64,000 bases of DNA from Actinopolymorpha singaporensis. Lineage in GTDB: Bacteria > Actinomycetota > Actinomycetes > Propionibacteriales > Actinopolymorphaceae. Each line of letters begins with the position of its first letter. Position 1 is the stretch's first letter. The notes under the pieces were generated by a model that had not been told where the DNA came from, did not search any database, and was given only the letters and a program-made list of their open reading frames with translations. Shown here one piece after another: positions 1 to 64,000 of the stretch. The translations under genes and the position numbers were made by a program. Location: NCBI RefSeq assembly GCF_900104745.1, contig NZ_LT629732.1, positions 1,909,981 to 1,973,980 of the forward strand, written 5' to 3'.

Positions 1-2610
<2,610 letters not shown>

Positions 2611-2726
2611 TCAGACCACCGTAAGGCCACCTTCGCAAGCGGTGGAAAGCGCCTGCCCGCCAGCTGAACTCCGACCTTCCGCCGTCCCGCCCGCCCGGTG
2701 GGGCGGACAGACGGCTCCTCGCGCGG

Positions 2727-3500
2727 TCAGGCGGGCCGGGGGCCGGAGCGGGTGGCGATGAACTCCCGCACCCTGGTCCACGCGTCGGCGCACTCGGCCG
2801 CGTAGTCGTCGAAGCTGCGGTCGAAGAAGCTGTGCGGCGCGCCCGGATAGGTGTGCAGCGTGTGCTCCACCCCGGCGGACTCCAGCGCGGCCCGGAACTC
2901 CTCGACCTTCTCCGGCGGGATGCTCTCGTCCGCTCCGCCGAACAGGCCGAGCACCGGAGCCTTGTACTGCGCGGCCTCGCTGATCGGCGTCGGCCCGCCC
3001 TCGACCCGCTGGCGCATGCCGCCGTAGAAGCCGACCACGCCGGCGAGGTCGGTGCGCGACGCGGCGAGGAAGGAGTACGACCCGCCGAAGCAGAAGCCGA
3101 CGGTGAAGACGGAGGTCACCCGGCCACGGGTCCGCAGCCGGTCGACCGCGGCGCCGACGTCGGCCGCGACCGATTCCGGTGTCGTACGGGCGACGTGGGA
3201 GCGGAAGTCGAAGTCGTCACCGCGCGCGTGCGGCGGCTGTTCGGCCGTACGACCGAAGTAGTCGATGGCAATTGCGTCGATGCCCACGCCTGCGAAGCGT
3301 TCGGCGAGGTTCTCGTAGAACCCGAACAGACCGCGCACGTCCGGCATCACCACCACACCGGCCCCACTGGACGCGGGTGCGTCCGCCTCGTACGCGCCGA
3401 ACGTGGCGCCGTCGGCGGCGGTCAGCGTGATGCTGGAGCCGGTGACCGGCTCGGCACCGCCGGGCGGTTCGGGGGGCAGGGCGTCCGCGGCGAAGCACAT
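2727..3500 (-). CDS. Dienelactone hydrolase family protein
   Basis: An alpha/beta hydrolase of 257 residues of the dienelactone hydrolase family, which opens lactone or ester bonds with a Cys-His-Asp triad. The cysteine nucleophile is Cys137 in GFCFGG, the aspartate is in GGADESIPP and the histidine in GAPHSFFD, so the catalytic set is complete. VVVMPDVRGLFGFYENLAERFA near residue 50 is the typical oxyanion-region segment. No signal peptide, so cytoplasmic. Divergent from pntAA across about 90 bp. No aromatic-degradation genes are nearby, so the true substrate is unknown; many actinobacterial relatives are general carboxylesterases. Confidence 0.9.
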   Translation of the reverse strand: MCFAADALPPEPPGGAEPVTGSSITLTAADGATFGAYEADAPASSGAGVVVMPDVRGLFGFYENLAERFAGVGIDAIAIDYFGRTAEQPPHARGDDFDFRSHVARTTPESVAADVGAAVDRLRTRGRVTSVFTVGFCFGGSYSFLAASRTDLAGVVGFYGGMRQRVEGGPTPISEAAQYKAPVLGLFGGADESIPPEKVEEFRAALESAGVEHTLHTYPGAPHSFFDRSFDDYAAECADAWTRVREFIATRSGPRPA

Positions 3501-3589
3501 GGGGCGCTCCTTTCGTCGGTGAGGTACCGCTGTCCGGGCACGGCTCCGAACCTACCTCCGCGTCCGAGGGTGCCGTATGGTGGCCGCCC

Positions 3590-4714
3590 GTGAGGATAGC
3601 CGTACTTCGGGAACGCAGGACCGGTGAACGCCGCGTTGCGCTGCTGCCGGAGCAGCTTCCCCGGCTGCTGGCGGCGGGCGTCGAGGTCTCGGTGGAGTCC
3701 GGCGCCGGCAACGAGGCGGGCGCCACCGACGACGACTACCGTGCGGTGGGTGCGCAGGTGAGCGAGGACGTGCTCACCGGCGCCGACGTCGTGGTGTCGG
3801 TGCAGCCGATCAACCTCAGTACCGCCCGCCAGATCGGCGAGGGTGTGGTGACGGTGTCGTTCCTGCCGACGGCGGAGGAGGTCCCGCTCGTCCGCCGGCT
3901 GCGCGAGCGCCGCATCACGTCGTTCTCCATGGACCTCGTGCCGCGCACCGCCCGGGCGCAGCCGATGGACGCGTTGTCGTCGCAGTCGATGGTCGCGGGC
4001 TACCGCGGTGCGATCGTGGCGGCCGAACGTCTGCAGCGCTTCTTCCCGTTGTTCATGACGGCTGCCGGTACGGTGCGGCCGGCGACGGTGCTGGTGCTCG
4101 GCGCCGGGGTCGCCGGGCTGCAGGCGATCGCCACCGCGCGCCGGCTCGGTGCGGTGGTGGAGGCCTACGACGTACGCGAGAGTTCGGCGGAGGAGGTGGC
4201 GAGCGTCGGCGGGAAGTTCGTGCAACTCGACCTGCCGCCACTCGCCGGGGCCGGGGGCTACGCGCGGGAGATGACCGAGGAACGCGCCACCCGGCAGCGG
4301 GAGCTGCTCGCCCCGCACGTCGCGGCCGCCGACGTGCTGATCACCACCGCGGCAGTGCCCGGCCGGACCGCGCCGGTGCTCGTCACCACCGACATGGTCG
4401 CCGGAATGCGCGCAGGGTCGGTGGTGGTCGACCTGGCCGCCGACCAGGGCGGGAACGTCGAGGGCAGCATCCCCGGGCACGAGGTGATGGTCGAGGGCGT
4501 GCTGGTCTGGGGTGGTTCGAACGTGCCCAGTCAGCTGCCGCGACCGGCCAGCGAACTCTACGGACACAACGTGGTCAACGTGCTGTTGCTGATGCTGCGT
4601 GTCGGCGCTCTGCATCTGGACTTCGGTGATGACATCCTGTCCGCCACCTGCGTGACCCACGCGGGTGAGGTGGTCCACCGACCGACGCTCGAACTCCTCG
4701 GGGAGGTGGGGTAG
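3590..4714 (+). CDS. pntAA: NAD(P) transhydrogenase alpha subunit 1 (NAD-binding domain I)
   Basis: The soluble NAD(H)-binding component (374 residues) of proton-translocating transhydrogenase, which uses the proton gradient to move hydride from NADH to NADP+. It resembles alanine dehydrogenase: RRTGERRVAL near the N-terminus, the Rossmann motif VLVLGAGVAGLQAIATARRLGA near residue 165, and YDVR at its end. Start is GTG at 3590. Its stop overlaps the next start by one base (TAGTG), so the three pnt genes are translationally coupled. This three-gene split arrangement is common in actinobacteria and alphaproteobacteria. Expected role: NADPH supply. Confidence 0.95.
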   Translation: MRIAVLRERRTGERRVALLPEQLPRLLAAGVEVSVESGAGNEAGATDDDYRAVGAQVSEDVLTGADVVVSVQPINLSTARQIGEGVVTVSFLPTAEEVPLVRRLRERRITSFSMDLVPRTARAQPMDALSSQSMVAGYRGAIVAAERLQRFFPLFMTAAGTVRPATVLVLGAGVAGLQAIATARRLGAVVEAYDVRESSAEEVASVGGKFVQLDLPPLAGAGGYAREMTEERATRQRELLAPHVAAADVLITTAAVPGRTAPVLVTTDMVAGMRAGSVVVDLAADQGGNVEGSIPGHEVMVEGVLVWGGSNVPSQLPRPASELYGHNVVNVLLLMLRVGALHLDFGDDILSATCVTHAGEVVHRPTLELLGEVG

Positions 4715-5034
4715 TGACCGAGGGAGTCGCTCTGCTGACCGTCTTCGTGCTCAGCGCGTTCACTGGGTACGAGGTCATCTCGAAGGTTTCCACGACGTTG
4801 CACACGCCGTTGATGTCGGGTGCGAACGCGATCCACGGCATCATCCTGATCGGGGCGATCCTGGTGACCGGCCGGGCCCGCGACACCGTGGAGCTGTGGG
4901 TCGGACTGGTGGCGGTGTTCCTCGCGACCCTGAACCTCGTGGGCGGTTTCGTGGTGACCGACCGGATGCTGGAGATGTTCCGTGCCCGGACTCCTGCCCG
5001 GACTCCTGCCCGGACCCCCAGGCGCCATGGCTGA
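4714..5034 (+). CDS. pntAB: NAD(P) transhydrogenase alpha subunit 2 (membrane segment)
   Basis: Small integral membrane part (106 residues) of the transhydrogenase, carrying the first helices of the proton channel (domain II). Three hydrophobic segments are visible: VALLTVFVLSAFTGYEVIS, the stretch around HGIILIGAILVTG, and LWVGLVAVFLATLNLVGGFVV followed by TDRML. GTG start overlaps the pntAA stop. The C-terminus ends in ARTP repeated three times from a 12-bp tandem repeat, which is not a family feature and overlaps the region just before the pntB start. Confidence 0.93.
   Translation: MTEGVALLTVFVLSAFTGYEVISKVSTTLHTPLMSGANAIHGIILIGAILVTGRARDTVELWVGLVAVFLATLNLVGGFVVTDRMLEMFRARTPARTPARTPRRHG
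4985..5020 (+). repeat. 12-bp tandem repeat at the pntAB/pntB junction
   Basis: cccggactcctg occurs at 4985-4996 and 4997-5008, with a degenerate third copy at 5009-5020. In the pntAB frame it encodes RTPA units of the C-terminal tail, and it occupies the place where the pntB ribosome-binding site would lie. Confidence 0.85.
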
Positions 5035-6412
5035 TCCCACGACGACGCCCGGGTGGGCGCAGATCGGCTACCTCGTCGCGGCGGTGTGCTTCATCCTCGC
5101 CCTTCGCGGGCTGGCCGCACCGCGCACGTCGCGGATCGGCAACCTCGTCGGAGCCGCCGGTGCGGTGCTGGCGGTGGCCCTGACGTTCGCCGCCGTACGT
5201 CCCGCCCATCTCCTTCCGATCCTGGTCGCCATCGCCCTCGGAGCCGCGGTGGGGGCAGTCGCCGCCCGCCGGGTGGTGATGACGGCGATGCCGCAACTGG
5301 TGGCGTTGTTCAACGGCGTCGGCGGCGCGTCGGCCGCCCTGGTGGCGCTGCTCGAACTCGGCGGGTTCGCCGACGCCGGCGTGGGTGTCCGGATCGCGGT
5401 GGCGTTCACGGTGCTGGTTGGCGCCGTGAGCTTCGCGGGTTCGCTGGTGACCTTCGGCAAGCTGCAGGACTGGGTGCCCGGCCGGCCGATCGTCGTACCC
5501 CACACCCGGCTGGTGTACGGCGGTGTTCTCGGCGCGACCCTTGCGGCGGCGGTGACCACCGTCGTGCTCGGGTCGGTGGTGTTCGGGATCGTGCTGGCGG
5601 TGCTGTCGCTCGGCGTGGGTGTGCTGCTGGTGTTGCCGGTCGGCGGCGCGGACGTCCCGATCGTCGTGTCGCTGCTCAACGCCTTCACCGGTCTGTCGGT
5701 GGCCGCGAGCGGGTACCTGCTGGGCAACGCGTTGCTGCTGGTGGCAGGCACCCTCGTCGGCGCGGCCGGCACGTTGCTGACCAGGCTGATGGCCCAGGCG
5801 ATGGGCCGCAGCGTGACGACGATCCTGTTCGGTGGGCTCGCCGGCCCTTCGACGCAGGGTGCGACGGAGGAGAGCTCCCGGCCGGTGAAGTCGGCCGGCG
5901 CCGGGGACATCGCGGTGATGCTGGGGTACGCGCGCCGGGTGGTGCTGATCCCTGGATACGGACTGGCCGTCGCGCAGGCGCAGCACGCGCTGCGCGAACT
6001 CGCCGAGGCCTTGGCCGCGCGCGACGTCGAGGTCGTGTACGCCATCCATCCGGTGGCGGGCCGGATGCCCGGCCACATGAACGTGCTGCTCGCCGAGGCC
6101 GACGTGCCGTACGACCAGTTGGTGGAGATGGCCGACGTCAACCCGGAGTTCCGGGCCACCGACGTGGCGCTCGTCGTCGGCGCGAACGACGTGGTGAACC
6201 CGTCCGCGCGGGAGCCGTTCGGTTCGCCCATCGCGGGCATGCCGATCCTGAACGCCGACGAGGCCAAGGCCGTGGTGTTCCTGAAGCGATCGATGCGGCC
6301 GGGGTTCGCCGGCATCGAGAACCCCCTGTTGCACGACCCGAAGACGACCGTGCTCTTCGGCGACGCAAAGGAGTCGTTGACGAGGCTGGTCGCCGCGCTG
6401 CGCGCGGTGTGA
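5027..6412 (+). CDS. pntB: NAD(P) transhydrogenase beta subunit (domain II helices and NADP-binding domain III)
   Basis: Membrane and NADP(H)-binding subunit (461 residues). The N-terminal 270 residues are about eight to nine hydrophobic helices; the C-terminal 180 residues are domain III with GYGLAVAQAQHALRELAE, HPVAGRMPGHMNVLLAEA and the NADP-binding GANDVVNP segment. ATG at 5027 fits the family N-terminus (MADPTTTPGW...IGYLVAAVCFILALRGL); an in-frame GTG at 4982 would only add repeat-encoded PGLL units. It overlaps the pntAB stop by 8 nt. The gene converges on the HNH gene across 55 bp, in which I see no clear terminator. Confidence 0.95.
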   Translation: MADPTTTPGWAQIGYLVAAVCFILALRGLAAPRTSRIGNLVGAAGAVLAVALTFAAVRPAHLLPILVAIALGAAVGAVAARRVVMTAMPQLVALFNGVGGASAALVALLELGGFADAGVGVRIAVAFTVLVGAVSFAGSLVTFGKLQDWVPGRPIVVPHTRLVYGGVLGATLAAAVTTVVLGSVVFGIVLAVLSLGVGVLLVLPVGGADVPIVVSLLNAFTGLSVAASGYLLGNALLLVAGTLVGAAGTLLTRLMAQAMGRSVTTILFGGLAGPSTQGATEESSRPVKSAGAGDIAVMLGYARRVVLIPGYGLAVAQAQHALRELAEALAARDVEVVYAIHPVAGRMPGHMNVLLAEADVPYDQLVEMADVNPEFRATDVALVVGANDVVNPSAREPFGSPIAGMPILNADEAKAVVFLKRSMRPGFAGIENPLLHDPKTTVLFGDAKESLTRLVAALRAV

Positions 6413-6467
6413 GCCACGGCTGTACCCCGCTCCCCGTGCGGTACCTGCTGGGGCGGCGCCTACGCCC

Positions 6468-8267
6468 CTATGGCCGGCGTACTTTCTGTTGCGGGTCCAC
6501 CCATTCGGGTGGGGTGTATTCGGGGTGGCCGTGGTTGCCCATGCGGACTTGCCAGCCTTTGTGGTGGACGTAGGTGTGGTGGGTTTTGCAGAGCAGTACT
6601 CCGTTGGCGAGGTCGGTGGGGCCGAAGTCTTCCCAGGCGGTGATGTGGTGGGCGATGCAGCGGCGTTCGGGGACGTGGCAGCCGGGGAAGTGGCAGTGGC
6701 TTCCGTCGCGGATGGCGAGGGCTCGTCGTTGTGGTTCGGTGAAGAACCGGTCGGCCGTTCCGATGTCGAGGATTTCGCCGTTGCCGCCGAGGACGACGGG
6801 GATGATGTTGGCGTCGCAGGCCATGCGGCGGATGGTGGCGACGGAGAGTGGTTCTCCGCGCAGGCCGAGGATCCGGGCCGATCCGCCGCCGCCGCACTTG
6901 GTGCAGCCGTCGTGGGGATCGATGGGTTCGTCAGGGTTGATGGGGTCGTCAGGGTCGATGGCAGCCTCCGGCGCCGCCGCTCCATCCTCAGGTTCGGCGT
7001 ACTTGTCCGCGTCTTCGTCCGGATCACCGAAGTGTGGTTGGGGAATTGCTTCGGGTCCGTGTCCCGGTCCGGCACCTGGATCCGGTTCGGTTGCGGTGTT
7101 CTGTTGTGGCTGTTGCCCGGGTTCTCGCCGTCCGGGTATTCGCTCCGCGACAGCGGCCGGATTGTTCTTGGTGGGCTTGAAGTTGGGGGTGCCCGTCGTG
7201 CCAGCGGTATCCGTGCCGCCGTCGCTCTGCGCGCCGTTGGACTGCGCGCCGTCGCTTTGCCTGCCGTCGCTTTGTTTCCGGTTCTTTCGCTTGGCCTGGC
7301 GTGTGGCGTCGGGGGTTTGGCAGCCGCAGGGGATGGGGCGGACGGGGGTGGTGTCGTCGATGGTGCCGAACCCGGTGCCTTGTAGGAGTTGGTCCAGGCC
7401 GATGGTGACGGTGACGCAGTCGCGTCCGCGGCCGCGGTTCGGCGACGCCTGCCACTCGGCCATCCTGGCCACGAGTTCGGCGAACGCGTCCCCACGTTTT
7501 TGGTCAAGGGGACGTTCCTCGGGTTCGGGGCGGGTATCTGCGGCGATCAGCGCCTCGATGATCTTGCGGAGAGTGTCCATCTCCAGCACCGGCAGTTTGA
7601 CGATCATGGTTTCGGACCCGGGGATCCCGTTGGGCAGGTATTTCAGGGAGCGTTTGCGTTCGGCGGCGCGTTCGGCGGCGTCGAGTTCCTCACCCAGCCG
7701 CCGTTCCCATTCCTCCGGGGCGAGCACCAGCAGCAGGTGCCGCCCCAGCAGCCGCACATCGTCGGGGTTACGCCGCCGGGATTCGTCGATCAGGTACTCC
7801 TCGCCCTGCACCCGTTGTTCCAGGCTGATCCAGGTGGGCAGGTCCTTGATCGCGGCGGCGATCACCTGCGCGTGCCGAAACGACACCTCACCCCGCGCCA
7901 ACGCCCGCGCCGTCAACGTGACCGTGCGGTCCAGGTCACGCGCCAGGGCCACGGCGGCGGAAGCATCGTTCTTCGACATCCGCTGCGCGGTCCGCAGCCA
8001 CCCCGCCGTGGTCGGCGCACCGGTCGTCTTGGCGACGTCGCAGGCCTCGGCCCGGGCGACCATGGCCAGTTTCAGTGCGGACATCTTCGCCTCATCGGCC
8101 CGGTGCAGGTCGAACAACCGGCCGAGCTTCTCAGGGCGAAGCGACAGCATCGGCGCGGCCAGCGCGTCAGCGAGGATGGTGGCGACCTCGGCCAGCGCAG
8201 CCTCCAGCCGCTGCTCGGCGTCGGTGCCGCCATCCCAGCCCGAAGAGCCCTGCGCTGTCGAATACAT
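6468..8267 (-). CDS. DUF222 domain HNH endonuclease (13E12 repeat family)
   Basis: A 599-residue member of the actinobacterial DUF222/HNH family. Residues about 20-300 are the helical DUF222 region (GEVSFRHAQVIAAAIKDLP, a family hallmark). Residues about 320-460 are a hydrophilic low-complexity insert with QSDG-type repeats and Asp/Pro runs. The HNH nuclease lies near 520-580: CHFPGC, CIAHHITAWEDFG, LLCKTHHTYVHHKGW, which retains the metal-ligand His and Cys residues. The biological role of the family is unresolved; it is widespread and multicopy in actinobacteria. A second, broken family member is at the right end of the window. The 371-bp upstream region holds an inverted pair of DnaA-box sequences. 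Confidence 0.9.
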   Translation of the reverse strand: MYSTAQGSSGWDGGTDAEQRLEAALAEVATILADALAAPMLSLRPEKLGRLFDLHRADEAKMSALKLAMVARAEACDVAKTTGAPTTAGWLRTAQRMSKNDASAAVALARDLDRTVTLTARALARGEVSFRHAQVIAAAIKDLPTWISLEQRVQGEEYLIDESRRRNPDDVRLLGRHLLLVLAPEEWERRLGEELDAAERAAERKRSLKYLPNGIPGSETMIVKLPVLEMDTLRKIIEALIAADTRPEPEERPLDQKRGDAFAELVARMAEWQASPNRGRGRDCVTVTIGLDQLLQGTGFGTIDDTTPVRPIPCGCQTPDATRQAKRKNRKQSDGRQSDGAQSNGAQSDGGTDTAGTTGTPNFKPTKNNPAAVAERIPGRREPGQQPQQNTATEPDPGAGPGHGPEAIPQPHFGDPDEDADKYAEPEDGAAAPEAAIDPDDPINPDEPIDPHDGCTKCGGGGSARILGLRGEPLSVATIRRMACDANIIPVVLGGNGEILDIGTADRFFTEPQRRALAIRDGSHCHFPGCHVPERRCIAHHITAWEDFGPTDLANGVLLCKTHHTYVHHKGWQVRMGNHGHPEYTPPEWVDPQQKVRRP

Positions 8268-8638
8268 GTTCGAAGTCTAGTGGCCGGCACCGCCATCAAG
8301 ACCGTTGTCCACAAGGAGATCCCGATCCGCCACCTGTGGACAAAAACGTGGTCCGCACTCCTCGCAGACAGCGCCGACCATGCGGCGGGCGCGCCCTGGT
8401 CGCGACAGTTGCACGCGCTCACCGCTCGACGGAGAACGAAGTCGGTGTGCCTGGATCATCGTGCCGAGCCGGTCGATCTGCCGGCCCTACTCAGGACGCG
8501 CGTCGCCGGGACCGCCGTGCACACGTGGGCACACCGAACGACGCCGAGAACACTCGGACAACTGTCAATGGCAGCTTGCGGCTACCGACCTGCGCCTCTG
8601 CTGACAGTGACAGGTGGAGAACGGCGATGCGTGGAAGC
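8268..8638. other. Intergenic region between HNH gene and isochorismatase-like gene
   Basis: 371 bp without a convincing gene; the open frames here have poor codon use. The part next to the HNH start carries two DnaA-box sequences in inverted orientation (annotated separately). The remainder shows nothing recognisable. Confidence 0.7.
8305..8343. promoter_or_regulatory. Inverted pair of DnaA-box-like 9-mers
   Basis: TTGTCCACA at 8305-8313 and its exact reverse complement TGTGGACAA at 8335-8343, separated by 21 bp and starting 38 bp upstream of the HNH start codon. This 9-mer matches the high-GC actinobacterial DnaA-box consensus. The pair could also form a hairpin with a 21-nt loop in RNA. 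No dnaA, dnaN or AT-rich unwinding element is nearby, so it is not oriC. Role unknown: regulation by DnaA, DnaA titration, or a hairpin tied to the HNH family. Confidence 0.6.
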
Positions 8639-9190
8639 TCAGCCGAAGTCGACGGAATCGGTGGTGACCGTGCCTGCCTGCCGGCCGGGAGCGGTGTGGT
8701 TCGCCCAGTAGAGGTTCGTGTGGTCGATCACCTTGTCGGGCGTGGGTGCGCCCCACTCGGAGAGGTCCTCGGTGGTGTGGGCGTCGCCGACCAACGTCAC
8801 GTCGTACCCACGGACGATCCCTCCGTGAAGCGTGGAACGGATGCACTCGTCGGTCTGCGCGCCGGTGACGACGAGGCGCCCGATTCTCCGCTCGGCGAGC
8901 ACGGTCTCGAGGTCGGTGTCCTCGAACGAGTCGGGATACCGCTTGTGCACGACCGGCTCGGAATCCTTCTGGGTGAGCTCCGGGACGTACTGCCAGCCGT
9001 CGCTGCCCATAGGCAGGTTGTCGGCCGAGTGCTGCACCCACACCACGGGGACGTTCTCGGACCTGGCCCGGTCCACGAGCGAGGCGATGTTGGCGACAAC
9101 GGCGTCTCGGTTGTGGGCACCTCCGACGACGTCGTTCTGCACGTCGATCACCAGCAGCGCGGTGTGCGAGCGGTCGCTCAGGGTGGTCAT
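8639..9190 (-). CDS. Isochorismatase-like cysteine hydrolase
   Basis: 183-residue member of the cysteine hydrolase superfamily that includes nicotinamidase and isochorismatase. The triad is visible: Asp in LLVIDVQNDVV (residue 16 region), Lys in HKRYPDSFEDT, and Cys in TGAQTDECIRSTLHGGIVRGYDV, followed by the usual VGDAHTT. No signal peptide. It is divergent from the ABC exporter across 143 bp. Substrate cannot be assigned; no NAD-salvage or siderophore genes are adjacent. Confidence 0.9.
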   Translation of the reverse strand: MTTLSDRSHTALLVIDVQNDVVGGAHNRDAVVANIASLVDRARSENVPVVWVQHSADNLPMGSDGWQYVPELTQKDSEPVVHKRYPDSFEDTDLETVLAERRIGRLVVTGAQTDECIRSTLHGGIVRGYDVTLVGDAHTTEDLSEWGAPTPDKVIDHTNLYWANHTAPGRQAGTVTTDSVDFG

Positions 9191-9333
9191 GGCGCTCCTC
9201 GGCAGGTGGCAGCGTTCGGGGTGCGCTCACGGTATGCCCGTCCGCCGACAAGCAACACCGACCTACGAAAGTCGCATGCGGAGGCAACCGAACGCCGTGG
9301 TGTGCACCGTCGTGCCGTACCCAGACTGATCAG

Positions 9334-10368
9334 GTGACCAACGAGACCTGGACCACTCCCGGCGGGAACGCCGTCGTCGTGGCGGCCCTCCACAAGAGTT
9401 ACGGCCCCGTGCACGCCGTCCGCGGTGTGAGCTTCGAGGTCCGTCACGGGGAGATCTTCGCCCTGCTCGGACCCAACGGGGCCGGCAAGTCGACCACCCT
9501 GGAGATCCTCGAAGGTTTCCGTACCCGCGACTCAGGCCACGTCGAGGTGCTCGGCATCGACCCCGGCGAGCGGTCGGGCGAGCGGGAGCTGAGAGAGCGG
9601 ATCGGCCTTGTGCTGCAGGACGTCGCCGTGGAGCCGCACCTCACGGTACGCGAGACCATCGCTCGCGACGCGGGCTACTACCGCGCTCCGCGCGACGTGG
9701 ACGAGGTGATCGGCCTGGTCGGTCTCACCGAGCAGAGGCGCCGGAAGGTCCGGTCGCTGTCCGGTGGTCAGAAGCGCCGGTTGGACCTCGCGCTCGGCAT
9801 GATCGGCGACCCGAGCCTGCTGTTCCTCGACGAACCCACGACCGGCTTCGACCCCGCCGCCCGGCAGGGTGCCTGGGACCTCGTGCGTCGGTTGCGTGCG
9901 GCCGGAACGACCATCGTGCTCACCACCCACTACATGGAGGAGGCGCAGCAACTCGCCGACCGGCTGGCGGTGATCGCGGGCGGCCGGATCATCTCCGAGG
10001 GGACTCCCACGACGCTCGGAGGCCGGGACAGTGCCCGAGCCCGGGTGCGGTTCGCCCTGCCCGGCGGGTGGACGCTCGCCCGGATGCCGTTGGCGGCGGG
10101 GGAGTCGGTGTCCGGCCCGGACCGCGGCGGCCTGGTGGCCGTGGAGACCGCCGAGCCGACGGGGACGCTGCACCGGCTCACCGGCTGGGCACTCGCCGTG
10201 GGAGCGGTACTCGACGGCCTCACGGTCGAGCGCCCAAGCCTGGAGGACGTCTACCTCCGCCTCACCGGCGCGCCGGGCCAGAGCGCAGCCGAGCCCGACT
10301 CGCCCGCACCAGACTCGCCCGCACCCGACTCGTCGCCCGGCCCCGGCCTGGAGAGGAGCGCCCGATGA
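9334..10368 (+). CDS. ABC transporter ATP-binding protein (ABC-2 exporter)
   Basis: ATPase subunit (344 residues) of a drug or lipid exporter of the DrrA/CcmA type. Walker A GPNGAGKST near residue 49, signature LSGGQKRR, Walker B LLFLDEPT and the switch His in TTHYMEEAQ are all present. The last 25 residues contain DSPAP repeats encoded by a 15-bp repeat, not a family feature. GTG start at 9334. The stop overlaps the permease start in ATGA, so the two subunits are coupled. The exported substrate is unknown. Confidence 0.95.
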   Translation: MTNETWTTPGGNAVVVAALHKSYGPVHAVRGVSFEVRHGEIFALLGPNGAGKSTTLEILEGFRTRDSGHVEVLGIDPGERSGERELRERIGLVLQDVAVEPHLTVRETIARDAGYYRAPRDVDEVIGLVGLTEQRRRKVRSLSGGQKRRLDLALGMIGDPSLLFLDEPTTGFDPAARQGAWDLVRRLRAAGTTIVLTTHYMEEAQQLADRLAVIAGGRIISEGTPTTLGGRDSARARVRFALPGGWTLARMPLAAGESVSGPDRGGLVAVETAEPTGTLHRLTGWALAVGAVLDGLTVERPSLEDVYLRLTGAPGQSAAEPDSPAPDSPAPDSSPGPGLERSAR

Positions 10369-11129
10369 GCCGCGACCTCACGCTGCTGTGGCACCAGATC
10401 CGCTACGAGCAGCTGACGTTCTGGCGCAACCCGCAGAGCGCGTTCTTCACGTTCGCGTTTCCCGTCCTGATCATCACCGTGTTCGGCATGCTGTTCGGCG
10501 GCATCGGCTCGAGCGACTACTTCTTCGGGCTCACCGCCCTGCAGTACTACGTGGGCACCATCGCGGCGACCTCCGTGCTCGGGGCGTGCTACAGCCAGCT
10601 GGCGATCGTGCTGGCGACGCGGCGGCAGAACGGCCTGCTCAAACGGGTCCGGGCCACTCCGCTGCCGAGTGGGACCTACTTCCTCGGGTTGCTGGCGCAC
10701 TGCGTCCTGGTGAGCGTCGTGGACGTCGTGCTCATCCTCGGTGTCGGCCGGGTGTTCGGCGTGCCGCTGCCCGGTCCGTCCCACTGGCCGGCGCTGGCGG
10801 TGACACTCGTGCTCGGCGCGGCCGCCTTCTGCGCACTGGGAGTCGGGGTGGCCTCGCTGATCCGCAATGCCGAGGCCGCACCCGCGGTGGTGCAGTTCGT
10901 ACTCTTCCCGCTGGTGTTCGTGTCCGGCACGTACATGCCGATCCACGCGGACGTGATCAACCGGGTCGCGGACTTCCTGCCGGTACGGCCGTTCAACCAG
11001 GCGTTGCTCGCGGCGTTGGGCGGGGACGGCGGGTTCGGGTGGGCCGGCCTCGGCGTACTCGCCGCGTGGGGAGTCGCCGGTGCGCTGGTGGCCGTCCGGC
11101 GGTTCCACTGGGACCCCCGCCCGGAGTGA
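10365..11129 (+). CDS. ABC-2 type transporter permease
   Basis: Membrane subunit (254 residues) paired with the preceding ATPase. Six hydrophobic segments are visible, from FFTFAFPVLIITVFGMLFGG through YFLGLLAHCVLVSVVDVVLI to LGVLAAWGVAGALVAVRRF. The start at ATG 10365 gives the typical cytoplasmic N-terminus (SRDLTLLWHQIRYEQLTFWRNP) and a 4-nt overlap with the ATPase. An open frame further upstream in this phase lies inside the ATPase gene and is not used. Confidence 0.93.
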   Translation: MSRDLTLLWHQIRYEQLTFWRNPQSAFFTFAFPVLIITVFGMLFGGIGSSDYFFGLTALQYYVGTIAATSVLGACYSQLAIVLATRRQNGLLKRVRATPLPSGTYFLGLLAHCVLVSVVDVVLILGVGRVFGVPLPGPSHWPALAVTLVLGAAAFCALGVGVASLIRNAEAAPAVVQFVLFPLVFVSGTYMPIHADVINRVADFLPVRPFNQALLAALGGDGGFGWAGLGVLAAWGVAGALVAVRRFHWDPRPE

Positions 11130-11170
11130 GCCCGCCCGGAGTGAGCCCGCCCGGAGTGAGCCCGCCCGGG
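11126..11170. repeat. Three 15-bp tandem repeats after the ABC permease
   Basis: gtgagcccgcccgga occurs at 11126-11140, 11141-11155 and 11156-11170 (last base differs). The first copy contains the permease TGA stop, so the expansion sits at the stop codon and extends the 3' untranslated region towards the converging glycosyltransferase gene. Confidence 0.9.
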
Positions 11171-11198
11171 GTCTCGCCAGTGCGCCCGGACCGGGGGA

Positions 11199-12725
11199 TC
11201 AGGTCGCGGCGACCCGCACGCTGAGGTTGCCCAACGTGGTCCAGTGCGGCTCGACCAGCGTGCCCGTACCCACGACCTGGCTGGGGCAGGGCGGCTCGGT
11301 CTGGTAGAGGCTCGGCCGGGCGATCCGCCGCTGCACGTCCCAGCCGCAGCTCTCCGCTCGCACGAAGCAGTCCCACAACCCGTCTTCCAGTGGGCGCCCG
11401 GCCTTCGCGACGCGCGGGTCGAGCCGGGCCGTGCCGCGCAGCATGACCTGCTCGGCCTCGTCGGCGGTGTCGGGCACCAGGTGGCTGGTCGTCGGCAGCC
11501 GGTAGTCGCCGGAGTCGTTGCGGTTCTGTACGTACACGTCCAGCCGGCTGCGGCTGATCGCGGCGGTCACGTCGTAGGCGTCCTCGGGTACATCGACCCG
11601 CAGGGGCACCGGGGGTTGCCACAGCAGCCGCCCACCGAGCCGGCGGAAGGTCACCGGCCGTCCGTCGGCGTAGCTCAACCGTCCGCTGACCCGGATCAGC
11701 AGGTGTTCGCCATCCCAGTTGACGCGTTCCAGGGTCGGTACGACGGTCAGCTCGCGTTCGGCACGGGCCAGGCGGGCGATGTCGGCGTATGCGCCGGCAC
11801 GCAGCAGTTGCGCCCGGACCCGCATCGACAGCGGCAGCCAGGCCTCCACGGCCGGGCCGAACCGCTCCTCGGCGAGCTTGCCGACCTCGCGGTAGAGGAG
11901 GTGCTGGCGGTACCGCACCGGCAGCCCGCCGAACGTCCGTCCGCCGAGCAGCCGGAGCATCTCCGCGTCGTACCAGTGCGCGTAGATCTGGTCGCGCTCG
12001 TCACCGGGAGCGGTGTGGCTGTCCACGACGTCGAGCACTCCACGCAGGGCGCGGTAGTACGCTCGCGGGTCGAACCGGCGGGAGGCCTGTTCACGTTCGG
12101 GCCGGCGGATCCAGTGGCAGCACACCTCGTCGGCGAGCACGCTGATCACCTTCGCCCGGAAGTACGCCTGTGCGACGAAAAGCTGGTCACCCAGCCAGGC
12201 CGCGCCCTCGGCGAACCGCAGGTGGTGCTCGGCCAGGAACGCCGCCCGGAACAGCATGTGCGGTGTCAGCAGCCCGAACAGCTGATCCTCCACCAGGTCG
12301 GCCTGGTCCCGGGAGGCCCGGAAGACGTGCCGGGAGACCGGACGGCCGCCGTGGCCGACCAGCTTCCCGATCACGACGTCGGCGTTCGTACGGGCAGCGG
12401 TGGCGCACATGCGTTCCAGCGCGTTCGGGGTGAGCCGGTCGTCGGGGTCGAGGAAGTAGACGTACTCGCCCTGAGCGCGTTCGATCCCGATGTTGCGCGG
12501 CCGGCCGGGTCCGCCGGTGTGGGCGGCCATGATGGCGCGCAGCGGCGGATGCAGCCGGCCGAGCTTCTCCAGCCGCTGGGCGGTCCCGTCGTGGGAGCCG
12601 TCGTCCACCATGAGGATCTCGTACTCACCGGACCCCAGGGACTGGCCCAGCAGCGACTCCAGGCAGGCGTCGAGGTCCGGCCCCAGGTTGTGCACCGGCA
12701 CGACGACGCTGACCTTCACGCCCAT
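11199..12725 (-). CDS. Family 2 glycosyltransferase with C-terminal beta-rich extension
   Basis: 508-residue cytoplasmic GT-A fold enzyme. VSVVVPVHNLGPDLDACLESLL opens the domain, VDDGSHDGT (about 40) is the nucleotide-binding Asp motif, and YFLDPDDRLTP (about 95) is the DxD-like metal motif. Residues beyond about 330 form a separate beta-rich region. The layout resembles wall teichoic acid glycosyltransferases such as TarS/TarP, which have a similar N-terminal GT-A domain and C-terminal module, but that is a resemblance, not proof. No membrane anchor. It stands alone, converging on the exporter genes; upstream lies upp in the same orientation. Confidence 0.85.
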   Translation of the reverse strand: MGVKVSVVVPVHNLGPDLDACLESLLGQSLGSGEYEILMVDDGSHDGTAQRLEKLGRLHPPLRAIMAAHTGGPGRPRNIGIERAQGEYVYFLDPDDRLTPNALERMCATAARTNADVVIGKLVGHGGRPVSRHVFRASRDQADLVEDQLFGLLTPHMLFRAAFLAEHHLRFAEGAAWLGDQLFVAQAYFRAKVISVLADEVCCHWIRRPEREQASRRFDPRAYYRALRGVLDVVDSHTAPGDERDQIYAHWYDAEMLRLLGGRTFGGLPVRYRQHLLYREVGKLAEERFGPAVEAWLPLSMRVRAQLLRAGAYADIARLARAERELTVVPTLERVNWDGEHLLIRVSGRLSYADGRPVTFRRLGGRLLWQPPVPLRVDVPEDAYDVTAAISRSRLDVYVQNRNDSGDYRLPTTSHLVPDTADEAEQVMLRGTARLDPRVAKAGRPLEDGLWDCFVRAESCGWDVQRRIARPSLYQTEPPCPSQVVGTGTLVEPHWTTLGNLSVRVAAT

Positions 12726-12878
12726 GGGAATCCCCCCATGCCGTCAGCATGGGCCGGACGTCCCGCCGACAAACCTGTGGACGGGTAAGGGACGGGTAAC
12801 CGTCAGGGTTCGCTCGACAGCCCGGTCGGGCAGTTCAGCCGGGCGGCCCGGTCGGCCCGTGCGCCCGGGCGGGCTCGG

Positions 12879-13520
12879 TCAGCCGGCGATGCCGTACAGC
12901 CGGTCGCCCGCGTCGCCGAGCCCGGGGACGATGAAGCCGTGCTCGTTGAGGTGGTCGTCCACCGCGGCGGTGACGACCGTGACGGGGATCCCCACCGAGT
13001 CGAGCTCGCGTTCCAGGAAGCGGAGGCCCTCCGGGGCGGCGAGCAGGCACACCGCCGTGATGTGGTCGGCGCCCCGCTCGACCAGGAAGCGCACGGAGTC
13101 CGCGAGCGTCCCGCCGGTGGCCAGCATCGGGTCGAGCACGTAGCACTGCCGGCCGGACAGATCCTCGGGGATCCGCTGGGCGTACGTCGAGGCCTTCAGC
13201 GTGTGCTCGTCGCGGACCATGCCGAGGAAGCCGACCTCGGCGGTGGGCAGCAGCCGCACCATGCCCTCCAGCATCCCGAGCCCGGCCCGCAGGATCGGCA
13301 CGACCAGCGGCTTGGGCGCCGCCAGCTTGACCCCCGCCGCCTCGGCCACCGGAGTGGGGACGGTCACCGGCTCGGTCCGGACGTCCCGGGTGGCCTCGTA
13401 CGCGAGCAGGGTGACCAGCTCGTCGGTGAGCAGCCGGAACGTCGGCGAGTCGGTACCGGCGTCGCGCAACACAGTGAGTTTGTGCGCGATCAGAGGGTGG
13501 TCGGCGACGTGGATCCGCAT
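12879..13520 (-). CDS. upp: Uracil phosphoribosyltransferase
   Basis: Salvage enzyme making UMP from uracil and PRPP (213 residues, normal length). Starts [15 protein letters not shown]; the PRPP-binding loop is [16 protein letters not shown] and the uracil-binding C-terminus is [14 protein letters not shown]. The frame is open for 72 codons further upstream, but the family N-terminus fixes the start at 13520. Confidence 0.96.
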
Positions 13521-13845
13521 GGGCGTGACCCTAGGCCATCCCGGCGCGGAGCCGGAGCCGCGGTGGAGCGGTGGTGGAGCCGGGCAGGTGTGCCGTATGT
13601 CCCGTCCATATGGGAGTTCCCGTACGCCGAACCCGCACCGTGAACGCGCCCTCTCGGAGAGCCAGCGAACCGCTCCGTGAACGCGTTGACGGCGTAAAAA
13701 GTGCGAACTCCGGCTGAAAATTCCGGCCATAGACATTGCTCCGGTCCCAGGACAAGGTCCACCTTTGGGGAGTCAGGTCGTGGGGTCGCCCGAACCCGAC
13801 TGGTGGCCCCTTCATCAGAGCGGGGATCGTCTTGGATCGGCGGTC
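13521..13845. other. Intergenic region, probable promoter area
   Basis: 325 bp between divergent upp and a small hypothetical gene. It contains the most AT-rich patch nearby (about 13690-13740), including TTGACG at 13686-13691, which could be a -35 element, but no well-spaced -10 partner is obvious. Nothing else recognised. Confidence 0.5.
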
Positions 13846-14157
13846 ATGGTGATGAACGCAGCACAGAGACGGCAGTCGGACTCGCCTCTCCACGCGTCGG
13901 CCACAAGCGTGGCCCGCAGCGGTTGGGCCTCGCCCCCCACGCAGGCCACGAGCCCTCCCGGTGACCGCCCTTCGGCCTCCTCGGCCTCCTCCGGCGGCGA
14001 GCCGGCGGACCCGCGCCCGCTCACCGAACGCGAATGGGAACGCCTGCGTCGCCGGGCCGCGCTGCTGCGTGACCTGGCCGAGGCCAAGGACCTCCCTTAC
14101 GCCATGCGGGCCAGCCAGCTCCGCCGCCGTCGCAAAGCCCTCCGCCGCGCGCTCTGA
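13846..14157 (+). CDS. Small basic hypothetical protein
   Basis: About 103 residues from ATG 13846; the start is uncertain because the frame is open further upstream and other in-frame starts exist (13852, 13909). The N-terminal half is low in information. The C-terminal half, LTEREWERLRRRAALLRDLA through MRASQLRRRRKALRRAL, is strongly helical, basic and has good codon use, so it is probably real. No known domain recognised; a basic helical tail could bind nucleic acid, but that is a guess. Confidence 0.5.
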   Translation: MVMNAAQRRQSDSPLHASATSVARSGWASPPTQATSPPGDRPSASSASSGGEPADPRPLTEREWERLRRRAALLRDLAEAKDLPYAMRASQLRRRRKALRRAL

Positions 14158-14392
14158 GGCGTACCTCAGGCGTACGTCCGATCAAGGCGTACACAGCTGT
14201 GCGCGTATGTCCAGCCGGCCCGCCGGCCGGCCCGCCGGGAGGCGTGAACCGGTGCCCTGACCGGCGCCGAGTATCCCGACCTGGGCATGGCGGTCCCGGT
14301 TGGATGGAACTTCGGTAGAACTTCGGCGAAAGGCACGGATCGGGCGAACAAAGGCTGGGAAAGCCGGTGCATTTTCCCGCGGGTCTGCCACC

Positions 14393-14896
14393 ATGCCCTA
14401 CATGGCCGAGGACAGCAGCACGGCGATCGACTTCGCGGTGGTCACCTACCTCGAGGAGGGCTGCTGGCGGGCGTCGTCACTGGCGACCACCGCGGCGCGC
14501 GACCTCGACACGTTGGTGCGCACGCTGCGCCAGATGCAGGGCGACATCGGCTGCATCGGCTCGGTCTCGGTCGACGACGACTTCTTCATCCTGGTCCGGG
14601 TCGTGGGGGACGAGGTGCGCTACCTCCTCTCCGACGTGACCGCGGCGACCGACTGGCCGCTGGCCCGGGAGGTCCTCGACGAGCTGGCCCTGCCGGTTCC
14701 CATCGAGGACGACGAGGAGCAGGCACAGCCCGCGGGCGACCTGACCATCGTGGCCGACCTCGGCATGGCCGCGATGGAGATGGGCGCCCTGTGCGACGAC
14801 CTCGACCTCTACCCCGACGAGATGTTGTCCAAAATCGCCGAGCGTCTCGGGTACGGGCCGGCGTTCCAGCGGGCGGTCGAGGCCTCGGTCGGCTGA
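14393..14896 (+). CDS. tRNA adenosine deaminase-associated protein (first copy)
   Basis: 167-residue acidic protein of the actinobacterial family found next to tadA. Visible: a beta-rich N-terminal half (DFAVVTYLEEGCWRASSL, DDFFILVRVVGDEVRYLLSD) and a helical C-terminal half (LDLYPDEMLSKIAERLGYGPAFQRAVEA). Function is unknown; the name comes only from gene neighbourhood. The start could be ATG 14393 or 14402; no clear ribosome-binding site precedes either. It is paralogous to the next gene, with the same two-part layout. Confidence 0.8.
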   Translation: MPYMAEDSSTAIDFAVVTYLEEGCWRASSLATTAARDLDTLVRTLRQMQGDIGCIGSVSVDDDFFILVRVVGDEVRYLLSDVTAATDWPLAREVLDELALPVPIEDDEEQAQPAGDLTIVADLGMAAMEMGALCDDLDLYPDEMLSKIAERLGYGPAFQRAVEASVG

Positions 14897-15018
14897 CCAT
14901 GCCGGCCGACCGGCACCGTCCTGGATCGCGACCCGTAGGTTTCGATCGCGGACCCCGGCGAAAGACAGGTCCAGACAAGCCGTAGGTGCAGATCGAGAAC
15001 TCGAAGGAATGGTGCGCG

Positions 15019-15552
15019 GTGTCGTACTTCGCGGCGGCGTTCGCCCGCAGTGGGGACGAATGGGTGGCGAGTGAGACCGACCTCGACGACGTGGAGACCG
15101 TGGAGGACGTGGTCGACGCGGTACAGGACGTCGAGGCCGACGACGAGATCGTCCTGGTCTTCGTCGAGGAGGAGAACTGGTTCGGCGTCGTCCGGGTGGA
15201 AGGCGACGAGGAACCCCGGGTGTACGTGTCCGACGGGGCCGAGACGCTCCGCTCACCGGTCGGTGAGGCGCTGGTGAGTGAGCTGGTGGAAGAACACCGG
15301 CTCGCCTCGGTGGTCGCAGGCGACGTGGGTGCCGAGATGCCGGTGCCCGCCACCGACATCGACGAGGACGAGGACGAGCCGGTGGTGCTGCCGTCCGAAC
15401 CCATCGGCGAGGCCGGGTTGCTGGACGACCTCGGCATCCGGGCCGAGGACCTGAACCGTCTGGCGGAGGCGATCGGTACGTCCCCCGCGGCGGCGGTGAC
15501 GTTCCTCGCCGAGCGCCTGGGGTTCGCCGAGGCGCTCGAGGCGGTCCGCTGA
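15019..15552 (+). CDS. tRNA adenosine deaminase-associated protein (second copy)
   Basis: 177-residue very acidic paralogue of the preceding gene: N-terminal SYFAAAFARSGDEWVASETD then VYVSDGAETLRSPVGEALV, an Asp/Glu linker (DIDEDEDEPV), and C-terminal LDDLGIRAEDLNRLAEAIG...FLAERLGFAEALEAV. GTG at 15019 is preferred because AAGGA lies about nine bases upstream and the family begins with this segment; an in-frame GTG at 14986 would add 11 residues. It is followed 20 bp later by tadA. Confidence 0.82.
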   Translation: MSYFAAAFARSGDEWVASETDLDDVETVEDVVDAVQDVEADDEIVLVFVEEENWFGVVRVEGDEEPRVYVSDGAETLRSPVGEALVSELVEEHRLASVVAGDVGAEMPVPATDIDEDEDEPVVLPSEPIGEAGLLDDLGIRAEDLNRLAEAIGTSPAAAVTFLAERLGFAEALEAVR

Positions 15553-15572
15553 GCTCCGGCTGGGACGACCCG

Positions 15573-16010
15573 ATGCGGGCCGCCCTCGAGGAGGCCGCCA
15601 TGGCCCCGGACACCGGTGACGTACCCGTCGGGTGTGTCGTACTCGGCCCCGACGGCTCCGTGCTCGGCAGGGGACGCAACGCGCGCGAGGCGACCGGCGA
15701 CCCGACCGCCCACGCGGAGGTGCTGGCGATCCGGGAGGCGGCTGCCGCGCGAGGGGAGTGGCGGCTGTCCGGATGCACGCTCGTCGTCACCCTCGAGCCG
15801 TGCACGATGTGCGCGGGCGCGCTGGTGCAGGCCCGGGTCGACCAGGTGGTGTTCGGTGCGTACGACGACAAGGCCGGTGCCGTCGGCTCGCTGTGGGACG
15901 TCGTACGCGACCGCCGGCTCAACCACCGGCCGCGGGTCGTCGGCGGAGTGCTCGCCGAGGAGTGCGGTGAGGTGCTGCGGCGGTTCTTCGCGGCCCGCCG
16001 GGGCGTGTGA
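15573..16010 (+). CDS. tadA: tRNA-specific adenosine deaminase
   Basis: Deaminates A34 to inosine in tRNA-Arg(ACG), allowing wobble reading of CGN codons. Cytidine-deaminase fold of 145 residues with the zinc and catalytic residues in HAE (His47, Glu49) and PCTMC (Cys77, Cys80). ATG 15573 gives a slightly short N-terminus; the frame upstream offers no better start. Probably cotranscribed with the two associated genes; the tRNA-Ser gene follows 34 bp later. Confidence 0.95.
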   Translation: MRAALEEAAMAPDTGDVPVGCVVLGPDGSVLGRGRNAREATGDPTAHAEVLAIREAAAARGEWRLSGCTLVVTLEPCTMCAGALVQARVDQVVFGAYDDKAGAVGSLWDVVRDRRLNHRPRVVGGVLAEECGEVLRRFFAARRGV

Positions 16011-16044
16011 GGCACTTCCCACGCCGTCCGGTAACCTACCCGGC

Positions 16045-16129
16045 GGTGGCGTGTCCGAGCGGCCGAAGGAGCACGCCTCGAAAGCGTGTGAGGGGCAACC
16101 CTCCGTGGGTTCAAATCCCACCGCCACCG
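16045..16129 (+). tRNA. tRNA-Ser (anticodon CGA)
   Basis: 85-nt class II tRNA. Acceptor strands GGTGGCG (16045-16051) and CGCCACC (16122-16128) pair fully. The anticodon stem CACGC/GCGTG encloses the loop CTCGAAA, with anticodon CGA at 16079-16081 reading UCG codons. A long variable arm and a TTCAAAT T-loop are present. CCA is not encoded. Confidence 0.96.
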
Positions 16130-16137
16130 CAGCAGGA

Positions 16138-16171
16138 GGGCCTGGGCACGAGCACTGACGTGCCCAGGCCC
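16138..16171 (+). terminator. Perfect 13-bp hairpin after tRNA-Ser
   Basis: Stem gggcctgggcacg (16138-16150) and cgtgcccaggccc (16159-16171) with an 8-nt loop. It begins 8 nt after the tRNA and is followed by a weakly T-rich stretch, so it is most likely an intrinsic terminator of the actinobacterial type. Confidence 0.85.
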
Positions 16172-16224
16172 TTCGGCATTGTCCTTCTGGGCGGGGTTCG
16201 ACCGGGGCGGGGGAGGTGCCGGCG

Positions 16225-17760
16225 ATGATCACCGTGGCCGAACTCAACGACTTCCTGCTGTACGGCGCCCTGGTTCTGCTGCTGGCGATCCTCGCTGTCC
16301 GCGCCTCGGTGCGGTTCGGGTTCCCCAGCCTGCTGATCTACCTCGCGATGGGCGTCGCGCTCGGCGAGGCGGGCCTCGGCATTCGGTTCGACGACGCCCA
16401 GCTCGCCCACGCGCTCGGCTTCGCCGCCCTCGTGGTCATCCTCGCCGAAGGTGGTCTCACCACCCGGTGGGCCGAGGTACGCGGGTCGATGCTGCCCGGG
16501 CTCGTCCTCGCCACCGTCGGTGTCGCGGTCAGCGTGCTCGTGGTGGCGGTGATCGTCCATGGCACGCTCGGCTTCGGCTGGCGGCTCTCCCTGCTCCTCG
16601 GTGCCGTCACCTCGCCCACCGACGCGGCAGCGGTGTTCTCGGTGCTGCGGAAGGTCCCGCTGCCCCGCCGGCTGGCCGGGGTCCTGGAGGCCGAGTCGGG
16701 CCTGAACGACGCCCCGACGGTCCTCCTGGTCACCCTGCTCAGCTCCTCGGTGTTCGCGGAGGAGAGCGTACCCCGCATCGTCGGGTTGATCGGCGGTGAG
16801 CTCGCGGGCGGCACGGTACTCGGGTTCGTCATCGGGTGGGGCGGCGCGTGGCTGCTGCGGCGGGTGGCGTTGCCGTCGTCGGGCCTGTACCCGCTGGCAG
16901 TCGTGTCGTTCGCGGTGCTGGCGTACGCCTTGACCTCGTTCGTGCACTGCAGCGGTTTCGCCGCCGTCTACGTCGCCTCCCTCGTCCTCGGCAACGCCGA
17001 ACTCCCGCACCGGCCGACCACGCGGTCGTTCGTGGAAGGCCTCGCGTGGCTGGCCCAGATCGGTTTGTTCGTGATGCTCGGGCTGCTCGCCTGGCCGAAC
17101 CGGATGGAGTGGAGCGACGTCCTGGCCGGCCTGGTCGGCGGGCTGGCGCTGACCTTTGTGGCCCGGCCGCTGTCGGTGCTGGTGTCGATGCTGCCGTTCC
17201 GGACGCGGTTGCCCGACCAGCTGTTCCTCGCCTGGGCGGGGTTGCGCGGCGCGGTGCCGATCGTGCTCGCCACCATCCCGCTGGCGGCCGGCCTGGCACG
17301 CGCCGACCGGCTGTTCAACGTGGTCTTCATCCTCGTCGTGGTGTTCACGCTGGTGCAGGCTCCGACCCTGCCGTGGGTGGGCAAGTTGCTACGGCTCGGG
17401 GGCGAGGAGGAGGTGCGTGACCTCGACGTGGAAGCGGCGCCGCTGGAACGCCTGGACGCCGACCTGCTGCAGATCCGGATCCTGCCCCGATCGCTGCTGG
17501 CCAACGTCGAGGTGGGGGAGCTGCGGCTACCCGAAGGGGCGTCGGTGGCGCTGGTGGTCCGCGAGGGCCGCAGCCTGGTGCCCGGGTTGCGTACGGCCCT
17601 GAAGGTCGGCGACGACCTGCTCGTGATCGCTCCGCGGCGGGTACGGGAGGCCACCGAACGCCGGCTGCGGTCGGTGAGCCGTTCGGGCCGGCTGGCGGGG
17701 TGGTTGGAAGGTCACCAGCCGACGGCTCCCTCGCGGATGCGGTGGATCCGCAGACCCTGA
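16225..17760 (+). CDS. CPA1-type Na+/K+:H+ antiporter with C-terminal TrkA_C domain
   Basis: 511-residue membrane antiporter resembling NhaP2/CvrA potassium/proton antiporters. About 12 hydrophobic segments fill residues 5-395; the ion-binding region includes SPTDAAAVFSVLRKVPLP and EAESGLNDAPTVLLVTLL with the Asn-Asp pair. Residues about 400-490 (RILPRSLLANVEVGELRLPEG, KVGDDLLVIAPRR) are a cytoplasmic TrkA_C ligand-sensing domain. GGGAGG at 16211-16216 supports the ATG start. It is monocistronic, between a terminator and a converging gene. Confidence 0.9.
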   Translation: MITVAELNDFLLYGALVLLLAILAVRASVRFGFPSLLIYLAMGVALGEAGLGIRFDDAQLAHALGFAALVVILAEGGLTTRWAEVRGSMLPGLVLATVGVAVSVLVVAVIVHGTLGFGWRLSLLLGAVTSPTDAAAVFSVLRKVPLPRRLAGVLEAESGLNDAPTVLLVTLLSSSVFAEESVPRIVGLIGGELAGGTVLGFVIGWGGAWLLRRVALPSSGLYPLAVVSFAVLAYALTSFVHCSGFAAVYVASLVLGNAELPHRPTTRSFVEGLAWLAQIGLFVMLGLLAWPNRMEWSDVLAGLVGGLALTFVARPLSVLVSMLPFRTRLPDQLFLAWAGLRGAVPIVLATIPLAAGLARADRLFNVVFILVVVFTLVQAPTLPWVGKLLRLGGEEEVRDLDVEAAPLERLDADLLQIRILPRSLLANVEVGELRLPEGASVALVVREGRSLVPGLRTALKVGDDLLVIAPRRVREATERRLRSVSRSGRLAGWLEGHQPTAPSRMRWIRRP

Positions 17761-17798
17761 TCCCGGCCTGTGGCCCCGGGCCCCTAGCGCGCGGGCCG

Positions 17799-18371
17799 TC
17801 AGCCGGCGGCGCCGCCCGGTGTGGGGCTCGGCTTCACGCAGACCGGCACGGTGGTGGTGACGTCCATGGCCGTCGGCGCCTTGGTGACGAGGCCGTGGAA
17901 ATCACTGCCGAGGGCCAGATCGACGCTCGCGTCGGTCCGGTCGTCCACGCTGATCTTCTCCTTGGCGACCTGCGCGGCGACCAGGATGACCTCCGGTGCG
18001 TCCTTGGCCCGGCCGCGAACCTCCGCGACCTTCACCTTCGCCTTCTTCGGGTCGTTGGCCACGGCGCCGACGGTGAAGCCGCGCTGGCGCAGGTCGGTCG
18101 CGGTACGTTCCGCGAGCCCACCGATCTTGCTCGCGTTGTAGACGTTCACGATCACCCTGGCGGCCGCGATCCGCTGCTTCTGGCCCGGCGAAGGTGTGCT
18201 GCACACGAGGTCCGGCCCGGCGCCCGGGATGGCCTTCAGGGCCGACTGCCAGCCGAACCACCCCGCTCCGGCGACGAGGCCGATGAGGACGACCAGGGTG
18301 AGGGGGCCACGGATCCTCCGCCTGCGCCGCCGCCGGGCTCGGCGTAGCTCGGCGGTCTCGTCCCATCCCAT
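17799..18371 (-). CDS. LytR_C domain membrane-anchored protein
   Basis: 190 residues: a basic N-terminus (a run of arginines), one membrane helix (LTLVVLIGLVAGAGWFGW), then an extracytoplasmic LytR_C domain (VIVNVYNASKIGGLAERTATDL...GFTVGAVANDP). LytR_C domains occur alone or after LytR-CpsA-Psr ligase domains in cell-envelope proteins; stand-alone copies in actinobacteria are linked with envelope integrity, but the molecular role is not clear. It is in tandem with the next small gene (31-bp gap), an arrangement I recall as common in actinobacteria. Confidence 0.85.
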   Translation of the reverse strand: MGWDETAELRRARRRRRRRIRGPLTLVVLIGLVAGAGWFGWQSALKAIPGAGPDLVCSTPSPGQKQRIAAARVIVNVYNASKIGGLAERTATDLRQRGFTVGAVANDPKKAKVKVAEVRGRAKDAPEVILVAAQVAKEKISVDDRTDASVDLALGSDFHGLVTKAPTAMDVTTTVPVCVKPSPTPGGAAG

Positions 18372-18401
18372 GTGCGCCCCCTTCCCCCGTGCGGGAAATC
18401 C

Positions 18402-18698
18402 TCAGCCCTTGAGCCGAAGCACGCGGGCGTGCAACACCATGCGCTGGTGCAAAGCGGCTCGCAGTGCCCGGTGCAAGCCGTCCTCGAGGTACAGCTCGTT
18501 CTGGTATTCGACCACGTGGGCGAACAGATCTCCGTAGTAGGTGGAGTCCTCCGCGAGGAGGGTGTCCAGGTCGAGGGTGCGTTTCGTGGTGACCAACTGG
18601 TCCAGCCGGATCGGGCGCGGCGGCAGCTCGGCCCACTCGCGTTGGGTCGTGCCGTGCTCGGGATAGGGGCGTCCGTCGCCGACGCGCTTGAAGATCAC
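18402..18698 (-). CDS. Conserved small protein, VapB-antitoxin-like annotation
   Basis: 98 residues, MIFKRVGDGRPYPEHG...RLDQLVTTKRTLDLDTLLAEDSTYYGDLFAHVVE...LYLEDGLHRALRAALHQR. Relatives in actinobacteria are often labelled VapB-family antitoxins, but no PIN-domain toxin lies next to it and the sequence is longer than most VapB proteins, so I treat the toxin-antitoxin label as unsupported. The likely first gene of a two-gene unit with the LytR_C protein. Confidence 0.75.
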   Translation of the reverse strand: MIFKRVGDGRPYPEHGTTQREWAELPPRPIRLDQLVTTKRTLDLDTLLAEDSTYYGDLFAHVVEYQNELYLEDGLHRALRAALHQRMVLHARVLRLKG

Positions 18699-18821
18699 GG
18701 TTGGGCAGTGTAGTGGCGCCTGCTGCGGGTGACCGGGCAGAAGCGTTGGGTGTCTTCACCGTAGGCCGAATCGTGCCCTGGCGCTGCCCCCTGGCCGAGT
18801 CAGGGGTCGGCGGCTGAACGC

Positions 18822-18869
18822 TCGGGTAGGACCAAACTCGGCAGGACCGACAGTCGGTGGGACCAAGAA
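18822..18869. promoter_or_regulatory. Three 16-bp direct repeats upstream of dhaK
   Basis: Three adjacent 16-bp units at 18822-18837, 18838-18853 and 18854-18869 share TCGGnnGGACCrA. They end 37 bp before the dhaK start, the expected place for activator or repressor binding. Period 16 is unusual. No regulator gene is adjacent, so the cognate protein is unknown. Confidence 0.55.
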
Positions 18870-18906
18870 GGGTGACGCCGCGAGCGCACGGTGGGAGGGT
18901 GCGGGG

Positions 18907-19908
18907 ATGAAGAAGATCATCAACGATCCGGCGAACGTCGTCGCGGAGGCACTGACCGGCCTGGCCGCCGCACACGGCGACCTCGTGAGCGTCCATCTGG
19001 ACCCCGACTACGTGGTGTCGGTGGACGCGCCCCGCCGGGGCAAGGTCGGTGTGGTCTCCGGCGGCGGCAGCGGGCACGAGCCGCTGCACGCCGGCTTCGT
19101 GGGGTACGGAATGCTGGACGCGGCCTGCCCCGGGCCGGTGTTCACCTCACCGACGCCCGACCCGATCCTCGCCGCGACGAAGGCGGTGGACGGCGGTGCG
19201 GGCGTACTCCACATCGTGAAGAACTACACCGGCGACGTCCTCAACTTCGAGACCGCGGCCGAGCTGGCCGCGGCCGAGGGTGTCGGGGTGGAGGCGGTGG
19301 TGATCGACGACGACGTGGCGGTGCGGGACAGCCTCTACACCGCCGGGCGGCGCGGAGTCGGCGGCACGGTCCTCGCGGAGAAGATCGTCGGCGCGGCCGC
19401 CCAGCGCGGCGACGACCTGGCCGCGGTGGCGGCGCTGTGCCGCCGGGTCAACGACAACGTCGCCAGCATGGGGATGGCGCTGGACTCGTGTACGGTGCCG
19501 CACGCCGGCAAGCCGACGTTCGAGCTGGGGCCGGACGAGATGGAGATCGGGATCGGCATCCACGGCGAGCCCGGCCGGGAACGCGTGCCGCTCGAACCCG
19601 CGAACGCGATCGTGGAACGCCTGCTGGCCCCGATCGTCGAGGACATGCCGTTCGAGTCCGGGGACCGTACGCTGCTGTTCGTCAACGGCATGGGCGGCAC
19701 TCCGCTGATGGAGCTCTACGTCGCCTACGCCCACGCCGAGAAGGTGCTGGCCCAGCGCGGCATCGCCGTCGAGCGGCGGCTGGTCGGCAACTACATCACC
19801 TCGCTGGAGATGCCGGGCATGTCGATCACCCTGCTGCGGCTGGACGAGGAGATGATCGAGCTGTGGGACGCACCCGTGCACACGCCCGCCCTGCGCTGGG
19901 GGCGGTGA
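18907..19908 (+). CDS. dhaK: PTS-dependent dihydroxyacetone kinase, substrate-binding subunit
   Basis: Binds dihydroxyacetone covalently through a hemiaminal to His219 (in [12 protein letters not shown]), for phosphorylation by DhaL. 333 residues, normal for the PTS-type subunit. [24 protein letters not shown] and the phosphate-site region [17 protein letters not shown] are typical. GGGAGG precedes the ATG. First gene of dhaK-dhaL-dhaM, with gaps of 6 and 11 nt. Confidence 0.96.
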
Positions 19909-19914
19909 CGCCGC

Positions 19915-20568
19915 ATGCCTTCCGATGACCTGCCGATGACCACGCGGGACCTGCTCCGCGTGATCGCCGACTACGCCGCCGTGGTGGCGGCCAACCGTAC
20001 GTACCTGATCGAACTCGACGCCGCCATCGGGGACGCCGACCACGGCGAGAACCTCGACCGCGGCATGAAGGCGGCGTTGGACCGCCTCGCCGAGGCCGAC
20101 CCGGGTACGCCCGCCGACGTGCTCCAGACGGTGGCGACCGCGCTGATCTCCAAGGTCGGTGGAGCAGCCGGCCCGTTGTACGGCACGGCGTTCCTGCGCG
20201 CCGCCACGAGCGTCCGGGGACGTGGCGAGCTCGGCGCCGCCGACCTCGTGGGTGCCCTGCGGGCCGGGCTGGGCGGCGTGGTGGCGCGGGGGAAGGCCGA
20301 GGTGGGCGACAAGACGATGGTCGACGCCTGGGACCCGGCCGTGCAGGCCGCCGAACAGGTCGTCACTGCGGGCGGTTCGACCCGCGAGGCGCTCACCGCG
20401 GCGGCCGACGCCGCCGAGGAGGGCATGCGGGCCACCATCCCGATGATCGCCCGCAAGGGCCGGGCGAGCTACCTCGGCGAGCGCAGCGCCGGTCACCAGG
20501 ACCCCGGCGCCACATCGTCGGCGCTGCTCTTTCGGGTGTTCGCCGACGTCGCCGACCACTCCTCGTAG
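19915..20568 (+). CDS. dhaL: Dihydroxyacetone kinase ADP-binding subunit
   Basis: All-helical subunit (217 residues) holding a permanently bound ADP that is rephosphorylated by DhaM and donates phosphate to dihydroxyacetone on DhaK. The Mg-ADP aspartates are in ELDAAIGDADHGENLDRGMK. GGAAGPLYGTAFLRAA and GHQDPGATSSALLF are also family features. ATG 19915 or 19936 could be the start. Confidence 0.95.
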   Translation: MPSDDLPMTTRDLLRVIADYAAVVAANRTYLIELDAAIGDADHGENLDRGMKAALDRLAEADPGTPADVLQTVATALISKVGGAAGPLYGTAFLRAATSVRGRGELGAADLVGALRAGLGGVVARGKAEVGDKTMVDAWDPAVQAAEQVVTAGGSTREALTAAADAAEEGMRATIPMIARKGRASYLGERSAGHQDPGATSSALLFRVFADVADHSS

Positions 20569-20579
20569 GCGCAGCGGCG

Positions 20580-23060
20580 ATGCCGGAGGGGCCCGTCGCC
20601 CAGGTCGGGCTGGTTCTCATCGCACACGTGGCCGCCCTCGCCGAGGGCGTACGCACCCTGGCCGCCCAGATGGCACCGGAGGTGGACATCCGCGCGGTCG
20701 GCGGCACCGACGACGGCGGGGTGGGGACCAGCTTCGACGCCATGCTGGCGGCGGTGACGTCCGTGCTGGCCGACGTGGCTCCGGACGAAGGCGCGGGCGA
20801 GGGCGCGCGCGGGGGCGCCGGCGTGGCCGTGCTGTACGACCTCGGCAGCGCACAGCTCACCGCCGAACTCGTCCTGGAGACGCTCGACCCGGGACAGTCG
20901 GACCGGGTGCTGCTCGTCGACGCGCCGCTGGTGGAGGGTGCGGTCGCGGCTGCGACCACCGCGGCTGGAGGTGCCGGCCTCGCCGAGGTCGCCGCCGCGG
21001 CGCGGGCGGCCTATGTGCCCACCCCCGCGGCGGGCGAGGCCGAGACACCCGAGACGCCCGAGGCGGCGGAGGCGGAGAAGCGGGTCGAGGCCGAGGTACG
21101 GGCGCGGACGACGTTGCGTAATCCGGCCGGGTTGCACGCCCGGCCGGCGGCGGCGCTGGCGCACCTGGTCCGGGAGTACGACGCGCGGGTCACCGTCGGC
21201 CGGCCCGGAGATCCGGGGGTGGCCGCGGCCGGCGTGCTGGGGGTGGTGGCCCAGGGTCTGCGGGTGGGCACCGAGATCGAGGTCGCCGCGTCCGGTTCGG
21301 ACTCCCGGGCAGCCGTGGACGCCGTCCTGGCTCTGGCCGACGCGGGATTCGGTGAGCTGGACGAGGAGACCCCCGCAGTAGCTTCTCCGGTGCCGCCCGA
21401 GCAGCCGGCGGCGGCCGAGCCCGCGGCGACCCCGAGGCCCGAGCCCGGCACGCTGCGCGGTGTCGGCGCCTCGGCCGGCTTGGTGGTGGCACCGGTCCGG
21501 CACCTGCGGCGTACCGAACCCCGGCTGCCGTCGACCGGCGGCCCCCACGACCCGGCGGCCGAACGCAGACGGCTGGTTGCCGCCGTCGACCAGGTGAACG
21601 CCGAACTCGGCAACCGGGCCGCCGGTGGTGGGTCCGGCGCCGACATCGCCGGTGCCCACCAGGCGATGCTCGCCGACCCGGCGCTGCTGGCCGGAGCCGA
21701 GGCCAGGCTCGACCAGGTCACGCCGGCCGAGGTGGCCTGGTGGGGGTCGGTGCTCGAGGCCCGCGACCTGCTGGCCGGGGGAGCGGCCCTGGTGGCGGAG
21801 CGTGCGGTGGACGTGGAGGACCTCGGCCGCGCGGTGCTGGGCGCCCTCGGCGTGGACGTCCGGCCGTCGGTACGACCGGAGGACGTCGCCCGCGCCGTGG
21901 TGGTCGCCGAGGAGGTGTTCCCCTCCGACGTCGCGGCCCTCGGCGAGGCCGGGGTGGCCGGGCTGGCGGTCGCACGCGGCGGGCGTACGTCCCACGCGGC
22001 GATCCTCGCCCGCGGACTAGAGCTGCCGATGGTGGTGCGGCTGGGCCCAGCAGTGCTGGACGTTCCGGACGGTACGCCGGTGGTCCTGGACGCGCGTACC
22101 GGCCAGGTGCGGGTCGACCCGCCGGAGGCGGAGCTGACCGCCGCCCGGCGGGCCGCCCGCGACCTCGCCACCGGCCGTGAGCGGGCTCGCGCCGCGGCCG
22201 CGGGCCCGGTGGTGCGCCCCGACGGGACGCCGGTGACCGTGAGCGCGAACGTCGGCGGCCGGGCCGAGGCGCGCGCTGCCCTGGCCGCCGGCGCCGACGC
22301 GGTGGGCCTGCTGCGTACCGAACTCCTCTACGTCGACCGGCCTCGCCTGCCCGGCGAGGACGAACAGGCTGCCGAGCTGGGCGCGGTCCTGGCCGAGCTG
22401 GGCGACCGGCGCGCGGTCGTACGCACCCTGGACGTGGGCGGTGACAAGCTGCTGCCGGCCCTGGATCTCGACCCTTGGCGGCACGGACCGCTCGGCGTGC
22501 GCGGAGTGCGGTACGCGTTCGGACATCCGGATCTGCTGCGGACCCAGCTGCGGGCGGTGCTGCGCGCGGCGTACGGGCGGGGCGAGGTCTGGCTGATGGC
22601 GCCGATGGTGACGGTGGCGGCGGAGGCGCGGCGGTTCCGGCTCCTGGTCGAGGAGGTGGCCGGCGAACTCGCGGCTGCGGGCACGGCGTTCGCCCGGCCG
22701 GCGAAGGTCGGGGTGATGGTCGAGGTGCCGGCGGCCGCCCTGGTCGCCGACGAGATCTGCGCCGAGGTGGACTTCGTGAGCGTGGGGAGCAACGACCTCA
22801 CGCAGTACGTCATGGCCGCGGACCGGACCAACGACGCGGTGGGCGACCTCTACCAACCCGGCCACGAGGCGGTGTGGCGGCTGCTGGCGACGCTGGTCGA
22901 CGCCGCCCGGTCGGCCGGTCGGCACGTCGCCGTGTGCGGCGAGCTCGCGGGAGAGCCGGACGCGGCCGTGCGGCTGGTCCGGATGGGTGTCGACGAGCTT
23001 TCCATGGCCCCGAGCGGCATCCCCGACGTCAAGGCGGCCCTGCGGAGCCGGCTCGGCTGA
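20580..23060 (+). CDS. dhaM: DhaM fusion: EIIA-HPr-complete Enzyme I phosphotransferase
   Basis: 826-residue multiphosphoryl transfer protein that passes phosphate from PEP to DhaL-ADP. Domains in order: mannose-class EIIA (1-140, His16 in LIAHVAAL), an Ala/Glu-rich linker, HPr (about 175-265, His186 in GLHARPAA), a second linker, then Enzyme I (about 285-826) with catalytic His472 in GGRTSHAAILARGLELP, the PEP-binding barrel (LDVGGDKLLPALDLD, GSNDLTQYVMAADRTN) and the catalytic Cys in VCGELAGEP. E. coli DhaM is 472 residues and has only the N-terminal part of EI, so this one looks able to start directly from PEP. It may also be chromosomally independent of the general PTS. Confidence 0.93.
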   Translation: MPEGPVAQVGLVLIAHVAALAEGVRTLAAQMAPEVDIRAVGGTDDGGVGTSFDAMLAAVTSVLADVAPDEGAGEGARGGAGVAVLYDLGSAQLTAELVLETLDPGQSDRVLLVDAPLVEGAVAAATTAAGGAGLAEVAAAARAAYVPTPAAGEAETPETPEAAEAEKRVEAEVRARTTLRNPAGLHARPAAALAHLVREYDARVTVGRPGDPGVAAAGVLGVVAQGLRVGTEIEVAASGSDSRAAVDAVLALADAGFGELDEETPAVASPVPPEQPAAAEPAATPRPEPGTLRGVGASAGLVVAPVRHLRRTEPRLPSTGGPHDPAAERRRLVAAVDQVNAELGNRAAGGGSGADIAGAHQAMLADPALLAGAEARLDQVTPAEVAWWGSVLEARDLLAGGAALVAERAVDVEDLGRAVLGALGVDVRPSVRPEDVARAVVVAEEVFPSDVAALGEAGVAGLAVARGGRTSHAAILARGLELPMVVRLGPAVLDVPDGTPVVLDARTGQVRVDPPEAELTAARRAARDLATGRERARAAAAGPVVRPDGTPVTVSANVGGRAEARAALAAGADAVGLLRTELLYVDRPRLPGEDEQAAELGAVLAELGDRRAVVRTLDVGGDKLLPALDLDPWRHGPLGVRGVRYAFGHPDLLRTQLRAVLRAAYGRGEVWLMAPMVTVAAEARRFRLLVEEVAGELAAAGTAFARPAKVGVMVEVPAAALVADEICAEVDFVSVGSNDLTQYVMAADRTNDAVGDLYQPGHEAVWRLLATLVDAARSAGRHVAVCGELAGEPDAAVRLVRMGVDELSMAPSGIPDVKAALRSRLG

Positions 23061-23084
23061 CCCCGGTTGGCCGCGCCGCCGGGC

Positions 23085-24344
23085 TTAGCTGATCGGCTCG
23101 GGTGCCCGGTGGGCGGGCGGCGGACCGGTGACCTCTTCGGCGGTGGCCATCGCCTGGGGGTGCAGCACCGCCCGCTCGCGGGCCTCCAGCACCTTGCCGA
23201 TCAGGTCGTCGCGCCAGTGGTCGGCGTCGTACCCGATCGCACCGCGCTGGTAGCGCTCGTAGAAGAAGGCGAGTTCGGTGACCGCGGTGTGGTAGTCGCG
23301 GACAGCCCGGGCGGCCTCGGCGCCCCACCTGCGCTTCACCGCCGAGCGCCAGCCACTGCGTCCGGGCAGGCTGGACAGCAGGCGTACCTCCTCCGGCGAG
23401 ATCCAGTTGGCGGCGACGAACCTCGGCAGCTGGCCGGCCACGATGCGCTGCTCGCGGCGCCGCTGCCAGAGCACCACCATCGCCACCGCGGCGAACACCG
23501 GGACCATGAAGACGACGTAGACGAGGAAGAAGCCGAACTGGCCGAGCAGCGACGCCGAGGCGTTCCACAGCGCGTGCAGGCAGACGGCGGCGAGGTAGCC
23601 GACCAGCGGGTAGAGGAACCGGATCGGTCGCCTGCTGCGCGCCATGATGCCGACGGCGAGCCCGGTCATCGAGGTGAAGATCGGGTGGGCGAACGGCGAC
23701 AGCACGCACCGCAGGGCGAACAGCATGATGCCGCCGTGGAGTCCGCCCTCGGCGATGGCGGTGCCGAGATAGAGGATGTTCTCGCTGAACGCGAACCCCA
23801 CCCCGACCAGGCCCGCGTAGACGATCCCGTCGACCACGCCGTCCACCTCGCGCCGGCGGGTGGCGAGGAGGGCGAACAGGAACGCTCCCTTGACCGCCTC
23901 CTCCACGAACGGTGCGGTCACCACGGTGCTCACCACGTCGCCGACCTCGGTGCCGACGGTGCGGGACCAGGCGTAGTTGAGCGCGAAGTTGCTGACCGCC
24001 GCGGCCAGCGCCGCCACCCCGGCTCCCCACAGGAACGCCATCAGCAGCAGCCGGCCGGGCTCGGGCTCCCACCGGTCGATCCACAAGAACACGGCGACCA
24101 CCGGGACGACCGGAAGGAACGCGAAGAAGGTGCCGAGCGCGGCGGGCTCGGGCCCCGCACCCAGGACGGTCAGCCCGATCAGCGGGGTGACCAGCGCGGC
24201 CATCACGACGATGAGGCCGACCGGCGCGAGCACCCTGCGGCGGTTGCGGTGCCGGCCCGCCCAGGGGCGCAGCGGCACGAGGGGACGACCGCCCGGCAGT
24301 CCGGGTAGCCCGGACTGAGCGGAGGGGGAAGGGGTCGCGCTCAT
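23085..24344 (-). CDS. PrsW family intramembrane metalloprotease
   Basis: 419 residues with about eight membrane helices. The family's conserved sites are present: FVEEAVKGAFLFALL (glutamate pair), GFAFSENILYLG, and histidines in LSPFAHPIFTSMTG and HALWNAS. PrsW of Bacillus cleaves an anti-sigma factor, but no sigma/anti-sigma pair is adjacent, so the substrate is unknown. A hydrophilic C-terminal tail of about 100 residues follows the membrane domain. Confidence 0.88.
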   Translation of the reverse strand: MSATPSPSAQSGLPGLPGGRPLVPLRPWAGRHRNRRRVLAPVGLIVVMAALVTPLIGLTVLGAGPEPAALGTFFAFLPVVPVVAVFLWIDRWEPEPGRLLLMAFLWGAGVAALAAAVSNFALNYAWSRTVGTEVGDVVSTVVTAPFVEEAVKGAFLFALLATRRREVDGVVDGIVYAGLVGVGFAFSENILYLGTAIAEGGLHGGIMLFALRCVLSPFAHPIFTSMTGLAVGIMARSRRPIRFLYPLVGYLAAVCLHALWNASASLLGQFGFFLVYVVFMVPVFAAVAMVVLWQRRREQRIVAGQLPRFVAANWISPEEVRLLSSLPGRSGWRSAVKRRWGAEAARAVRDYHTAVTELAFFYERYQRGAIGYDADHWRDDLIGKVLEARERAVLHPQAMATAEEVTGPPPAHRAPEPIS

Positions 24345-24727
24345 CCGGTAGAGCCTAGATCAGCTCACCCTTGCTCGCTGGTCGGCAGGAGACGCAGCGA
24401 CGGGGCTCGCGGGGCCGGTTCCGGGCGGTCGGCTCGGGCTCCTTCTGCCGTTCGGTGCCACCACGATTGCGGAGCGTTGTCGATGTGACCGGTGTTGCCC
24501 GTCATGTGGTGGACGGCGGCGGGGAGGGGAGCAGAGGAGGGGGAGTGAGGAGGAACACGTGCGGCAACGAGGACGCGGTGAGGAACCCGTGCGCGGAGTC
24601 CGATGTATCAGGCCTACGCGATGTATGTGGAGCAAGCGCACGAACCGGTCCGCCCACCGCGGCGTCGGACGCGTGACCTCCCGACCGCCCGGCCAGGGCC
24701 CACCGAAGTGAGCGAAGGAGCGACGAG
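24345..24727. other. Intergenic region, no feature recognised
   Basis: 383 bp between divergent prsW-like and YCII genes. Purine-rich run around 24515-24560. No convincing gene, repeat or RNA structure seen. Confidence 0.5.
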
Positions 24728-25066
24728 ATGAAGTTCATGATGCTGGTGTGCTGGGCCGAGAGCGAGGAACTCGGTCCGGAGGAGTCGGCGGCGATGCGGC
24801 GGGACTCGATCGCCTGGACGGAGCAGATGGACGCGCGCGGGGTGCGATTGCAGGGCAGTCGGCTGCGGCCGACCGCCGACGCGAGGACCGTACGGGTTCG
24901 CGGCGACGACGTGCTGGTGACAGACGGCCCGTTCGCCGAGACCAAGGAACAGATCGCGGGGTACGACCTGCTGGAGTGCGCCGATCTCGACGAGGCGGTC
25001 GAGGTGGCCTCGAAGCATCCGGTCGCGAGGTTCGGCGCGATCGAGCTCCGGCCTTACTGGGACTGA
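24728..25066 (+). CDS. YCII-related protein with DGPF motif
   Basis: 112-residue ferredoxin-like fold protein (MKFMMLVCWAESEE...VTDGPFAETKEQIAGYDLLECADLDEAVEVA). Such DGPF proteins often accompany ECF sigma factors of the SigJ/ECF41-like or related groups, but none is adjacent here. Biochemical role unknown. GAAGGAG about nine bases upstream fixes the ATG. Converges with the ArsR gene across 48 bp. Confidence 0.9.
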   Translation: MKFMMLVCWAESEELGPEESAAMRRDSIAWTEQMDARGVRLQGSRLRPTADARTVRVRGDDVLVTDGPFAETKEQIAGYDLLECADLDEAVEVASKHPVARFGAIELRPYWD

Positions 25067-25114
25067 CGGCAGGGACGACCGCCGCGGGGGCTTCGCGCGG
25101 GGGCGTCGCGGGGG

Positions 25115-26113
25115 TCAGTCGCCCGCGGGGGTCAGCAGGGCATCGGCCACGGCCGTACGTGCGTACAGAACCGACCGGCCACTGCGGTGGGCGGTGACCA
25201 GGCCCGCGTCCCGCAGTGCGGTGAGGTGCTGGGAGACCCCGGCGGCGGACATGCCGGCCCGCCGCGCGAGCTGGGTGGTCGAGGACGGGGTGTCGAGCTC
25301 GGTCAGGATTCGCGTACGCGATCGACCCAGAACGCCGGCGACCGCCGCCGCGGACGTGGGGGTCCGCGGCTCCCACAGGTTGCCGACCCCGCGGGCCGGA
25401 TATGCGAGCTGCGGCGGCTCACCGGCCACCGACCGGGTCAGGACCCGCGGCCACACGAACGCCGACGGCACCAGCAGCAGCCCGCCGCCCGCCTGGCCGC
25501 GGGTCACCGCGCAGTGCCGGCGGACGAGCCGCAGGGTGCCGTCGTCCCAGCGCACGGAGTCGTGGAGCTCGTCGAGAACGTGGGCGGAGCCGTGCTCGGC
25601 GGCCTGCCGGGCCCGGTAGAAGACGTCGGCCTCGAGGAGGTGCCGGATCCGGGCCCAGTAGGGCGCGAGGGCGAGTTCCCAGTACGCCTCGATCTCGGCG
25701 GCGACCTTCCCGAGCGTCTCCTCCGGTGCGTCGTACAGCAGTCTGAACCGGGCAGACCGGCCACCGTCTCGTCCGGCCTCGGCCGCAAGCATGTCCAGCT
25801 CGGCCCGCACCTGGCCGGCCGAGGTCGCCCGGATCGCCGCCAGCTCACCGGACAGGCCGGGGAACGGCGAGGCGGGCGTGGGATTGAGGAAGTCGGCGAG
25901 GTAGCCGGTCAGGGGGATCAGCTCCGCCAGCCAGCCGCGGTCGAGTCCGGTCCGCTCCAGCCGGGGCCGTACCTGCGCGGCCCATCGCCGGTGGAGCGGG
26001 GGATCCACCTCGGCCCGGAGCAGCCGGAAGCTGGTGACGACCTCCCACATCGGCGACACGGCGTACCTGGTCATCGCCAGGTCCGCGGTGGAGAAGCTGA
26101 GCACCGACTCCAT
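25115..26113 (-). CDS. ArsR-family transcriptional regulator with long N-terminal domain
   Basis: 332-residue regulator. Residues 1-240 are the helical domain often labelled DUF5937; residues about 250-325 are a winged helix (SSTTQLARRAGMSAAGVSQHLTALRDAGLVTAHRSGRSVLYART). No metal-binding cysteine pair of classic ArsR is visible, so the ligand is unlikely to be a metal. It is divergent from an MFS exporter across 102 bp with a dyad between them, and most likely controls it. Confidence 0.9.
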   Translation of the reverse strand: MESVLSFSTADLAMTRYAVSPMWEVVTSFRLLRAEVDPPLHRRWAAQVRPRLERTGLDRGWLAELIPLTGYLADFLNPTPASPFPGLSGELAAIRATSAGQVRAELDMLAAEAGRDGGRSARFRLLYDAPEETLGKVAAEIEAYWELALAPYWARIRHLLEADVFYRARQAAEHGSAHVLDELHDSVRWDDGTLRLVRRHCAVTRGQAGGGLLLVPSAFVWPRVLTRSVAGEPPQLAYPARGVGNLWEPRTPTSAAAVAGVLGRSRTRILTELDTPSSTTQLARRAGMSAAGVSQHLTALRDAGLVTAHRSGRSVLYARTAVADALLTPAGD

Positions 26114-26180
26114 GACGTACTCCCTGCTTCTCTCGGACCGTACCGCGTGGCGAGTTGGATTCGGGCTGAGTTTAATCAAT

Positions 26181-26197
26181 GGTCCGGCGAGCGGACC
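26181..26197. promoter_or_regulatory. Operator-like dyad between arsR-type gene and MFS gene
   Basis: GGTCCG-N5-CGGACC perfect inverted repeat, 18 bp before the MFS start codon, with another CGGACC half-site at 26134-26139. TTTAATCAAT just upstream (26171-26180) is unusually AT-rich for the window. A plausible binding site for the divergently encoded regulator. Confidence 0.5.
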
Positions 26198-26215
26198 GGG
26201 CAGCAGGGTCTCGGC

Positions 26216-27436
26216 ATGTTCTCCTCCTTCCGCGGGCTTCCGCCCGTCGTCTGGACCGTCTTCGCCGGCACGGTCGTCAACCGGCTCGGCTACCTCGTCA
26301 CCCCGTTCCTCGTGTTCTTCCTGGCCACCCGCGGCGTCACCGGAACGCACGTCTCCTACGTCCTCGGCGCGCTCGGCGCCGGCAACCTGCTCGGACCGGC
26401 GGTCGGCGGAGTGCTCGCGGACCGGATCGGCCGGCGGCCGACGATGCTCGCCGGGCTGGTCGCCGCGTCGGTGGGCCAGGGTGCGCTCTTCGTCGCTCCC
26501 GGCGTGGCCACGATGGCGGCCGCCGCCCTGCTGATCAGCGCCGCCGGGTCGATGGTCAGCCCGGCCGCGTACGCGCTGCTGGCCGACGCCGTGGACGCCG
26601 AGCACCGGCGGCGGGCGTACGCGCTGTTCCAGTGGGGCGTGAACATCGGTACGGCGGTGGCCGGGGTGCTCGGCGGATTCCTCGCCGCGCGCGGTTACTG
26701 GCTGCTGTTCGCGGTCGACGCCGGAAGCATGCTGGTCTTCGCCGCCGTGGTGGCGTTCCGGCTGCGCGAACACCGGCCGCCCACGGCGTTCGGCGCGGAG
26801 GGGGACGGAGGCGCGGGCGGGGCGAAGCGCAAGGACGGCATCGGCTACGGGGTCGTCCTGCGGGACCGGCTCGGGCTGGCGCTGCTTCCGCTGTTCGGCG
26901 TCCAGCTGTTCGTCTACTCGCTGACCGAGGTGGCGCTGCCGCTCGCCATCCACGACAGCGGCCTGTCTCCGACGGTCTACGGTGCGATGGCGGCGCTCAA
27001 CGCGGTGATGGTGGTGGTCCTCCAGCCCGTGGTGACGGCGCGGCTGGCCCGGCTGCCACAGCTTCCGGTGCAGTGCGCCGGCGGCGTGCTGATCGCCGTC
27101 GGCGTGGCGATGACCGGGCTCGCGAACACGGTCACGGGGTATGCGATCTCGGTGGTCGTCTGGTCCGTCGGCGAGGTGGTCGTCGCCGGTATCGCCGCGT
27201 CGGTGATCGCCAATCTCGCCCCAGCACACGCCCGCGGCCGCTACCAGGGCGCGTTCGGCTGGACGTGGGGAACGGCGAGGTTCGGCGCTCTCACCCTGGG
27301 CGTCGGGTTGTACTCCGGTCTCGGCCCGGGTGTGCTGTGGTGGACCGCGTTGCTGGCCGGCATCGCCTGCTCGGTGGCGACGCTCGCGTTCCACGGACGG
27401 GTCGCCCGCCGGATGGACCACGTCCTCGCCGCCTGA
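26216..27436 (+). CDS. MFS transporter, probable exporter
   Basis: 406 residues, 12 hydrophobic segments, with the MFS loop motif GGVLADRIGRRPTM after helix 2. The start at ATG 26216 (FSSFRGLPPVVWTVFAGTVV) is where membrane character begins; the phase is open far upstream, but that lies antisense to the regulator gene. Divergent from the ArsR-type regulator, suggesting substrate-induced efflux. Substrate unknown. Confidence 0.9.
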   Translation: MFSSFRGLPPVVWTVFAGTVVNRLGYLVTPFLVFFLATRGVTGTHVSYVLGALGAGNLLGPAVGGVLADRIGRRPTMLAGLVAASVGQGALFVAPGVATMAAAALLISAAGSMVSPAAYALLADAVDAEHRRRAYALFQWGVNIGTAVAGVLGGFLAARGYWLLFAVDAGSMLVFAAVVAFRLREHRPPTAFGAEGDGGAGGAKRKDGIGYGVVLRDRLGLALLPLFGVQLFVYSLTEVALPLAIHDSGLSPTVYGAMAALNAVMVVVLQPVVTARLARLPQLPVQCAGGVLIAVGVAMTGLANTVTGYAISVVVWSVGEVVVAGIAASVIANLAPAHARGRYQGAFGWTWGTARFGALTLGVGLYSGLGPGVLWWTALLAGIACSVATLAFHGRVARRMDHVLAA

Positions 27437-27529
27437 GCGCGACCACCTTGCCGGAGCCCGGCGGAGGCGCCGGAGGCGGTGCCGTACTACCGTTCCGGAA
27501 GGTGCGGAGGCACTGCGGGGGGAGGGTCG

Positions 27530-28237
27530 TTGAACGCGCGGATTCTGGTTGCCGAGGATGACGAGAAACAGTCCCGACTGATCCGGATCTACCTGGAGCG
27601 CGAGGGAAATGCGGTGCAGGTCGTGGCCGACGGTCGCGCGGCGCTGGAAAGGGCCCGTTCGTCGAAGCCCGACCTCATCGTTCTCGATGTGATGCTGCCG
27701 GTGGTCGACGGTCTCGACGTGTGCCGCATTCTGCGCACGGAATCGGATGTTCCTGTCCTGTTGCTCACCGCGCGCACCACCGAGGAGGACATGCTCCTCG
27801 GTCTGGACCTCGGCGCCGACGACTACCTCACCAAGCCGTACAGCCCCCGCGAACTGACCGCACGCGTACGGGCGTTGCTGCGCCGCTCCAGAAGAGCCGA
27901 CGGCGTGACGGAGTCCTCGACGCTGCTGGTGGGTGATGTGGAGCTGGACATCGCGCGCTTCGAGGTCCGGCTGGCCGGGCGTCCGGTGGCGCTGACCGCG
28001 AAGGAGTTCGCCGTGCTGGAGACGCTGGCCCGTGAACCGGGCCGGGTCTTCACCCGCGTACAGATCATCGAGCGTGTCTTCGGCTTCGACCGGGACGTGC
28101 TGGAGCGGACCGTCGACGCGCACGTGATGAACCTGCGGCGGAAGCTGGAGGCGGACCCGCGGCGCCCCCGCTATCTGGAGACGGTCTACGGGCGGGGCTA
28201 TCGCCTCGCCGACGGCGGCGGCTCAGCCAGGTCCTGA
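27530..28237 (+). CDS. OmpR-family response regulator
   Basis: 235-residue regulator: receiver domain (acidic pair in LVAEDDEKQ, phosphoacceptor Asp53 in IVLDVMLP, Lys in LTKPYSP) and an OmpR winged helix (LTAKEFAVLETLAREPGRVFTR, VDAHVMNLRRKLE, YGRGYRLAD). A TTG start at 27530 is preferred because GGGGGGAGGG lies just before it and the receiver domain begins there; a GTG 17 codons upstream is the alternative. It converges on, and overlaps by 40 nt, the sensor kinase gene. The efflux operon promoter at 34173 carries a tandem repeat suited to this protein class. Confidence 0.93.
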   Translation: MNARILVAEDDEKQSRLIRIYLEREGNAVQVVADGRAALERARSSKPDLIVLDVMLPVVDGLDVCRILRTESDVPVLLLTARTTEEDMLLGLDLGADDYLTKPYSPRELTARVRALLRRSRRADGVTESSTLLVGDVELDIARFEVRLAGRPVALTAKEFAVLETLAREPGRVFTRVQIIERVFGFDRDVLERTVDAHVMNLRRKLEADPRRPRYLETVYGRGYRLADGGGSARS

Positions 28238-29919
28238 CCCACCTCCCGGCTCCGGCCACTCTCCTCCCGCCCCCGGGTTCCCGCGGCCGTGGCGCCGTCG
28301 CTTTCCGGAAGCCTTGGCAGGGTGACTGTGAACGTTGTGCCGGCTCCCACCGTGCTGCGTACGTCGATCGACCCGGCGTGGTCGGTGACGATCTGACGGA
28401 CGATGGCCAGCCCGAGGCCACTGCCGCCGGTGGCCCGGCCGCGTGCCGGATCCGCCCTCCAGAAGCGGTCGAAGAGATGCGGCAGGTCCTCGGCCGGTAT
28501 CCCCTTGCCGGTGTCCCGGACCTCGACGACGGCCTGCTTGCCACGGGGCGACAGGGCCAGGGTTACGGTGCCGCCCGCTCCGGTCGCGCGCAGCGCGTTT
28601 CCTATGAGATTGCCGAGGGCCTGGCGCAGCCGGTCCGGGTCGCCGGTCGCGTACACCTGGTTCGGCGCCTCCAGATCCAAAGCGATGCCTGCCGTCTCGG
28701 CCTGGGCATGGTGAGCGGTGCGGCTGGTCTCGAGGATCTCGCGCAGGTCGACGTCGTGGCGGTGGTACGTCAGCGCGCCGCTCTCGGCCAGGGCGAGGTC
28801 CTGGAGGTCGTCCACGATCCGCTGCTGGAGCAGCGCCTCCTCGTGGAGGGAGGCGAGGAGTTCGGGAGTCGGGTCGACGACCCCGTCCCGCAGTGCCTCC
28901 TGATAACCGCGCAGATTGGCCAGTGGGGTTCGCAGCTCGTGGGCGATGTCCCCGGTGAGACGGCGCTGGCGCTCCTCCCCGGCCTGGATGGAGTCGGCCA
29001 TGCGGTTGAAGGCGCTGCCGAGCTGCGCGATCTCGTCCCGCCCCGAAACAGGGACCCGCCGGCCAAGATCGCCCTCGCCGACTCCGCGGGCGGCGAGCGT
29101 CATGGCCCTGACCGGGCGCAGGACCGCGCGGCTCAGAAGCAACGAGGCGAGGACCGCGGCCAGGGCCACCCCGGTCGCCACGGCGACGGTGGGTGCGGGG
29201 GCGAGGGTGGGCGGGGATTCGTTCCGGTAGCCGACGCTTACCTCGAGGCGAGCCGGTGCGACTGAGGCGGTCCGCTCGTCGAAGGCCCTCTGCAGGCAGG
29301 GAGCGAGGGATCGTACGGACTCGCACGCGCGGAGGACGACGACGTCCTGGGCGGTCCGTGGGTCGGCCCCGCTGGGTGACTTCTTGCACCGTGCGGGCGG
29401 GTGATCCGTGCTGATCCTGGGAATGCCCAGGCGGTCCTGCCGGGCCGTCACCTCGGTGCCCGCATCGGTCAGGCAGGCCGCATACACGGCCGCGGAGCGG
29501 TAGTCGGCGATTGCGGCGACCGCCGTCTTGACCGAGATCCTGGGCGCCTGCCCGGCCGGCAACCGCAGGACTGGCCGCGCGTCCACCAGGACCGGTGGCC
29601 GGCCGTTCAGCGGGCGCGGCTCGCGGCCCGCGAGGATGTCGGAGTCGGCGAGTAGGACGCCGGTCTCGGTGACGACCCGTATGCGCTGCCCGGTGTCCTT
29701 GGCGAGTGTGCTCACCGAGGGGGAGAGCCCGTCCCAGGTTCCGTGCTTGAAGCCGTAGGCACGCAGCTCTCCGGCGATCCGCGAGAGCTCCTGCTGCCCC
29801 GCGCTGACCGTGTCCTGGACTTGACGGTTGGCCTGACGCAGGGTCAGCCAGGCGGTGGCGGCGGTGGCGGTGAGGGCGACCAGCGTGAGCAGGCCCAGCA
29901 CCCGCAGCCGGAAGCTCAT
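28198..29919 (-). CDS. Sensor histidine kinase
   Basis: 573-residue membrane kinase. TM1 at residues 5-27, an extracytoplasmic sensor of about 210 residues with several cysteines, TM2 (TVAVATGVALAAVLASLLLS), HAMP, HisKA with His327 in GDIAHELRTPLANLRG, and an HATPase domain (GNLIGNALRATGAGG, DTGKGIPAEDL, GGSGLGLAIVRQIV). Catalytic residues are complete. The last 13 or so codons overlap the convergent regulator gene. It sits 210 bp downstream of the efflux permease on the same strand, so it may be transcribed with that operon. Confidence 0.93.
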   Translation of the reverse strand: MSFRLRVLGLLTLVALTATAATAWLTLRQANRQVQDTVSAGQQELSRIAGELRAYGFKHGTWDGLSPSVSTLAKDTGQRIRVVTETGVLLADSDILAGREPRPLNGRPPVLVDARPVLRLPAGQAPRISVKTAVAAIADYRSAAVYAACLTDAGTEVTARQDRLGIPRISTDHPPARCKKSPSGADPRTAQDVVVLRACESVRSLAPCLQRAFDERTASVAPARLEVSVGYRNESPPTLAPAPTVAVATGVALAAVLASLLLSRAVLRPVRAMTLAARGVGEGDLGRRVPVSGRDEIAQLGSAFNRMADSIQAGEERQRRLTGDIAHELRTPLANLRGYQEALRDGVVDPTPELLASLHEEALLQQRIVDDLQDLALAESGALTYHRHDVDLREILETSRTAHHAQAETAGIALDLEAPNQVYATGDPDRLRQALGNLIGNALRATGAGGTVTLALSPRGKQAVVEVRDTGKGIPAEDLPHLFDRFWRADPARGRATGGSGLGLAIVRQIVTDHAGSIDVRSTVGAGTTFTVTLPRLPESDGATAAGTRGREESGRSREVGQDLAEPPPSARR

Positions 29920-30129
29920 CGCGGTCCCCCGGGCCAGGAGGTCGGGACGGGTGCGGTCAACGGGGCTCCTCGGGTCGGATCCGAATCGTCATGAGGCATG
30001 GACGTGCCGCCATAGTGCAGGTAGCCGCCGTCGCAGCCCCAGCCATCCCGATGGTCACCGCGACCTCGGCTACCTGGACGTTCGTGCGCCCGACGAGACC
30101 GCCCGGAGCCGTTCCTCTCCCCCTGACGC

Positions 30130-31374
30130 TCAGGTGCTGGACAACGCCACCGTCGGCGACAGCCTGCTCGCCCGTACCGCCGGATACAACCCGGCGATCA
30201 TGCCGATGAGCAGCGTCGAGCCGATGCCGGCCGCGCTGGCCCAGGGCGGCACCACCGTCGGCCAGCCACGGCTGGCCGCGTACCCCGCCGTGATCAGCGT
30301 CCCGAGGACCGTTCCGCCGAGTCCGCCGATGAGGGACAGCAGCAGCGACTCCGTCACGAACTGCATGCGGATCTGTCCCCTGGTAGCCCCCAGTGCCCGG
30401 CGCAGGCCGATCTCCGGCCGGCGTTCCAGGACCGAGATGACCATCGTGTTGCCCACGCCGACCCCGCCGACCAGCAGCGCCACCCCGCCGAGCCCGAGCA
30501 GCAGACCGGTGAGGGCCGACTCGGTGGCCTCCCGTGCCGCAAGCGCGTCGGAGGGCCTGGAGACCAGGACCTCGCTCGGCTTCTCCGGGTACGCCGTGGC
30601 CGGCAGCACCGGACGTACCGCCGAGACCTGACTGTTCTCGGTACGGACGTAGACCATGGAGGGGTGGCCATCGAAGCGGAGATACGCCCGCGCCGCGGGA
30701 CCGCCGACCAGCACGGCGCTGTCGAGTTCCGGTGCGAGCGGTACGGGATCGAGGACGCCGATCACCGCGAACCAGTAGCCGCCGATCCAGACCCGGATCC
30801 CCGGCGCGTACACGTCCAGGCGCTGGGCGGCTGTGGCACCGAGCGCGACGGCCGGGTACTTCTCCGTCGCCGCGTCCAGCCAGCGGCCCCTGTGAACCTT
30901 GCCGCCTACGGCAGGAAGCAGGCCGCGGTCGGCCGCGAGGACGGCGAGGGAACCGGTGTGGCCGACGGAGATGTGCTCGTTGCGGTAGACGTGGAAGTCG
31001 GTCGCACCGGTGGCGGCGACCCGCTGCACAGGCGGTATCCGACGGATCATCGGCACGGCCTCGTACGGGAGTCGGGCCTTCTCGCCGTCCAGGCTCTGGC
31101 CGGGGGCGATCCGCAGGAGGTTGGTGCCGAGTGCGTCGAGACGGCGGTCCACCTCAGCATGCCCGGACCCGGAGATGCCGACCACCGCGATCATGGCGGC
31201 GACGCCGATGGCGATGCCCAGGGCGGAGAGAAACACCCTCAGAGGCCGGGTCCTGAGTCCGGTGCCGCCGAGGCGTACGACATCGGCGGCGCTCAGGCGC
31301 GCGGCGCGCAGTCGTGGCGCGGGGACACGCGTGCCGGGCTCTCGCGGGGAGGAGTACTTCGTAGGGTCCGTCAC
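30130..31374 (-). CDS. MacB/FtsX-type ABC permease
   Basis: 414 residues: N-terminal helix ([25 protein letters not shown]), a large extracytoplasmic domain (residues 60-285), then three C-terminal helices ([63 protein letters not shown]) with the conserved [23 protein letters not shown] segment. This is the mechanotransmission type of permease that works with an adaptor, not a classical pore. Start ATG overlaps the ATPase stop by 4 nt. Confidence 0.93.
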
Positions 31375-32081
31375 CGGGGCGCTCCGCCCGACGTGACCTG
31401 CGTCGTGTCGGCGACCAGCCGCCCGTCGCGCATGTCGATCCGGCGGGGGAGCCCGCTCGCGATCTCACGGTCATGGGTGATAACCACGACCGTGGTGCCC
31501 GACGCGTGCAACTCGCGCAGGAGGTCCAGCACTGCGGCGCCCGACGCGGAGTCGAGGTTGCCGGTCGGCTCGTCCGCCAGCAGGACCGACGGCTTGCCGA
31601 CCACCGCACGGGCTACCGCCACCCGCTGCCTCTCGCCGCCGGAGAGCTGCTGAGGCAGGTGGTCGAGACGGTGGCTGAGCCCCACCCGGGCCAGCGCGGC
31701 GGCGGCTCTGGCGCGGCGGCGACGCATCGGGACGCCGGTGTACAACAGGCCGTCAGCCACCGCGTCCAGCACGGGCACGCCGACCCCCAGGTGGAACTGC
31801 TGAAAGACGAAGCCGATCCGGGTGGCCCGCAGCGCGGACAGCTCCCGGTCCGACAGCCTCGCCACGTCGTGGCCGTCGACCAGTACCCGCCCCGAGGTGG
31901 GGCGGTCGAGACTGCCCATCAGATTCAGCATGCTGGACTTTCCCGAGCCCGAAGGGCCGACCACACCGACCAGTTCGCCGCGTCCGATACGCAGGCTGAC
32001 CTCTCGGACCGCGGCCACACCACCCGGATAGGTCTTGGAGACCGCGTCGAACTCCACGACCACCGAGGACGTGCCGCTCAC
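31371..32081 (-). CDS. MacB/LolD-type ABC ATPase
   Basis: 236-residue ATPase with Walker [10 protein letters not shown], signature [14 protein letters not shown], Walker [14 protein letters not shown] and the switch His in VVVITHD. Length and the TGNLD motif place it in the LolD/MacB/FtsE group. Coupled by 4-nt overlaps to the adaptor upstream and the permease downstream. Confidence 0.95.
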
Positions 32082-33499
32082 TCCGGGATCCTCACCTTCA
32101 TGCCTTCGCGGATCGCGGCGCCGCTCACTTCCACCCTGCCGTCCGCGAACAGCCCCGTCTTCACGGCAAGGAACCGGCCGTCCCGGGTCTCCACGCCGTA
32201 TCCGCCCTCGGCAAGCGCGACCAGCGCGGAGACGGGAACGCTCAGCACGTCCTCGACCTTGCGTCCCACGTACTCGACGGACACCGGGCCGCTCTCCAGC
32301 CTCCCCAGGGCCCGCTGGTCCTGGAGGGTGACGAACACCGAGATCGTCGCGTCACCTCCCCGCCCCGGCGAGCCGCCCTCGTCGCCACCGCCCTCCGAAC
32401 TGGTCGCCTGCTTCCCCACCGAGGCCACCGCGCCCTTCACGAACGTCCCGTCGGGCAGCTCCACCCGGACCTGCGCGCCGCGCACCGCCCAGGCGGCATC
32501 CGCGGCCGAGGCGTTCACGACGACATTCCGTGAGGTGCCCGTGTAGGTCAGGGCATCCGCACTGGCCTCGGCTCCCAGGCGCACTCCCGCGTGGCCGATC
32601 CGTACCTTGCCGGAGGAGTAGATGACATCCCCGACGTCGACCGTCCCCGTCTGGGGCAGGCCGAGCGACTTCTGCCAGCGCCTGACCGCCGAGGCGGTGA
32701 GCGCGGTGAACCGCTCGTCCACGGTGAAGCCCGTGTAGCCAAGAGCCGCCAGATTGGTCTCGAACTGCAGGACGTCCATACCGGTGAGCTCGCGGGGCAT
32801 CGCCGGCGGGTCGGTCGTTTCTCCGGCTCCCGTCCCTTCGCCGGTCCCCGTGCCCGTGCCCTGGGACTCGGCGATCCCTGCGGAGTCGGGAGACGCACCG
32901 GCACCGGTCCCCTGCTTCTGCGCCTCGCCCGTACTCCGAGTCTGATCGGCCTGATCGGCGACCAGGCCGATGTCCCGGTACATCGGCAGCTTCCCGTACA
33001 TGAGGACGACCGGCCGGTCGTCGACCCGCAACAGCGTGCCGCCGCGCTTGACGGTCGTACCCTCCGCGGGCAGCCAGGTCACGGTGCCCGTCGCCTTGAC
33101 CGGCAACGGGATCTCCGTTCCGTAACCCAACTGACCGTCCACGACAGTGCGTTCGGCCAGGGTGGTCCGAGTGACCGGGACGAGGGAGCCGGAACGGGGC
33201 GGAGTGCTCGGGCCCTCGTCCTTGTCGCCGCCGAGTCCCAGGGAGCCGGCCACGGCGGCCACAGCCACGACGGCCACGGCCGAGGCGACCAGGGCCGCAC
33301 GCCGACCGCGCCGAGGACGCGGCGGAGCCGACACGGAGTCGGTCCCATCCGTCGCGTCCCGGCCGGTCGCCGCATGGCCGGTCGCCGTATGGCCGGTCTC
33401 GTCCTGACCGATCTCGTCCCGGTCGATCGCAGCCGGGCCCGTCACCGCCCCGATTCCGTCGCGTTCGGTCCAGTCCGGGTCCGTCGCCGCCTCGGCCAT
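32078..33499 (-). CDS. Membrane-anchored adaptor with peptidoglycan-binding domain
   Basis: 473 residues. A polar N-terminus with [10 protein letters not shown]-type repeats, one membrane helix ([21 protein letters not shown], about residue 72), a HlyD/MacA-like barrel-hybrid portion ([28 protein letters not shown]), a Gly/Thr-rich loop, a PG_binding_1 domain ([22 protein letters not shown]), and C-terminal beta domains. This adaptor plus MacB pair is widespread in actinobacteria and thought to span or grip the wall during efflux. The frame is open 32 codons upstream, but the start at 33499 is favoured by the 2-nt gap to the previous stop. Confidence 0.9.
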
Positions 33500-33501
33500 G
33501 G

Positions 33502-34098
33502 TCAGCCCTTGCCGGCCGGCGGGTTGGCGGACCGACCGAGGATCGGGGCGCAGACACGGGTGGCCCGCTTCGCGCCGGCCGAATCCTGATCCCATTCGGA
33601 CTGGCCCGAGTTGTCGTTGCTGCCGTACCCGTCCGGATCCGGGTCCGGGAAGTCGGGTGCGCCGTTCTTCTGCATGCAGGCGGCGTAGTCACGCCCGACC
33701 TTGATCTGGGCTGGAGTGAGCTTGGGCTCGTTGCCCTCTTCCAGACCCTGGGGAACCGTCGCCCTGATCTTGGCGCACTTCTGGCTGGCGCCGATGAACT
33801 TCGGATCCTTCTTCAGGGCAAGGCCCTGGCCGGACATGTCGACCTGGCCCTTGGTGTTCGGGTCGGGAAGGTCGATGCCGTTATGCCGCATGCAGGCGAC
33901 CCACTTGCGCTGACTGTCGACATAGGCGGCCATGTCGTCCCCGCCCGTCCTGCCGGCGGGCTTCCCGGCCCGCGCGGAGGAGGAGGAGTGACCTCCCGCC
34001 GTCGGCACCTTGGAACCGCCGTCGTCGCTGCCACAGGCGGCCGGCGCGAAGACCATGACCGACGCAGCCGCGGCCAGCAGTAACCGGTTGGTCCTCAT
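33502..34098 (-). CDS. Secreted lipoprotein with duplicated Cys-Met motif
   Basis: 198 residues with a signal peptide and lipobox (VFAPAAC, Cys22). The mature part contains two related segments, WVACMRHNGIDLPDPNTKG and YAACMQKNGAPDFPDPDPDG, about 70 residues apart, plus further cysteines that could form disulfides. Such proteins commonly precede MacAB-like actinobacterial operons; the function is unknown, possibly substrate capture or signal sensing outside the membrane. First gene of the operon. Confidence 0.85.
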   Translation of the reverse strand: MRTNRLLLAAAASVMVFAPAACGSDDGGSKVPTAGGHSSSSARAGKPAGRTGGDDMAAYVDSQRKWVACMRHNGIDLPDPNTKGQVDMSGQGLALKKDPKFIGASQKCAKIRATVPQGLEEGNEPKLTPAQIKVGRDYAACMQKNGAPDFPDPDPDGYGSNDNSGQSEWDQDSAGAKRATRVCAPILGRSANPPAGKG

Positions 34099-34172
34099 CG
34101 GATGGATCTCCCATGCGTCTCGTCTGCCCTGCCACGACCGTGGCGGACGGAGCGACCGTAGGCCGGAGATGA

Positions 34173-34194
34173 TGAAGAACCTTTGAAGAACCTG
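34173..34194 (-). promoter_or_regulatory. Tandem 11-bp direct repeat in the efflux operon promoter
   Basis: tgaagaacctt (34173-34183) followed directly by tgaagaacctg (34184-34194), ten of eleven bases identical; on the coding strand the half-site is AGGTTCTTCA. One-turn direct repeats are the normal target form for OmpR-family dimers, and the only OmpR-type gene in the window belongs to this locus. It lies 75 bp before the lipoprotein start. Confidence 0.65.
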
Positions 34195-34468
34195 TCAGCT
34201 GATCATGTGGTCTCTACGGGCGAGCCCGCTGAGCCCGTGGCATCGCCCGAACCAGGGCCACGGAACGAGTAGCCGCCGGGCATCTTCTGTCGACTGCCGG
34301 TGACCCGTTCCCTGCCGGACATGCCGGCCGGACTGCTCTGGACGGCGAGGAACGCCCCCGCAACGCCCGGCAGGTTCAACCGTTAACCTCGCCCACCTCA
34401 CCCCACGGTGGAAGTGCGTGGGTGCCGCGGCCGGAGTTTCTGGTCGAGCGGGCGCGCGGATGCCTCGC

Positions 34469-34564
34469 GGCCACCGTGCCTGGCGGCCACCGTGCCTGGC
34501 GGCCACCGTGCCTGGCGGCCACCGTGCCTGGCGGCCACCGTGCCTGGCGGCCACCGTGCCTGGC
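34469..34564. repeat. Six perfect 16-bp tandem repeats, noncoding
   Basis: ggccaccgtgcctggc repeats six times without change and without spacers. A 16-bp period shifts the reading frame each copy, so it is not a protein repeat. It abuts the transporter remnant to its right. The unit itself contains an imperfect dyad, so RNA or ssDNA from it could fold. Confidence 0.97.
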
Positions 34565-34574
34565 GCAGCACGAC

Positions 34575-34714
34575 ATCAGTGGTGTGCCGATCAGGACGCC
34601 GAGAGCCGACCCCGTGGACACCAGGAACATCGCGAGCCGAGGTTGGCCCCCGAGTACATCCCGGCGAGCACCAGCAAGCCCAGACTGGCGGCACCGCTCA
34701 GGAAAGGCGCCCAA
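34575..34714 (-). pseudogene. Remnant of a membrane transporter (last helices)
   Basis: Two hydrophobic segments in neighbouring frames: APFLSGAASLGLLVLAGMYSGANLG and, after a shift near 34640, AMFLVSTGSALGVLIGTPLM. Together they read like the end of an MFS-type permease, split by a one-base loss or two-base gain. No upstream part exists and the downstream side runs into the 16-bp repeat array. Could also be chance hydrophobicity in GC-rich DNA. Confidence 0.35.
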
Positions 34715-34723
34715 GACGGGCGT

Positions 34724-34751
34724 CGGGCCGGCCCTGTGGAGGACCGGCCCG
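34724..34751 (-). terminator. Hairpin downstream of tRNA-Ser(GGA)
   Basis: On the plus strand, cgggccgg (34724-34731) pairs with ccggcccg (34744-34751) around a 12-nt loop, starting 24 nt past the tRNA 3' end. No strong T-run, as usual for this genome. Confidence 0.45.
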
Positions 34752-34774
34752 GACGTCTTGCCTGATCGGCGGGG

Positions 34775-34860
34775 CGGAGGATAGGGGATTCGAACCCCTG
34801 AGGGATTGCTCCCAACACGCTTTCCAAGCGTGCGCCCTAGGCCAACTAGGCGAATCCTCC
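34775..34860 (-). tRNA. tRNA-Ser (anticodon GGA)
   Basis: 86-nt class II tRNA on the minus strand. Acceptor GGAGGAT pairs with ATCCTCC; anticodon stem CACGC/GCGTG encloses TTGGAAA with anticodon GGA, reading UCC and UCU. Long variable arm and TTCGAAT T-loop. CCA not encoded. Its anticodon stem matches that of the tRNA-Ser(CGA) gene at 16045. Confidence 0.96.
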
Positions 34861-35025
34861 GCGCGAGACAGTACCCGCTCGGTGGTCAACCGGGCCAACC
34901 GGGGGCGGGTGAACATCGGCCGGTAGGGGGAGATTGCGCTCTCTGAGGCGCTTGGAACTGCTCGGTCCCGGCTTGCCCGGCGGCGGTGGGCGAAGTCGTG
35001 GGGGTCTCGCGTAGACTGCTCGGCG

Positions 35026-35112
35026 GCTCCCCGCGCGGCGGCACCTTGCCCAACTCCCCCAGGGCCGGAAGGCAGCAAGGGTAAGCAAGCTCTACCGGGT
35101 GCGCGGGGAGTC
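35026..35112 (+). ncRNA. ffs: Signal recognition particle RNA (small, 4.5S type)
   Basis: The conserved apical loop and Ffh-binding region is seen as agggccggaaggcagcaagg at 35061-35080. The outer stem ctccccgcgc (35027-35036) pairs with gcgcggggag (35101-35110). A possible -10 element TAGACT lies at 35012-35017, and TCCTTTC follows the 3' end. Its place just before dnaX is the usual actinobacterial order. Works with Ffh/FtsY in cotranslational membrane targeting. Confidence 0.95.
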
Positions 35113-35226
35113 CTTTCGTACCACCGCCGCCCTCGACGCACCTCGCGTCGACCGGCGCGCGGTGCGGCCGCGCCGAGCCGGCCCGCTGCTCCGCGACCGT
35201 CGGTGGCGCGGGCTAGGGTCCCTATC

Positions 35227-38184
35227 GTGGAAGCGCCGCTCGCCCTTTACCGTCGCTACCGGCCGCAGACGTACGCCGAGGTCATCGGCCAGGATCACGT
35301 CACCGAGCCGCTGCAGCAGGCGCTGCGCAACAACCGCGTGCACCATGCGTACCTCTTCTCCGGTCCGCGTGGATGCGGGAAGACCACCAGCGCCCGGATC
35401 CTCGCCCGCTGCCTGAACTGCGAGGTCGGTCCCACTCCCGAGCCCTGCGGTGAGTGCCAGAGTTGCCGCGACCTGGCCCGTGGCGGGCCCGGCAGCATCG
35501 ACGTGATCGAGATCGACGCGGCCAGCCACGGTGGTGTGGACGACGCTCGCGACCTGCGCGAGCGGGCGTTCTTCGCGCCGGTGTCCTCGCGCTACAAGAT
35601 CTACATCGTCGACGAGGCGCACATGGTGACCACGCAGGGCTTCAACGCCCTGCTCAAGCTGGTCGAGGAGCCGCCGGAGCACCTGAAGTTCGTCTTCGCC
35701 ACGACCGAGCCCGAGAAGGTCATCGGCACGATCCGGTCCCGTACCCACCATTACCCCTTCCGGCTGGTTCCGCCGAAGGTGCTGCAGGAGTACCTCTCCG
35801 ACCTGTGCGAACGCGAGGGCGTGCCGGTCGAGCCGGCCGTCCTGCCGCTGGTGGTCCGGGCCGGGGCCGGGTCCGTCCGCGACACCCTGTCGGTGCTCGA
35901 CCAGTTGATCGGCGGTGCCGGAGACGACGGCGTGACGTACGCCCGGGCCGTCGGGCTGCTCGGCTACACCCACGAGTCGCTGCTGGACGAGGTGGTCGAC
36001 GCGCTCGCGGCCGGCGACGGCGGCAGCGTGTTCACCGTCGTCGACAAGGTGATCGAGTCCGGGCAGGATCCCCGGCGCTTCGCCGAGGACCTGCTGCGGC
36101 GGTTGCGTGATCTGGTGATCGTCTCGGCTGTGCCCGACGCCATCGAACGCGGCCTGCTCGAAGGGCCGGCCGACCAGGCCGAACGCCTAACGGCCCAGGC
36201 CGCGCGTTTCGGCACCGCGGAGCTCACCCGGGCCGCCGACCTGGTCAACGACGGTCTGAACGAGATGCGCGGCGCGACCGCGCCCCGCCTGCACCTGGAG
36301 CTGATCTGCGCGCGGATCCTGCTGCCGGCGGTCGACGACAGCGAGCAGGGCCTGCACGCCCGGCTCGACCGGCTCGAACGCCGGCTGTCCATCGCGGGCG
36401 GGGAGAACGTGCCGTCGGCGGCCGGCCCGAGTGGTTCGGGGGGTTCGGCCGGCTCGGCACGTTCGGCCGGACCGGCTGGGGGCGCGGCCGCCGCGCGGGA
36501 CCAACTGGGCAGGGGCCAGGCGGGGCAACGGCCGTCGGGGGGCGGCGGTCGCGAAGCGGCACGCAACACCCTGAACACCGAGCGCCCGTCCAGGTCGGGG
36601 TCAGGGGAGCCCGCCGGCCGCGACACGGACATCTCCGCAGCGCCGTCGGCCTCCCCGCAGCGGCCTTCCGCGCGGCCGCCGGCGGCCGGCTCGGCCGGCT
36701 CGGCCGGCTCGGTTCCGGTGGAGACCTCGCCGCCGGAATCCCCGACGCAAGGTCCCGACGCCGGTGGCGCGGGGCCGGAGTCCGCACCGCCGGACGGCCC
36801 TCGGCCCTCGGCCGCCGAGGCGGCCGCTGCCGACTGGGGCACACCCCAGGCTCCGCACGAGCCCTCCGACGCGTCGGCCGCCGGCACATCCGTCGACCAG
36901 GCCGGTTGGTCGGCGCCCGCGCCTCCCGCCGAGCCGACGGCGAGGTCCGCCCCGGGTCGAGCCGCGCCGGGCGGCTCCGGCGCAGGGGGATCCGCGCCGA
37001 CGGAGTCGGACTCGGACGCCGCGGTATCCGGTGGGGCGGCTCCGGATGGCACGGGGTCGCCGGGCGCCCTGGGAATCACCGACGTACGACGGCTGTGGCC
37101 GGACGTCCTCGAGGCGGTGAAGGGAAAGCGCCGGTTCAGCTGGGTGATGCTGAGTCAGAACGCCCACGTCGCCGACCTGCATGGCAACACGCTCACTGTC
37201 GCGCTGGTCAACGCCGGGGCGAGGGACTCCTTCACCCGCAGCGGCAGCGACGAACTGCTGCGGCAGGCCCTGCGGGACGTGTTGGGCGTCGACTGGCGGG
37301 TCGAGGCGATCATCGATCCCTCGGGCGGTGCCGGTGGCTCGGGTGGCTCGGGCGGCTCGGGACCAGGTGGGCCGGGGTCGGGCGGTTCGGGCTCGGGCAG
37401 AGGCGGCCACGGCCCGCCGGCCGGCGGTGCCGAACCCCGCGGCGGTGCATCCGGCGGTGGTCCTTCGGGTGGTCGGGCGGCAGCCGACCGGGGTGGTGGC
37501 GATTCTCCGGGTTCGGCACGTACGCGGCAGGGCGGCGACGCGGCCGACGACGGCAGAGGTGAGCCGGCTGCGACGAACGGCCGCTCCTACAACAGCTTCG
37601 CCGGGGCGCCGCCCGAGGCGCGAGACCCGGCCGGTCAGGACGACGGGTGGCCGAGCCCGGCGCCGGTGCCGGGCTCCACCCCGGACCGCGAGCCTGCATC
37701 CGTTCGCTCAGCCGACGAAGGGTTCCCCGCCGACACCCCCGCAGATGAGGACCGATCTGCTGGTGACCGTTCTCCTGGTGACCGAACCCGCGGCGAGCGT
37801 GCCCGCGGCGAAGATCGGGGCGGCGCGGACCGCCCGAACCCCCCGGACCAGGCCGGTACTTCCGCGCGGGACAACGGCTCCGGCTGGGCCGACGTGGCCG
37901 TCTCCACCCCGGGCGGCTCGGCAGCTGTCGATCGCAACGCCGGCGCCGAACAGCCCCGTGCCGCCGGCAGCCAGGGGAACGGATCGCGCCCGATGTCCAG
38001 CGCCCGGGCCCGAGCCGCCGCAGCGGCGGGTAGTACCCCCCGTCCGGCCGAGCCCACGCACGATCCCGACAGCGATGTCGACCCGGACACCGACAACTCG
38101 TTGTCCGACGACCCCAGGTCCCACACCGCCCTTCTCGAGCGCGAGTTCGGCGCCCAGTTGATCGAGGAGATTCCCCTCAACTAG
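35227..38184 (+). CDS. dnaX: DNA polymerase III subunit gamma/tau
   Basis: Clamp-loader ATPase. N-terminal AAA+ module: Walker A GPRGCGKTTSARILARCLN, zinc cysteines in CLNC...PCGECQSC, Walker B YIVDEAHM, sensor region FVFATTEPEKVIGTIRSRTHHYPF; domain III ends near residue 385. Residues about 615-695 (ITDVRRLWPDVLEAVKGKRRFSW...) are the tau-type C-terminal domain. GTG 35227 fits the family N-terminus (LYRRYRPQTYAEVIGQDHV); an upstream GTG at 35203 would add eight residues. The 985-residue length is unusual: Gly/Ser/Pro-rich regions of about 220 and 290 residues flank the tau-like domain, versus under 600 residues total in mycobacteria. Confidence 0.96.
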   Translation: MEAPLALYRRYRPQTYAEVIGQDHVTEPLQQALRNNRVHHAYLFSGPRGCGKTTSARILARCLNCEVGPTPEPCGECQSCRDLARGGPGSIDVIEIDAASHGGVDDARDLRERAFFAPVSSRYKIYIVDEAHMVTTQGFNALLKLVEEPPEHLKFVFATTEPEKVIGTIRSRTHHYPFRLVPPKVLQEYLSDLCEREGVPVEPAVLPLVVRAGAGSVRDTLSVLDQLIGGAGDDGVTYARAVGLLGYTHESLLDEVVDALAAGDGGSVFTVVDKVIESGQDPRRFAEDLLRRLRDLVIVSAVPDAIERGLLEGPADQAERLTAQAARFGTAELTRAADLVNDGLNEMRGATAPRLHLELICARILLPAVDDSEQGLHARLDRLERRLSIAGGENVPSAAGPSGSGGSAGSARSAGPAGGAAAARDQLGRGQAGQRPSGGGGREAARNTLNTERPSRSGSGEPAGRDTDISAAPSASPQRPSARPPAAGSAGSAGSVPVETSPPESPTQGPDAGGAGPESAPPDGPRPSAAEAAAADWGTPQAPHEPSDASAAGTSVDQAGWSAPAPPAEPTARSAPGRAAPGGSGAGGSAPTESDSDAAVSGGAAPDGTGSPGALGITDVRRLWPDVLEAVKGKRRFSWVMLSQNAHVADLHGNTLTVALVNAGARDSFTRSGSDELLRQALRDVLGVDWRVEAIIDPSGGAGGSGGSGGSGPGGPGSGGSGSGRGGHGPPAGGAEPRGGASGGGPSGGRAAADRGGGDSPGSARTRQGGDAADDGRGEPAATNGRSYNSFAGAPPEARDPAGQDDGWPSPAPVPGSTPDREPASVRSADEGFPADTPADEDRSAGDRSPGDRTRGERARGEDRGGADRPNPPDQAGTSARDNGSGWADVAVSTPGGSAAVDRNAGAEQPRAAGSQGNGSRPMSSARARAAAAAGSTPRPAEPTHDPDSDVDPDTDNSLSDDPRSHTALLEREFGAQLIEEIPLN

Positions 38185-38336
38185 AGGGGACCCCCGCCTC
38201 GACCAGAGGGACCCGTAACGGACCCGCCCGGCGGACAGGGGTGCACGCTGACCAGGGGGTTTGCCCGGGCGGGCCGGCGGCCGGTCAGCGACACCGGGGT
38301 ACGACGGTCCTTACCGTTGTGGGACCATCAGCGCCT

Positions 38337-39620
38337 GTGCGAAGACCATCCAATCCGTTCGCCGGTATGCCACGCGAGGTTTCCGTCCTCGCCGCGATCG
38401 CCTTCGCGGTAGCCGTCGGTTTCGGAGTGGTAGCGCCGGCACTGCCGGTGTTCGCCCGTGACTTCGGTGTCGGCCACACCGCGGCTGCCGCGGTGATCTC
38501 CGCCTTCGCACTGATGAGGTTCGTGTCGGCGCCGTTGGCCGGGCGGCTGGTCGACCGGATCGGCGAGCGGACCGTCATGCTCGCCGGCATCTTCTTCGTG
38601 GCGGCGTCCTCTGCCATGGCGGGACTTGCCCAGAGCTACCTCCAGCTTCTCGTCCTGCGCTCCGTCGGCGGAGTCGGCAGCGCGATGTTCACGGTGTCCG
38701 CGGTCTCACTGCTGCTGCGGGTCGTGGACGCCGACCGCCGGGGCCGGGCGAACGGGTTGTTCCAGGCCGGATTCCTCGTCGGTGGATTGATGGGGCCCGT
38801 GGTCGGTGGCCTGCTCACCGAGCTCTCGCCACGGCTGCCGTTCTTCGTCTACGGCGCGACGCTCGCGGTGGCCGGCGCGATCGGAGCTCTCTCGCTGGCG
38901 CGCACGACCCTGCACGAGCGGCTCGGCCGGCAGGACGGCGAGGCGAACCGGACGAGCCTGCGGCAGGCGTTCCGCCACCGGGCCTACCAAGCCGCACTCG
39001 TCAGCAACTTCGGCACCGGCTGGGCGTTGTTCGGAGTCCGGTCGAGCCTGATCCCGTTGTTCGTCGTCGAGGGTCTGAAGGTCGGCGCGATCTGGACCGG
39101 AATCGGTTTCCTGGTCGGATCGGTCGCCCAGGCGCTGTCCCTCGTGTCCGCCGGAAAGGTCGCCGACCAGGCCGGCCGTCGTCCGGCGATGATCCTCGGC
39201 GGGTCGGTGGCGTTCGTGGCGATGGTGGTGGTGACGGTGTCGTCCACGGTGCCGACGTACCTCCTCGCGATGGGGCTTTTCGGCGTAGGGGCTGCCTTCC
39301 TCGGTGTCGCCCCGGGTGCGGTGATCGGCGACATCATGCGTGGGCGCGGCGGGCAGGTGGTTGCCGTCTTCCAGATGTCGTCCGACCTGGGCGCGATCGC
39401 CGGGCCACTCGTGGCCGGTGTGCTGGTGGACAGCCTGTCGTTCGGGTCGGCGTTCGGTGCCACCGCGGTGATCCTGGTGTTCGGTCCGCTGCTGGCGTTG
39501 CGGATGCCGGAGACGAGATACGCCCGGCAACCGGAGCTGCCCGAGGACTCCTCCGGCCCGGAGGCGACCACGCGAGGTGAGGACACCCGGCCGGAGGAGT
39601 TCGAGCGCGGCGAGGCCTAG
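38337..39620 (+). CDS. MFS transporter
   Basis: About 427 residues with 12 hydrophobic segments. The loop motif GRLVDRIGERTVM follows helix 2 and GKVADQAGRRPAM occurs at the start of the second half, typical of drug:H+ antiporters. The tail after residue 400 is polar. GTG 38337 is chosen (RRPSNPFAGMPREVSVL); GTG 38319 and ATG 38367 are alternatives and no strong ribosome-binding site decides. Converges on the secreted protein gene across 28 bp. Sits between dnaX and ybaB, which are closer together in many relatives. Confidence 0.88.
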   Translation: MRRPSNPFAGMPREVSVLAAIAFAVAVGFGVVAPALPVFARDFGVGHTAAAAVISAFALMRFVSAPLAGRLVDRIGERTVMLAGIFFVAASSAMAGLAQSYLQLLVLRSVGGVGSAMFTVSAVSLLLRVVDADRRGRANGLFQAGFLVGGLMGPVVGGLLTELSPRLPFFVYGATLAVAGAIGALSLARTTLHERLGRQDGEANRTSLRQAFRHRAYQAALVSNFGTGWALFGVRSSLIPLFVVEGLKVGAIWTGIGFLVGSVAQALSLVSAGKVADQAGRRPAMILGGSVAFVAMVVVTVSSTVPTYLLAMGLFGVGAAFLGVAPGAVIGDIMRGRGGQVVAVFQMSSDLGAIAGPLVAGVLVDSLSFGSAFGATAVILVFGPLLALRMPETRYARQPELPEDSSGPEATTRGEDTRPEEFERGEA

Positions 39621-39648
39621 GGCAGACCTCGGGCCACGCACTCGCCGA

Positions 39649-40449
39649 TCAGCGGCCGGTCACCGGCCGGATGCCGTAGGCGGTTCGGAGCAGGTCGCGA
39701 GCGCCGAACCGCTCACGGTCGACCTTCACCGCCACCCCGACGCCCGGCGCGGCCAGCCAGAACGCGACAGTGTCGTCGTGCCAGCCGGGCTGCCCGTGCT
39801 GCCTGAACGGGTCGAGCCGCCAGGTGGCGGGGTCGCGCTCGTAGTAGTCGGTGAGGTAGTCGCGCAGTGCCTTCGCACTGGTCAGCGACTCCCCGCGCAA
39901 CACGTCGACGGTCAGGTCGACGTGGTAGCCGCCGTCCGCGTCCGGACCGCGCTCCCAGACCCGGCTGCGGTGCTCGACTTCCTCCCACTCGAACTCGAAG
40001 TCGGTGACGAGCTCACCGACTCCCGCCGGGACCGGCCCGACGACGAAGCCGTCCAGCGGACGGCGGGCAGTGTTGTCGTCATCGCCTGTCCACGTGGGGC
40101 ACGGGATCCGGACGCCGACGCACCGGTCGACGCCTCCCCTGAGCTCCGAGTCGGGCATCGCGTTGGCGACGCGGACGGTGGTCGCTGCCTCCGCGGGAGC
40201 GGCGGCCACACCGAGAACGCACACGCCGGCGCCGAGAGTCGCACCCAGGACGGCGGTCAGCCGCGCGACCCGCAGGTGCCGACGCCGGGCCGAAGCGGAT
40301 CCGGTGACGGGCGGCCGCACGGCGATGTCTGCTCCGGTACCACCAGACCGGGCCACTGAAGAGCGGGCCGGCGAGGAGCGGGCCTCGGACGAACGGGCCT
40401 GGGACGAACGAGTGAGCGACGAGTGAGTGGGCGAGGTCGTGGACGGCAT
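39649..40449 (-). CDS. Secreted hypothetical protein
   Basis: 266 residues. A polar N-terminus of about 60 residues with RSSxA repeats and then arginines precedes a hydrophobic signal (LTAVLGATLGAGVCVLGVAAAPAEA). The mature part has two cysteines (DRCVGVRIPC), many Asp/Trp/Tyr residues, and no known domain I recognise. The long preamble is odd for a signal peptide; a GTG close to VARLTAVLG could be the true start. Function unknown. Confidence 0.7.
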   Translation of the reverse strand: MPSTTSPTHSSLTRSSQARSSEARSSPARSSVARSGGTGADIAVRPPVTGSASARRRHLRVARLTAVLGATLGAGVCVLGVAAAPAEAATTVRVANAMPDSELRGGVDRCVGVRIPCPTWTGDDDNTARRPLDGFVVGPVPAGVGELVTDFEFEWEEVEHRSRVWERGPDADGGYHVDLTVDVLRGESLTSAKALRDYLTDYYERDPATWRLDPFRQHGQPGWHDDTVAFWLAAPGVGVAVKVDRERFGARDLLRTAYGIRPVTGR

Positions 40450-40819
40450 GACTTTCCTCCGAGCGTGCGGACGTGACTGAGCGATCGCGATTCATGCTCG
40501 GCGGAGCGGCGGGCCGGCAGCGGCGGCTGCGCGCGCGCTGTGGAGAAACTCGCCGGTGGGACGGTTGTGGACAAAAGCCTGGCCGTCGGGCGAGCGGACC
40601 GGGCGGTCGTTCGCGGTGGTCCCGCGATCGGCTCGCGTCCCGGACAGCCCGAGGGACCGGCATCCCTCCTGGGGGTGCGGCATCGTAGGCTCGTCGTACG
40701 CCGGTCGGTTCGTCTCGAACAGGGCCCGTGTGAGGTCCGCTCGGGCCTGCGCACGGCGACCTCGGGGCGGAGATCTCCGGTGGGAAGAAGCTCCGCGGCC
40801 CAAGACGAGGGAGATCATC
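40450..40819. other. Intergenic region upstream of ybaB-recR
   Basis: 370 bp holding the ybaB promoter area and two DnaA-box-like sequences (annotated separately). Frames are open through it, but codon use is poor; no gene accepted. Confidence 0.6.
40539..40574. promoter_or_regulatory. DnaA-box-like pair upstream of ybaB
   Basis: TGTGGACAA at 40566-40574 is a perfect match to the high-GC DnaA box, and TGTGGAGAA at 40539-40547 differs at one base; both have the same orientation, 27 bp apart. They precede the nucleoid-protein and recombination-repair genes. Confidence 0.45.
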
Positions 40820-41164
40820 GTGTTCCCTGGCGGAACGCCCGACATGCAGCAGCTACTCCAGCAGGCGCAGCAGATGCAGCAGGACCTGATGTCCGCCCAG
40901 GAGGAACTCGCCCAGACCGAGGTCAAGGGCACCTCCGGAGGCGGTCTGGTGACCGCGACCGTCAACGGCGTGGGAGAGCTTCAGGGCATCGAGATCAAGC
41001 CCGAAGCGGCCGATCCCGAGGACACCGAGACGCTGTCCGACCTGGTGGTCGCCGCCGTCCGCGACGCCGCCAACAACGCGCGCGAGCTGGCCTCGCAGAA
41101 GTTGGGACCTTTGGCCCAGGGACTCGGCGGCGGGATGCCGGGCGGCCTGGGACTGCCCGGCTAG
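40820..41164 (+). CDS. YbaB/EbfC nucleoid-associated protein
   Basis: 114-residue DNA-binding dimer ([43 protein letters not shown]). Coats DNA and is almost always beside recR. GAGGGAG just before the GTG at 40820 fixes the start; an open frame upstream has no family match. 69 bp before recR, same transcript likely. Confidence 0.94.
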
Positions 41165-41233
41165 GCCGAGACACGGCGAGCCGGCCCACCCAGCGGCGGG
41201 TAGCCGCCCAGCCGCGAGAGAGCAGAGGTACGC

Positions 41234-41833
41234 ATGTACGAGGGCGTGGTCCAGGACCTCATCGACGAGCTCGGTCGGCTGCCCGGGATCGGGCCGAAGA
41301 GCGCCCAGCGCATCGCGTTCCACCTGCTCGCCGCCGACCCCATCGACGTACGCCGGCTGGCCGAGGTGCTCGTCCAGGTCAAGGACAAGATGCGCTTCTG
41401 CGAGGAATGCGGCAACGTCGCCGAGGAGGAACGCTGCCGCATCTGCCGCGACGCCAGGCGCGATCCGTCGGTGCTCTGCGTGGTGGAGGAGCCGAAGGAC
41501 GTCGTGGCGATCGAGCGCACCCGGGAGTATCGCGGCCGTTACCACGTTCTCGGCGGTGCGATCAGCCCGATCGAGGGCATCGGGCCGGACGACCTGCGGG
41601 TGCGGGAGCTCATTCAGCGGCTGGCCGACGGGACCGTGCGGGAGGTCATCCTGGCGACCGACCCCAATCTCGAGGGCGAGGCGACGGCGACCTACCTCGC
41701 GCGCATGCTGGGTCCCATGGGTCTGCGGGTGACCCGTCTCGCCAGCGGTCTGCCGGTGGGCGGCGACCTGGAGTACGCCGACGAGGTCACCCTCGGCCGG
41801 GCGTTCGAAGGAAGGAGACTGCTCGATGCCTGA
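41234..41833 (+). CDS. recR: Recombination protein RecR
   Basis: 199 residues. Helix-hairpin-helix ([20 protein letters not shown]), four-cysteine zinc finger ([16 protein letters not shown]), Toprim domain ([33 protein letters not shown]) and C-terminal Walker-B-like region. Loads RecA at gaps with RecO/RecF. Overlaps the possible upstream start of the next gene by 8 nt. Confidence 0.97.
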
Positions 41834-41990
41834 CGTGAACGGCCGACCTGACGTGAACGGCCAGCGCGCCGAGCAGTCGGCGCGGCGCCCGCACACGGGC
41901 CCGCGTGCATCGCGCGGCGTCGCGGGAGGTGACGCGGCAGCCGGCCCGAGGGCCGGCGCGGAGGTCCGGACGGAGACGGGGGGAAGTGAG

Positions 41991-42593
41991 ATGACGACCG
42001 CGAGGTTCGACGAGGCAGCCACCAGCGAGGCACTACCAGGCGAGGCACTACCCGGCGAGACCCCACCCAGCGAGGTGGAGGACTTCGCGCAGGAGATCGC
42101 CGACCAGGTGGAGAGCTTCCTCATCGCCCTGCGCGAGATCGCGCGGGCGGAGGACCTCGCGACAGGCGTGCCCATGCTGCTGCTCGAGGTCAGCCAGCTG
42201 ATGCTGGCCGGTGGCCGGCTGGGCGCGATCAGCGACGTCGTACCCGTCGAGCGCTTCGAACCCGACACCGGGCCTGACCCCGACCTCGACGAGTTGCGCG
42301 AGCGGCTCGGCTATCTTCTCGCCGAGGTCGACGTCTACACCGAGGTGTTCGACCCCTACACCCAGCCGCCGGAGCTGCTCAACGGCCGGCTGTCCGACGA
42401 CCTCGCCGGGATCGCGGCCGCACTGGTGCACGGGCTCAAGCACCACCGGGCCGGACGGATCGACGAGGCCCTGTGGTGGTGGCAGTTCTCCTACCTGTCC
42501 AGTTGGGGAGCCGAGGCGGGCGCGGTTCTCCGCGCGCTGCACTCGGTCATCGCCCACGCTCGGCTGGACTCCGTACGCGAGGAACCCGCCTGA
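41991..42593 (+). CDS. DUF5063 domain protein
   Basis: 200-residue acidic helical protein of a family that follows recR in actinobacteria: EDFAQEIADQVESFLIALREIAR, LLLEVSQLMLAGGRLGAISDVVP, HHRAGRIDEALWWWQFSYLSSWGAEA. Function unknown. ATG 41991 with GGGGGGAAG before it is preferred; ATG 41826 would add 55 low-complexity residues and overlap recR by 8 nt. A short GEALPGEALPGE repeat lies near the N-terminus. Confidence 0.88.
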   Translation: MTTARFDEAATSEALPGEALPGETPPSEVEDFAQEIADQVESFLIALREIARAEDLATGVPMLLLEVSQLMLAGGRLGAISDVVPVERFEPDTGPDPDLDELRERLGYLLAEVDVYTEVFDPYTQPPELLNGRLSDDLAGIAAALVHGLKHHRAGRIDEALWWWQFSYLSSWGAEAGAVLRALHSVIAHARLDSVREEPA

Positions 42594-42629
42594 CCGGCTG
42601 ACGCCGCGACACCTACTGGCAACGACAAC

Positions 42630-42672
42630 GGGCCGACCGGGTGGGCTCCACACCGCCCACCTCGGCCGGCCC
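42630..42672. terminator. Bidirectional terminator-like hairpin
   Basis: Arms 42630-42646 and 42655-42672 are nearly complementary (one bulged base and a G-T pair) with an 8-nt loop, placed midway between the converging DUF5063 and VOC genes. Confidence 0.65.
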
Positions 42673-42710
42673 GCGTCAGGCCGGCACCTGCCCTGGACCC
42701 CTGGACCTCT

Positions 42711-43136
42711 TCAGGAGGTCGGCGTCTTGTGCTGTACGAACCGGAAGTGGTTGCCGAACGGGTCCCGCGCACCGCAGTCGATGCCGTAGTCCCGGTCGGT
42801 CGGCTCGTCGGTGAACTCGACCCCCTTGGCCCGCAGCGTCTCGTACGTCTTGTGGCAGTCGTCGGTGGTGAAGCCGACGGTGAATCCCAGTGCGCCCTTG
42901 GTGACGAGCTCCCGGATCTGCGCGGCGGTGGCCTCGTCGTGGGACGGCGGCCCGGGCTTCTCCAGCAGGATGTCCCGGTCGGAGTCGCCTGGGACGCGCA
43001 CCGTCAGCCAGCGCATGAAACCGAGGTCGATGTCGGCGCTGACCTCGAGACCGAGCTTGCCGACGTAGAAGTCGAGGGCCTCGTCCTGGTCGAGGACGAA
43101 GATCTGTGAAATTCGCGTGGTGGTGAACATGGGCAT
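42711..43136 (-). CDS. VOC (glyoxalase-like) family protein
   Basis: 141 residues with paired beta-alpha-beta-beta-beta modules (TTTRISQIFVLDQDEALDFYVGKLGLEV; GARDPFGNHFRFVQ). Resembles glyoxalase/bleomycin-resistance proteins; substrate unknown. ATG 43136 overlaps the AraC stop by one base; ATG 43130 also possible. AraC-VOC pairs of this kind are common in actinobacteria. Confidence 0.9.
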   Translation of the reverse strand: MPMFTTTRISQIFVLDQDEALDFYVGKLGLEVSADIDLGFMRWLTVRVPGDSDRDILLEKPGPPSHDEATAAQIRELVTKGALGFTVGFTTDDCHKTYETLRAKGVEFTDEPTDRDYGIDCGARDPFGNHFRFVQHKTPTS

Positions 43137-43566
43137 CAACCTACGGAGTCCGGCGTACGGCCGCTTCTCCGAAACTGCTCACTGCTGACCCGGGTCCACG
43201 CCCGCACGAAACACGACGGGGCGGCCAGCCGGGGCGACTCCGCGCGGTACTCCGAGGGCGACTTGCCCACGATGTCCCGGAACGTCCGGCTGAAGGTACC
43301 GTGGCTGCCGAAGCCGACCGCGAAGCAGATCTCGGTCACCGGCGCGTCGGTCTCGCGGAGCAGGAACATCGCGCGCTCCACCCGGCGGCGCTGCAGGTAG
43401 CGGTGCGGGGTCTCCCCGAACGTCGCCCGGAACGTCCGGATGAAGTGCGCCGGCGAGACGTGCGCGATCCGGGCCAACGCGGCGACGTCGAGCGGCTCGG
43501 CGTACGCACGGTCCATCGCGTCCCGGGCGCGCAGCATCCTGCGGTTCGACTCCTCGGTCGCCCGGC

Positions 43567-43570
<4 letters not shown>
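43136..43570 (-). CDS. AraC-family regulator, DNA-binding domain only
   Basis: 144 residues that are almost entirely the two-helix-turn-helix AraC domain (LDVAALARIAHVSPAHFIRTFRATFG, VTEICFAVGFGSHGTFSRTFRDIVGKSPSEYR). No ligand domain, so activity may depend on expression level or the VOC partner. Start ATG overlaps the GtrA stop by 4 nt and its stop touches the VOC start. Confidence 0.92.
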
Positions 43571-44145
<575 letters not shown>

Positions 44146-44232
44146 CTGCCGCAATCTACCCAGGTCGCCACGGCGCAGGCACCCGCGGCCGCCGTCGGGT
44201 GCCTCGGGACAGCGCAGGGCGAGGAGCAGAGG

Positions 44233-44994
44233 TCAGCCGGGTAGCCGGCGCCAGACCGCGCGCGGGGCGAGGCGGAGCACACCGAACACCAGGCGAAGCT
44301 TCGCCGGCGCCCACACCGTCTCCCGGCCCTGCGCGAGCCCGGTGACGACGGCCTGCGCGACCTCCTCCGGCCCGGTGGCGAACGGCGCCTCCGGCAGGCC
44401 CTCGGTCATCTGGGTACGCACGAAGCCGGGCCGCACCACCATCACCCGCGCCCCGGAACCGGCGAGCGCGTCGCCCAGGCCCTGCGCGAACCCGTCCAGC
44501 CCCGCCTTGGCCGCGCCGTAGACGTAGTTGGCCCGCCGGACCCGGACCCCGGCCACCGACGACAGCACCACCAGCGTCCCGTGTCCCTGGGCGCGCAGCC
44601 GGCCCGCGACCGCGAGGCCGAGGCTGACGTGCCCGGCGAAGTTGACCACCGCGGCGTCGGCGGCGCTCTGCGGATCCTGCTCGTACGCGGGGGTGGAGCC
44701 GAGCACGCCGGCCGCGTCGATCACGACGTCCAGGTCGCCCAACCGGGCGGCGGCAGCGTCGACCACCGCCTGGTGCGTGTCCGGGCGGGTGACGTCGAAC
44801 TCCAGTCCGTCGACCAGCGTCGCGCCGCACTCGCGCAACCGGGCCACGGCGTCCGGGTCGGGCTTGCCGCCCCGGACGGCGAGCAGCACCGACCGGGCGC
44901 CGCCCTCGACCAGGCGGCGGACGACGGCCAGGCCGATCTCGCTGCGGCCACCGAACAACAGGACGGTGTCCACGCCGCCAACGGCGTTCTTCAC
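44233..44994 (-). CDS. dprE2: Decaprenylphosphoryl-2-keto-ribose reductase (SDR)
   Basis: 253-residue short-chain dehydrogenase that reduces the keto intermediate made by DprE1 to decaprenyl-phosphoryl-arabinose. NAD-binding motif VLLFGGRSEIGLAVVRRL (the SDR Gly motif in DprE2 form), catalytic Ser (VLSSVAGVRVRR) and YxxxK (YVYGAAKAG). GTG at 44994 with AAGGAG six bases upstream. Follows dprE1 by 38 bp. Confidence 0.9.
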   Translation of the reverse strand: MKNAVGGVDTVLLFGGRSEIGLAVVRRLVEGGARSVLLAVRGGKPDPDAVARLRECGATLVDGLEFDVTRPDTHQAVVDAAAARLGDLDVVIDAAGVLGSTPAYEQDPQSAADAAVVNFAGHVSLGLAVAGRLRAQGHGTLVVLSSVAGVRVRRANYVYGAAKAGLDGFAQGLGDALAGSGARVMVVRPGFVRTQMTEGLPEAPFATGPEEVAQAVVTGLAQGRETVWAPAKLRLVFGVLRLAPRAVWRRLPG

Positions 44995-45032
44995 GACGGT
45001 CTCCTTCGTACTCCTCCGTACGGTCAAAAAGG

Positions 45033-46388
45033 TCACAGCCCGAGCCGCCGGGCGAGGTCGGAACGCAGCACGCCGTCCGGGTCGACCCGTGCCCGGGCCT
45101 TCCGCCAGGCGGGCAGCCGCGGATACATCGCGGGCAGCAGGTCGGCGCGCAGGGTGGAGTCCTTGGCGAGGTAGATCCGCCCGCCGGCCGCGACCACGCG
45201 GAGGTCGAAGTCGCGCAGCATGCCCGGCAGCCGCCGGTCGCCGAGCGGGATGTCCAGGGCCAGCGTCCAGCCGGGCATCGGGAACGACAGCGGCGCGGGG
45301 TTGCCCGGGCCGAACCGCTTCAGGACGGCCAGGAAGGACGCCACCCCGGCCTGGGACAGATCCCGTACGACCGAGCGCAGGGTGTCCTCGGCGCCGAACG
45401 GCACCACCAGCTGGTACTGCACGAACCCGCGCCGCCCGTACAGGCGGTTCCATCCCCGCACACCGTCCAGCGGGTGGAAGAAGGAAGGGATCGAGGTGAT
45501 CTCGCCGCGGCGTTCGCGAGGTGCCTTCCGGAACCACAGTTCGTTGAACGCCCGCACCGAGGCCCGGTTGAGCAGCCCGGACGGCGCCCACGGCGGTGCG
45601 GCCAGCGGAGAGCGCGGCGAGAACCCCAGCGGATCCCGGGAGGCCGAGCGCCCGAGCCGCGCCGGGTCCGCGTGCGATCCGCGGGTCAGCACGCTGCGGC
45701 CGGTCGCGGCGCCGCGGGCCAGCAGGTCGATCCAGGCGACGGTGTAGTGGTACCGGTCGTCGGTGGCGGCCATCACCGCGAGGGCCTCGTGGAGGTTGGC
45801 GGCGCGTTCGGTGTCCACGACCATCCGGGAGGTGCGCACCGGCAGGCACCGGAACGTCGCGGCCGTCACCACCCCGGTGAGCCCCATCCCGCCGACGGTC
45901 GCCCAGAACAGCTCCGGGTCGTCGTCGGGGGTGACGACGACGAGCTTGCCGCCGGGCAGCGCCAGGGTGAGGTCGACCAGTGCCGCGCCGAACGAGCCGT
46001 CGACGTGGTGGTTCTTGCCGTGAACGTCGGCGGCGATCGCCCCGCCCACAGTGACGTGCCGGGTGCCCGGGGTGACCGGGACGAACCAGCCGAGCGGCAG
46101 CAGGTCGCGCATCAGCTGGTCCAGGCTCAGTCCGGCGGACGCGCTGACGATGCCGTGCTCGGCGTCGATGGTGCGGGACGGGGCGAGGCCGGTGCAGTCG
46201 AGGACGAGCCCTCCGGCGTCCTGGGCGGCGTCGCCGTAGGAGCGGCCGAGACCGCGGGCGATCACCCCGCGCTCGGGCGGATCGGCCAGCGCGGCGGCCA
46301 CCTCCTCCGCCGACCGGGGACGCACCACCCGGGCGGCCGTGGGAGACGTACGCCCCCAGCCGGTGAGCAGCGTCGGCTCAGAACGCAT
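45033..46388 (-). CDS. dprE1: Decaprenylphosphoryl-beta-D-ribose oxidase
   Basis: FAD-dependent oxidase (451 residues) of the vanillyl-alcohol-oxidase type. FAD-binding segments [29 protein letters not shown] and [15 protein letters not shown], and the catalytic lysine in IYLAKDST, match DprE1. In the substrate pocket the segment reads PGWTLALD where M. tuberculosis has a cysteine (Cys387) that benzothiazinones modify; here it is alanine (about residue 377). ATG 46388 is chosen; GTG 46394 is two codons upstream. It overlaps the 3' end of ubiA by 11 nt. Confidence 0.93.
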
Positions 46389-47301
46389 AGACACCCACCG
46401 CGAGGCAGGCGACCACGAGCAGACCGGACACCAGCAGCATCCGGTCGTCGAAGACGATCTCCTCCGGCGCCTCGCCCGAACCGCCGTCCACCAGCATCGC
46501 GTACCGCAGGATCCCCACCGCGAACGGCACGATCGACAGCCCGAACGCGACCTTCGACATGCCCTCGTGGAGCTCGAACGCCCACAGGCAGTACGCCACC
46601 AGCAGGGCCCCGGACGTGGTGGCCCGGACGTAGCCGAGGAACTCCCGGGTGTAGAAGCGCAGCGTGAGCCGGGACCCGCCGAGCTCGGGGTTGCGCAGGC
46701 CGGCGTTGCGCAGCTCGGCCTCCCGCTTGCCGGCGACGACGAACAGCGAACCCAGCGTGGCCACGGTGAGGAACCAGCTGGACACCTCGACGTGCACCGC
46801 CGCCGCGCCCGCGACGGCCCGCAGCACGAAGCCCGCGGCGACGCTCACCAGGTCGACGATCGCCAGGTGCTTCAGCCACAGCGAGTAGGCGGTCGTGAGG
46901 GCGACGTACGCGGCGATCACCGCCGCCAGCTCCCAGCCGCCGGTGAGCAGGGACAACGCGACCCCGAGCATCAGGAACGCGACGCCCAGCGCGTACGCCA
47001 GGCCGACGGGCACGACGCCGGCGGCCACCGGACGGGTGCGCTTGCGGGGGTGCACCCGGTCGGCCACCGCGTCGCGGGCGTCGTTGACGAGGTAGGTGCC
47101 GCTGGCGGCCAGGCAGAAGGCGACGAACGCGAGAACGACGTCGAGCACAGCGCTCGGCCGGCCGAGCACGCCGGCGGCCGCCGGGGCGGCCAGCACCAGG
47201 AGGTTCTTGACCCACTGCCGGGGGCGGCAGGTGCGGACGAGTCCGCGCAGCCGCCCGGCCGGTGCCGGGGCGGCCGTTCGCCTCGGGGCGGTGGTCGTCA
47301 C
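46378..47301 (-). CDS. ubiA: Decaprenyl-phosphate phosphoribosyltransferase (UbiA family)
   Basis: 307-residue membrane prenyltransferase-like enzyme that moves 5-phosphoribose from PRPP to decaprenyl phosphate, first step to decaprenyl-phosphoryl-arabinose. Aspartate-rich motifs [19 protein letters not shown] and [21 protein letters not shown] are the UbiA signatures; the [15 protein letters not shown] start and KREAELRN loop fit the Rv3806c type. About nine helices. First gene of the DPA set. Confidence 0.92.
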
Positions 47302-47388
47302 GCAGGCATCCTAGAGTCTGCCCTCCCGGTCCCCCTGTGATCACAGCCGCCGCGCGGTGCCCTCCTCCCGGCGCTCTCCGGGGCTTCC

Positions 47389-47421
47389 CGGTGCACTCTC
47401 GGTGCGCTCTCGGTGCACTCT
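47389..47421. repeat. Three 11-bp direct repeats upstream of lysC
   Basis: CGGTGC(A/G)CTCT at 47389-47399, 47400-47410 and 47411-47421, in the 273-bp region between divergent ubiA and lysC. Could be one-turn-spaced binding sites or simple slippage; nothing else in this region is recognised. Confidence 0.6.
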
Positions 47422-47574
47422 CGACATTTGGACGCTCCGACCGCCTGGTGGGCAGCTCGCTAGACTGTCGGCCGTGACCGGCACCGGTCAGCAGGTCGGT
47501 GGTGCCGCGCACGCCGCCGTCCCGGCCGGTGCCCCACCGGTGCGGGAGTCCGATCCGCTGAGCAGGAGCATCCC

Positions 47575-48894
47575 GTGGGCCTTGTCGTGCAGAAGTACGG
47601 CGGGTCGTCGGTGGCCGATGCCCAAGGCATCAAGCGAGTCGCGCAACGCATTGTGGCGACCAAGAAGGCCGGCCACGATGTCGTCGTGGTCGTCTCGGCC
47701 ATGGGCGACACGACCGACGAACTCACCGATCTCGCTCAGCAGGTGACCCCGCTCCCGCCGCCGCGGGAGTTCGACATGCTGCTCACCGCCGGTGAGCGCA
47801 TCTCGATGGCCCTGCTGGCGATGGCGATCGCGCAGTTGGGCCAGGTCGCGAAGTCCTACACGGGCAGCCAGGCCGGCGTGCTCACCACGTCCCAGCACGG
47901 CCGTGCCAAGATCATCGACGTCACGCCGGGGCGGATCCGGCAGGCGCTGGACGAGGGCGCGATCGCGATCGTGGCCGGCTTCCAGGGCGTCTCCCAGGAC
48001 ACCAAGGAGATCACCACCCTCGGCCGCGGCGGCTCCGACACCACCGCTGTGGCGCTGGCCGCCTCGATGGGCGCCGACGTGTGCGAGATCTACACCGACG
48101 TCGACGGGGTCTTCACCGCCGATCCGAGGATCGTGCCGACCGCCCGCCGGATCCCGCGCATCAGCTACTCCGAGATGCTGGAGATGGCGGCCTGCGGCTC
48201 CAAGATCCTGCACCTGCGGTGCGTGGAGTACGCCCGCCGCTACCACATCCCCATCCACGTCAGGTCGTCGTTCAGCACCAAGATCGGCACCTGGGTCGCC
48301 GATCCGGAGGTCGTGGAGACCGCCCGGCGGGCCCACGTCACCGACACGCCGGACCCCATCGAGGAGGCCGAGATGGAACAACCGATCATTTCCGGGGTCT
48401 CGCACGACCGCACCGAGGCGAAGATCACGGTGGTGGGCGTCCCCGACAAGGTGGGCGAGGCGGCGCACATCTTCAGGACGCTGGCCGACGCCGAGATCAA
48501 CATCGACATGATCGTGCAGAACGTCTCCGGCGTGGCCACCGGCCGTACCGACATCTCTTTCAGCCTGCCCCGGGTCGACGGCCAGCAGGCGATGACGTCG
48601 CTGGCCAAGATCAAGGACACCGTGGGGTACGAGCAGTTGCTCTACGACGACCGCATCGGCAAGGTCTCGCTGATCGGCGCCGGAATGCGCACCAACCCGG
48701 GGGTGGCGGCGCGGTTCTTCCAGGCGATCTCGGAGGCCGGCGTCAACATCGAGATGATCTCCACCTCGGAGATCCGGGTGTCGGTCGTGGTCGACGAGGA
48801 CGGAGTGGACGCCGCGGTGGCGGCCGCCCACCACGCGTTCGACCTGGACGCCACCGAGGTCGAGGCCGTCGTCTACGGCGGCACCGGCCGCTAG
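47575..48894 (+). CDS. lysC: Aspartate kinase
   Basis: First enzyme of the aspartate pathway (lysine, threonine, methionine, diaminopimelate). 439 residues: kinase domain ([54 protein letters not shown]) and two ACT domains from about residue 270 that bind inhibitory lysine/threonine. GTG start with CAGGAG upstream. An internal start at 48373 probably gives the beta subunit. The usual partner asd is not downstream. Confidence 0.96.
48373..48894 (+). CDS. Aspartate kinase beta subunit from internal start
   Basis: In-frame ATG at 48373 preceded by GAGGAGG at 48361-48367 (5-nt spacing). The product would be 173 residues, [19 protein letters not shown] onwards, both ACT domains only. This matches the known alpha/beta overlap of lysC in Corynebacterium and Mycobacterium, where the beta product is about 172 residues. 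Confidence 0.65.
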
Positions 48895-48988
48895 CTCCAG
48901 GGCCGCAGACCCTGGTCGGCGCGCCGGTGAGACTCAGCAGACGGGCGGCGTCGGTGCGGTCGATCGTCCGGTAATTGTCCCCGGGTGC

Positions 48989-50689
48989 TCACCTCGAGCG
49001 GGCCGGTGCATCGGCGTCGCTGGTCGCCCGGTGGCGACCGGTGGTGTAGCTACGCGGCCGCATCGCCAGGCACGCGACCACACCGGCGGCGAGCACGACC
49101 ACCGGCAGCAGCAGCGTGGTCCGCATGGCAGCAGTGAACGCGTGGTCGAACACGCTCGCGCCGAGCCGGCGTAGCTGGTCGGCGGCGGCGGCCGGAATTC
49201 CGGGCGGCAGCGGGGCCCGGGCGGCGGAGGAGAAGTCGCCGTTGCCGGCAGCCGCCCTGGCGAACGCATGCTCGAACTGCTCGCGATAGGCGGCGGGCAG
49301 CTTCGCGGCGGCGGCCGCGGCCTGGGCCGGTAGCTCGACGGCGAGCCGGGCCTGCAGCAGGACCCCGATGGCGGCGCTCCCGATCACGCCGCCCACCTGC
49401 CGGGAGGTGTTGAAGATCCCCGACCCGGCGCCGATCAGCCGCGGGTCCAGGCCCGAGGTGGCGAGGTTGGCCAGCGGGGAGAAGATGCAGCCGACGCCGA
49501 GTCCGGCGACCACGAAGGCCGGCGTGAGTGCCCAGCCGGTGCTGTCGAAGTGCGCCAGCATGGTCAGCATCAAGATGCCGAGCGCGAACGTCGCGATGCC
49601 GCCGGCGACGATCCACTTCCCGCTGACCCGGTCCGACATCCGCCCGGCGAAGGGCGCGACCACACCGGACACGAACGACAGCGGCGCGGTGATCAGGCCG
49701 GACATGATCGCCGAGTAACCCAGCACCGACTGGATGTAGATCACCAGCGGCAGGAACATGCCCGCCATCGTGAATCCCACGGTGATGTTGGCGAGGTTCG
49801 ACATGGAGAAGTTGCGGTGCCCGAACACCGCCAGCGGCAGCAGCGGCTCGTTCCGGTTGACCCGCTGCCACACCATGAACGCCACCAGCAGGAGTACGCC
49901 CGCCCCGATGATCTCGGGCACGGTGACCGGACCGGCGATCGTTCCCCAGTCGTAGCGCTGCCCCTCCTGCAGGCCGAAGACCACGCAGAGGAGCCCGACG
50001 CTGCTGAGCGCGATACCGATCGGGTCGAAGCGGTGGCTGTGCCGGGGCTGCCAGTCGGGCACCAGGAGGATCGTCGCCGTGATGGCGAGGACGCCGATCG
50101 GCACGTTGACGAAGAAGATCCACTCCCAGCCGAGGGTCTGGACGAGGACGCCGCCGAGCAGTGGACCGGTGATGGTGGCGACGCCGGCCACCGCGCCCCA
50201 CAGGCCCATCGGCGCGCCCCGCCTGCTGGGTGGGAACAGCCGGGTGACGAACGCCATCGTCTGCGGCGTCATCGCGGCCGCACCGAGGCCCTGAACCGCC
50301 CGGGCCGCGATCAGCGTGGCCGCACTGCCGGCGAACCCGCACGCGGCCGAGGCCAGGGTGAAGACGACCAGCCCGCCGAGGAAGAGCCGCTTCGGCCCGA
50401 ACCGGTCGCCGAGCCGTCCGGTGAGCAGCAGCGGTACGGCGTAGGTGAGCAGGTAGACGCTGTTGATCCAGATGACCTCGGACAGGCTGGCGTTCAGGCC
50501 GTTGATCATGGCCGGGATCGCGATGTTCACGATCGTGGTGTCCAGCATGATCATGAAGAAGCCGGCACACAGGGCGGCCAGGGCCAGCCAGGGCCTGTCG
50601 ACCTCGCCGGACGCGCCGCCGCCGGGCCCGCCGGCTGCCCCGCCGGACGCACCGCCGGCCGCGAAGTGTCTCGGGTTCGATCCGCTCAT
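48989..50689 (-). CDS. MFS drug exporter, DHA2 (14-helix) family
   Basis: 566 residues with about 14 hydrophobic segments and DHA2 motifs: LDTTIVNIAIPAM in helix 1, LTGRLGDRFGPKRLF, and GLWGAVAGVATITGPLLGGVLV in helix 5. The start at 50689 has GAGGAG upstream; the polar Gly-rich N-terminus is poorly conserved. No regulator adjacent. Likely exports lipophilic or cationic compounds with proton entry. Confidence 0.92.
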   Translation of the reverse strand: MSGSNPRHFAAGGASGGAAGGPGGGASGEVDRPWLALAALCAGFFMIMLDTTIVNIAIPAMINGLNASLSEVIWINSVYLLTYAVPLLLTGRLGDRFGPKRLFLGGLVVFTLASAACGFAGSAATLIAARAVQGLGAAAMTPQTMAFVTRLFPPSRRGAPMGLWGAVAGVATITGPLLGGVLVQTLGWEWIFFVNVPIGVLAITATILLVPDWQPRHSHRFDPIGIALSSVGLLCVVFGLQEGQRYDWGTIAGPVTVPEIIGAGVLLLVAFMVWQRVNRNEPLLPLAVFGHRNFSMSNLANITVGFTMAGMFLPLVIYIQSVLGYSAIMSGLITAPLSFVSGVVAPFAGRMSDRVSGKWIVAGGIATFALGILMLTMLAHFDSTGWALTPAFVVAGLGVGCIFSPLANLATSGLDPRLIGAGSGIFNTSRQVGGVIGSAAIGVLLQARLAVELPAQAAAAAAKLPAAYREQFEHAFARAAAGNGDFSSAARAPLPPGIPAAAADQLRRLGASVFDHAFTAAMRTTLLLPVVVLAAGVVACLAMRPRSYTTGRHRATSDADAPARSR

Positions 50690-50852
50690 CCGGTCGTCTC
50701 CTCGGTTTCCGGCTCGCAGCCCGGCGGTCGCGGCCGGTTCGGCCGCCCGCATCGCCAACTCATAGTTGACATCAGGCCGGACCGGGTCGGCCACGGAACC
50801 CCTCCGGAAAACCCCGCGCCCGGCGGGGGCGTGCGGCCGTACCCTGCCGACC

Positions 50853-51896
50853 ATGAACGCCGACCACGGGGACGTACGCGAAGCCACCGCACCCCGATCC
50901 GCTGGGCACGAAGCCACCAGGCGAGGCCGGCCCGACCTCTCCGTCCGGCCGATCGGGTCCGCCGACCTGCCCGCCTGGGCGAACCTCTTGCGGGCCGTGG
51001 AGATCGTGGACGACCAGGGCGAGCACTACGACACGGAGGACCTCGCCGAGGAGATGTCCGACGCCACACTCAGCGCCGCCGACGACACCCGTGCGCTGTG
51101 GGACGGCGAGGAGATGGTCGGCTACGCCGTGGTGCACGCCAGGCCGGGCGCCCAGGAGACTGACCGGATCCGGCTGGAAGGCGCGGTGCACCCGTTGTGG
51201 CGTCGGCGCGGTCTCGGCACGCGACTGCTGGACTGGATGTGCGACCGCGGCCGTCAGGCGCACACCCAGAAGAACCCCCAGGTGCCGGGGCTGCTCACCA
51301 CCGGGACCGGAGCCGGCAACGCCGGTGCGCGCACGATGCTGGAGCGGGCCGGCTTCACGCCCGCCCGCTACTTCTTCGGGATGCGGCGGGTGCTGTCCGA
51401 ACCCATCCCGGCGGCGGAGATCCCCGAAGGCCTCACGCTGACCACGTTCCGGCCCGAACTCGACGCCGCGCTTCGGGCCACGCACAACGAGACGTTCCTC
51501 GACCACTGGGGCTTCCAGCCGCGCGACGAGGAGGTCTGGCGGATCTGGATGACCGGGTCCCGGTCGTTCCGGGGCGCCACGTCCCACCTGCTGCTGGACG
51601 GTGACCGGATCGCGGCGTACGTCCTCACCTACGAGTACGAAGCCGACACCGCAGTCACCGGTGTCCGCGACTGCTACATCGGCCAGGTCGGCACCCGGCG
51701 GGAGTACCGCGGCCGCGGCGCCGCCCGTGCGCTGCTCAGCCGCACTCTGCTGGCGGCCCGCGACGCCGGGTTCGACGAGGCATCGCTCGGGGTGGACTCG
51801 GTCAATCCGACCGGCGCCCTCGGTCTGTACGAACGTCTCGGCTTCCGCACCAGGCGGGAGTGGGTCAACTACGACCTGGCGCTGGACGAGCCGTAG
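50853..51896 (+). CDS. Tandem-GNAT acetyltransferase
   Basis: 347 residues with two GNAT domains. First: GYAVVHARPG...HPLWRRRGLGTRLLDWM; second: AAYVLTYEYE...GTRREYRGRGAARALLSRTLLAARDAGFDEASLGVD with NPTGALGLYERLGF. Double GNAT layout as in mycothiol synthase MshD, but other unassigned families share it, so substrate is open. Converges on and overlaps the DUF418 gene by 28 nt. Confidence 0.88.
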   Translation: MNADHGDVREATAPRSAGHEATRRGRPDLSVRPIGSADLPAWANLLRAVEIVDDQGEHYDTEDLAEEMSDATLSAADDTRALWDGEEMVGYAVVHARPGAQETDRIRLEGAVHPLWRRRGLGTRLLDWMCDRGRQAHTQKNPQVPGLLTTGTGAGNAGARTMLERAGFTPARYFFGMRRVLSEPIPAAEIPEGLTLTTFRPELDAALRATHNETFLDHWGFQPRDEEVWRIWMTGSRSFRGATSHLLLDGDRIAAYVLTYEYEADTAVTGVRDCYIGQVGTRREYRGRGAARALLSRTLLAARDAGFDEASLGVDSVNPTGALGLYERLGFRTRREWVNYDLALDEP

Positions 51897-53122
51897 ACGA
51901 TCCGGCGCAACGCCACCTCCGCCGGACCACGTCGGCCGTGCCGGGCCAGCCAGGCCGAGCCGAGCACTGTCGCCAGCCAGGTCGCCACGGCCAGCAGGGC
52001 CGTCGCGGCACTGCCCAGCCGGGCGCCCAGGCCGAGCGCCCACGGCGACAGCAGCGGGACCAGGACGACCGACTGGGCGAGGTAGCACGACAGCGATCTC
52101 GCCCCGCAGGCCGCCAGCCCCGAGATCACTCGGCTGGTGGCGGAGGCGCGGGCGGTCCCGGCCGGGTGGGCTGTGCGGGCCGCGACCAGCCCGGCGAGGG
52201 CGGCCAGCCCGAGGCCGCCCGCCACACCGGTGCCGGTGTGCAGCACCGCCAGGCCGAGATCGACGCCCAGCGAGGTCGCCGGCCACACCCCGGCCACGAC
52301 CAGCGCGAACGGAACACCGCCCAGCACGCCAACGCCGATGCCGGCCCAGGCCGCCCAGCGCAGCGTCCGCGCGTACCGGTCCGGTTGGTCCAGGTGCCCG
52401 CGCCGGCCGGCCCACACGCCCAGGCAGATCGGGACGAGCATGCCGAGGGCGCTGACCGGCGTGGCCGGCAGCCACTCGCCCAGGCGGAGTGCGGCCGCCG
52501 TCAGCGGGGATGGCTCGGCAGCCGACGGCAGGTAGTGGACATGCGGTTCGGGCGGTACGCCGTACGTCGCACCGACCGCGAGGAACGGGATCGCGAGCAG
52601 GCCCGCGGTGAGCAGCAGCCGGCCGCCGCTCATGGCGAGCAGGGCGACGATCACCAGCCCGGCCAGGCCGTACGCGCCGAGCACGTCGCCGGAGAACAGC
52701 GCCACCGCGTGCACGAGACCGATGCCGAGCAGGGCGAGGTGCCGGCGGCGCAGCAGGCGGCGGACGGCGGCGTGGGTCGCGCCCGCGTCGAGTTGCCGGC
52801 GGACGAGGGACACCACGCCGTAGCCGAGCAGCGCGGCGAACATCGGGTACGCCCGGCCGTCGACGAACGCCGTGGTCGCGAACGTCACCAGCCGGTCCGC
52901 CCAGCCGGCCTCGGCCAGGTGGCCGCGCAGGCTCAGCGGCCGGTCGTACAGCAGGACCGGCGCGTTGGCCAGCGCGATGAGCAACAGCATCGCGCCCCGG
53001 GCGAGGTCGGGCGCCAGATGGCGCTCGGCCGCACCGACCGGTCCGCGCGTACCCGGAGGTCCGGCCACGTCCTGCGCGGGACGCAGGTCGAGAGGCCCCA
53101 CCGCCGGATCGAGACGCCCCAT
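51869..53122 (-). CDS. DUF418 (YeiB-like) membrane protein
   Basis: 417 residues, about ten helices. The family start is clear (LDLRPAQDVAGP...LAPDLARGAMLLLIALANAPVLLY) and the C-terminal DUF418 region includes GARSLSCYLAQSVVLVPLLSPW. Related to acyltransferase-3-like membrane proteins; function not established. The ATG at 53122 fits family length. Divergent from the next gene across 88 bp. Confidence 0.85.
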   Translation of the reverse strand: MGRLDPAVGPLDLRPAQDVAGPPGTRGPVGAAERHLAPDLARGAMLLLIALANAPVLLYDRPLSLRGHLAEAGWADRLVTFATTAFVDGRAYPMFAALLGYGVVSLVRRQLDAGATHAAVRRLLRRRHLALLGIGLVHAVALFSGDVLGAYGLAGLVIVALLAMSGGRLLLTAGLLAIPFLAVGATYGVPPEPHVHYLPSAAEPSPLTAAALRLGEWLPATPVSALGMLVPICLGVWAGRRGHLDQPDRYARTLRWAAWAGIGVGVLGGVPFALVVAGVWPATSLGVDLGLAVLHTGTGVAGGLGLAALAGLVAARTAHPAGTARASATSRVISGLAACGARSLSCYLAQSVVLVPLLSPWALGLGARLGSAATALLAVATWLATVLGSAWLARHGRRGPAEVALRRIVYGSSSARS

Positions 53123-53210
53123 ACGTGGTGAATGTACGTGACGTGACGGCGTGGCCGAGCGCGCACGAGCGTGCTGGGTGGTGCACACGCTCGAGGCCTA
53201 CCGTTGTGGC

Positions 53211-54188
53211 GTGAGACGTCGGCCGTTGCTCCTCTTCCTCGTCGTGGCGACGGTCGCCCTCGTCCCGTGGATCGGCTTCCTGCTGGTGACCCTGCCCGAC
53301 CAGTACCAGACCAGGCACTGGCGGCTGGCCTGGGTCGGCTTCGACCTGGCCCTGGTGGTCCTTCTCGGCCTGGCGGCGTGGTTCGGCTGGCGGCGGCGCC
53401 GCGCGGCGGTGCCCCTCCTGGTGGCCACGGCCGCGCTGCTGTGCTGCGACGCGTGGTTCGACGTCGTACTCGACTGGAACAGCCCGGACCGGTGGTTGTC
53501 GCTGGCCACCGCCGTCCTGGTGGAGGTCCCGATCGCGGTCCTGCTGGCCGTACGGGCGCGCACCATCGTCACCGCGGGGGTGGCCTCCCGGGAGCTGACC
53601 GTCCACGACATCGAACTCGTCCTGGGCAATCCGAGCGCGCAGCGCCTGCTCACCCTGTTGGGTACGCGGGTGATGACCACCGACGAGCTGGCCGCCGCGG
53701 CGAGCCTGTCGCGGGAGGAGGTCCGGGCGACGCTGCGCGAGCTGTCCCGGGCCGGGTACGTCGAGGCGGCCGGGCAGGGGTGGCGGGACGTGCCGCTCAA
53801 CCTGCGCGCCCCACGGCCCGAGGACTTCGCCGAGGCGGACCGGCCCCGGTTCGAGGCGTTCTGGGACGCCAGGCTCGCGCACGAGCTGAAGCTGTTCCGG
53901 CGGGCGTTCCGGCACCCGGAGCGGTTCGGGCCGTGGGCCCAGGGCTCGCGGGCGCGGCTCCTGCTGTCCCAGGGCGAGCTCCGCCGGTTCGCCGACGAGT
54001 ACCTCGAGCTCCTGGACCGCTACCAGCTCCTCCACGCGGACGGCGGGGGTGACGGCGACGGCGACGGCGAGGTGCGGGCGGTCGCGCTCCGCTTCTACGC
54101 GTTCCCGGACGATCTCCTGACGGCGGATACCGACAGTGCGTCCGGGCGCGCAGTCCCGGTCGACGGCCCCGGGCGCGACACACCATAG
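53211..54188 (+). CDS. Four-helix membrane protein with cytoplasmic winged-helix domain
   Basis: 325 residues from GTG 53211. Four hydrophobic segments ([74 protein letters not shown]) are followed by a winged-helix region near residues 150-190 ([36 protein letters not shown]) and a helical C-terminal part. This looks like a membrane-bound one-component regulator. The stop lies 10 nt before the glycyl-tRNA synthetase start, so they are probably cotranscribed. No named family recognised. Confidence 0.8.
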
Positions 54189-54198
54189 GGTGGTCCGC

Positions 54199-57198
54199 GT
54201 GGCAACTGTGGTGACGATGCAGGACGCGCTCCTCGCGCTGACCAACTACTGGACCGAGCGCGGCGCGATGATCGTGCAGCCCTTCAACACCGAGGTCGGA
54301 GCGGGTACGTACAACCCCGCCACGATCCTGCGGGTGCTGGGGCCGGAGCCGTGGCGGGTGGCGTACGTCGAGCCGAGCGTCCGCCCCGACGACGCACGGT
54401 ACGGCGAGAACCCCAACCGCCTGCAGACCCACACGCAGTTCCAGGTGATCCTGAAGCCCGACCCGGGCGACCCGCAGGAGGTCTACCTCGGCAGCCTGGG
54501 CGCGCTCGGCATCGACGTGGACGCGCACGACATCCGGTTCGTCGAGGACAACTGGGCGTCCCCGGCGCTCGGTGCGTGGGGCCTGGGCTGGGAGGTCTGG
54601 CTCGACGGCCTGGAGATCACCCAGTTCACGTACTTCCAGCAGGCCGGCGGCAAGAACCTCGACCCGGTGTCGGTGGAGATCACCTACGGCATCGAGCGGA
54701 TCCTGATGGCGCTGCAGGGCGTCGCCCACTTCAAGGACATCGCCTACGCGCCCGGGATCTCCTACGGCGAGGTGTTCGGCCAGTCCGAGTACGAAATGAG
54801 CCGGTACTACCTCGACGACGCCGACGTGGCCACCAACTGGCGGCTGTTCGAGGACTACGAGGGGGAGGCCCGCCGGTGCATCACCGAGCGGCTGCCGGTC
54901 CCCGCCCACAACTTCGTCCTGAAGTGCTCCCACGTCTTCAACGTGCTCGACTCCCGCGGCGCCATCAGCACCACCGAGCGGGCGAACGCGTTCGGCCGGA
55001 TGCGCTCGCTGGCCCGGCAGGTAGCCACGCTGTGGGCCGAACGCCGGGAGGAGCTGGGTCACCCGCTCGGTCTGGCCGAGCCACCGGCGCTCGCGGAGGC
55101 GCCCGCCGACGACTCGGCGTACCCGAAGATCGACGAGCCGAGCACGCTGCTGTTCGAGCTCGGCACCGAGGAGCTTCCGCACGCGGAGGTACGCCGGACC
55201 GCCGAGGCCGTCCGTGAAGGGCTGACCAGCCGGCTCGCGGGTACCCGCCTCACCCACGGCGACGTTCGCACCTACGCCACGCCGCGGCGGGTGGTCGCGG
55301 TCGTCGAGGCGGTGGCCCCGCACGAGCCGGACGCCGAGCGCACGGTCCGCGGGCCACGTGTCTCGGCCGCCTACGACGCCGACGGCAACCCGACCAAGGC
55401 CGCGCAGGGGTTCGCCCGCGGCCAGGGTGTGGACCCCGCCGACCTGACCCGGATCGAGCAGGGCGGCGCGGAGTACGTCGCCGCGGTCCGCACCGAGGTC
55501 GGCCGGCCGGCGGCGCGGGTGCTGTCGGAGGTGCTCGGCTCGCTGGTGGCCGACCTGCGCGCCGACACGAACATGCGCTGGAGCGACCCGAAGCTGTCGT
55601 TCACCCGTCCGATCCGCTGGCTGCTGGCCCTGCTCGGCGAGCAGGTCGTCCCCGTCGCGGTCTCCGCGCTGGCGTCGGGGCCGACCACCCGGGTGCGGCG
55701 TACGGCTGCCGAGCCGGTGGTCACCGTGCCGTCCGCCGACGGCTACCTCGACTTCCTGCGCCGGCACGAGATCACCGCCAGCCCGGACGAACGCCGTGAG
55801 CTCGTCGTGGCCGCGTCCCGGTCCCTCGCCGCGCAGGTGGGCGGCGTGATCGACCTGGAGGGCGAGGCTGCCCTGGTCGAGGAGATCGTCAACCTGGTCG
55901 AGCACCCGGTGCCGATCCTCGGCTCGTTCTCGGCCGACTACCTCGACCTGCCGGCGGAGATCCTCACCACGGTGATGCGCAAGCACCAGCGCTACCTCCC
56001 GGTGCGTGCGGGCGACGGCACGCTGCTGCCGCACTTCGTCGCCGTCGCCGACGGTTCCTGCGACGCCGACGTCGTGCGCGCCGGCAACGAGGCGGTGCTG
56101 CGAGCGAGGTACGAGGACGCGGCGTTCTTCTGGCGGGCCGACCTGGACGTGCCACCGGAGCAGCACCGCAGGGGCCTGGCCAAGCTGGCGTTCGAGAACC
56201 GCCTCGGCTCGATGGCCGAGCGCGCGGACCGGATCGCCGCCGTCGCGGGCCGGCTCGGTGAGCTCGTGTCGGTGTCCGGCGACGACGCGACCACGCTGGC
56301 CCGGGCGGGTGAGCTGACGAAGTTCGACCTTGCCTCGCAGATGGTGGTCGAGCTCACCTCGCTGGCCGGGACGATGGCCCGGGAGTACGCCCGGCGGGCC
56401 GGGGAGACCGACGCGGTGGCGTCGGCGCTGTACGACATGGAGCTGCCGCGCACCGCAGGTGGCCCGCTGCCGGCGACCCGGCCGGGCGCCCTGCTGGCGC
56501 TGGCGGACCGGCTGGACCTGCTGGCCGGGCTGTTCGCGGTCGGTGCCAACCCGACCGGAAGCTCCGACCCGTTCGCGCTGCGGCGGGCCGCGCTCGGCGT
56601 GGTGAGCATCCTGCGCGACCGGCCCGACCTCGCCGCCGTCACCGTGGAGCGCGGGCTGGCCGAGGCTGCCGAGCGGATTCGCGCACAGGGCGTGGAGGTG
56701 CCGGAGCAGGCGCTGGCCGATGCGCGTGAGTTCGTCGTACGGCGGTACGAACAGCAGTTGCTGGACGCCGGGCACGAGTACACCCAGGTGCAGGCGGTCC
56801 TGCCGCTGGCGGGGACGCCGGCGCTGGCCGACCAGACGCTGCGGGAGCTTTACCGGCGTACGTCCGACCCGGCGTTCGGTGACGTGGTGACGGCACTGCA
56901 GCGGGTGCGGCGGATCGTGCCGGCCGACGTGGCCCGCGGCTACGACCCGGCCGCGCTGACCGAGCCGGAGGAGCTGGCGCTTCACCAGGAGCTGGGCAAG
57001 GTCGCCGACACGCTCGGGCCGGAGTACTCCCTGGCCGAGTTCGCGGACGCTGCCGGTGGGCTGGTCGGCCCGGTCAACGCGTTCTTCGACGCGGTGCTGG
57101 TGATGGCCGACGACCCGGCGGTACGCGCCGCCCGGCTTGGGCTGCTGGCCTCGATCCGCGACCTGGCCGCGCCCGTGCTCGACTGGGACGCCCTGTAG
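54199..57198 (+). CDS. glyS: Glycyl-tRNA synthetase, fused alpha and beta chains
   Basis: 999 residues charging tRNA-Gly. Residues 1-about 295 are the catalytic alpha chain ([49 protein letters not shown]); after a short linker, residues about 315-999 are the beta chain ([45 protein letters not shown] and a C-terminal anticodon-binding helical domain). Separate glyQ/glyS genes are the usual bacterial form and fused ones occur in some lineages; the better-known actinobacteria (mycobacteria, streptomycetes) use the unrelated alpha2 enzyme. GTG 54199 chosen; ATG 54217 possible. Confidence 0.94.
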
Positions 57199-57216
57199 AG
57201 GTCGTACGCCGATAGG

Positions 57217-57636
57217 TCAGATGAGCGCCACGGCGTCGAGCTGGCGGAGCAGGCTGAGCTCGTCGGACAACGTGGTGATCGCGCTGACCCGGCCGCCGGA
57301 CACGGTGAGCAGGTCGATCACCCGGATCTCCACCATCCGCCCGGTGGGCGCGACCGGGCCGAGCGGGGTGGCCAGCGCGCCCACGTGCCGTCCCCGCATC
57401 CGGACCGCCAGCGCGATCCGGCCGTCCGCCTCGAACGACTCGATGACTTCGGTCGTACGTCCTTCGTAGGTCTCCTGCAGCGCCAGTGCCCGGCTCACCA
57501 GGTCGGGCACGGCCAGCTTCACGTCGTTGACCACCACCGGGTCGGCATACACCGCGTGGAAGGCGGTCTCGGCCGCCGCCCAGTCGACGATCGGTTCGTC
57601 CCACAGCCGCAGGATCTGCCTGACGAGGGAGTTCAT
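57217..57636 (-). CDS. SnoaL-like/NTF2-fold protein
   Basis: 139 residues, cone-shaped NTF2-like fold (DWAAAETAFHAVYADPVVVND, GRIALAVRMRGRHVG, VEIRVIDLLTVSGGRVSAITTLSD). Such proteins range from polyketide cyclases to ligand-binding proteins of unknown role; no polyketide genes are near. Converges with glyS at 18 bp. Confidence 0.8.
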   Translation of the reverse strand: MNSLVRQILRLWDEPIVDWAAAETAFHAVYADPVVVNDVKLAVPDLVSRALALQETYEGRTTEVIESFEADGRIALAVRMRGRHVGALATPLGPVAPTGRMVEIRVIDLLTVSGGRVSAITTLSDELSLLRQLDAVALI

Positions 57637-57776
57637 GGCAGCAGTCTGCGGCGCCGGGGCCCGGTGAGGACACGCCAGAACGCCCGACTTCGAAGGCCGA
57701 AGGCCATGTGGTTCGACGTGCGACGCGGCCGGGCCCCCGGCGGGAGGCCCGGCCGCGACCGGGGGAGGGGGGTCTC

Positions 57777-59885
57777 TCAGGTGATGTGCTTGTCGGGGTT
57801 CTGCCAGAAGTACGTCTCCGGGTCGTACACCGCGGGCGTCGGGTGCTGCCACGGGTTGACGAACCCGCCCTGGGAGAGGTTCTCCTTGCGGGGCACGTTG
57901 CGCAGATCCTTGTGGGCCAGCATGACCGCCGGGGTGTTGGCGATCGTGCCCATGAAGAACGGCCCCTCCTCGATGTGGATCTTCACCATCTGGAACGCGA
58001 TCTGGCGCCGCCTGATCTCGTCCGGCTCCAGCTTGGCCTGGTCGTAGAGCTTCCACAGCCGGTCGATCGGCCCGCCCTTCTCCGGTGCCATCCGTGGCGG
58101 CGTGCGCTTGAACGGGTCGACGTCAAGCTGTTCTTTCTCCGCCGGCGTTCCCCGCAGGTTGTACATCTGGCCTTCCAGCGGAGCCCACCGGCTGGGCTCG
58201 ACCGGCACCATCCAGGCGACCTGGGCGAGGTGGTCGGGTCCGCTGCTGACCTCCCACGCGCACTGGGAGGCGAGCTTGCCGTTGGCCCACTGGTCGCCGT
58301 AGCCCTCCGGCGCCACCGGGTTGAGCTTGACCGTCAGCCCGACGGCTTCCCAGTCCCGCTTGAGCATGTTGTTCTTCTGCTGGTGTTCGGTTCCGGTGTC
58401 GGCCGGAAAGTCCAACCGGATCGCCAGCGGGCTGCCGTCGGGCATCTCCCGCTTGCCGTCGCCGTTGGTGTCCTTGAGGCCGAGCTCGTCAAGCAGCGCT
58501 TTCGCCTTGTCCGGGTCGTACTTCACATAGGAGTCCCGCCACTGCTTGTAGACCTTCTGACCTTCGGCGCCGGACTGGTACTCCTTGGCCTTCGGACTCA
58601 TCGTCCCGGTGGAGAGTTCGCCGGTGTTGAAGTAGATCTGCTTGCGGGCGTCCTCGCGTTTGAACGCGTACGACAGCGCCTGCCGGAACTTCGGCTTGCG
58701 GACGAGAGCCCGCATCTTCGGGTCCTCGTAGTCATAGTTGAAGAAGAACATCGAACCGGTGCCGGTTCCGCTGTCCCAGAAGAAGAGCTGCATCCCGCTG
58801 CGCTTCTCGGTCTGCTTGAACCCGGAGACGTCTCCGAGCGTCAGCCCGGTGAACGGCCCGTGCACGTAGTCGACCTTGCCCTGCTGGATCTGCAGCTTGC
58901 CGACCTCGACGTCCTTGTTGGCGCGGAAGGTGATCTGGTCGACGTTGGGGAGCTGGCGGCCTTCCCGGTCGACAACCCAGTAGTAGGGATTGCGTTCCCA
59001 GACGGCCTGGCGGCCCTCCTTGTAGGACTTCAGGACCCAGCCGGTCATGACGGGGCAGCCGGGAGTCTGTACCTGGTTGCGCTTCTTCTCGAACTCGCCG
59101 TCGGCGCTGGCCCAGTTCTTCGAGACGGACTTGTTGTAACGCGGGTGGTACTGCTTCAGGTAGTGCTTGGGCTCCATCCAGGTGGAACCGTTGCCACGGT
59201 TGACGTATCCCGCGAGTCGCATCGGCGTGAGGGGAGCGGGCGCGTCGTAGGTGAGCACCAGGGTGTACTCGTCCGGTGCGGTCATCTTCATGACCGTGCC
59301 CTTGCCCGACTTCGCCTCGTCGGGCGGAACCTCCGTGTGGTCGGTGTTGAGGACCATGTCCTCCCACCAGAACATGATGTCGGCGGTCGTCCACGGCTGC
59401 CCGTCCGACCAGTGCAGTCCCTTGCGGAAGTGCAGTGTCCACTCCGAGGCGTCCTCGTTGGACTCGAAGCTCTCCACCAGACCTGGGCCGATGTCCAGCG
59501 CGTCGTTGAGGAAACGCAGCAAGGAGTGGCCGTACATGTACTCCAGGATCTGCAGGTCGTTCGTCTCCGGGACGAGGATGTTGAGGTTGCCGCCGTACTT
59601 CGCCGGCTCCAGCCACTTGTGCGGAACGACGTACGGGCTGGAAGGAATTCGCCTGGCCAGCTCGGGGAGCTTGCCGGCCTTCACCTGGTCGGCCAGCATC
59701 GGCGCCTCGGTGAGCTTCTTGGGTGGCGAGAGCGGCTTGCGCTCCGAACCCTTGCCCGAGCTTGCCGCCGGCTTGCTCGCCTTGGATTGGCCGCTCTGCT
59801 CGCCCTCACCCGAGGAGCACGCGCCGAGCATCACGGCGCCGGCCGTGAGGCCCGTGCCGTAGAGGAATGTGCGCCTGTCCAGCAT
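57777..59885 (-). CDS. Family 5 solute-binding lipoprotein (peptide/oligosaccharide ABC system)
   Basis: 702-residue SBP_bac_5 protein. The N-terminus DRRTFLYGTGLTAGAVMLGAC combines a twin-arginine signal with a lipobox (Cys23), so it is exported folded and lipid-anchored. Then a Ser/Lys-rich linker and the family core (WTLHFRKGLHWSDGQPWTTADIMFWWEDM, FRANKDVEVGKLQIQQGKVDYV, RQALSYAFKREDARKQIYFNTGE). At about 700 residues it is longer than DppA-type proteins and resembles the large actinobacterial oligosaccharide-binding members. No permease or ATPase genes lie nearby. Confidence 0.93.
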   Translation of the reverse strand: MLDRRTFLYGTGLTAGAVMLGACSSGEGEQSGQSKASKPAASSGKGSERKPLSPPKKLTEAPMLADQVKAGKLPELARRIPSSPYVVPHKWLEPAKYGGNLNILVPETNDLQILEYMYGHSLLRFLNDALDIGPGLVESFESNEDASEWTLHFRKGLHWSDGQPWTTADIMFWWEDMVLNTDHTEVPPDEAKSGKGTVMKMTAPDEYTLVLTYDAPAPLTPMRLAGYVNRGNGSTWMEPKHYLKQYHPRYNKSVSKNWASADGEFEKKRNQVQTPGCPVMTGWVLKSYKEGRQAVWERNPYYWVVDREGRQLPNVDQITFRANKDVEVGKLQIQQGKVDYVHGPFTGLTLGDVSGFKQTEKRSGMQLFFWDSGTGTGSMFFFNYDYEDPKMRALVRKPKFRQALSYAFKREDARKQIYFNTGELSTGTMSPKAKEYQSGAEGQKVYKQWRDSYVKYDPDKAKALLDELGLKDTNGDGKREMPDGSPLAIRLDFPADTGTEHQQKNNMLKRDWEAVGLTVKLNPVAPEGYGDQWANGKLASQCAWEVSSGPDHLAQVAWMVPVEPSRWAPLEGQMYNLRGTPAEKEQLDVDPFKRTPPRMAPEKGGPIDRLWKLYDQAKLEPDEIRRRQIAFQMVKIHIEEGPFFMGTIANTPAVMLAHKDLRNVPRKENLSQGGFVNPWQHPTPAVYDPETYFWQNPDKHIT

Positions 59886-60160
59886 CCTGTCGTCTCCGCT
59901 TTCTTCGACTGCAGAAGTTCGTTACAACGTGGTACTGCCGTGAAGAAGTGTTCAGGTTCTAAGGCCGGAAAGCCCCCTGTTGTCCTCAGTTGGCTGAGTT
60001 TGTGCCGGTTCTGGTTGCCGGCTCCCTTGACTGCGAGACGTGGTGTGCGCGTGGGTGGCCGGCGCGTAGTCGCTCGGGCGCGCATGCGGGGTGTTGCCGT
60101 CAGGAAGTGATTGCGGGGGTGACTCGCGAAATCGCGGTTGCCAACCGTGTCCGCTGTAGC
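59886..60160. other. Divergent intergenic region
   Basis: 275 bp between the binding-protein gene and the operator array at 60161. Notable: a locally AT-rich stretch at 59900-59960 likely holding the binding-protein promoter. No gene seen. Confidence 0.5.
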
Positions 60161-60199
60161 GGATAGTACTGGTATCCATAATGGATAGTCTCGCTATCC
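60161..60199. promoter_or_regulatory. Two GGATA-N7-TATCC operator dyads
   Basis: GGATA-N7-TATCC at 60161-60177 and again at 60183-60199: same half-sites, same spacer, starting 22 bp (two helical turns) apart. The inner half-sites also form the palindrome TATCC-ATAAT-GGATA. The array ends 26 bp before the next start codon, so a bound repressor would block transcription. The cognate regulator is not adjacent. Confidence 0.7.
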
Positions 60200-60225
60200 A
60201 CTTCCCCGGAGGAGAGTCGTACGCC

Positions 60226-60642
60226 ATGGAGTCCCTGGCGCTGGCCGCCCCGTCCCGGATCATCGCCGGAGCGGTCCTGCTCACCCTGCTCACCATCGAG
60301 GTCGGTGGCTGGTTCATGACCCGGATCGCGCGCGGCGCGGTCCCGATGACCGACTTCCAGAAGTCCTTCGCGCGTGCGGGGCACGGGCATGCCGGGGTGC
60401 TGGTCATCCTCAGCCTGGTTGCGTTGCTGTACGTCGACGTGACCAGGCTCACCGGAGTCCTGCTGTGGATCGCTCGGCTGGGCGTCCCGGTGGCGGCCGT
60501 CCTGATGTCCGGTGGATTCTTCGCCGCCTCCATGGGGCGTGACGTCACCAGGCCCAATCGGTTCGTCGTCCTGCTGTGGGCAGGTGCGACCTCCCTCGCC
60601 GCCGGGGTGTCGAGTCTCGCCATCGGCCTGCTCATCGCGTGA
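60226..60642 (+). CDS. Small four-helix membrane protein
   Basis: 138 residues with four hydrophobic helices (IIAGAVLLTLLTIEVGGWFM; AGVLVILSLVALLYVDV; LLWIARLGVPVAAVLMSGGFF; VVLLWAGATSLAAGVSSLAIGLL). The loop before helix 2 holds FARAGHGHAGV with two histidines that could bind a ligand. GGAGGAGA ten bases upstream supports ATG 60226 over ATG 60181. No family recognised; its promoter carries the double dyad at 60161, so expression is tightly regulated. Confidence 0.8.
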   Translation: MESLALAAPSRIIAGAVLLTLLTIEVGGWFMTRIARGAVPMTDFQKSFARAGHGHAGVLVILSLVALLYVDVTRLTGVLLWIARLGVPVAAVLMSGGFFAASMGRDVTRPNRFVVLLWAGATSLAAGVSSLAIGLLIA

Positions 60643-60807
60643 AACCCGTTGTCCCGATGGGCAGCCGTACCGACAACGACGCACGACCTGCTCGACGTGG
60701 CCTCATCCGACCAGGGCTTGCCGTGACCGCTACGGTGATGGCGTGCGAGATAGCAACTAGCCCAGCCCTGGCGCCCGGACTCGGTTCCTAGCCGAGAATC
60801 CCGGCGC

Positions 60808-60837
60808 CGCGCCGACGGTGACTTGCGCGTCGGCGCG
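60808..60837. terminator. Perfect 10-bp GC hairpin
   Basis: cgcgccgacg and cgtcggcgcg around a 10-nt loop. It lies 165 bp after the membrane protein stop and 46 bp before the methyltransferase start, so it may terminate the former or fold in the leader of the latter. Confidence 0.5.
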
Positions 60838-60883
60838 TTCCGCGTTGCCCTCGTACCTTCGTCTTGGAACAGGACCCTCATTC

Positions 60884-61717
60884 ATGGATCCACGTCGTGC
60901 GGTTTCCTCGGCCGAACCCGTCGACTCCTCGCACCCGACCGACACCTACGAAGCCCTCGTCGCGGACGCCCTGGCCGCCGCGGAGGCGATGAGCGGGTGG
61001 AACTTCTCCTACCTGCAGGGGCGGACCAGCGGCGGCCGGCTTTCCTGGTCCTACCCGGACCTTGCCCGCGAAGCGGTAGCGCACTCTGCCGCCCTGCTCG
61101 ACCTCGACACCGGCGGTGGGGAGATGCTGGCCTCGCTGGCACCGCTTCCGTCCCACACCGTCGCCACCGAGGGCTGGGAGCCGAACGTGCTCGAAGCCAG
61201 GAAGCGTCTCGAGCCGTTCGGTGTCGACGTCCGCAGGGCACAGGAGGGAACCCGGCTACCGGTTGCCGACGGTGAGTTCGACCTGGTTCTCAACCGGCAT
61301 GGCGCGTTCGACATCGACGAGGTGTGGCGCGTCCTGTCACCGGGTGGGATCTTCCTGACCCAGCAGGGCGGAACGCGCAATGATCTCGAGCTCAACGCCG
61401 CGCTCGGGGCACCGCCCGCCCAGGACGCGGACTCGGACGCCTTCGCCGAAACCGTTGCGGCGTTGGAGAATCGCGGCTTTGCGATCCTCACTGCCCAGGA
61501 GGAGTTCTCGCCCTACGCCTTCCACGACATCGCGGCGGTGGTCTACCACCTGACGGTGGTGTCCTGGGTGATCCCCGACTTCGACGTACGCCGGTACGAC
61601 GCGAAGCTTCAGGAACTCGACCGCCACCTCCGCGCCGACGGGCCGCTCGTGGTGCACAACCACCGCTACCTGGTCAGGGCGGCAAAGCCCGGTGACGGCA
61701 TGCCGTCCGCCCGCTGA
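60884..61717 (+). CDS. SAM-dependent methyltransferase (class I)
   Basis: 277 residues. Motif I is LLDLDTGGGEMLASLAPLP, motif II/III region RLPVADGEFDLVLNRHGAFDIDEVWRVLSPGGIFLTQQ. The N-terminal 70 residues and the C-terminal half (YHLTVVSWVIPDFDVRRYDAKL, HNHRYLVRA) match actinobacterial relatives of small-molecule methyltransferases. Substrate unknown. ATG 60884 chosen for family length. Confidence 0.88.
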   Translation: MDPRRAVSSAEPVDSSHPTDTYEALVADALAAAEAMSGWNFSYLQGRTSGGRLSWSYPDLAREAVAHSAALLDLDTGGGEMLASLAPLPSHTVATEGWEPNVLEARKRLEPFGVDVRRAQEGTRLPVADGEFDLVLNRHGAFDIDEVWRVLSPGGIFLTQQGGTRNDLELNAALGAPPAQDADSDAFAETVAALENRGFAILTAQEEFSPYAFHDIAAVVYHLTVVSWVIPDFDVRRYDAKLQELDRHLRADGPLVVHNHRYLVRAAKPGDGMPSAR

Positions 61718-61763
61718 CTCCCTTCGACCGGTCGTGACCCGTCCGCCCGGCGTACTTGCTGGT

Positions 61764-62333
61764 TCAGGCGTGCCAGCCGGGCGGCGGGTCCTCACCGACC
61801 ACGCCGTCCACGGCCTCGCGGAGAAGGTCGGCCTGCCCGGTGTGCCGGCCGTACTCCTCGATCAGGTCGAACACCAGCCGGCGCAGGCTGGCGTGGCGGC
61901 CGTCGGCTGAGGAGGCGTGGACGAGCTGGTCGAGCCCGCCATCGGCCAGCGCGGCGTCGAGCCGTGCCTTGGAGCGTTCGACGGCGCCGTCCCACAGCGC
62001 GTAGAGATCTGCGGGGGAGTCGTCGGCGGCGGAGACGAACACCCAGTCCGGTACGTCGTCCCGGTAGATCGTCTCCCACGGCTCGCCCGGCGACTCGCCG
62101 CGCAGCTTGCCGGTGAAGGTGTAGTCCTCGACGAGTGCTAGGTGCTTGAGCAGGCCGCCGAGGGTCAGCGAGGAGCCTCCGATGCGGGTCTGCAGTCCGG
62201 CCGCGTCGAGGTGGCCCGCCTTCCAGCGGAACGTCGTACGCAGTCGGTTGAGCGCGCCGAGGAGATGCTCGGTCTCGGTGCCGGCAAGGGGTGGCTCCCA
62301 GGGCGGATCGATGCTCTGGTCGGTCTCGGTCAT
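61764..62333 (-). CDS. DinB family protein, DUF664 (mycothiol-dependent type)
   Basis: 189-residue four-helix bundle. Metal-site histidines are in LLKHLALVEDYTF and EEYGRHTGQADLLREAVDG, spaced as in DinB-like mycothiol S-transferases. LGALNRLRTTFRWKAGHLDAAGLQTRI is typical of DUF664. Likely conjugates mycothiol to an electrophile; substrate unknown. Confidence 0.88.
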   Translation of the reverse strand: MTETDQSIDPPWEPPLAGTETEHLLGALNRLRTTFRWKAGHLDAAGLQTRIGGSSLTLGGLLKHLALVEDYTFTGKLRGESPGEPWETIYRDDVPDWVFVSAADDSPADLYALWDGAVERSKARLDAALADGGLDQLVHASSADGRHASLRRLVFDLIEEYGRHTGQADLLREAVDGVVGEDPPPGWHA

Positions 62334-62427
62334 GGCGGCACCCTAGAACCTATCCCGGACGTCCCGCTTCCGAAGAGCCGCTGTGCGCTGGCGTCGGTTC
62401 CTCGGATCGCGGATGGGCAGAAAGCTG

Positions 62428-64000
62428 TCAGAACGGAGGTAGGTCATTGTCGGCCGTTCCCGTTGTGGCGCTGACCGCTGGGTCGTCGACGGCCGGGTCG
62501 GTGAGGGATGGTGTTCGGCTGTGGTAGTGCCGGCCGTGGGGGTCGGTGAGGGTGTGTTCGCCGGGTCCGGTCTGGTGGAGTTTCCAGTCGCGGCCGGTTT
62601 TGGCTTTGTGGTGGCGCGGGCACAGCGGTGCGATGTTCTCTACGGACGTCGATCCGCCGTGGGCGTGTTCGGTGTTGTGGTCGAGGTGGCAGGTGGCGGC
62701 GGGTCTCCTGCAGGTGGTCCATGCGCAGCGTTGGTCGCGGGCATGCACCAGCTCTGCCTGCAGCCCGCGCAGGAATCTCGCCGGGATGGGATGCAGATGC
62801 AACAACCGCCCGGTGACCGGGTGGGTGACCCCGACACTGAATCTGGCTTCGGGGTTGTCGAGGTGGTTGGCGACGACGCGGCGGGCGACTTCGGTGATGA
62901 CGGGTCCGAACCCGCCGAGCTCACCAGGCTGGCTGCTGAGTCCCATCAGGGTGGTCAGGGGGATGTTCAGCTGTATCTTCGCCCGCGCGTGCGTATGGGC
63001 CCCCAGCTCGGTTGTGAGGAGGACCAGGGTGGTGTTGGTGGTGTCGGGTTGCCTGTCGGTGGATCAGGCGGACCTGGCGGGTCGGCCGTTTCGTCGGGTC
63101 GGCGGTTCTGCCGCGGGATCTGACCCGCGGCTGGGTTCGTGGCATTCGTTGCCGCGTGGCGCTCTGCGGCGTCGTGTGCTGCGGTGTCGTGCGCGGTGGA
63201 GCAGTCGCAGGGGGTGTAGTTAGCCGTTCCGGTTCCGGCGGGAGAGCAGTCACCGCAGTCACATCCGGCGCTGTGCAGGTCGTGGTCGGGGAACCGGTGA
63301 ACCGCACAGGACCCTGCTCGCCGCGCTCCTGCCAGGCGTCGCCTTCCGCGGTGCACTGCCCAGTGTCCCGCGGCGTCTCGTCCTGCCCAGCCGCGTCCTG
63401 CCCAGCCGCGTCCTGCCCAGCCTCGTCTTGTTCGGCCTCGTCCTGCTCAGCCTGGTGCTGCTCAGCCTCACCCTTCTTGGTCTGCTTCTGCACCGCGCCC
63501 TGCGCTGCCTGGTCCTGCCTGGTGTGGTTGGTGGCCGCTGGTGCTGAGCAGTCTTTGATGTCGGCGGTGCCGGTGAGTAGGGCGGCGGCGACGTCGGCGC
63601 GGAGTTGGCTGAGGGTGCGTGGGTCGCCGGACGATTTGACTGCGCGGGCGATGGCGTCGATGTAGCCGTACGCCTCGGCGGCCTGGCCTGCGGACAGGCC
63701 GCGGATGGCGAGGTCGGCGACGCCGTCGACGGCGGGCCAGATCGCCACGTTCCGCCCGGACCTGGCCGCCCGGTGCCGTTTGGCGGCGGCTTCGGGGTCT
63801 GCCGTGACGACCTCGGCCTCGACCTTCGCCCGCAACAACCCGCCCCGCAATTCCAGGACTTTGGGGAAGATCGCCTCCTCTATGGCACCCCACACATCGG
63901 GTTCGGCATCGGTGATCCGATCCACGATCACCCGCACATCGTTGAGCTCCAGCCCACCGGACGCGAGGGCCTCACGTACCCGCGGCAGCCGGGGCAGCGT
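62428..64000 (-). pseudogene. DUF222/HNH endonuclease, two frameshifts, 5' end outside window
   Basis: Reading leftwards from the edge: frame A encodes DUF222 (LPRLPRVREALASGGLELND, GLSAGQAAEAYGYIDAIARAV) and a linker with AGQDA repeats to about 63300; frame B then carries the best codon use (DCSPAGTGTANYTPCDCS) to about 63075; frame C carries the rest (RAKIQLNIPLTTLMGL through CAWTTCRRPAATCHLDHNTEHAHGG, LCPRHHKAKTG) to the stop at 62428. Third-position GC follows this path and frame C has a stop at 63064-63066, so each junction needs one lost base. The HNH part itself is intact. Sequencing error in the repeat-rich linker is the alternative. Confidence 0.75.

Follow-up and report, generated by a model that had tools for sequence, protein, structure and literature searches.

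SCO5550 of Streptomyces coelicolor belongs to a group of MerR-type regulators for which a crystal structure is available (PDB 2dg6), and it is reportedly an activator of sco5551, as the title of Hayashi et al. 2013 words it. The labels helix-turn-helix recognition, −35/−10 and extended −10 are used here in their general sense. In classical activation by MerR proteins, the dyad is described as lying inside a −35/−10 spacer of 19–20 bp (PMC5045206). MerR proteins are typically described as repressors until they are triggered, after which they activate (PMC9909328). MerR-type repressors with palindromes over the −10 element and the transcription start are also described, such as CvkR at PtnsB, HnoC and McdR (PMC9938897).

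The window of this study is a stretch of 64,000 nucleotides from the chromosome of Actinopolymorpha singaporensis (positions 1909981–1973980 of NZ_LT629732.1). The sequence-only reading had described two copies of GGATA-N7-TATCC at 60161–60199 in front of a gene for a 138-residue membrane protein, and both the sequence and the coordinates proved exact. Dyad 1 (GGATAGTACTGGTATCC) spans 60161–60177 and dyad 2 (GGATAGTCTCGCTATCC) spans 60183–60199, separated by a linker of 5 bp (60178–60182); none of the three is assigned to a strand, and both dyads match the motif exactly. Dyad 1 would cover the −10 element and the start of the transcript, and dyad 2 lies between the probable promoter and the ribosome-binding site. 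When one mismatch was allowed, the only two matches in the window were the dyads themselves, while 100 shuffled windows had a mean of 0.18 matches and one of the 100 reached two. The complete genome (6,403,569 bp) contained four exact sites and no exact site of the pattern read backwards; with up to one mismatch, the numbers were 20 and 6, respectively. Base composition predicted about 0.9 exact single sites in the genome and 3.5e-7 exact tandem pairs 22–24 bp apart, so the pair is far from the random genome-wide frequency that had been named as an argument against an operator. Two other candidates were set aside. The fourth exact site of the genome (5871899–5871915, L004) has inner bases unlike the GGATAGT/ACTATCC form, and a tandem with one mismatch at 4811513 is embedded in repetitive coding sequence. 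The former is located 8 bp before what is probably the start codon of a peptidase-like gene and is also found in another genome of the genus (L124 of G002). None of the papers among the matches listed dealt with GGATA-N7-TATCC or with a MerR protein together with the 138-residue protein gene; the motif may already be described in the key paper on SCO5550 (Hayashi et al. 2013).

In the genome_contigs set, 56 loci encode homologs of the 138-residue protein, as do 82 of the 391 genomes of the order. Among the 56 loci, 11 possessed both the pair and an adjacent MerR gene, 44 possessed neither (for one of them, L032, only 335 bp of upstream sequence were covered), one (L024) possessed the pair only and none possessed the MerR gene only. 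The 11 loci with both were from A. alba, five Kribbella records, ‘Streptomyces sp. SID13031’, Actinomadura, Micromonospora and two Actinoallomurus species. Homologs without dyads had also been named as a possible refutation. The pair was kept wherever a MerR gene adjoins the 138-residue protein gene; however, the 44 loci with neither mean that the pair is not universal to this gene family. In the relatives, the pair is situated between a divergent MerR-family gene and the 138-residue protein gene, the latter often preceded by a DoxX-like gene. An exact tandem with a linker of 5–7 bp occurred once each in 30 of the 391 genomes of the order, and the reversed control gave none. When coordinates were compared by eye, all 30 tandems were within about 1.1 kb of a 138-residue protein gene.

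A set of 37 distinct tandem operators at the target gene was collected with up to two mismatches per dyad and up to three in both dyads together, including that of G002, which precedes only a remnant of the 138-residue protein gene. Both dyads are conserved and their half-sites were nearly invariant across the set. The dyad centers were 23 bp apart in 32 operators, which have a linker of 6 bp, 24 bp in three and 22 bp in two, including that of the window; no other spacing was found among the 37 when 12–40 bp were allowed. The spacing of exactly two helical turns suggested by the sequence-only reading is thus true of the window but not conserved among its relatives, and the third palindrome formed by the inner half-sites (TATCC-ATAAT-GGATA) is likewise present in the window and not fixed elsewhere. 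The exact sites and their conservation nevertheless uphold the claim of that reading that a genuine double operator, which two dimers would probably occupy, lies ahead of the 138-residue protein gene. Although base composition alone would give roughly one exact single site in the genome, the tandem expectation of 3.5e-7 and the conservation across genera leave next to no probability for chance palindromes, an explanation that the conservation refutes.

The 138-residue reading frame (60226–60642, + strand) is correct, with an ATG at 60226 and a good ribosome-binding site, GGAGGAGAG, at 60208–60216 (+). A longer open reading frame of 153 residues, which starts at 60181 inside the operator, was not needed. 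The probable promoter of the gene has a −35-like TTGCCA at 60138–60143 (+), 18 bp before a −10-like GATAGT at 60162–60167 (+); the latter is inside dyad 1 and is proposed from its distance to the −35-like element. In 33 of the 37 tandem operators, a TTG hexamer that matches TTGACA in four or more of six positions was located 17 bp upstream of GATAGT, and in two, those of the window and G002, 18 bp upstream of it; no TTG-type −35 was present in the other two, L021 and L081. In operators with an adjacent merR, this hexamer overlaps the merR leader, as judged by eye. Given that TTGCCA is also present in each of the three operators that lack a merR neighbor (those of the window, G002 and Actinoallomurus purpureus), the hexamer is not only a ribosome site of merR. 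Moreover, base 10 of dyad 1 was C in 33 of the 34 operators with an adjacent merR and in none of the three without (p = 5e-4 in a post hoc test), and this C may be part of an extended −10 that is read towards the divergent merR. No TTGACA-like −35 was found near SCO5550-like genes in the 9 of 15 loci read, which limits the promoter argument to the Kribbella-type set.

The sequence-only reading had also stated that the regulator gene is absent from the immediate neighborhood, and this was borne out, as the matches in the same genome lie elsewhere. The genome-wide scan for the motif and an autoregulated gene, which it had proposed, revealed the third exact copy of the motif 2 bp before the start codon of a MerR gene, and not of a TetR/GntR-type gene as had been anticipated. 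This MerR gene is located in trans at 2814506–2815168 of the chromosome, 0.84 Mb away. Its product is the only strong MerR relative in the genome (E-value of 2.7e-42 with a Kribbella query, next match 2.8e-4); when the protein itself was used as the query, the next match in its own genome had an E-value of 3.7e-6. It contains an N-terminal MerR winged helix-turn-helix (Pfam MerR_1, 68.6 bits with a cut-off of 21.6). The motif was found at the same place in front of merR in the other genomes of the genus, without mismatch in G004 and G005, with one mismatch in G002 and with two in G003. By eye, the merR operator in the genus also seems to have a second, overlapping and weaker dyad about 16 bp away, not 23. 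The position of the start codon, 2 bp after the main dyad, suggests a very short leader or none.

The regulators tied to the tandem motif are of the MerR type throughout, being adjacent at 11 of the 12 loci in the genome_contigs set (the 11 adjacent proteins comprise alignment A4), while the twelfth has a MerR gene in trans. A TetR/GntR operator was rejected, because no cognate TetR/GntR gene was tied to the motif and TetR genes were found beside five sampled homologs that lack it. The twelfth locus, L024 of A. purpureus, has the pair without an adjacent MerR gene. In that genome, a MerR gene elsewhere, whose product is 35% identical to the Kribbella one, has tandem dyads of its own upstream; these are 24 bp apart, one being exact and the other having two mismatches. 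By sequence comparison, A. purpureus is a second, independent case in which the target dyads are split from the MerR gene.

The trans regulator was 67% identical to the adjacent MerR of A. alba in the helix-turn-helix and 32% in the rest, so it may be a paralog rather than a moved gene. Its gene persists in G003, G004 and G005, where the tandem operator was not found, and thus the regulator must also have another job. A conserved gene for a membrane protein of 267 residues (L003:3-803, − strand) is beside merR in all five genomes that hold it (G000 and G002–G005), and is perhaps a candidate for a second target. Micromonospora sp. MP36 has three MerR genes (L137, L139, and L141), whose products were 33–44% identical to the Kribbella one. 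No motif site was found just upstream of these three genes, and the 138-residue protein gene of MP36 is also without the pair. Thus, some related MerR proteins do not share the binding code.

The regulator is also not undescribed, as the sequence-only reading had supposed, but belongs to the known SCO5550 group. Homology to SCO5550 extends over residues 1–216 (phmmer E-value of 2.7e-30) and therefore includes the C-terminal part. A profile of 11 MerR sequences matched 2dg6 with an E-value of 1e-40. The monomer model of a Kribbella relative (pLDDT 85.5) is all-helical after the helix-turn-helix, where a dimerization domain unlike the classical coiled coil would be expected in this group, and matched 2dg6 with a Z-score of 18.9 and an rmsd of 3.4 over 203 residues. 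The helix-turn-helix stretch TIKYYLREGLLP is identical between SCO5550 and the trans regulator. Close relatives of SCO5550 (E-value of at most 1e-40) numbered 17 in 296 genomes of the class, of which 14 are from a single genus, taken as Streptomyces from a 91% match. A site with up to two mismatches was present at all 17 loci, and a pair 22–32 bp apart at 11 of them. The merR starts were found by script at 11 of the 17 loci and read from the printed sequence at the others; among the 11 loci with script-found starts, 10 have a site within 170 bp of merR, compared with a mean of 0.5 and a maximum of 3 in shuffles. The dyads around the SCO5550 relatives are single or 22, 23, 27, or 32 bp apart, and this variable arrangement makes strict cooperativity doubtful. 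At one locus, that of relative L161 (59% identical), the divergent neighbor is a Monooxy_af470-like protein instead of a membrane protein. The binding code thus seems to be a property of the regulators as a group, whereas their targets differ.

Comparison shows that the motif is present and conserved, that it is coupled to this type of MerR and that there is a copy in trans. On these grounds, the double dyad is very probably a site bound by an SCO5550-type MerR regulator encoded elsewhere in the chromosome. The MerR protein from 2814506–2815168, whose gene also has a copy of the motif in front of it, would act in trans on the double dyad, where we infer that two dimers sit side by side. One dimer would cover the −10 element and the transcription start of the 138-residue protein gene and the other the first transcribed bases, such that the gene would be kept off until a putative signal releases both. 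Repression is the reading that we favor for the effect of binding, with reasonable though far from complete confidence, given that an ordinary −35/−10 spacing of 17–18 bp together with dyad 1 on the −10 element has the geometry of a repressor. Taken as a whole, an SCO5550-type MerR in trans, a double operator, two dimers and repression would be a fairly likely explanation and the best one for this locus.

With its ligand bound, the same MerR protein might instead be an activator of the gene, like SCO5550 in its reported action on sco5551. The switch from repression to activation that is typical of MerR proteins speaks for this reading, and the description of SCO5550 as an activator (Hayashi et al. 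2013, title) stands against repression and makes the direction of regulation less certain. The spacer of classical MerR activation (PMC5045206), however, is longer, at 19–20 bp, than the one found here, which is 17 bp in 33 and 18 bp in two of the 37 operators, with dyad 1 on the −10 element in these 35. The existence of MerR-type repressors whose palindromes cover the −10 element and start (PMC9938897) also stands against activation, which we regard as possible but rather unlikely. A further reading is that another regulator (TetR, GntR, or other) binds and that the link to MerR is indirect. Seven motif-free homologs (L034, L045, L059, L072, L073, L030, and L023), sampled from the 44 loci with neither the pair nor MerR and scanned for neighboring genes with L029, L032, and L058 left out, were found beside regulators of the TetR (5), PadR (1), or CGNR/ABATE (1) type, and the upstream regions of motif-free homologs show other palindromes by eye. 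Nevertheless, the association of the pair with an adjacent MerR gene across the 56 loci (11 times with it, once without, and never MerR without the pair) and the presence of the motif at merR genes in three settings, namely the genus of the window, Actinoallomurus, and the SCO5550 relatives, make binding by another regulator improbable.

The dyads could also be a relic, if the regulator has ceased to control the 138-residue protein gene and acts on other genes today, and the history of the locus bears on this. The ancestral unit was probably merR, the double dyad and, divergently from merR, a DoxX-like gene followed by the 138-residue protein gene; in the lineage of the window, merR is elsewhere and the DoxX-like gene has been lost. 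The label DoxX-like is loose, as DoxX_2, DoxX_3, and MauE matched all five proteins only below the Pfam cut-offs. The window kept the 138-residue protein gene without the DoxX-like gene. G002 has the same operator, with one mismatch in one dyad, beside the same gene for a solute-binding protein as in the window, and downstream of the operator there are the DoxX-like gene and, from the 138-residue protein gene, a short 3′ remnant. G005 contains parts of both target genes, and no dyads were found within the stretch covered. G003 and G004 have neither target gene, apart from a weak, disrupted DoxX-like match in G003. The unit is thus decaying in this genus, as a relic would suggest. In the window, however, both dyads still match exactly, with an intact ribosome site and intact promoter-like elements, and a relic is an improbable account of them. 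Repression in trans by the SCO5550-type MerR remains our preferred reading.

Similar to its operator, the 138-residue protein was largely as the sequence-only reading had it, with four predicted helices and no named family. The AlphaFold2 model has four helices and a mean pLDDT of 95.9. H53 and H55 were invariant in the 46 sequences of alignment A1, which comprises 45 of the 56 genome_contigs loci in addition to the window protein. The best Pfam match of the window protein scored 12.9 bits with a cut-off of 31.1, and the best E-value among the 46 members was 0.023. NCBIfam gave no match above its cut-off for the window protein or for two further members. By eye, the upstream regions of the Glycomyces and Jiangella homologs have palindromes of their own (CTTGACAGTGTCAAG and TAACAGTGTTA-like, respectively).

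The best fold match of the predicted structure was styrene oxide isomerase (8pnu), with a Z-score of 11.4 and an rmsd of 2.5 over 130 residues; Foldseek gave a probability of 1.00 and an E-value of 0.14. This Z-score is below the safe range for helical bundles, in which values below 13 may reflect a common arrangement, and segments of heme-copper oxidase and leukotriene C4 synthase were nearly as good (Z-scores of 10.0–10.5). Both the 138-residue protein and styrene oxide isomerase have a histidine in helix 2, and H58 in helix 2 of the latter is described as the axial heme histidine (PMC11374702). Sequence homology between them was not supported, as hhalign gave a probability of 0.5 with a profile of five sequences. 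A profile search of the PDB with the 138-residue protein family did not list styrene oxide isomerase at E-values up to 10, and a search for this isomerase in 394 genomes of the class found only two weak, partial matches. Because the profiles do not support homology, a heme or isomerase function is only a lead. It is a speculative and rather improbable extension that the double-dyad code shared by SCO5550-type regulators switches small detoxification units for reactive lipophilic compounds and that the 138-residue protein family is an unrecognized heme-binding, styrene oxide isomerase-like membrane enzyme, with H53/H55 as ligands, which came under MerR, TetR, PadR, or CGNR regulators in different lineages.

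The results turn an orphan operator and an orphan gene into a testable triple of regulator, operator and target. They suggest that a simple code underlies DNA binding by the SCO5550 group in several sampled genera, and provide an example of an operator that stayed in place although its regulator had moved or been replaced. The target belongs to a membrane protein family that is conserved in actinobacteria, lacks a Pfam name and occurs beside at least four classes of regulators (MerR, TetR, PadR, and CGNR-type). Elsewhere in the window, an open reading frame of 1020 residues at 54136–57198 (+) resembles what we take to be fused alpha and beta chains of glycyl-tRNA synthetase. Another, at 62921–63937 (−), contains a repeat stretch rich in glutamate, glutamine and alanine (AEQDEAGQDAAGQD...).

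Among the systems described so far (further literature: PMC12502698, PMC2687793, and PMC4398421), HspR with its HAIR operator (CTTGAGT-N7-ACTCAAG) resembles this locus in being of the MerR type and in having an N7 spacer. As described, HspR is a repressor for which several dimers are proposed per operator (PMC6102357). Different from the double dyad, however, the HAIR operator has other half-sites and heat-shock targets, and its flanking dimers are described as binding on unknown determinants, with no second clear dyad. CvkR at PtnsB is similar in that its palindrome covers the start site and part of the −10 element with a 17-nt spacer, as at most tandem operators of this study, but it binds a single 15-nt motif and its targets are unrelated (PMC9938897). 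Finally, while SCO5550 is presented as an activator in the title of the paper on it, the regulator of this study acts in trans, if our reading is correct, and the geometry of its target promoter suggests repression.
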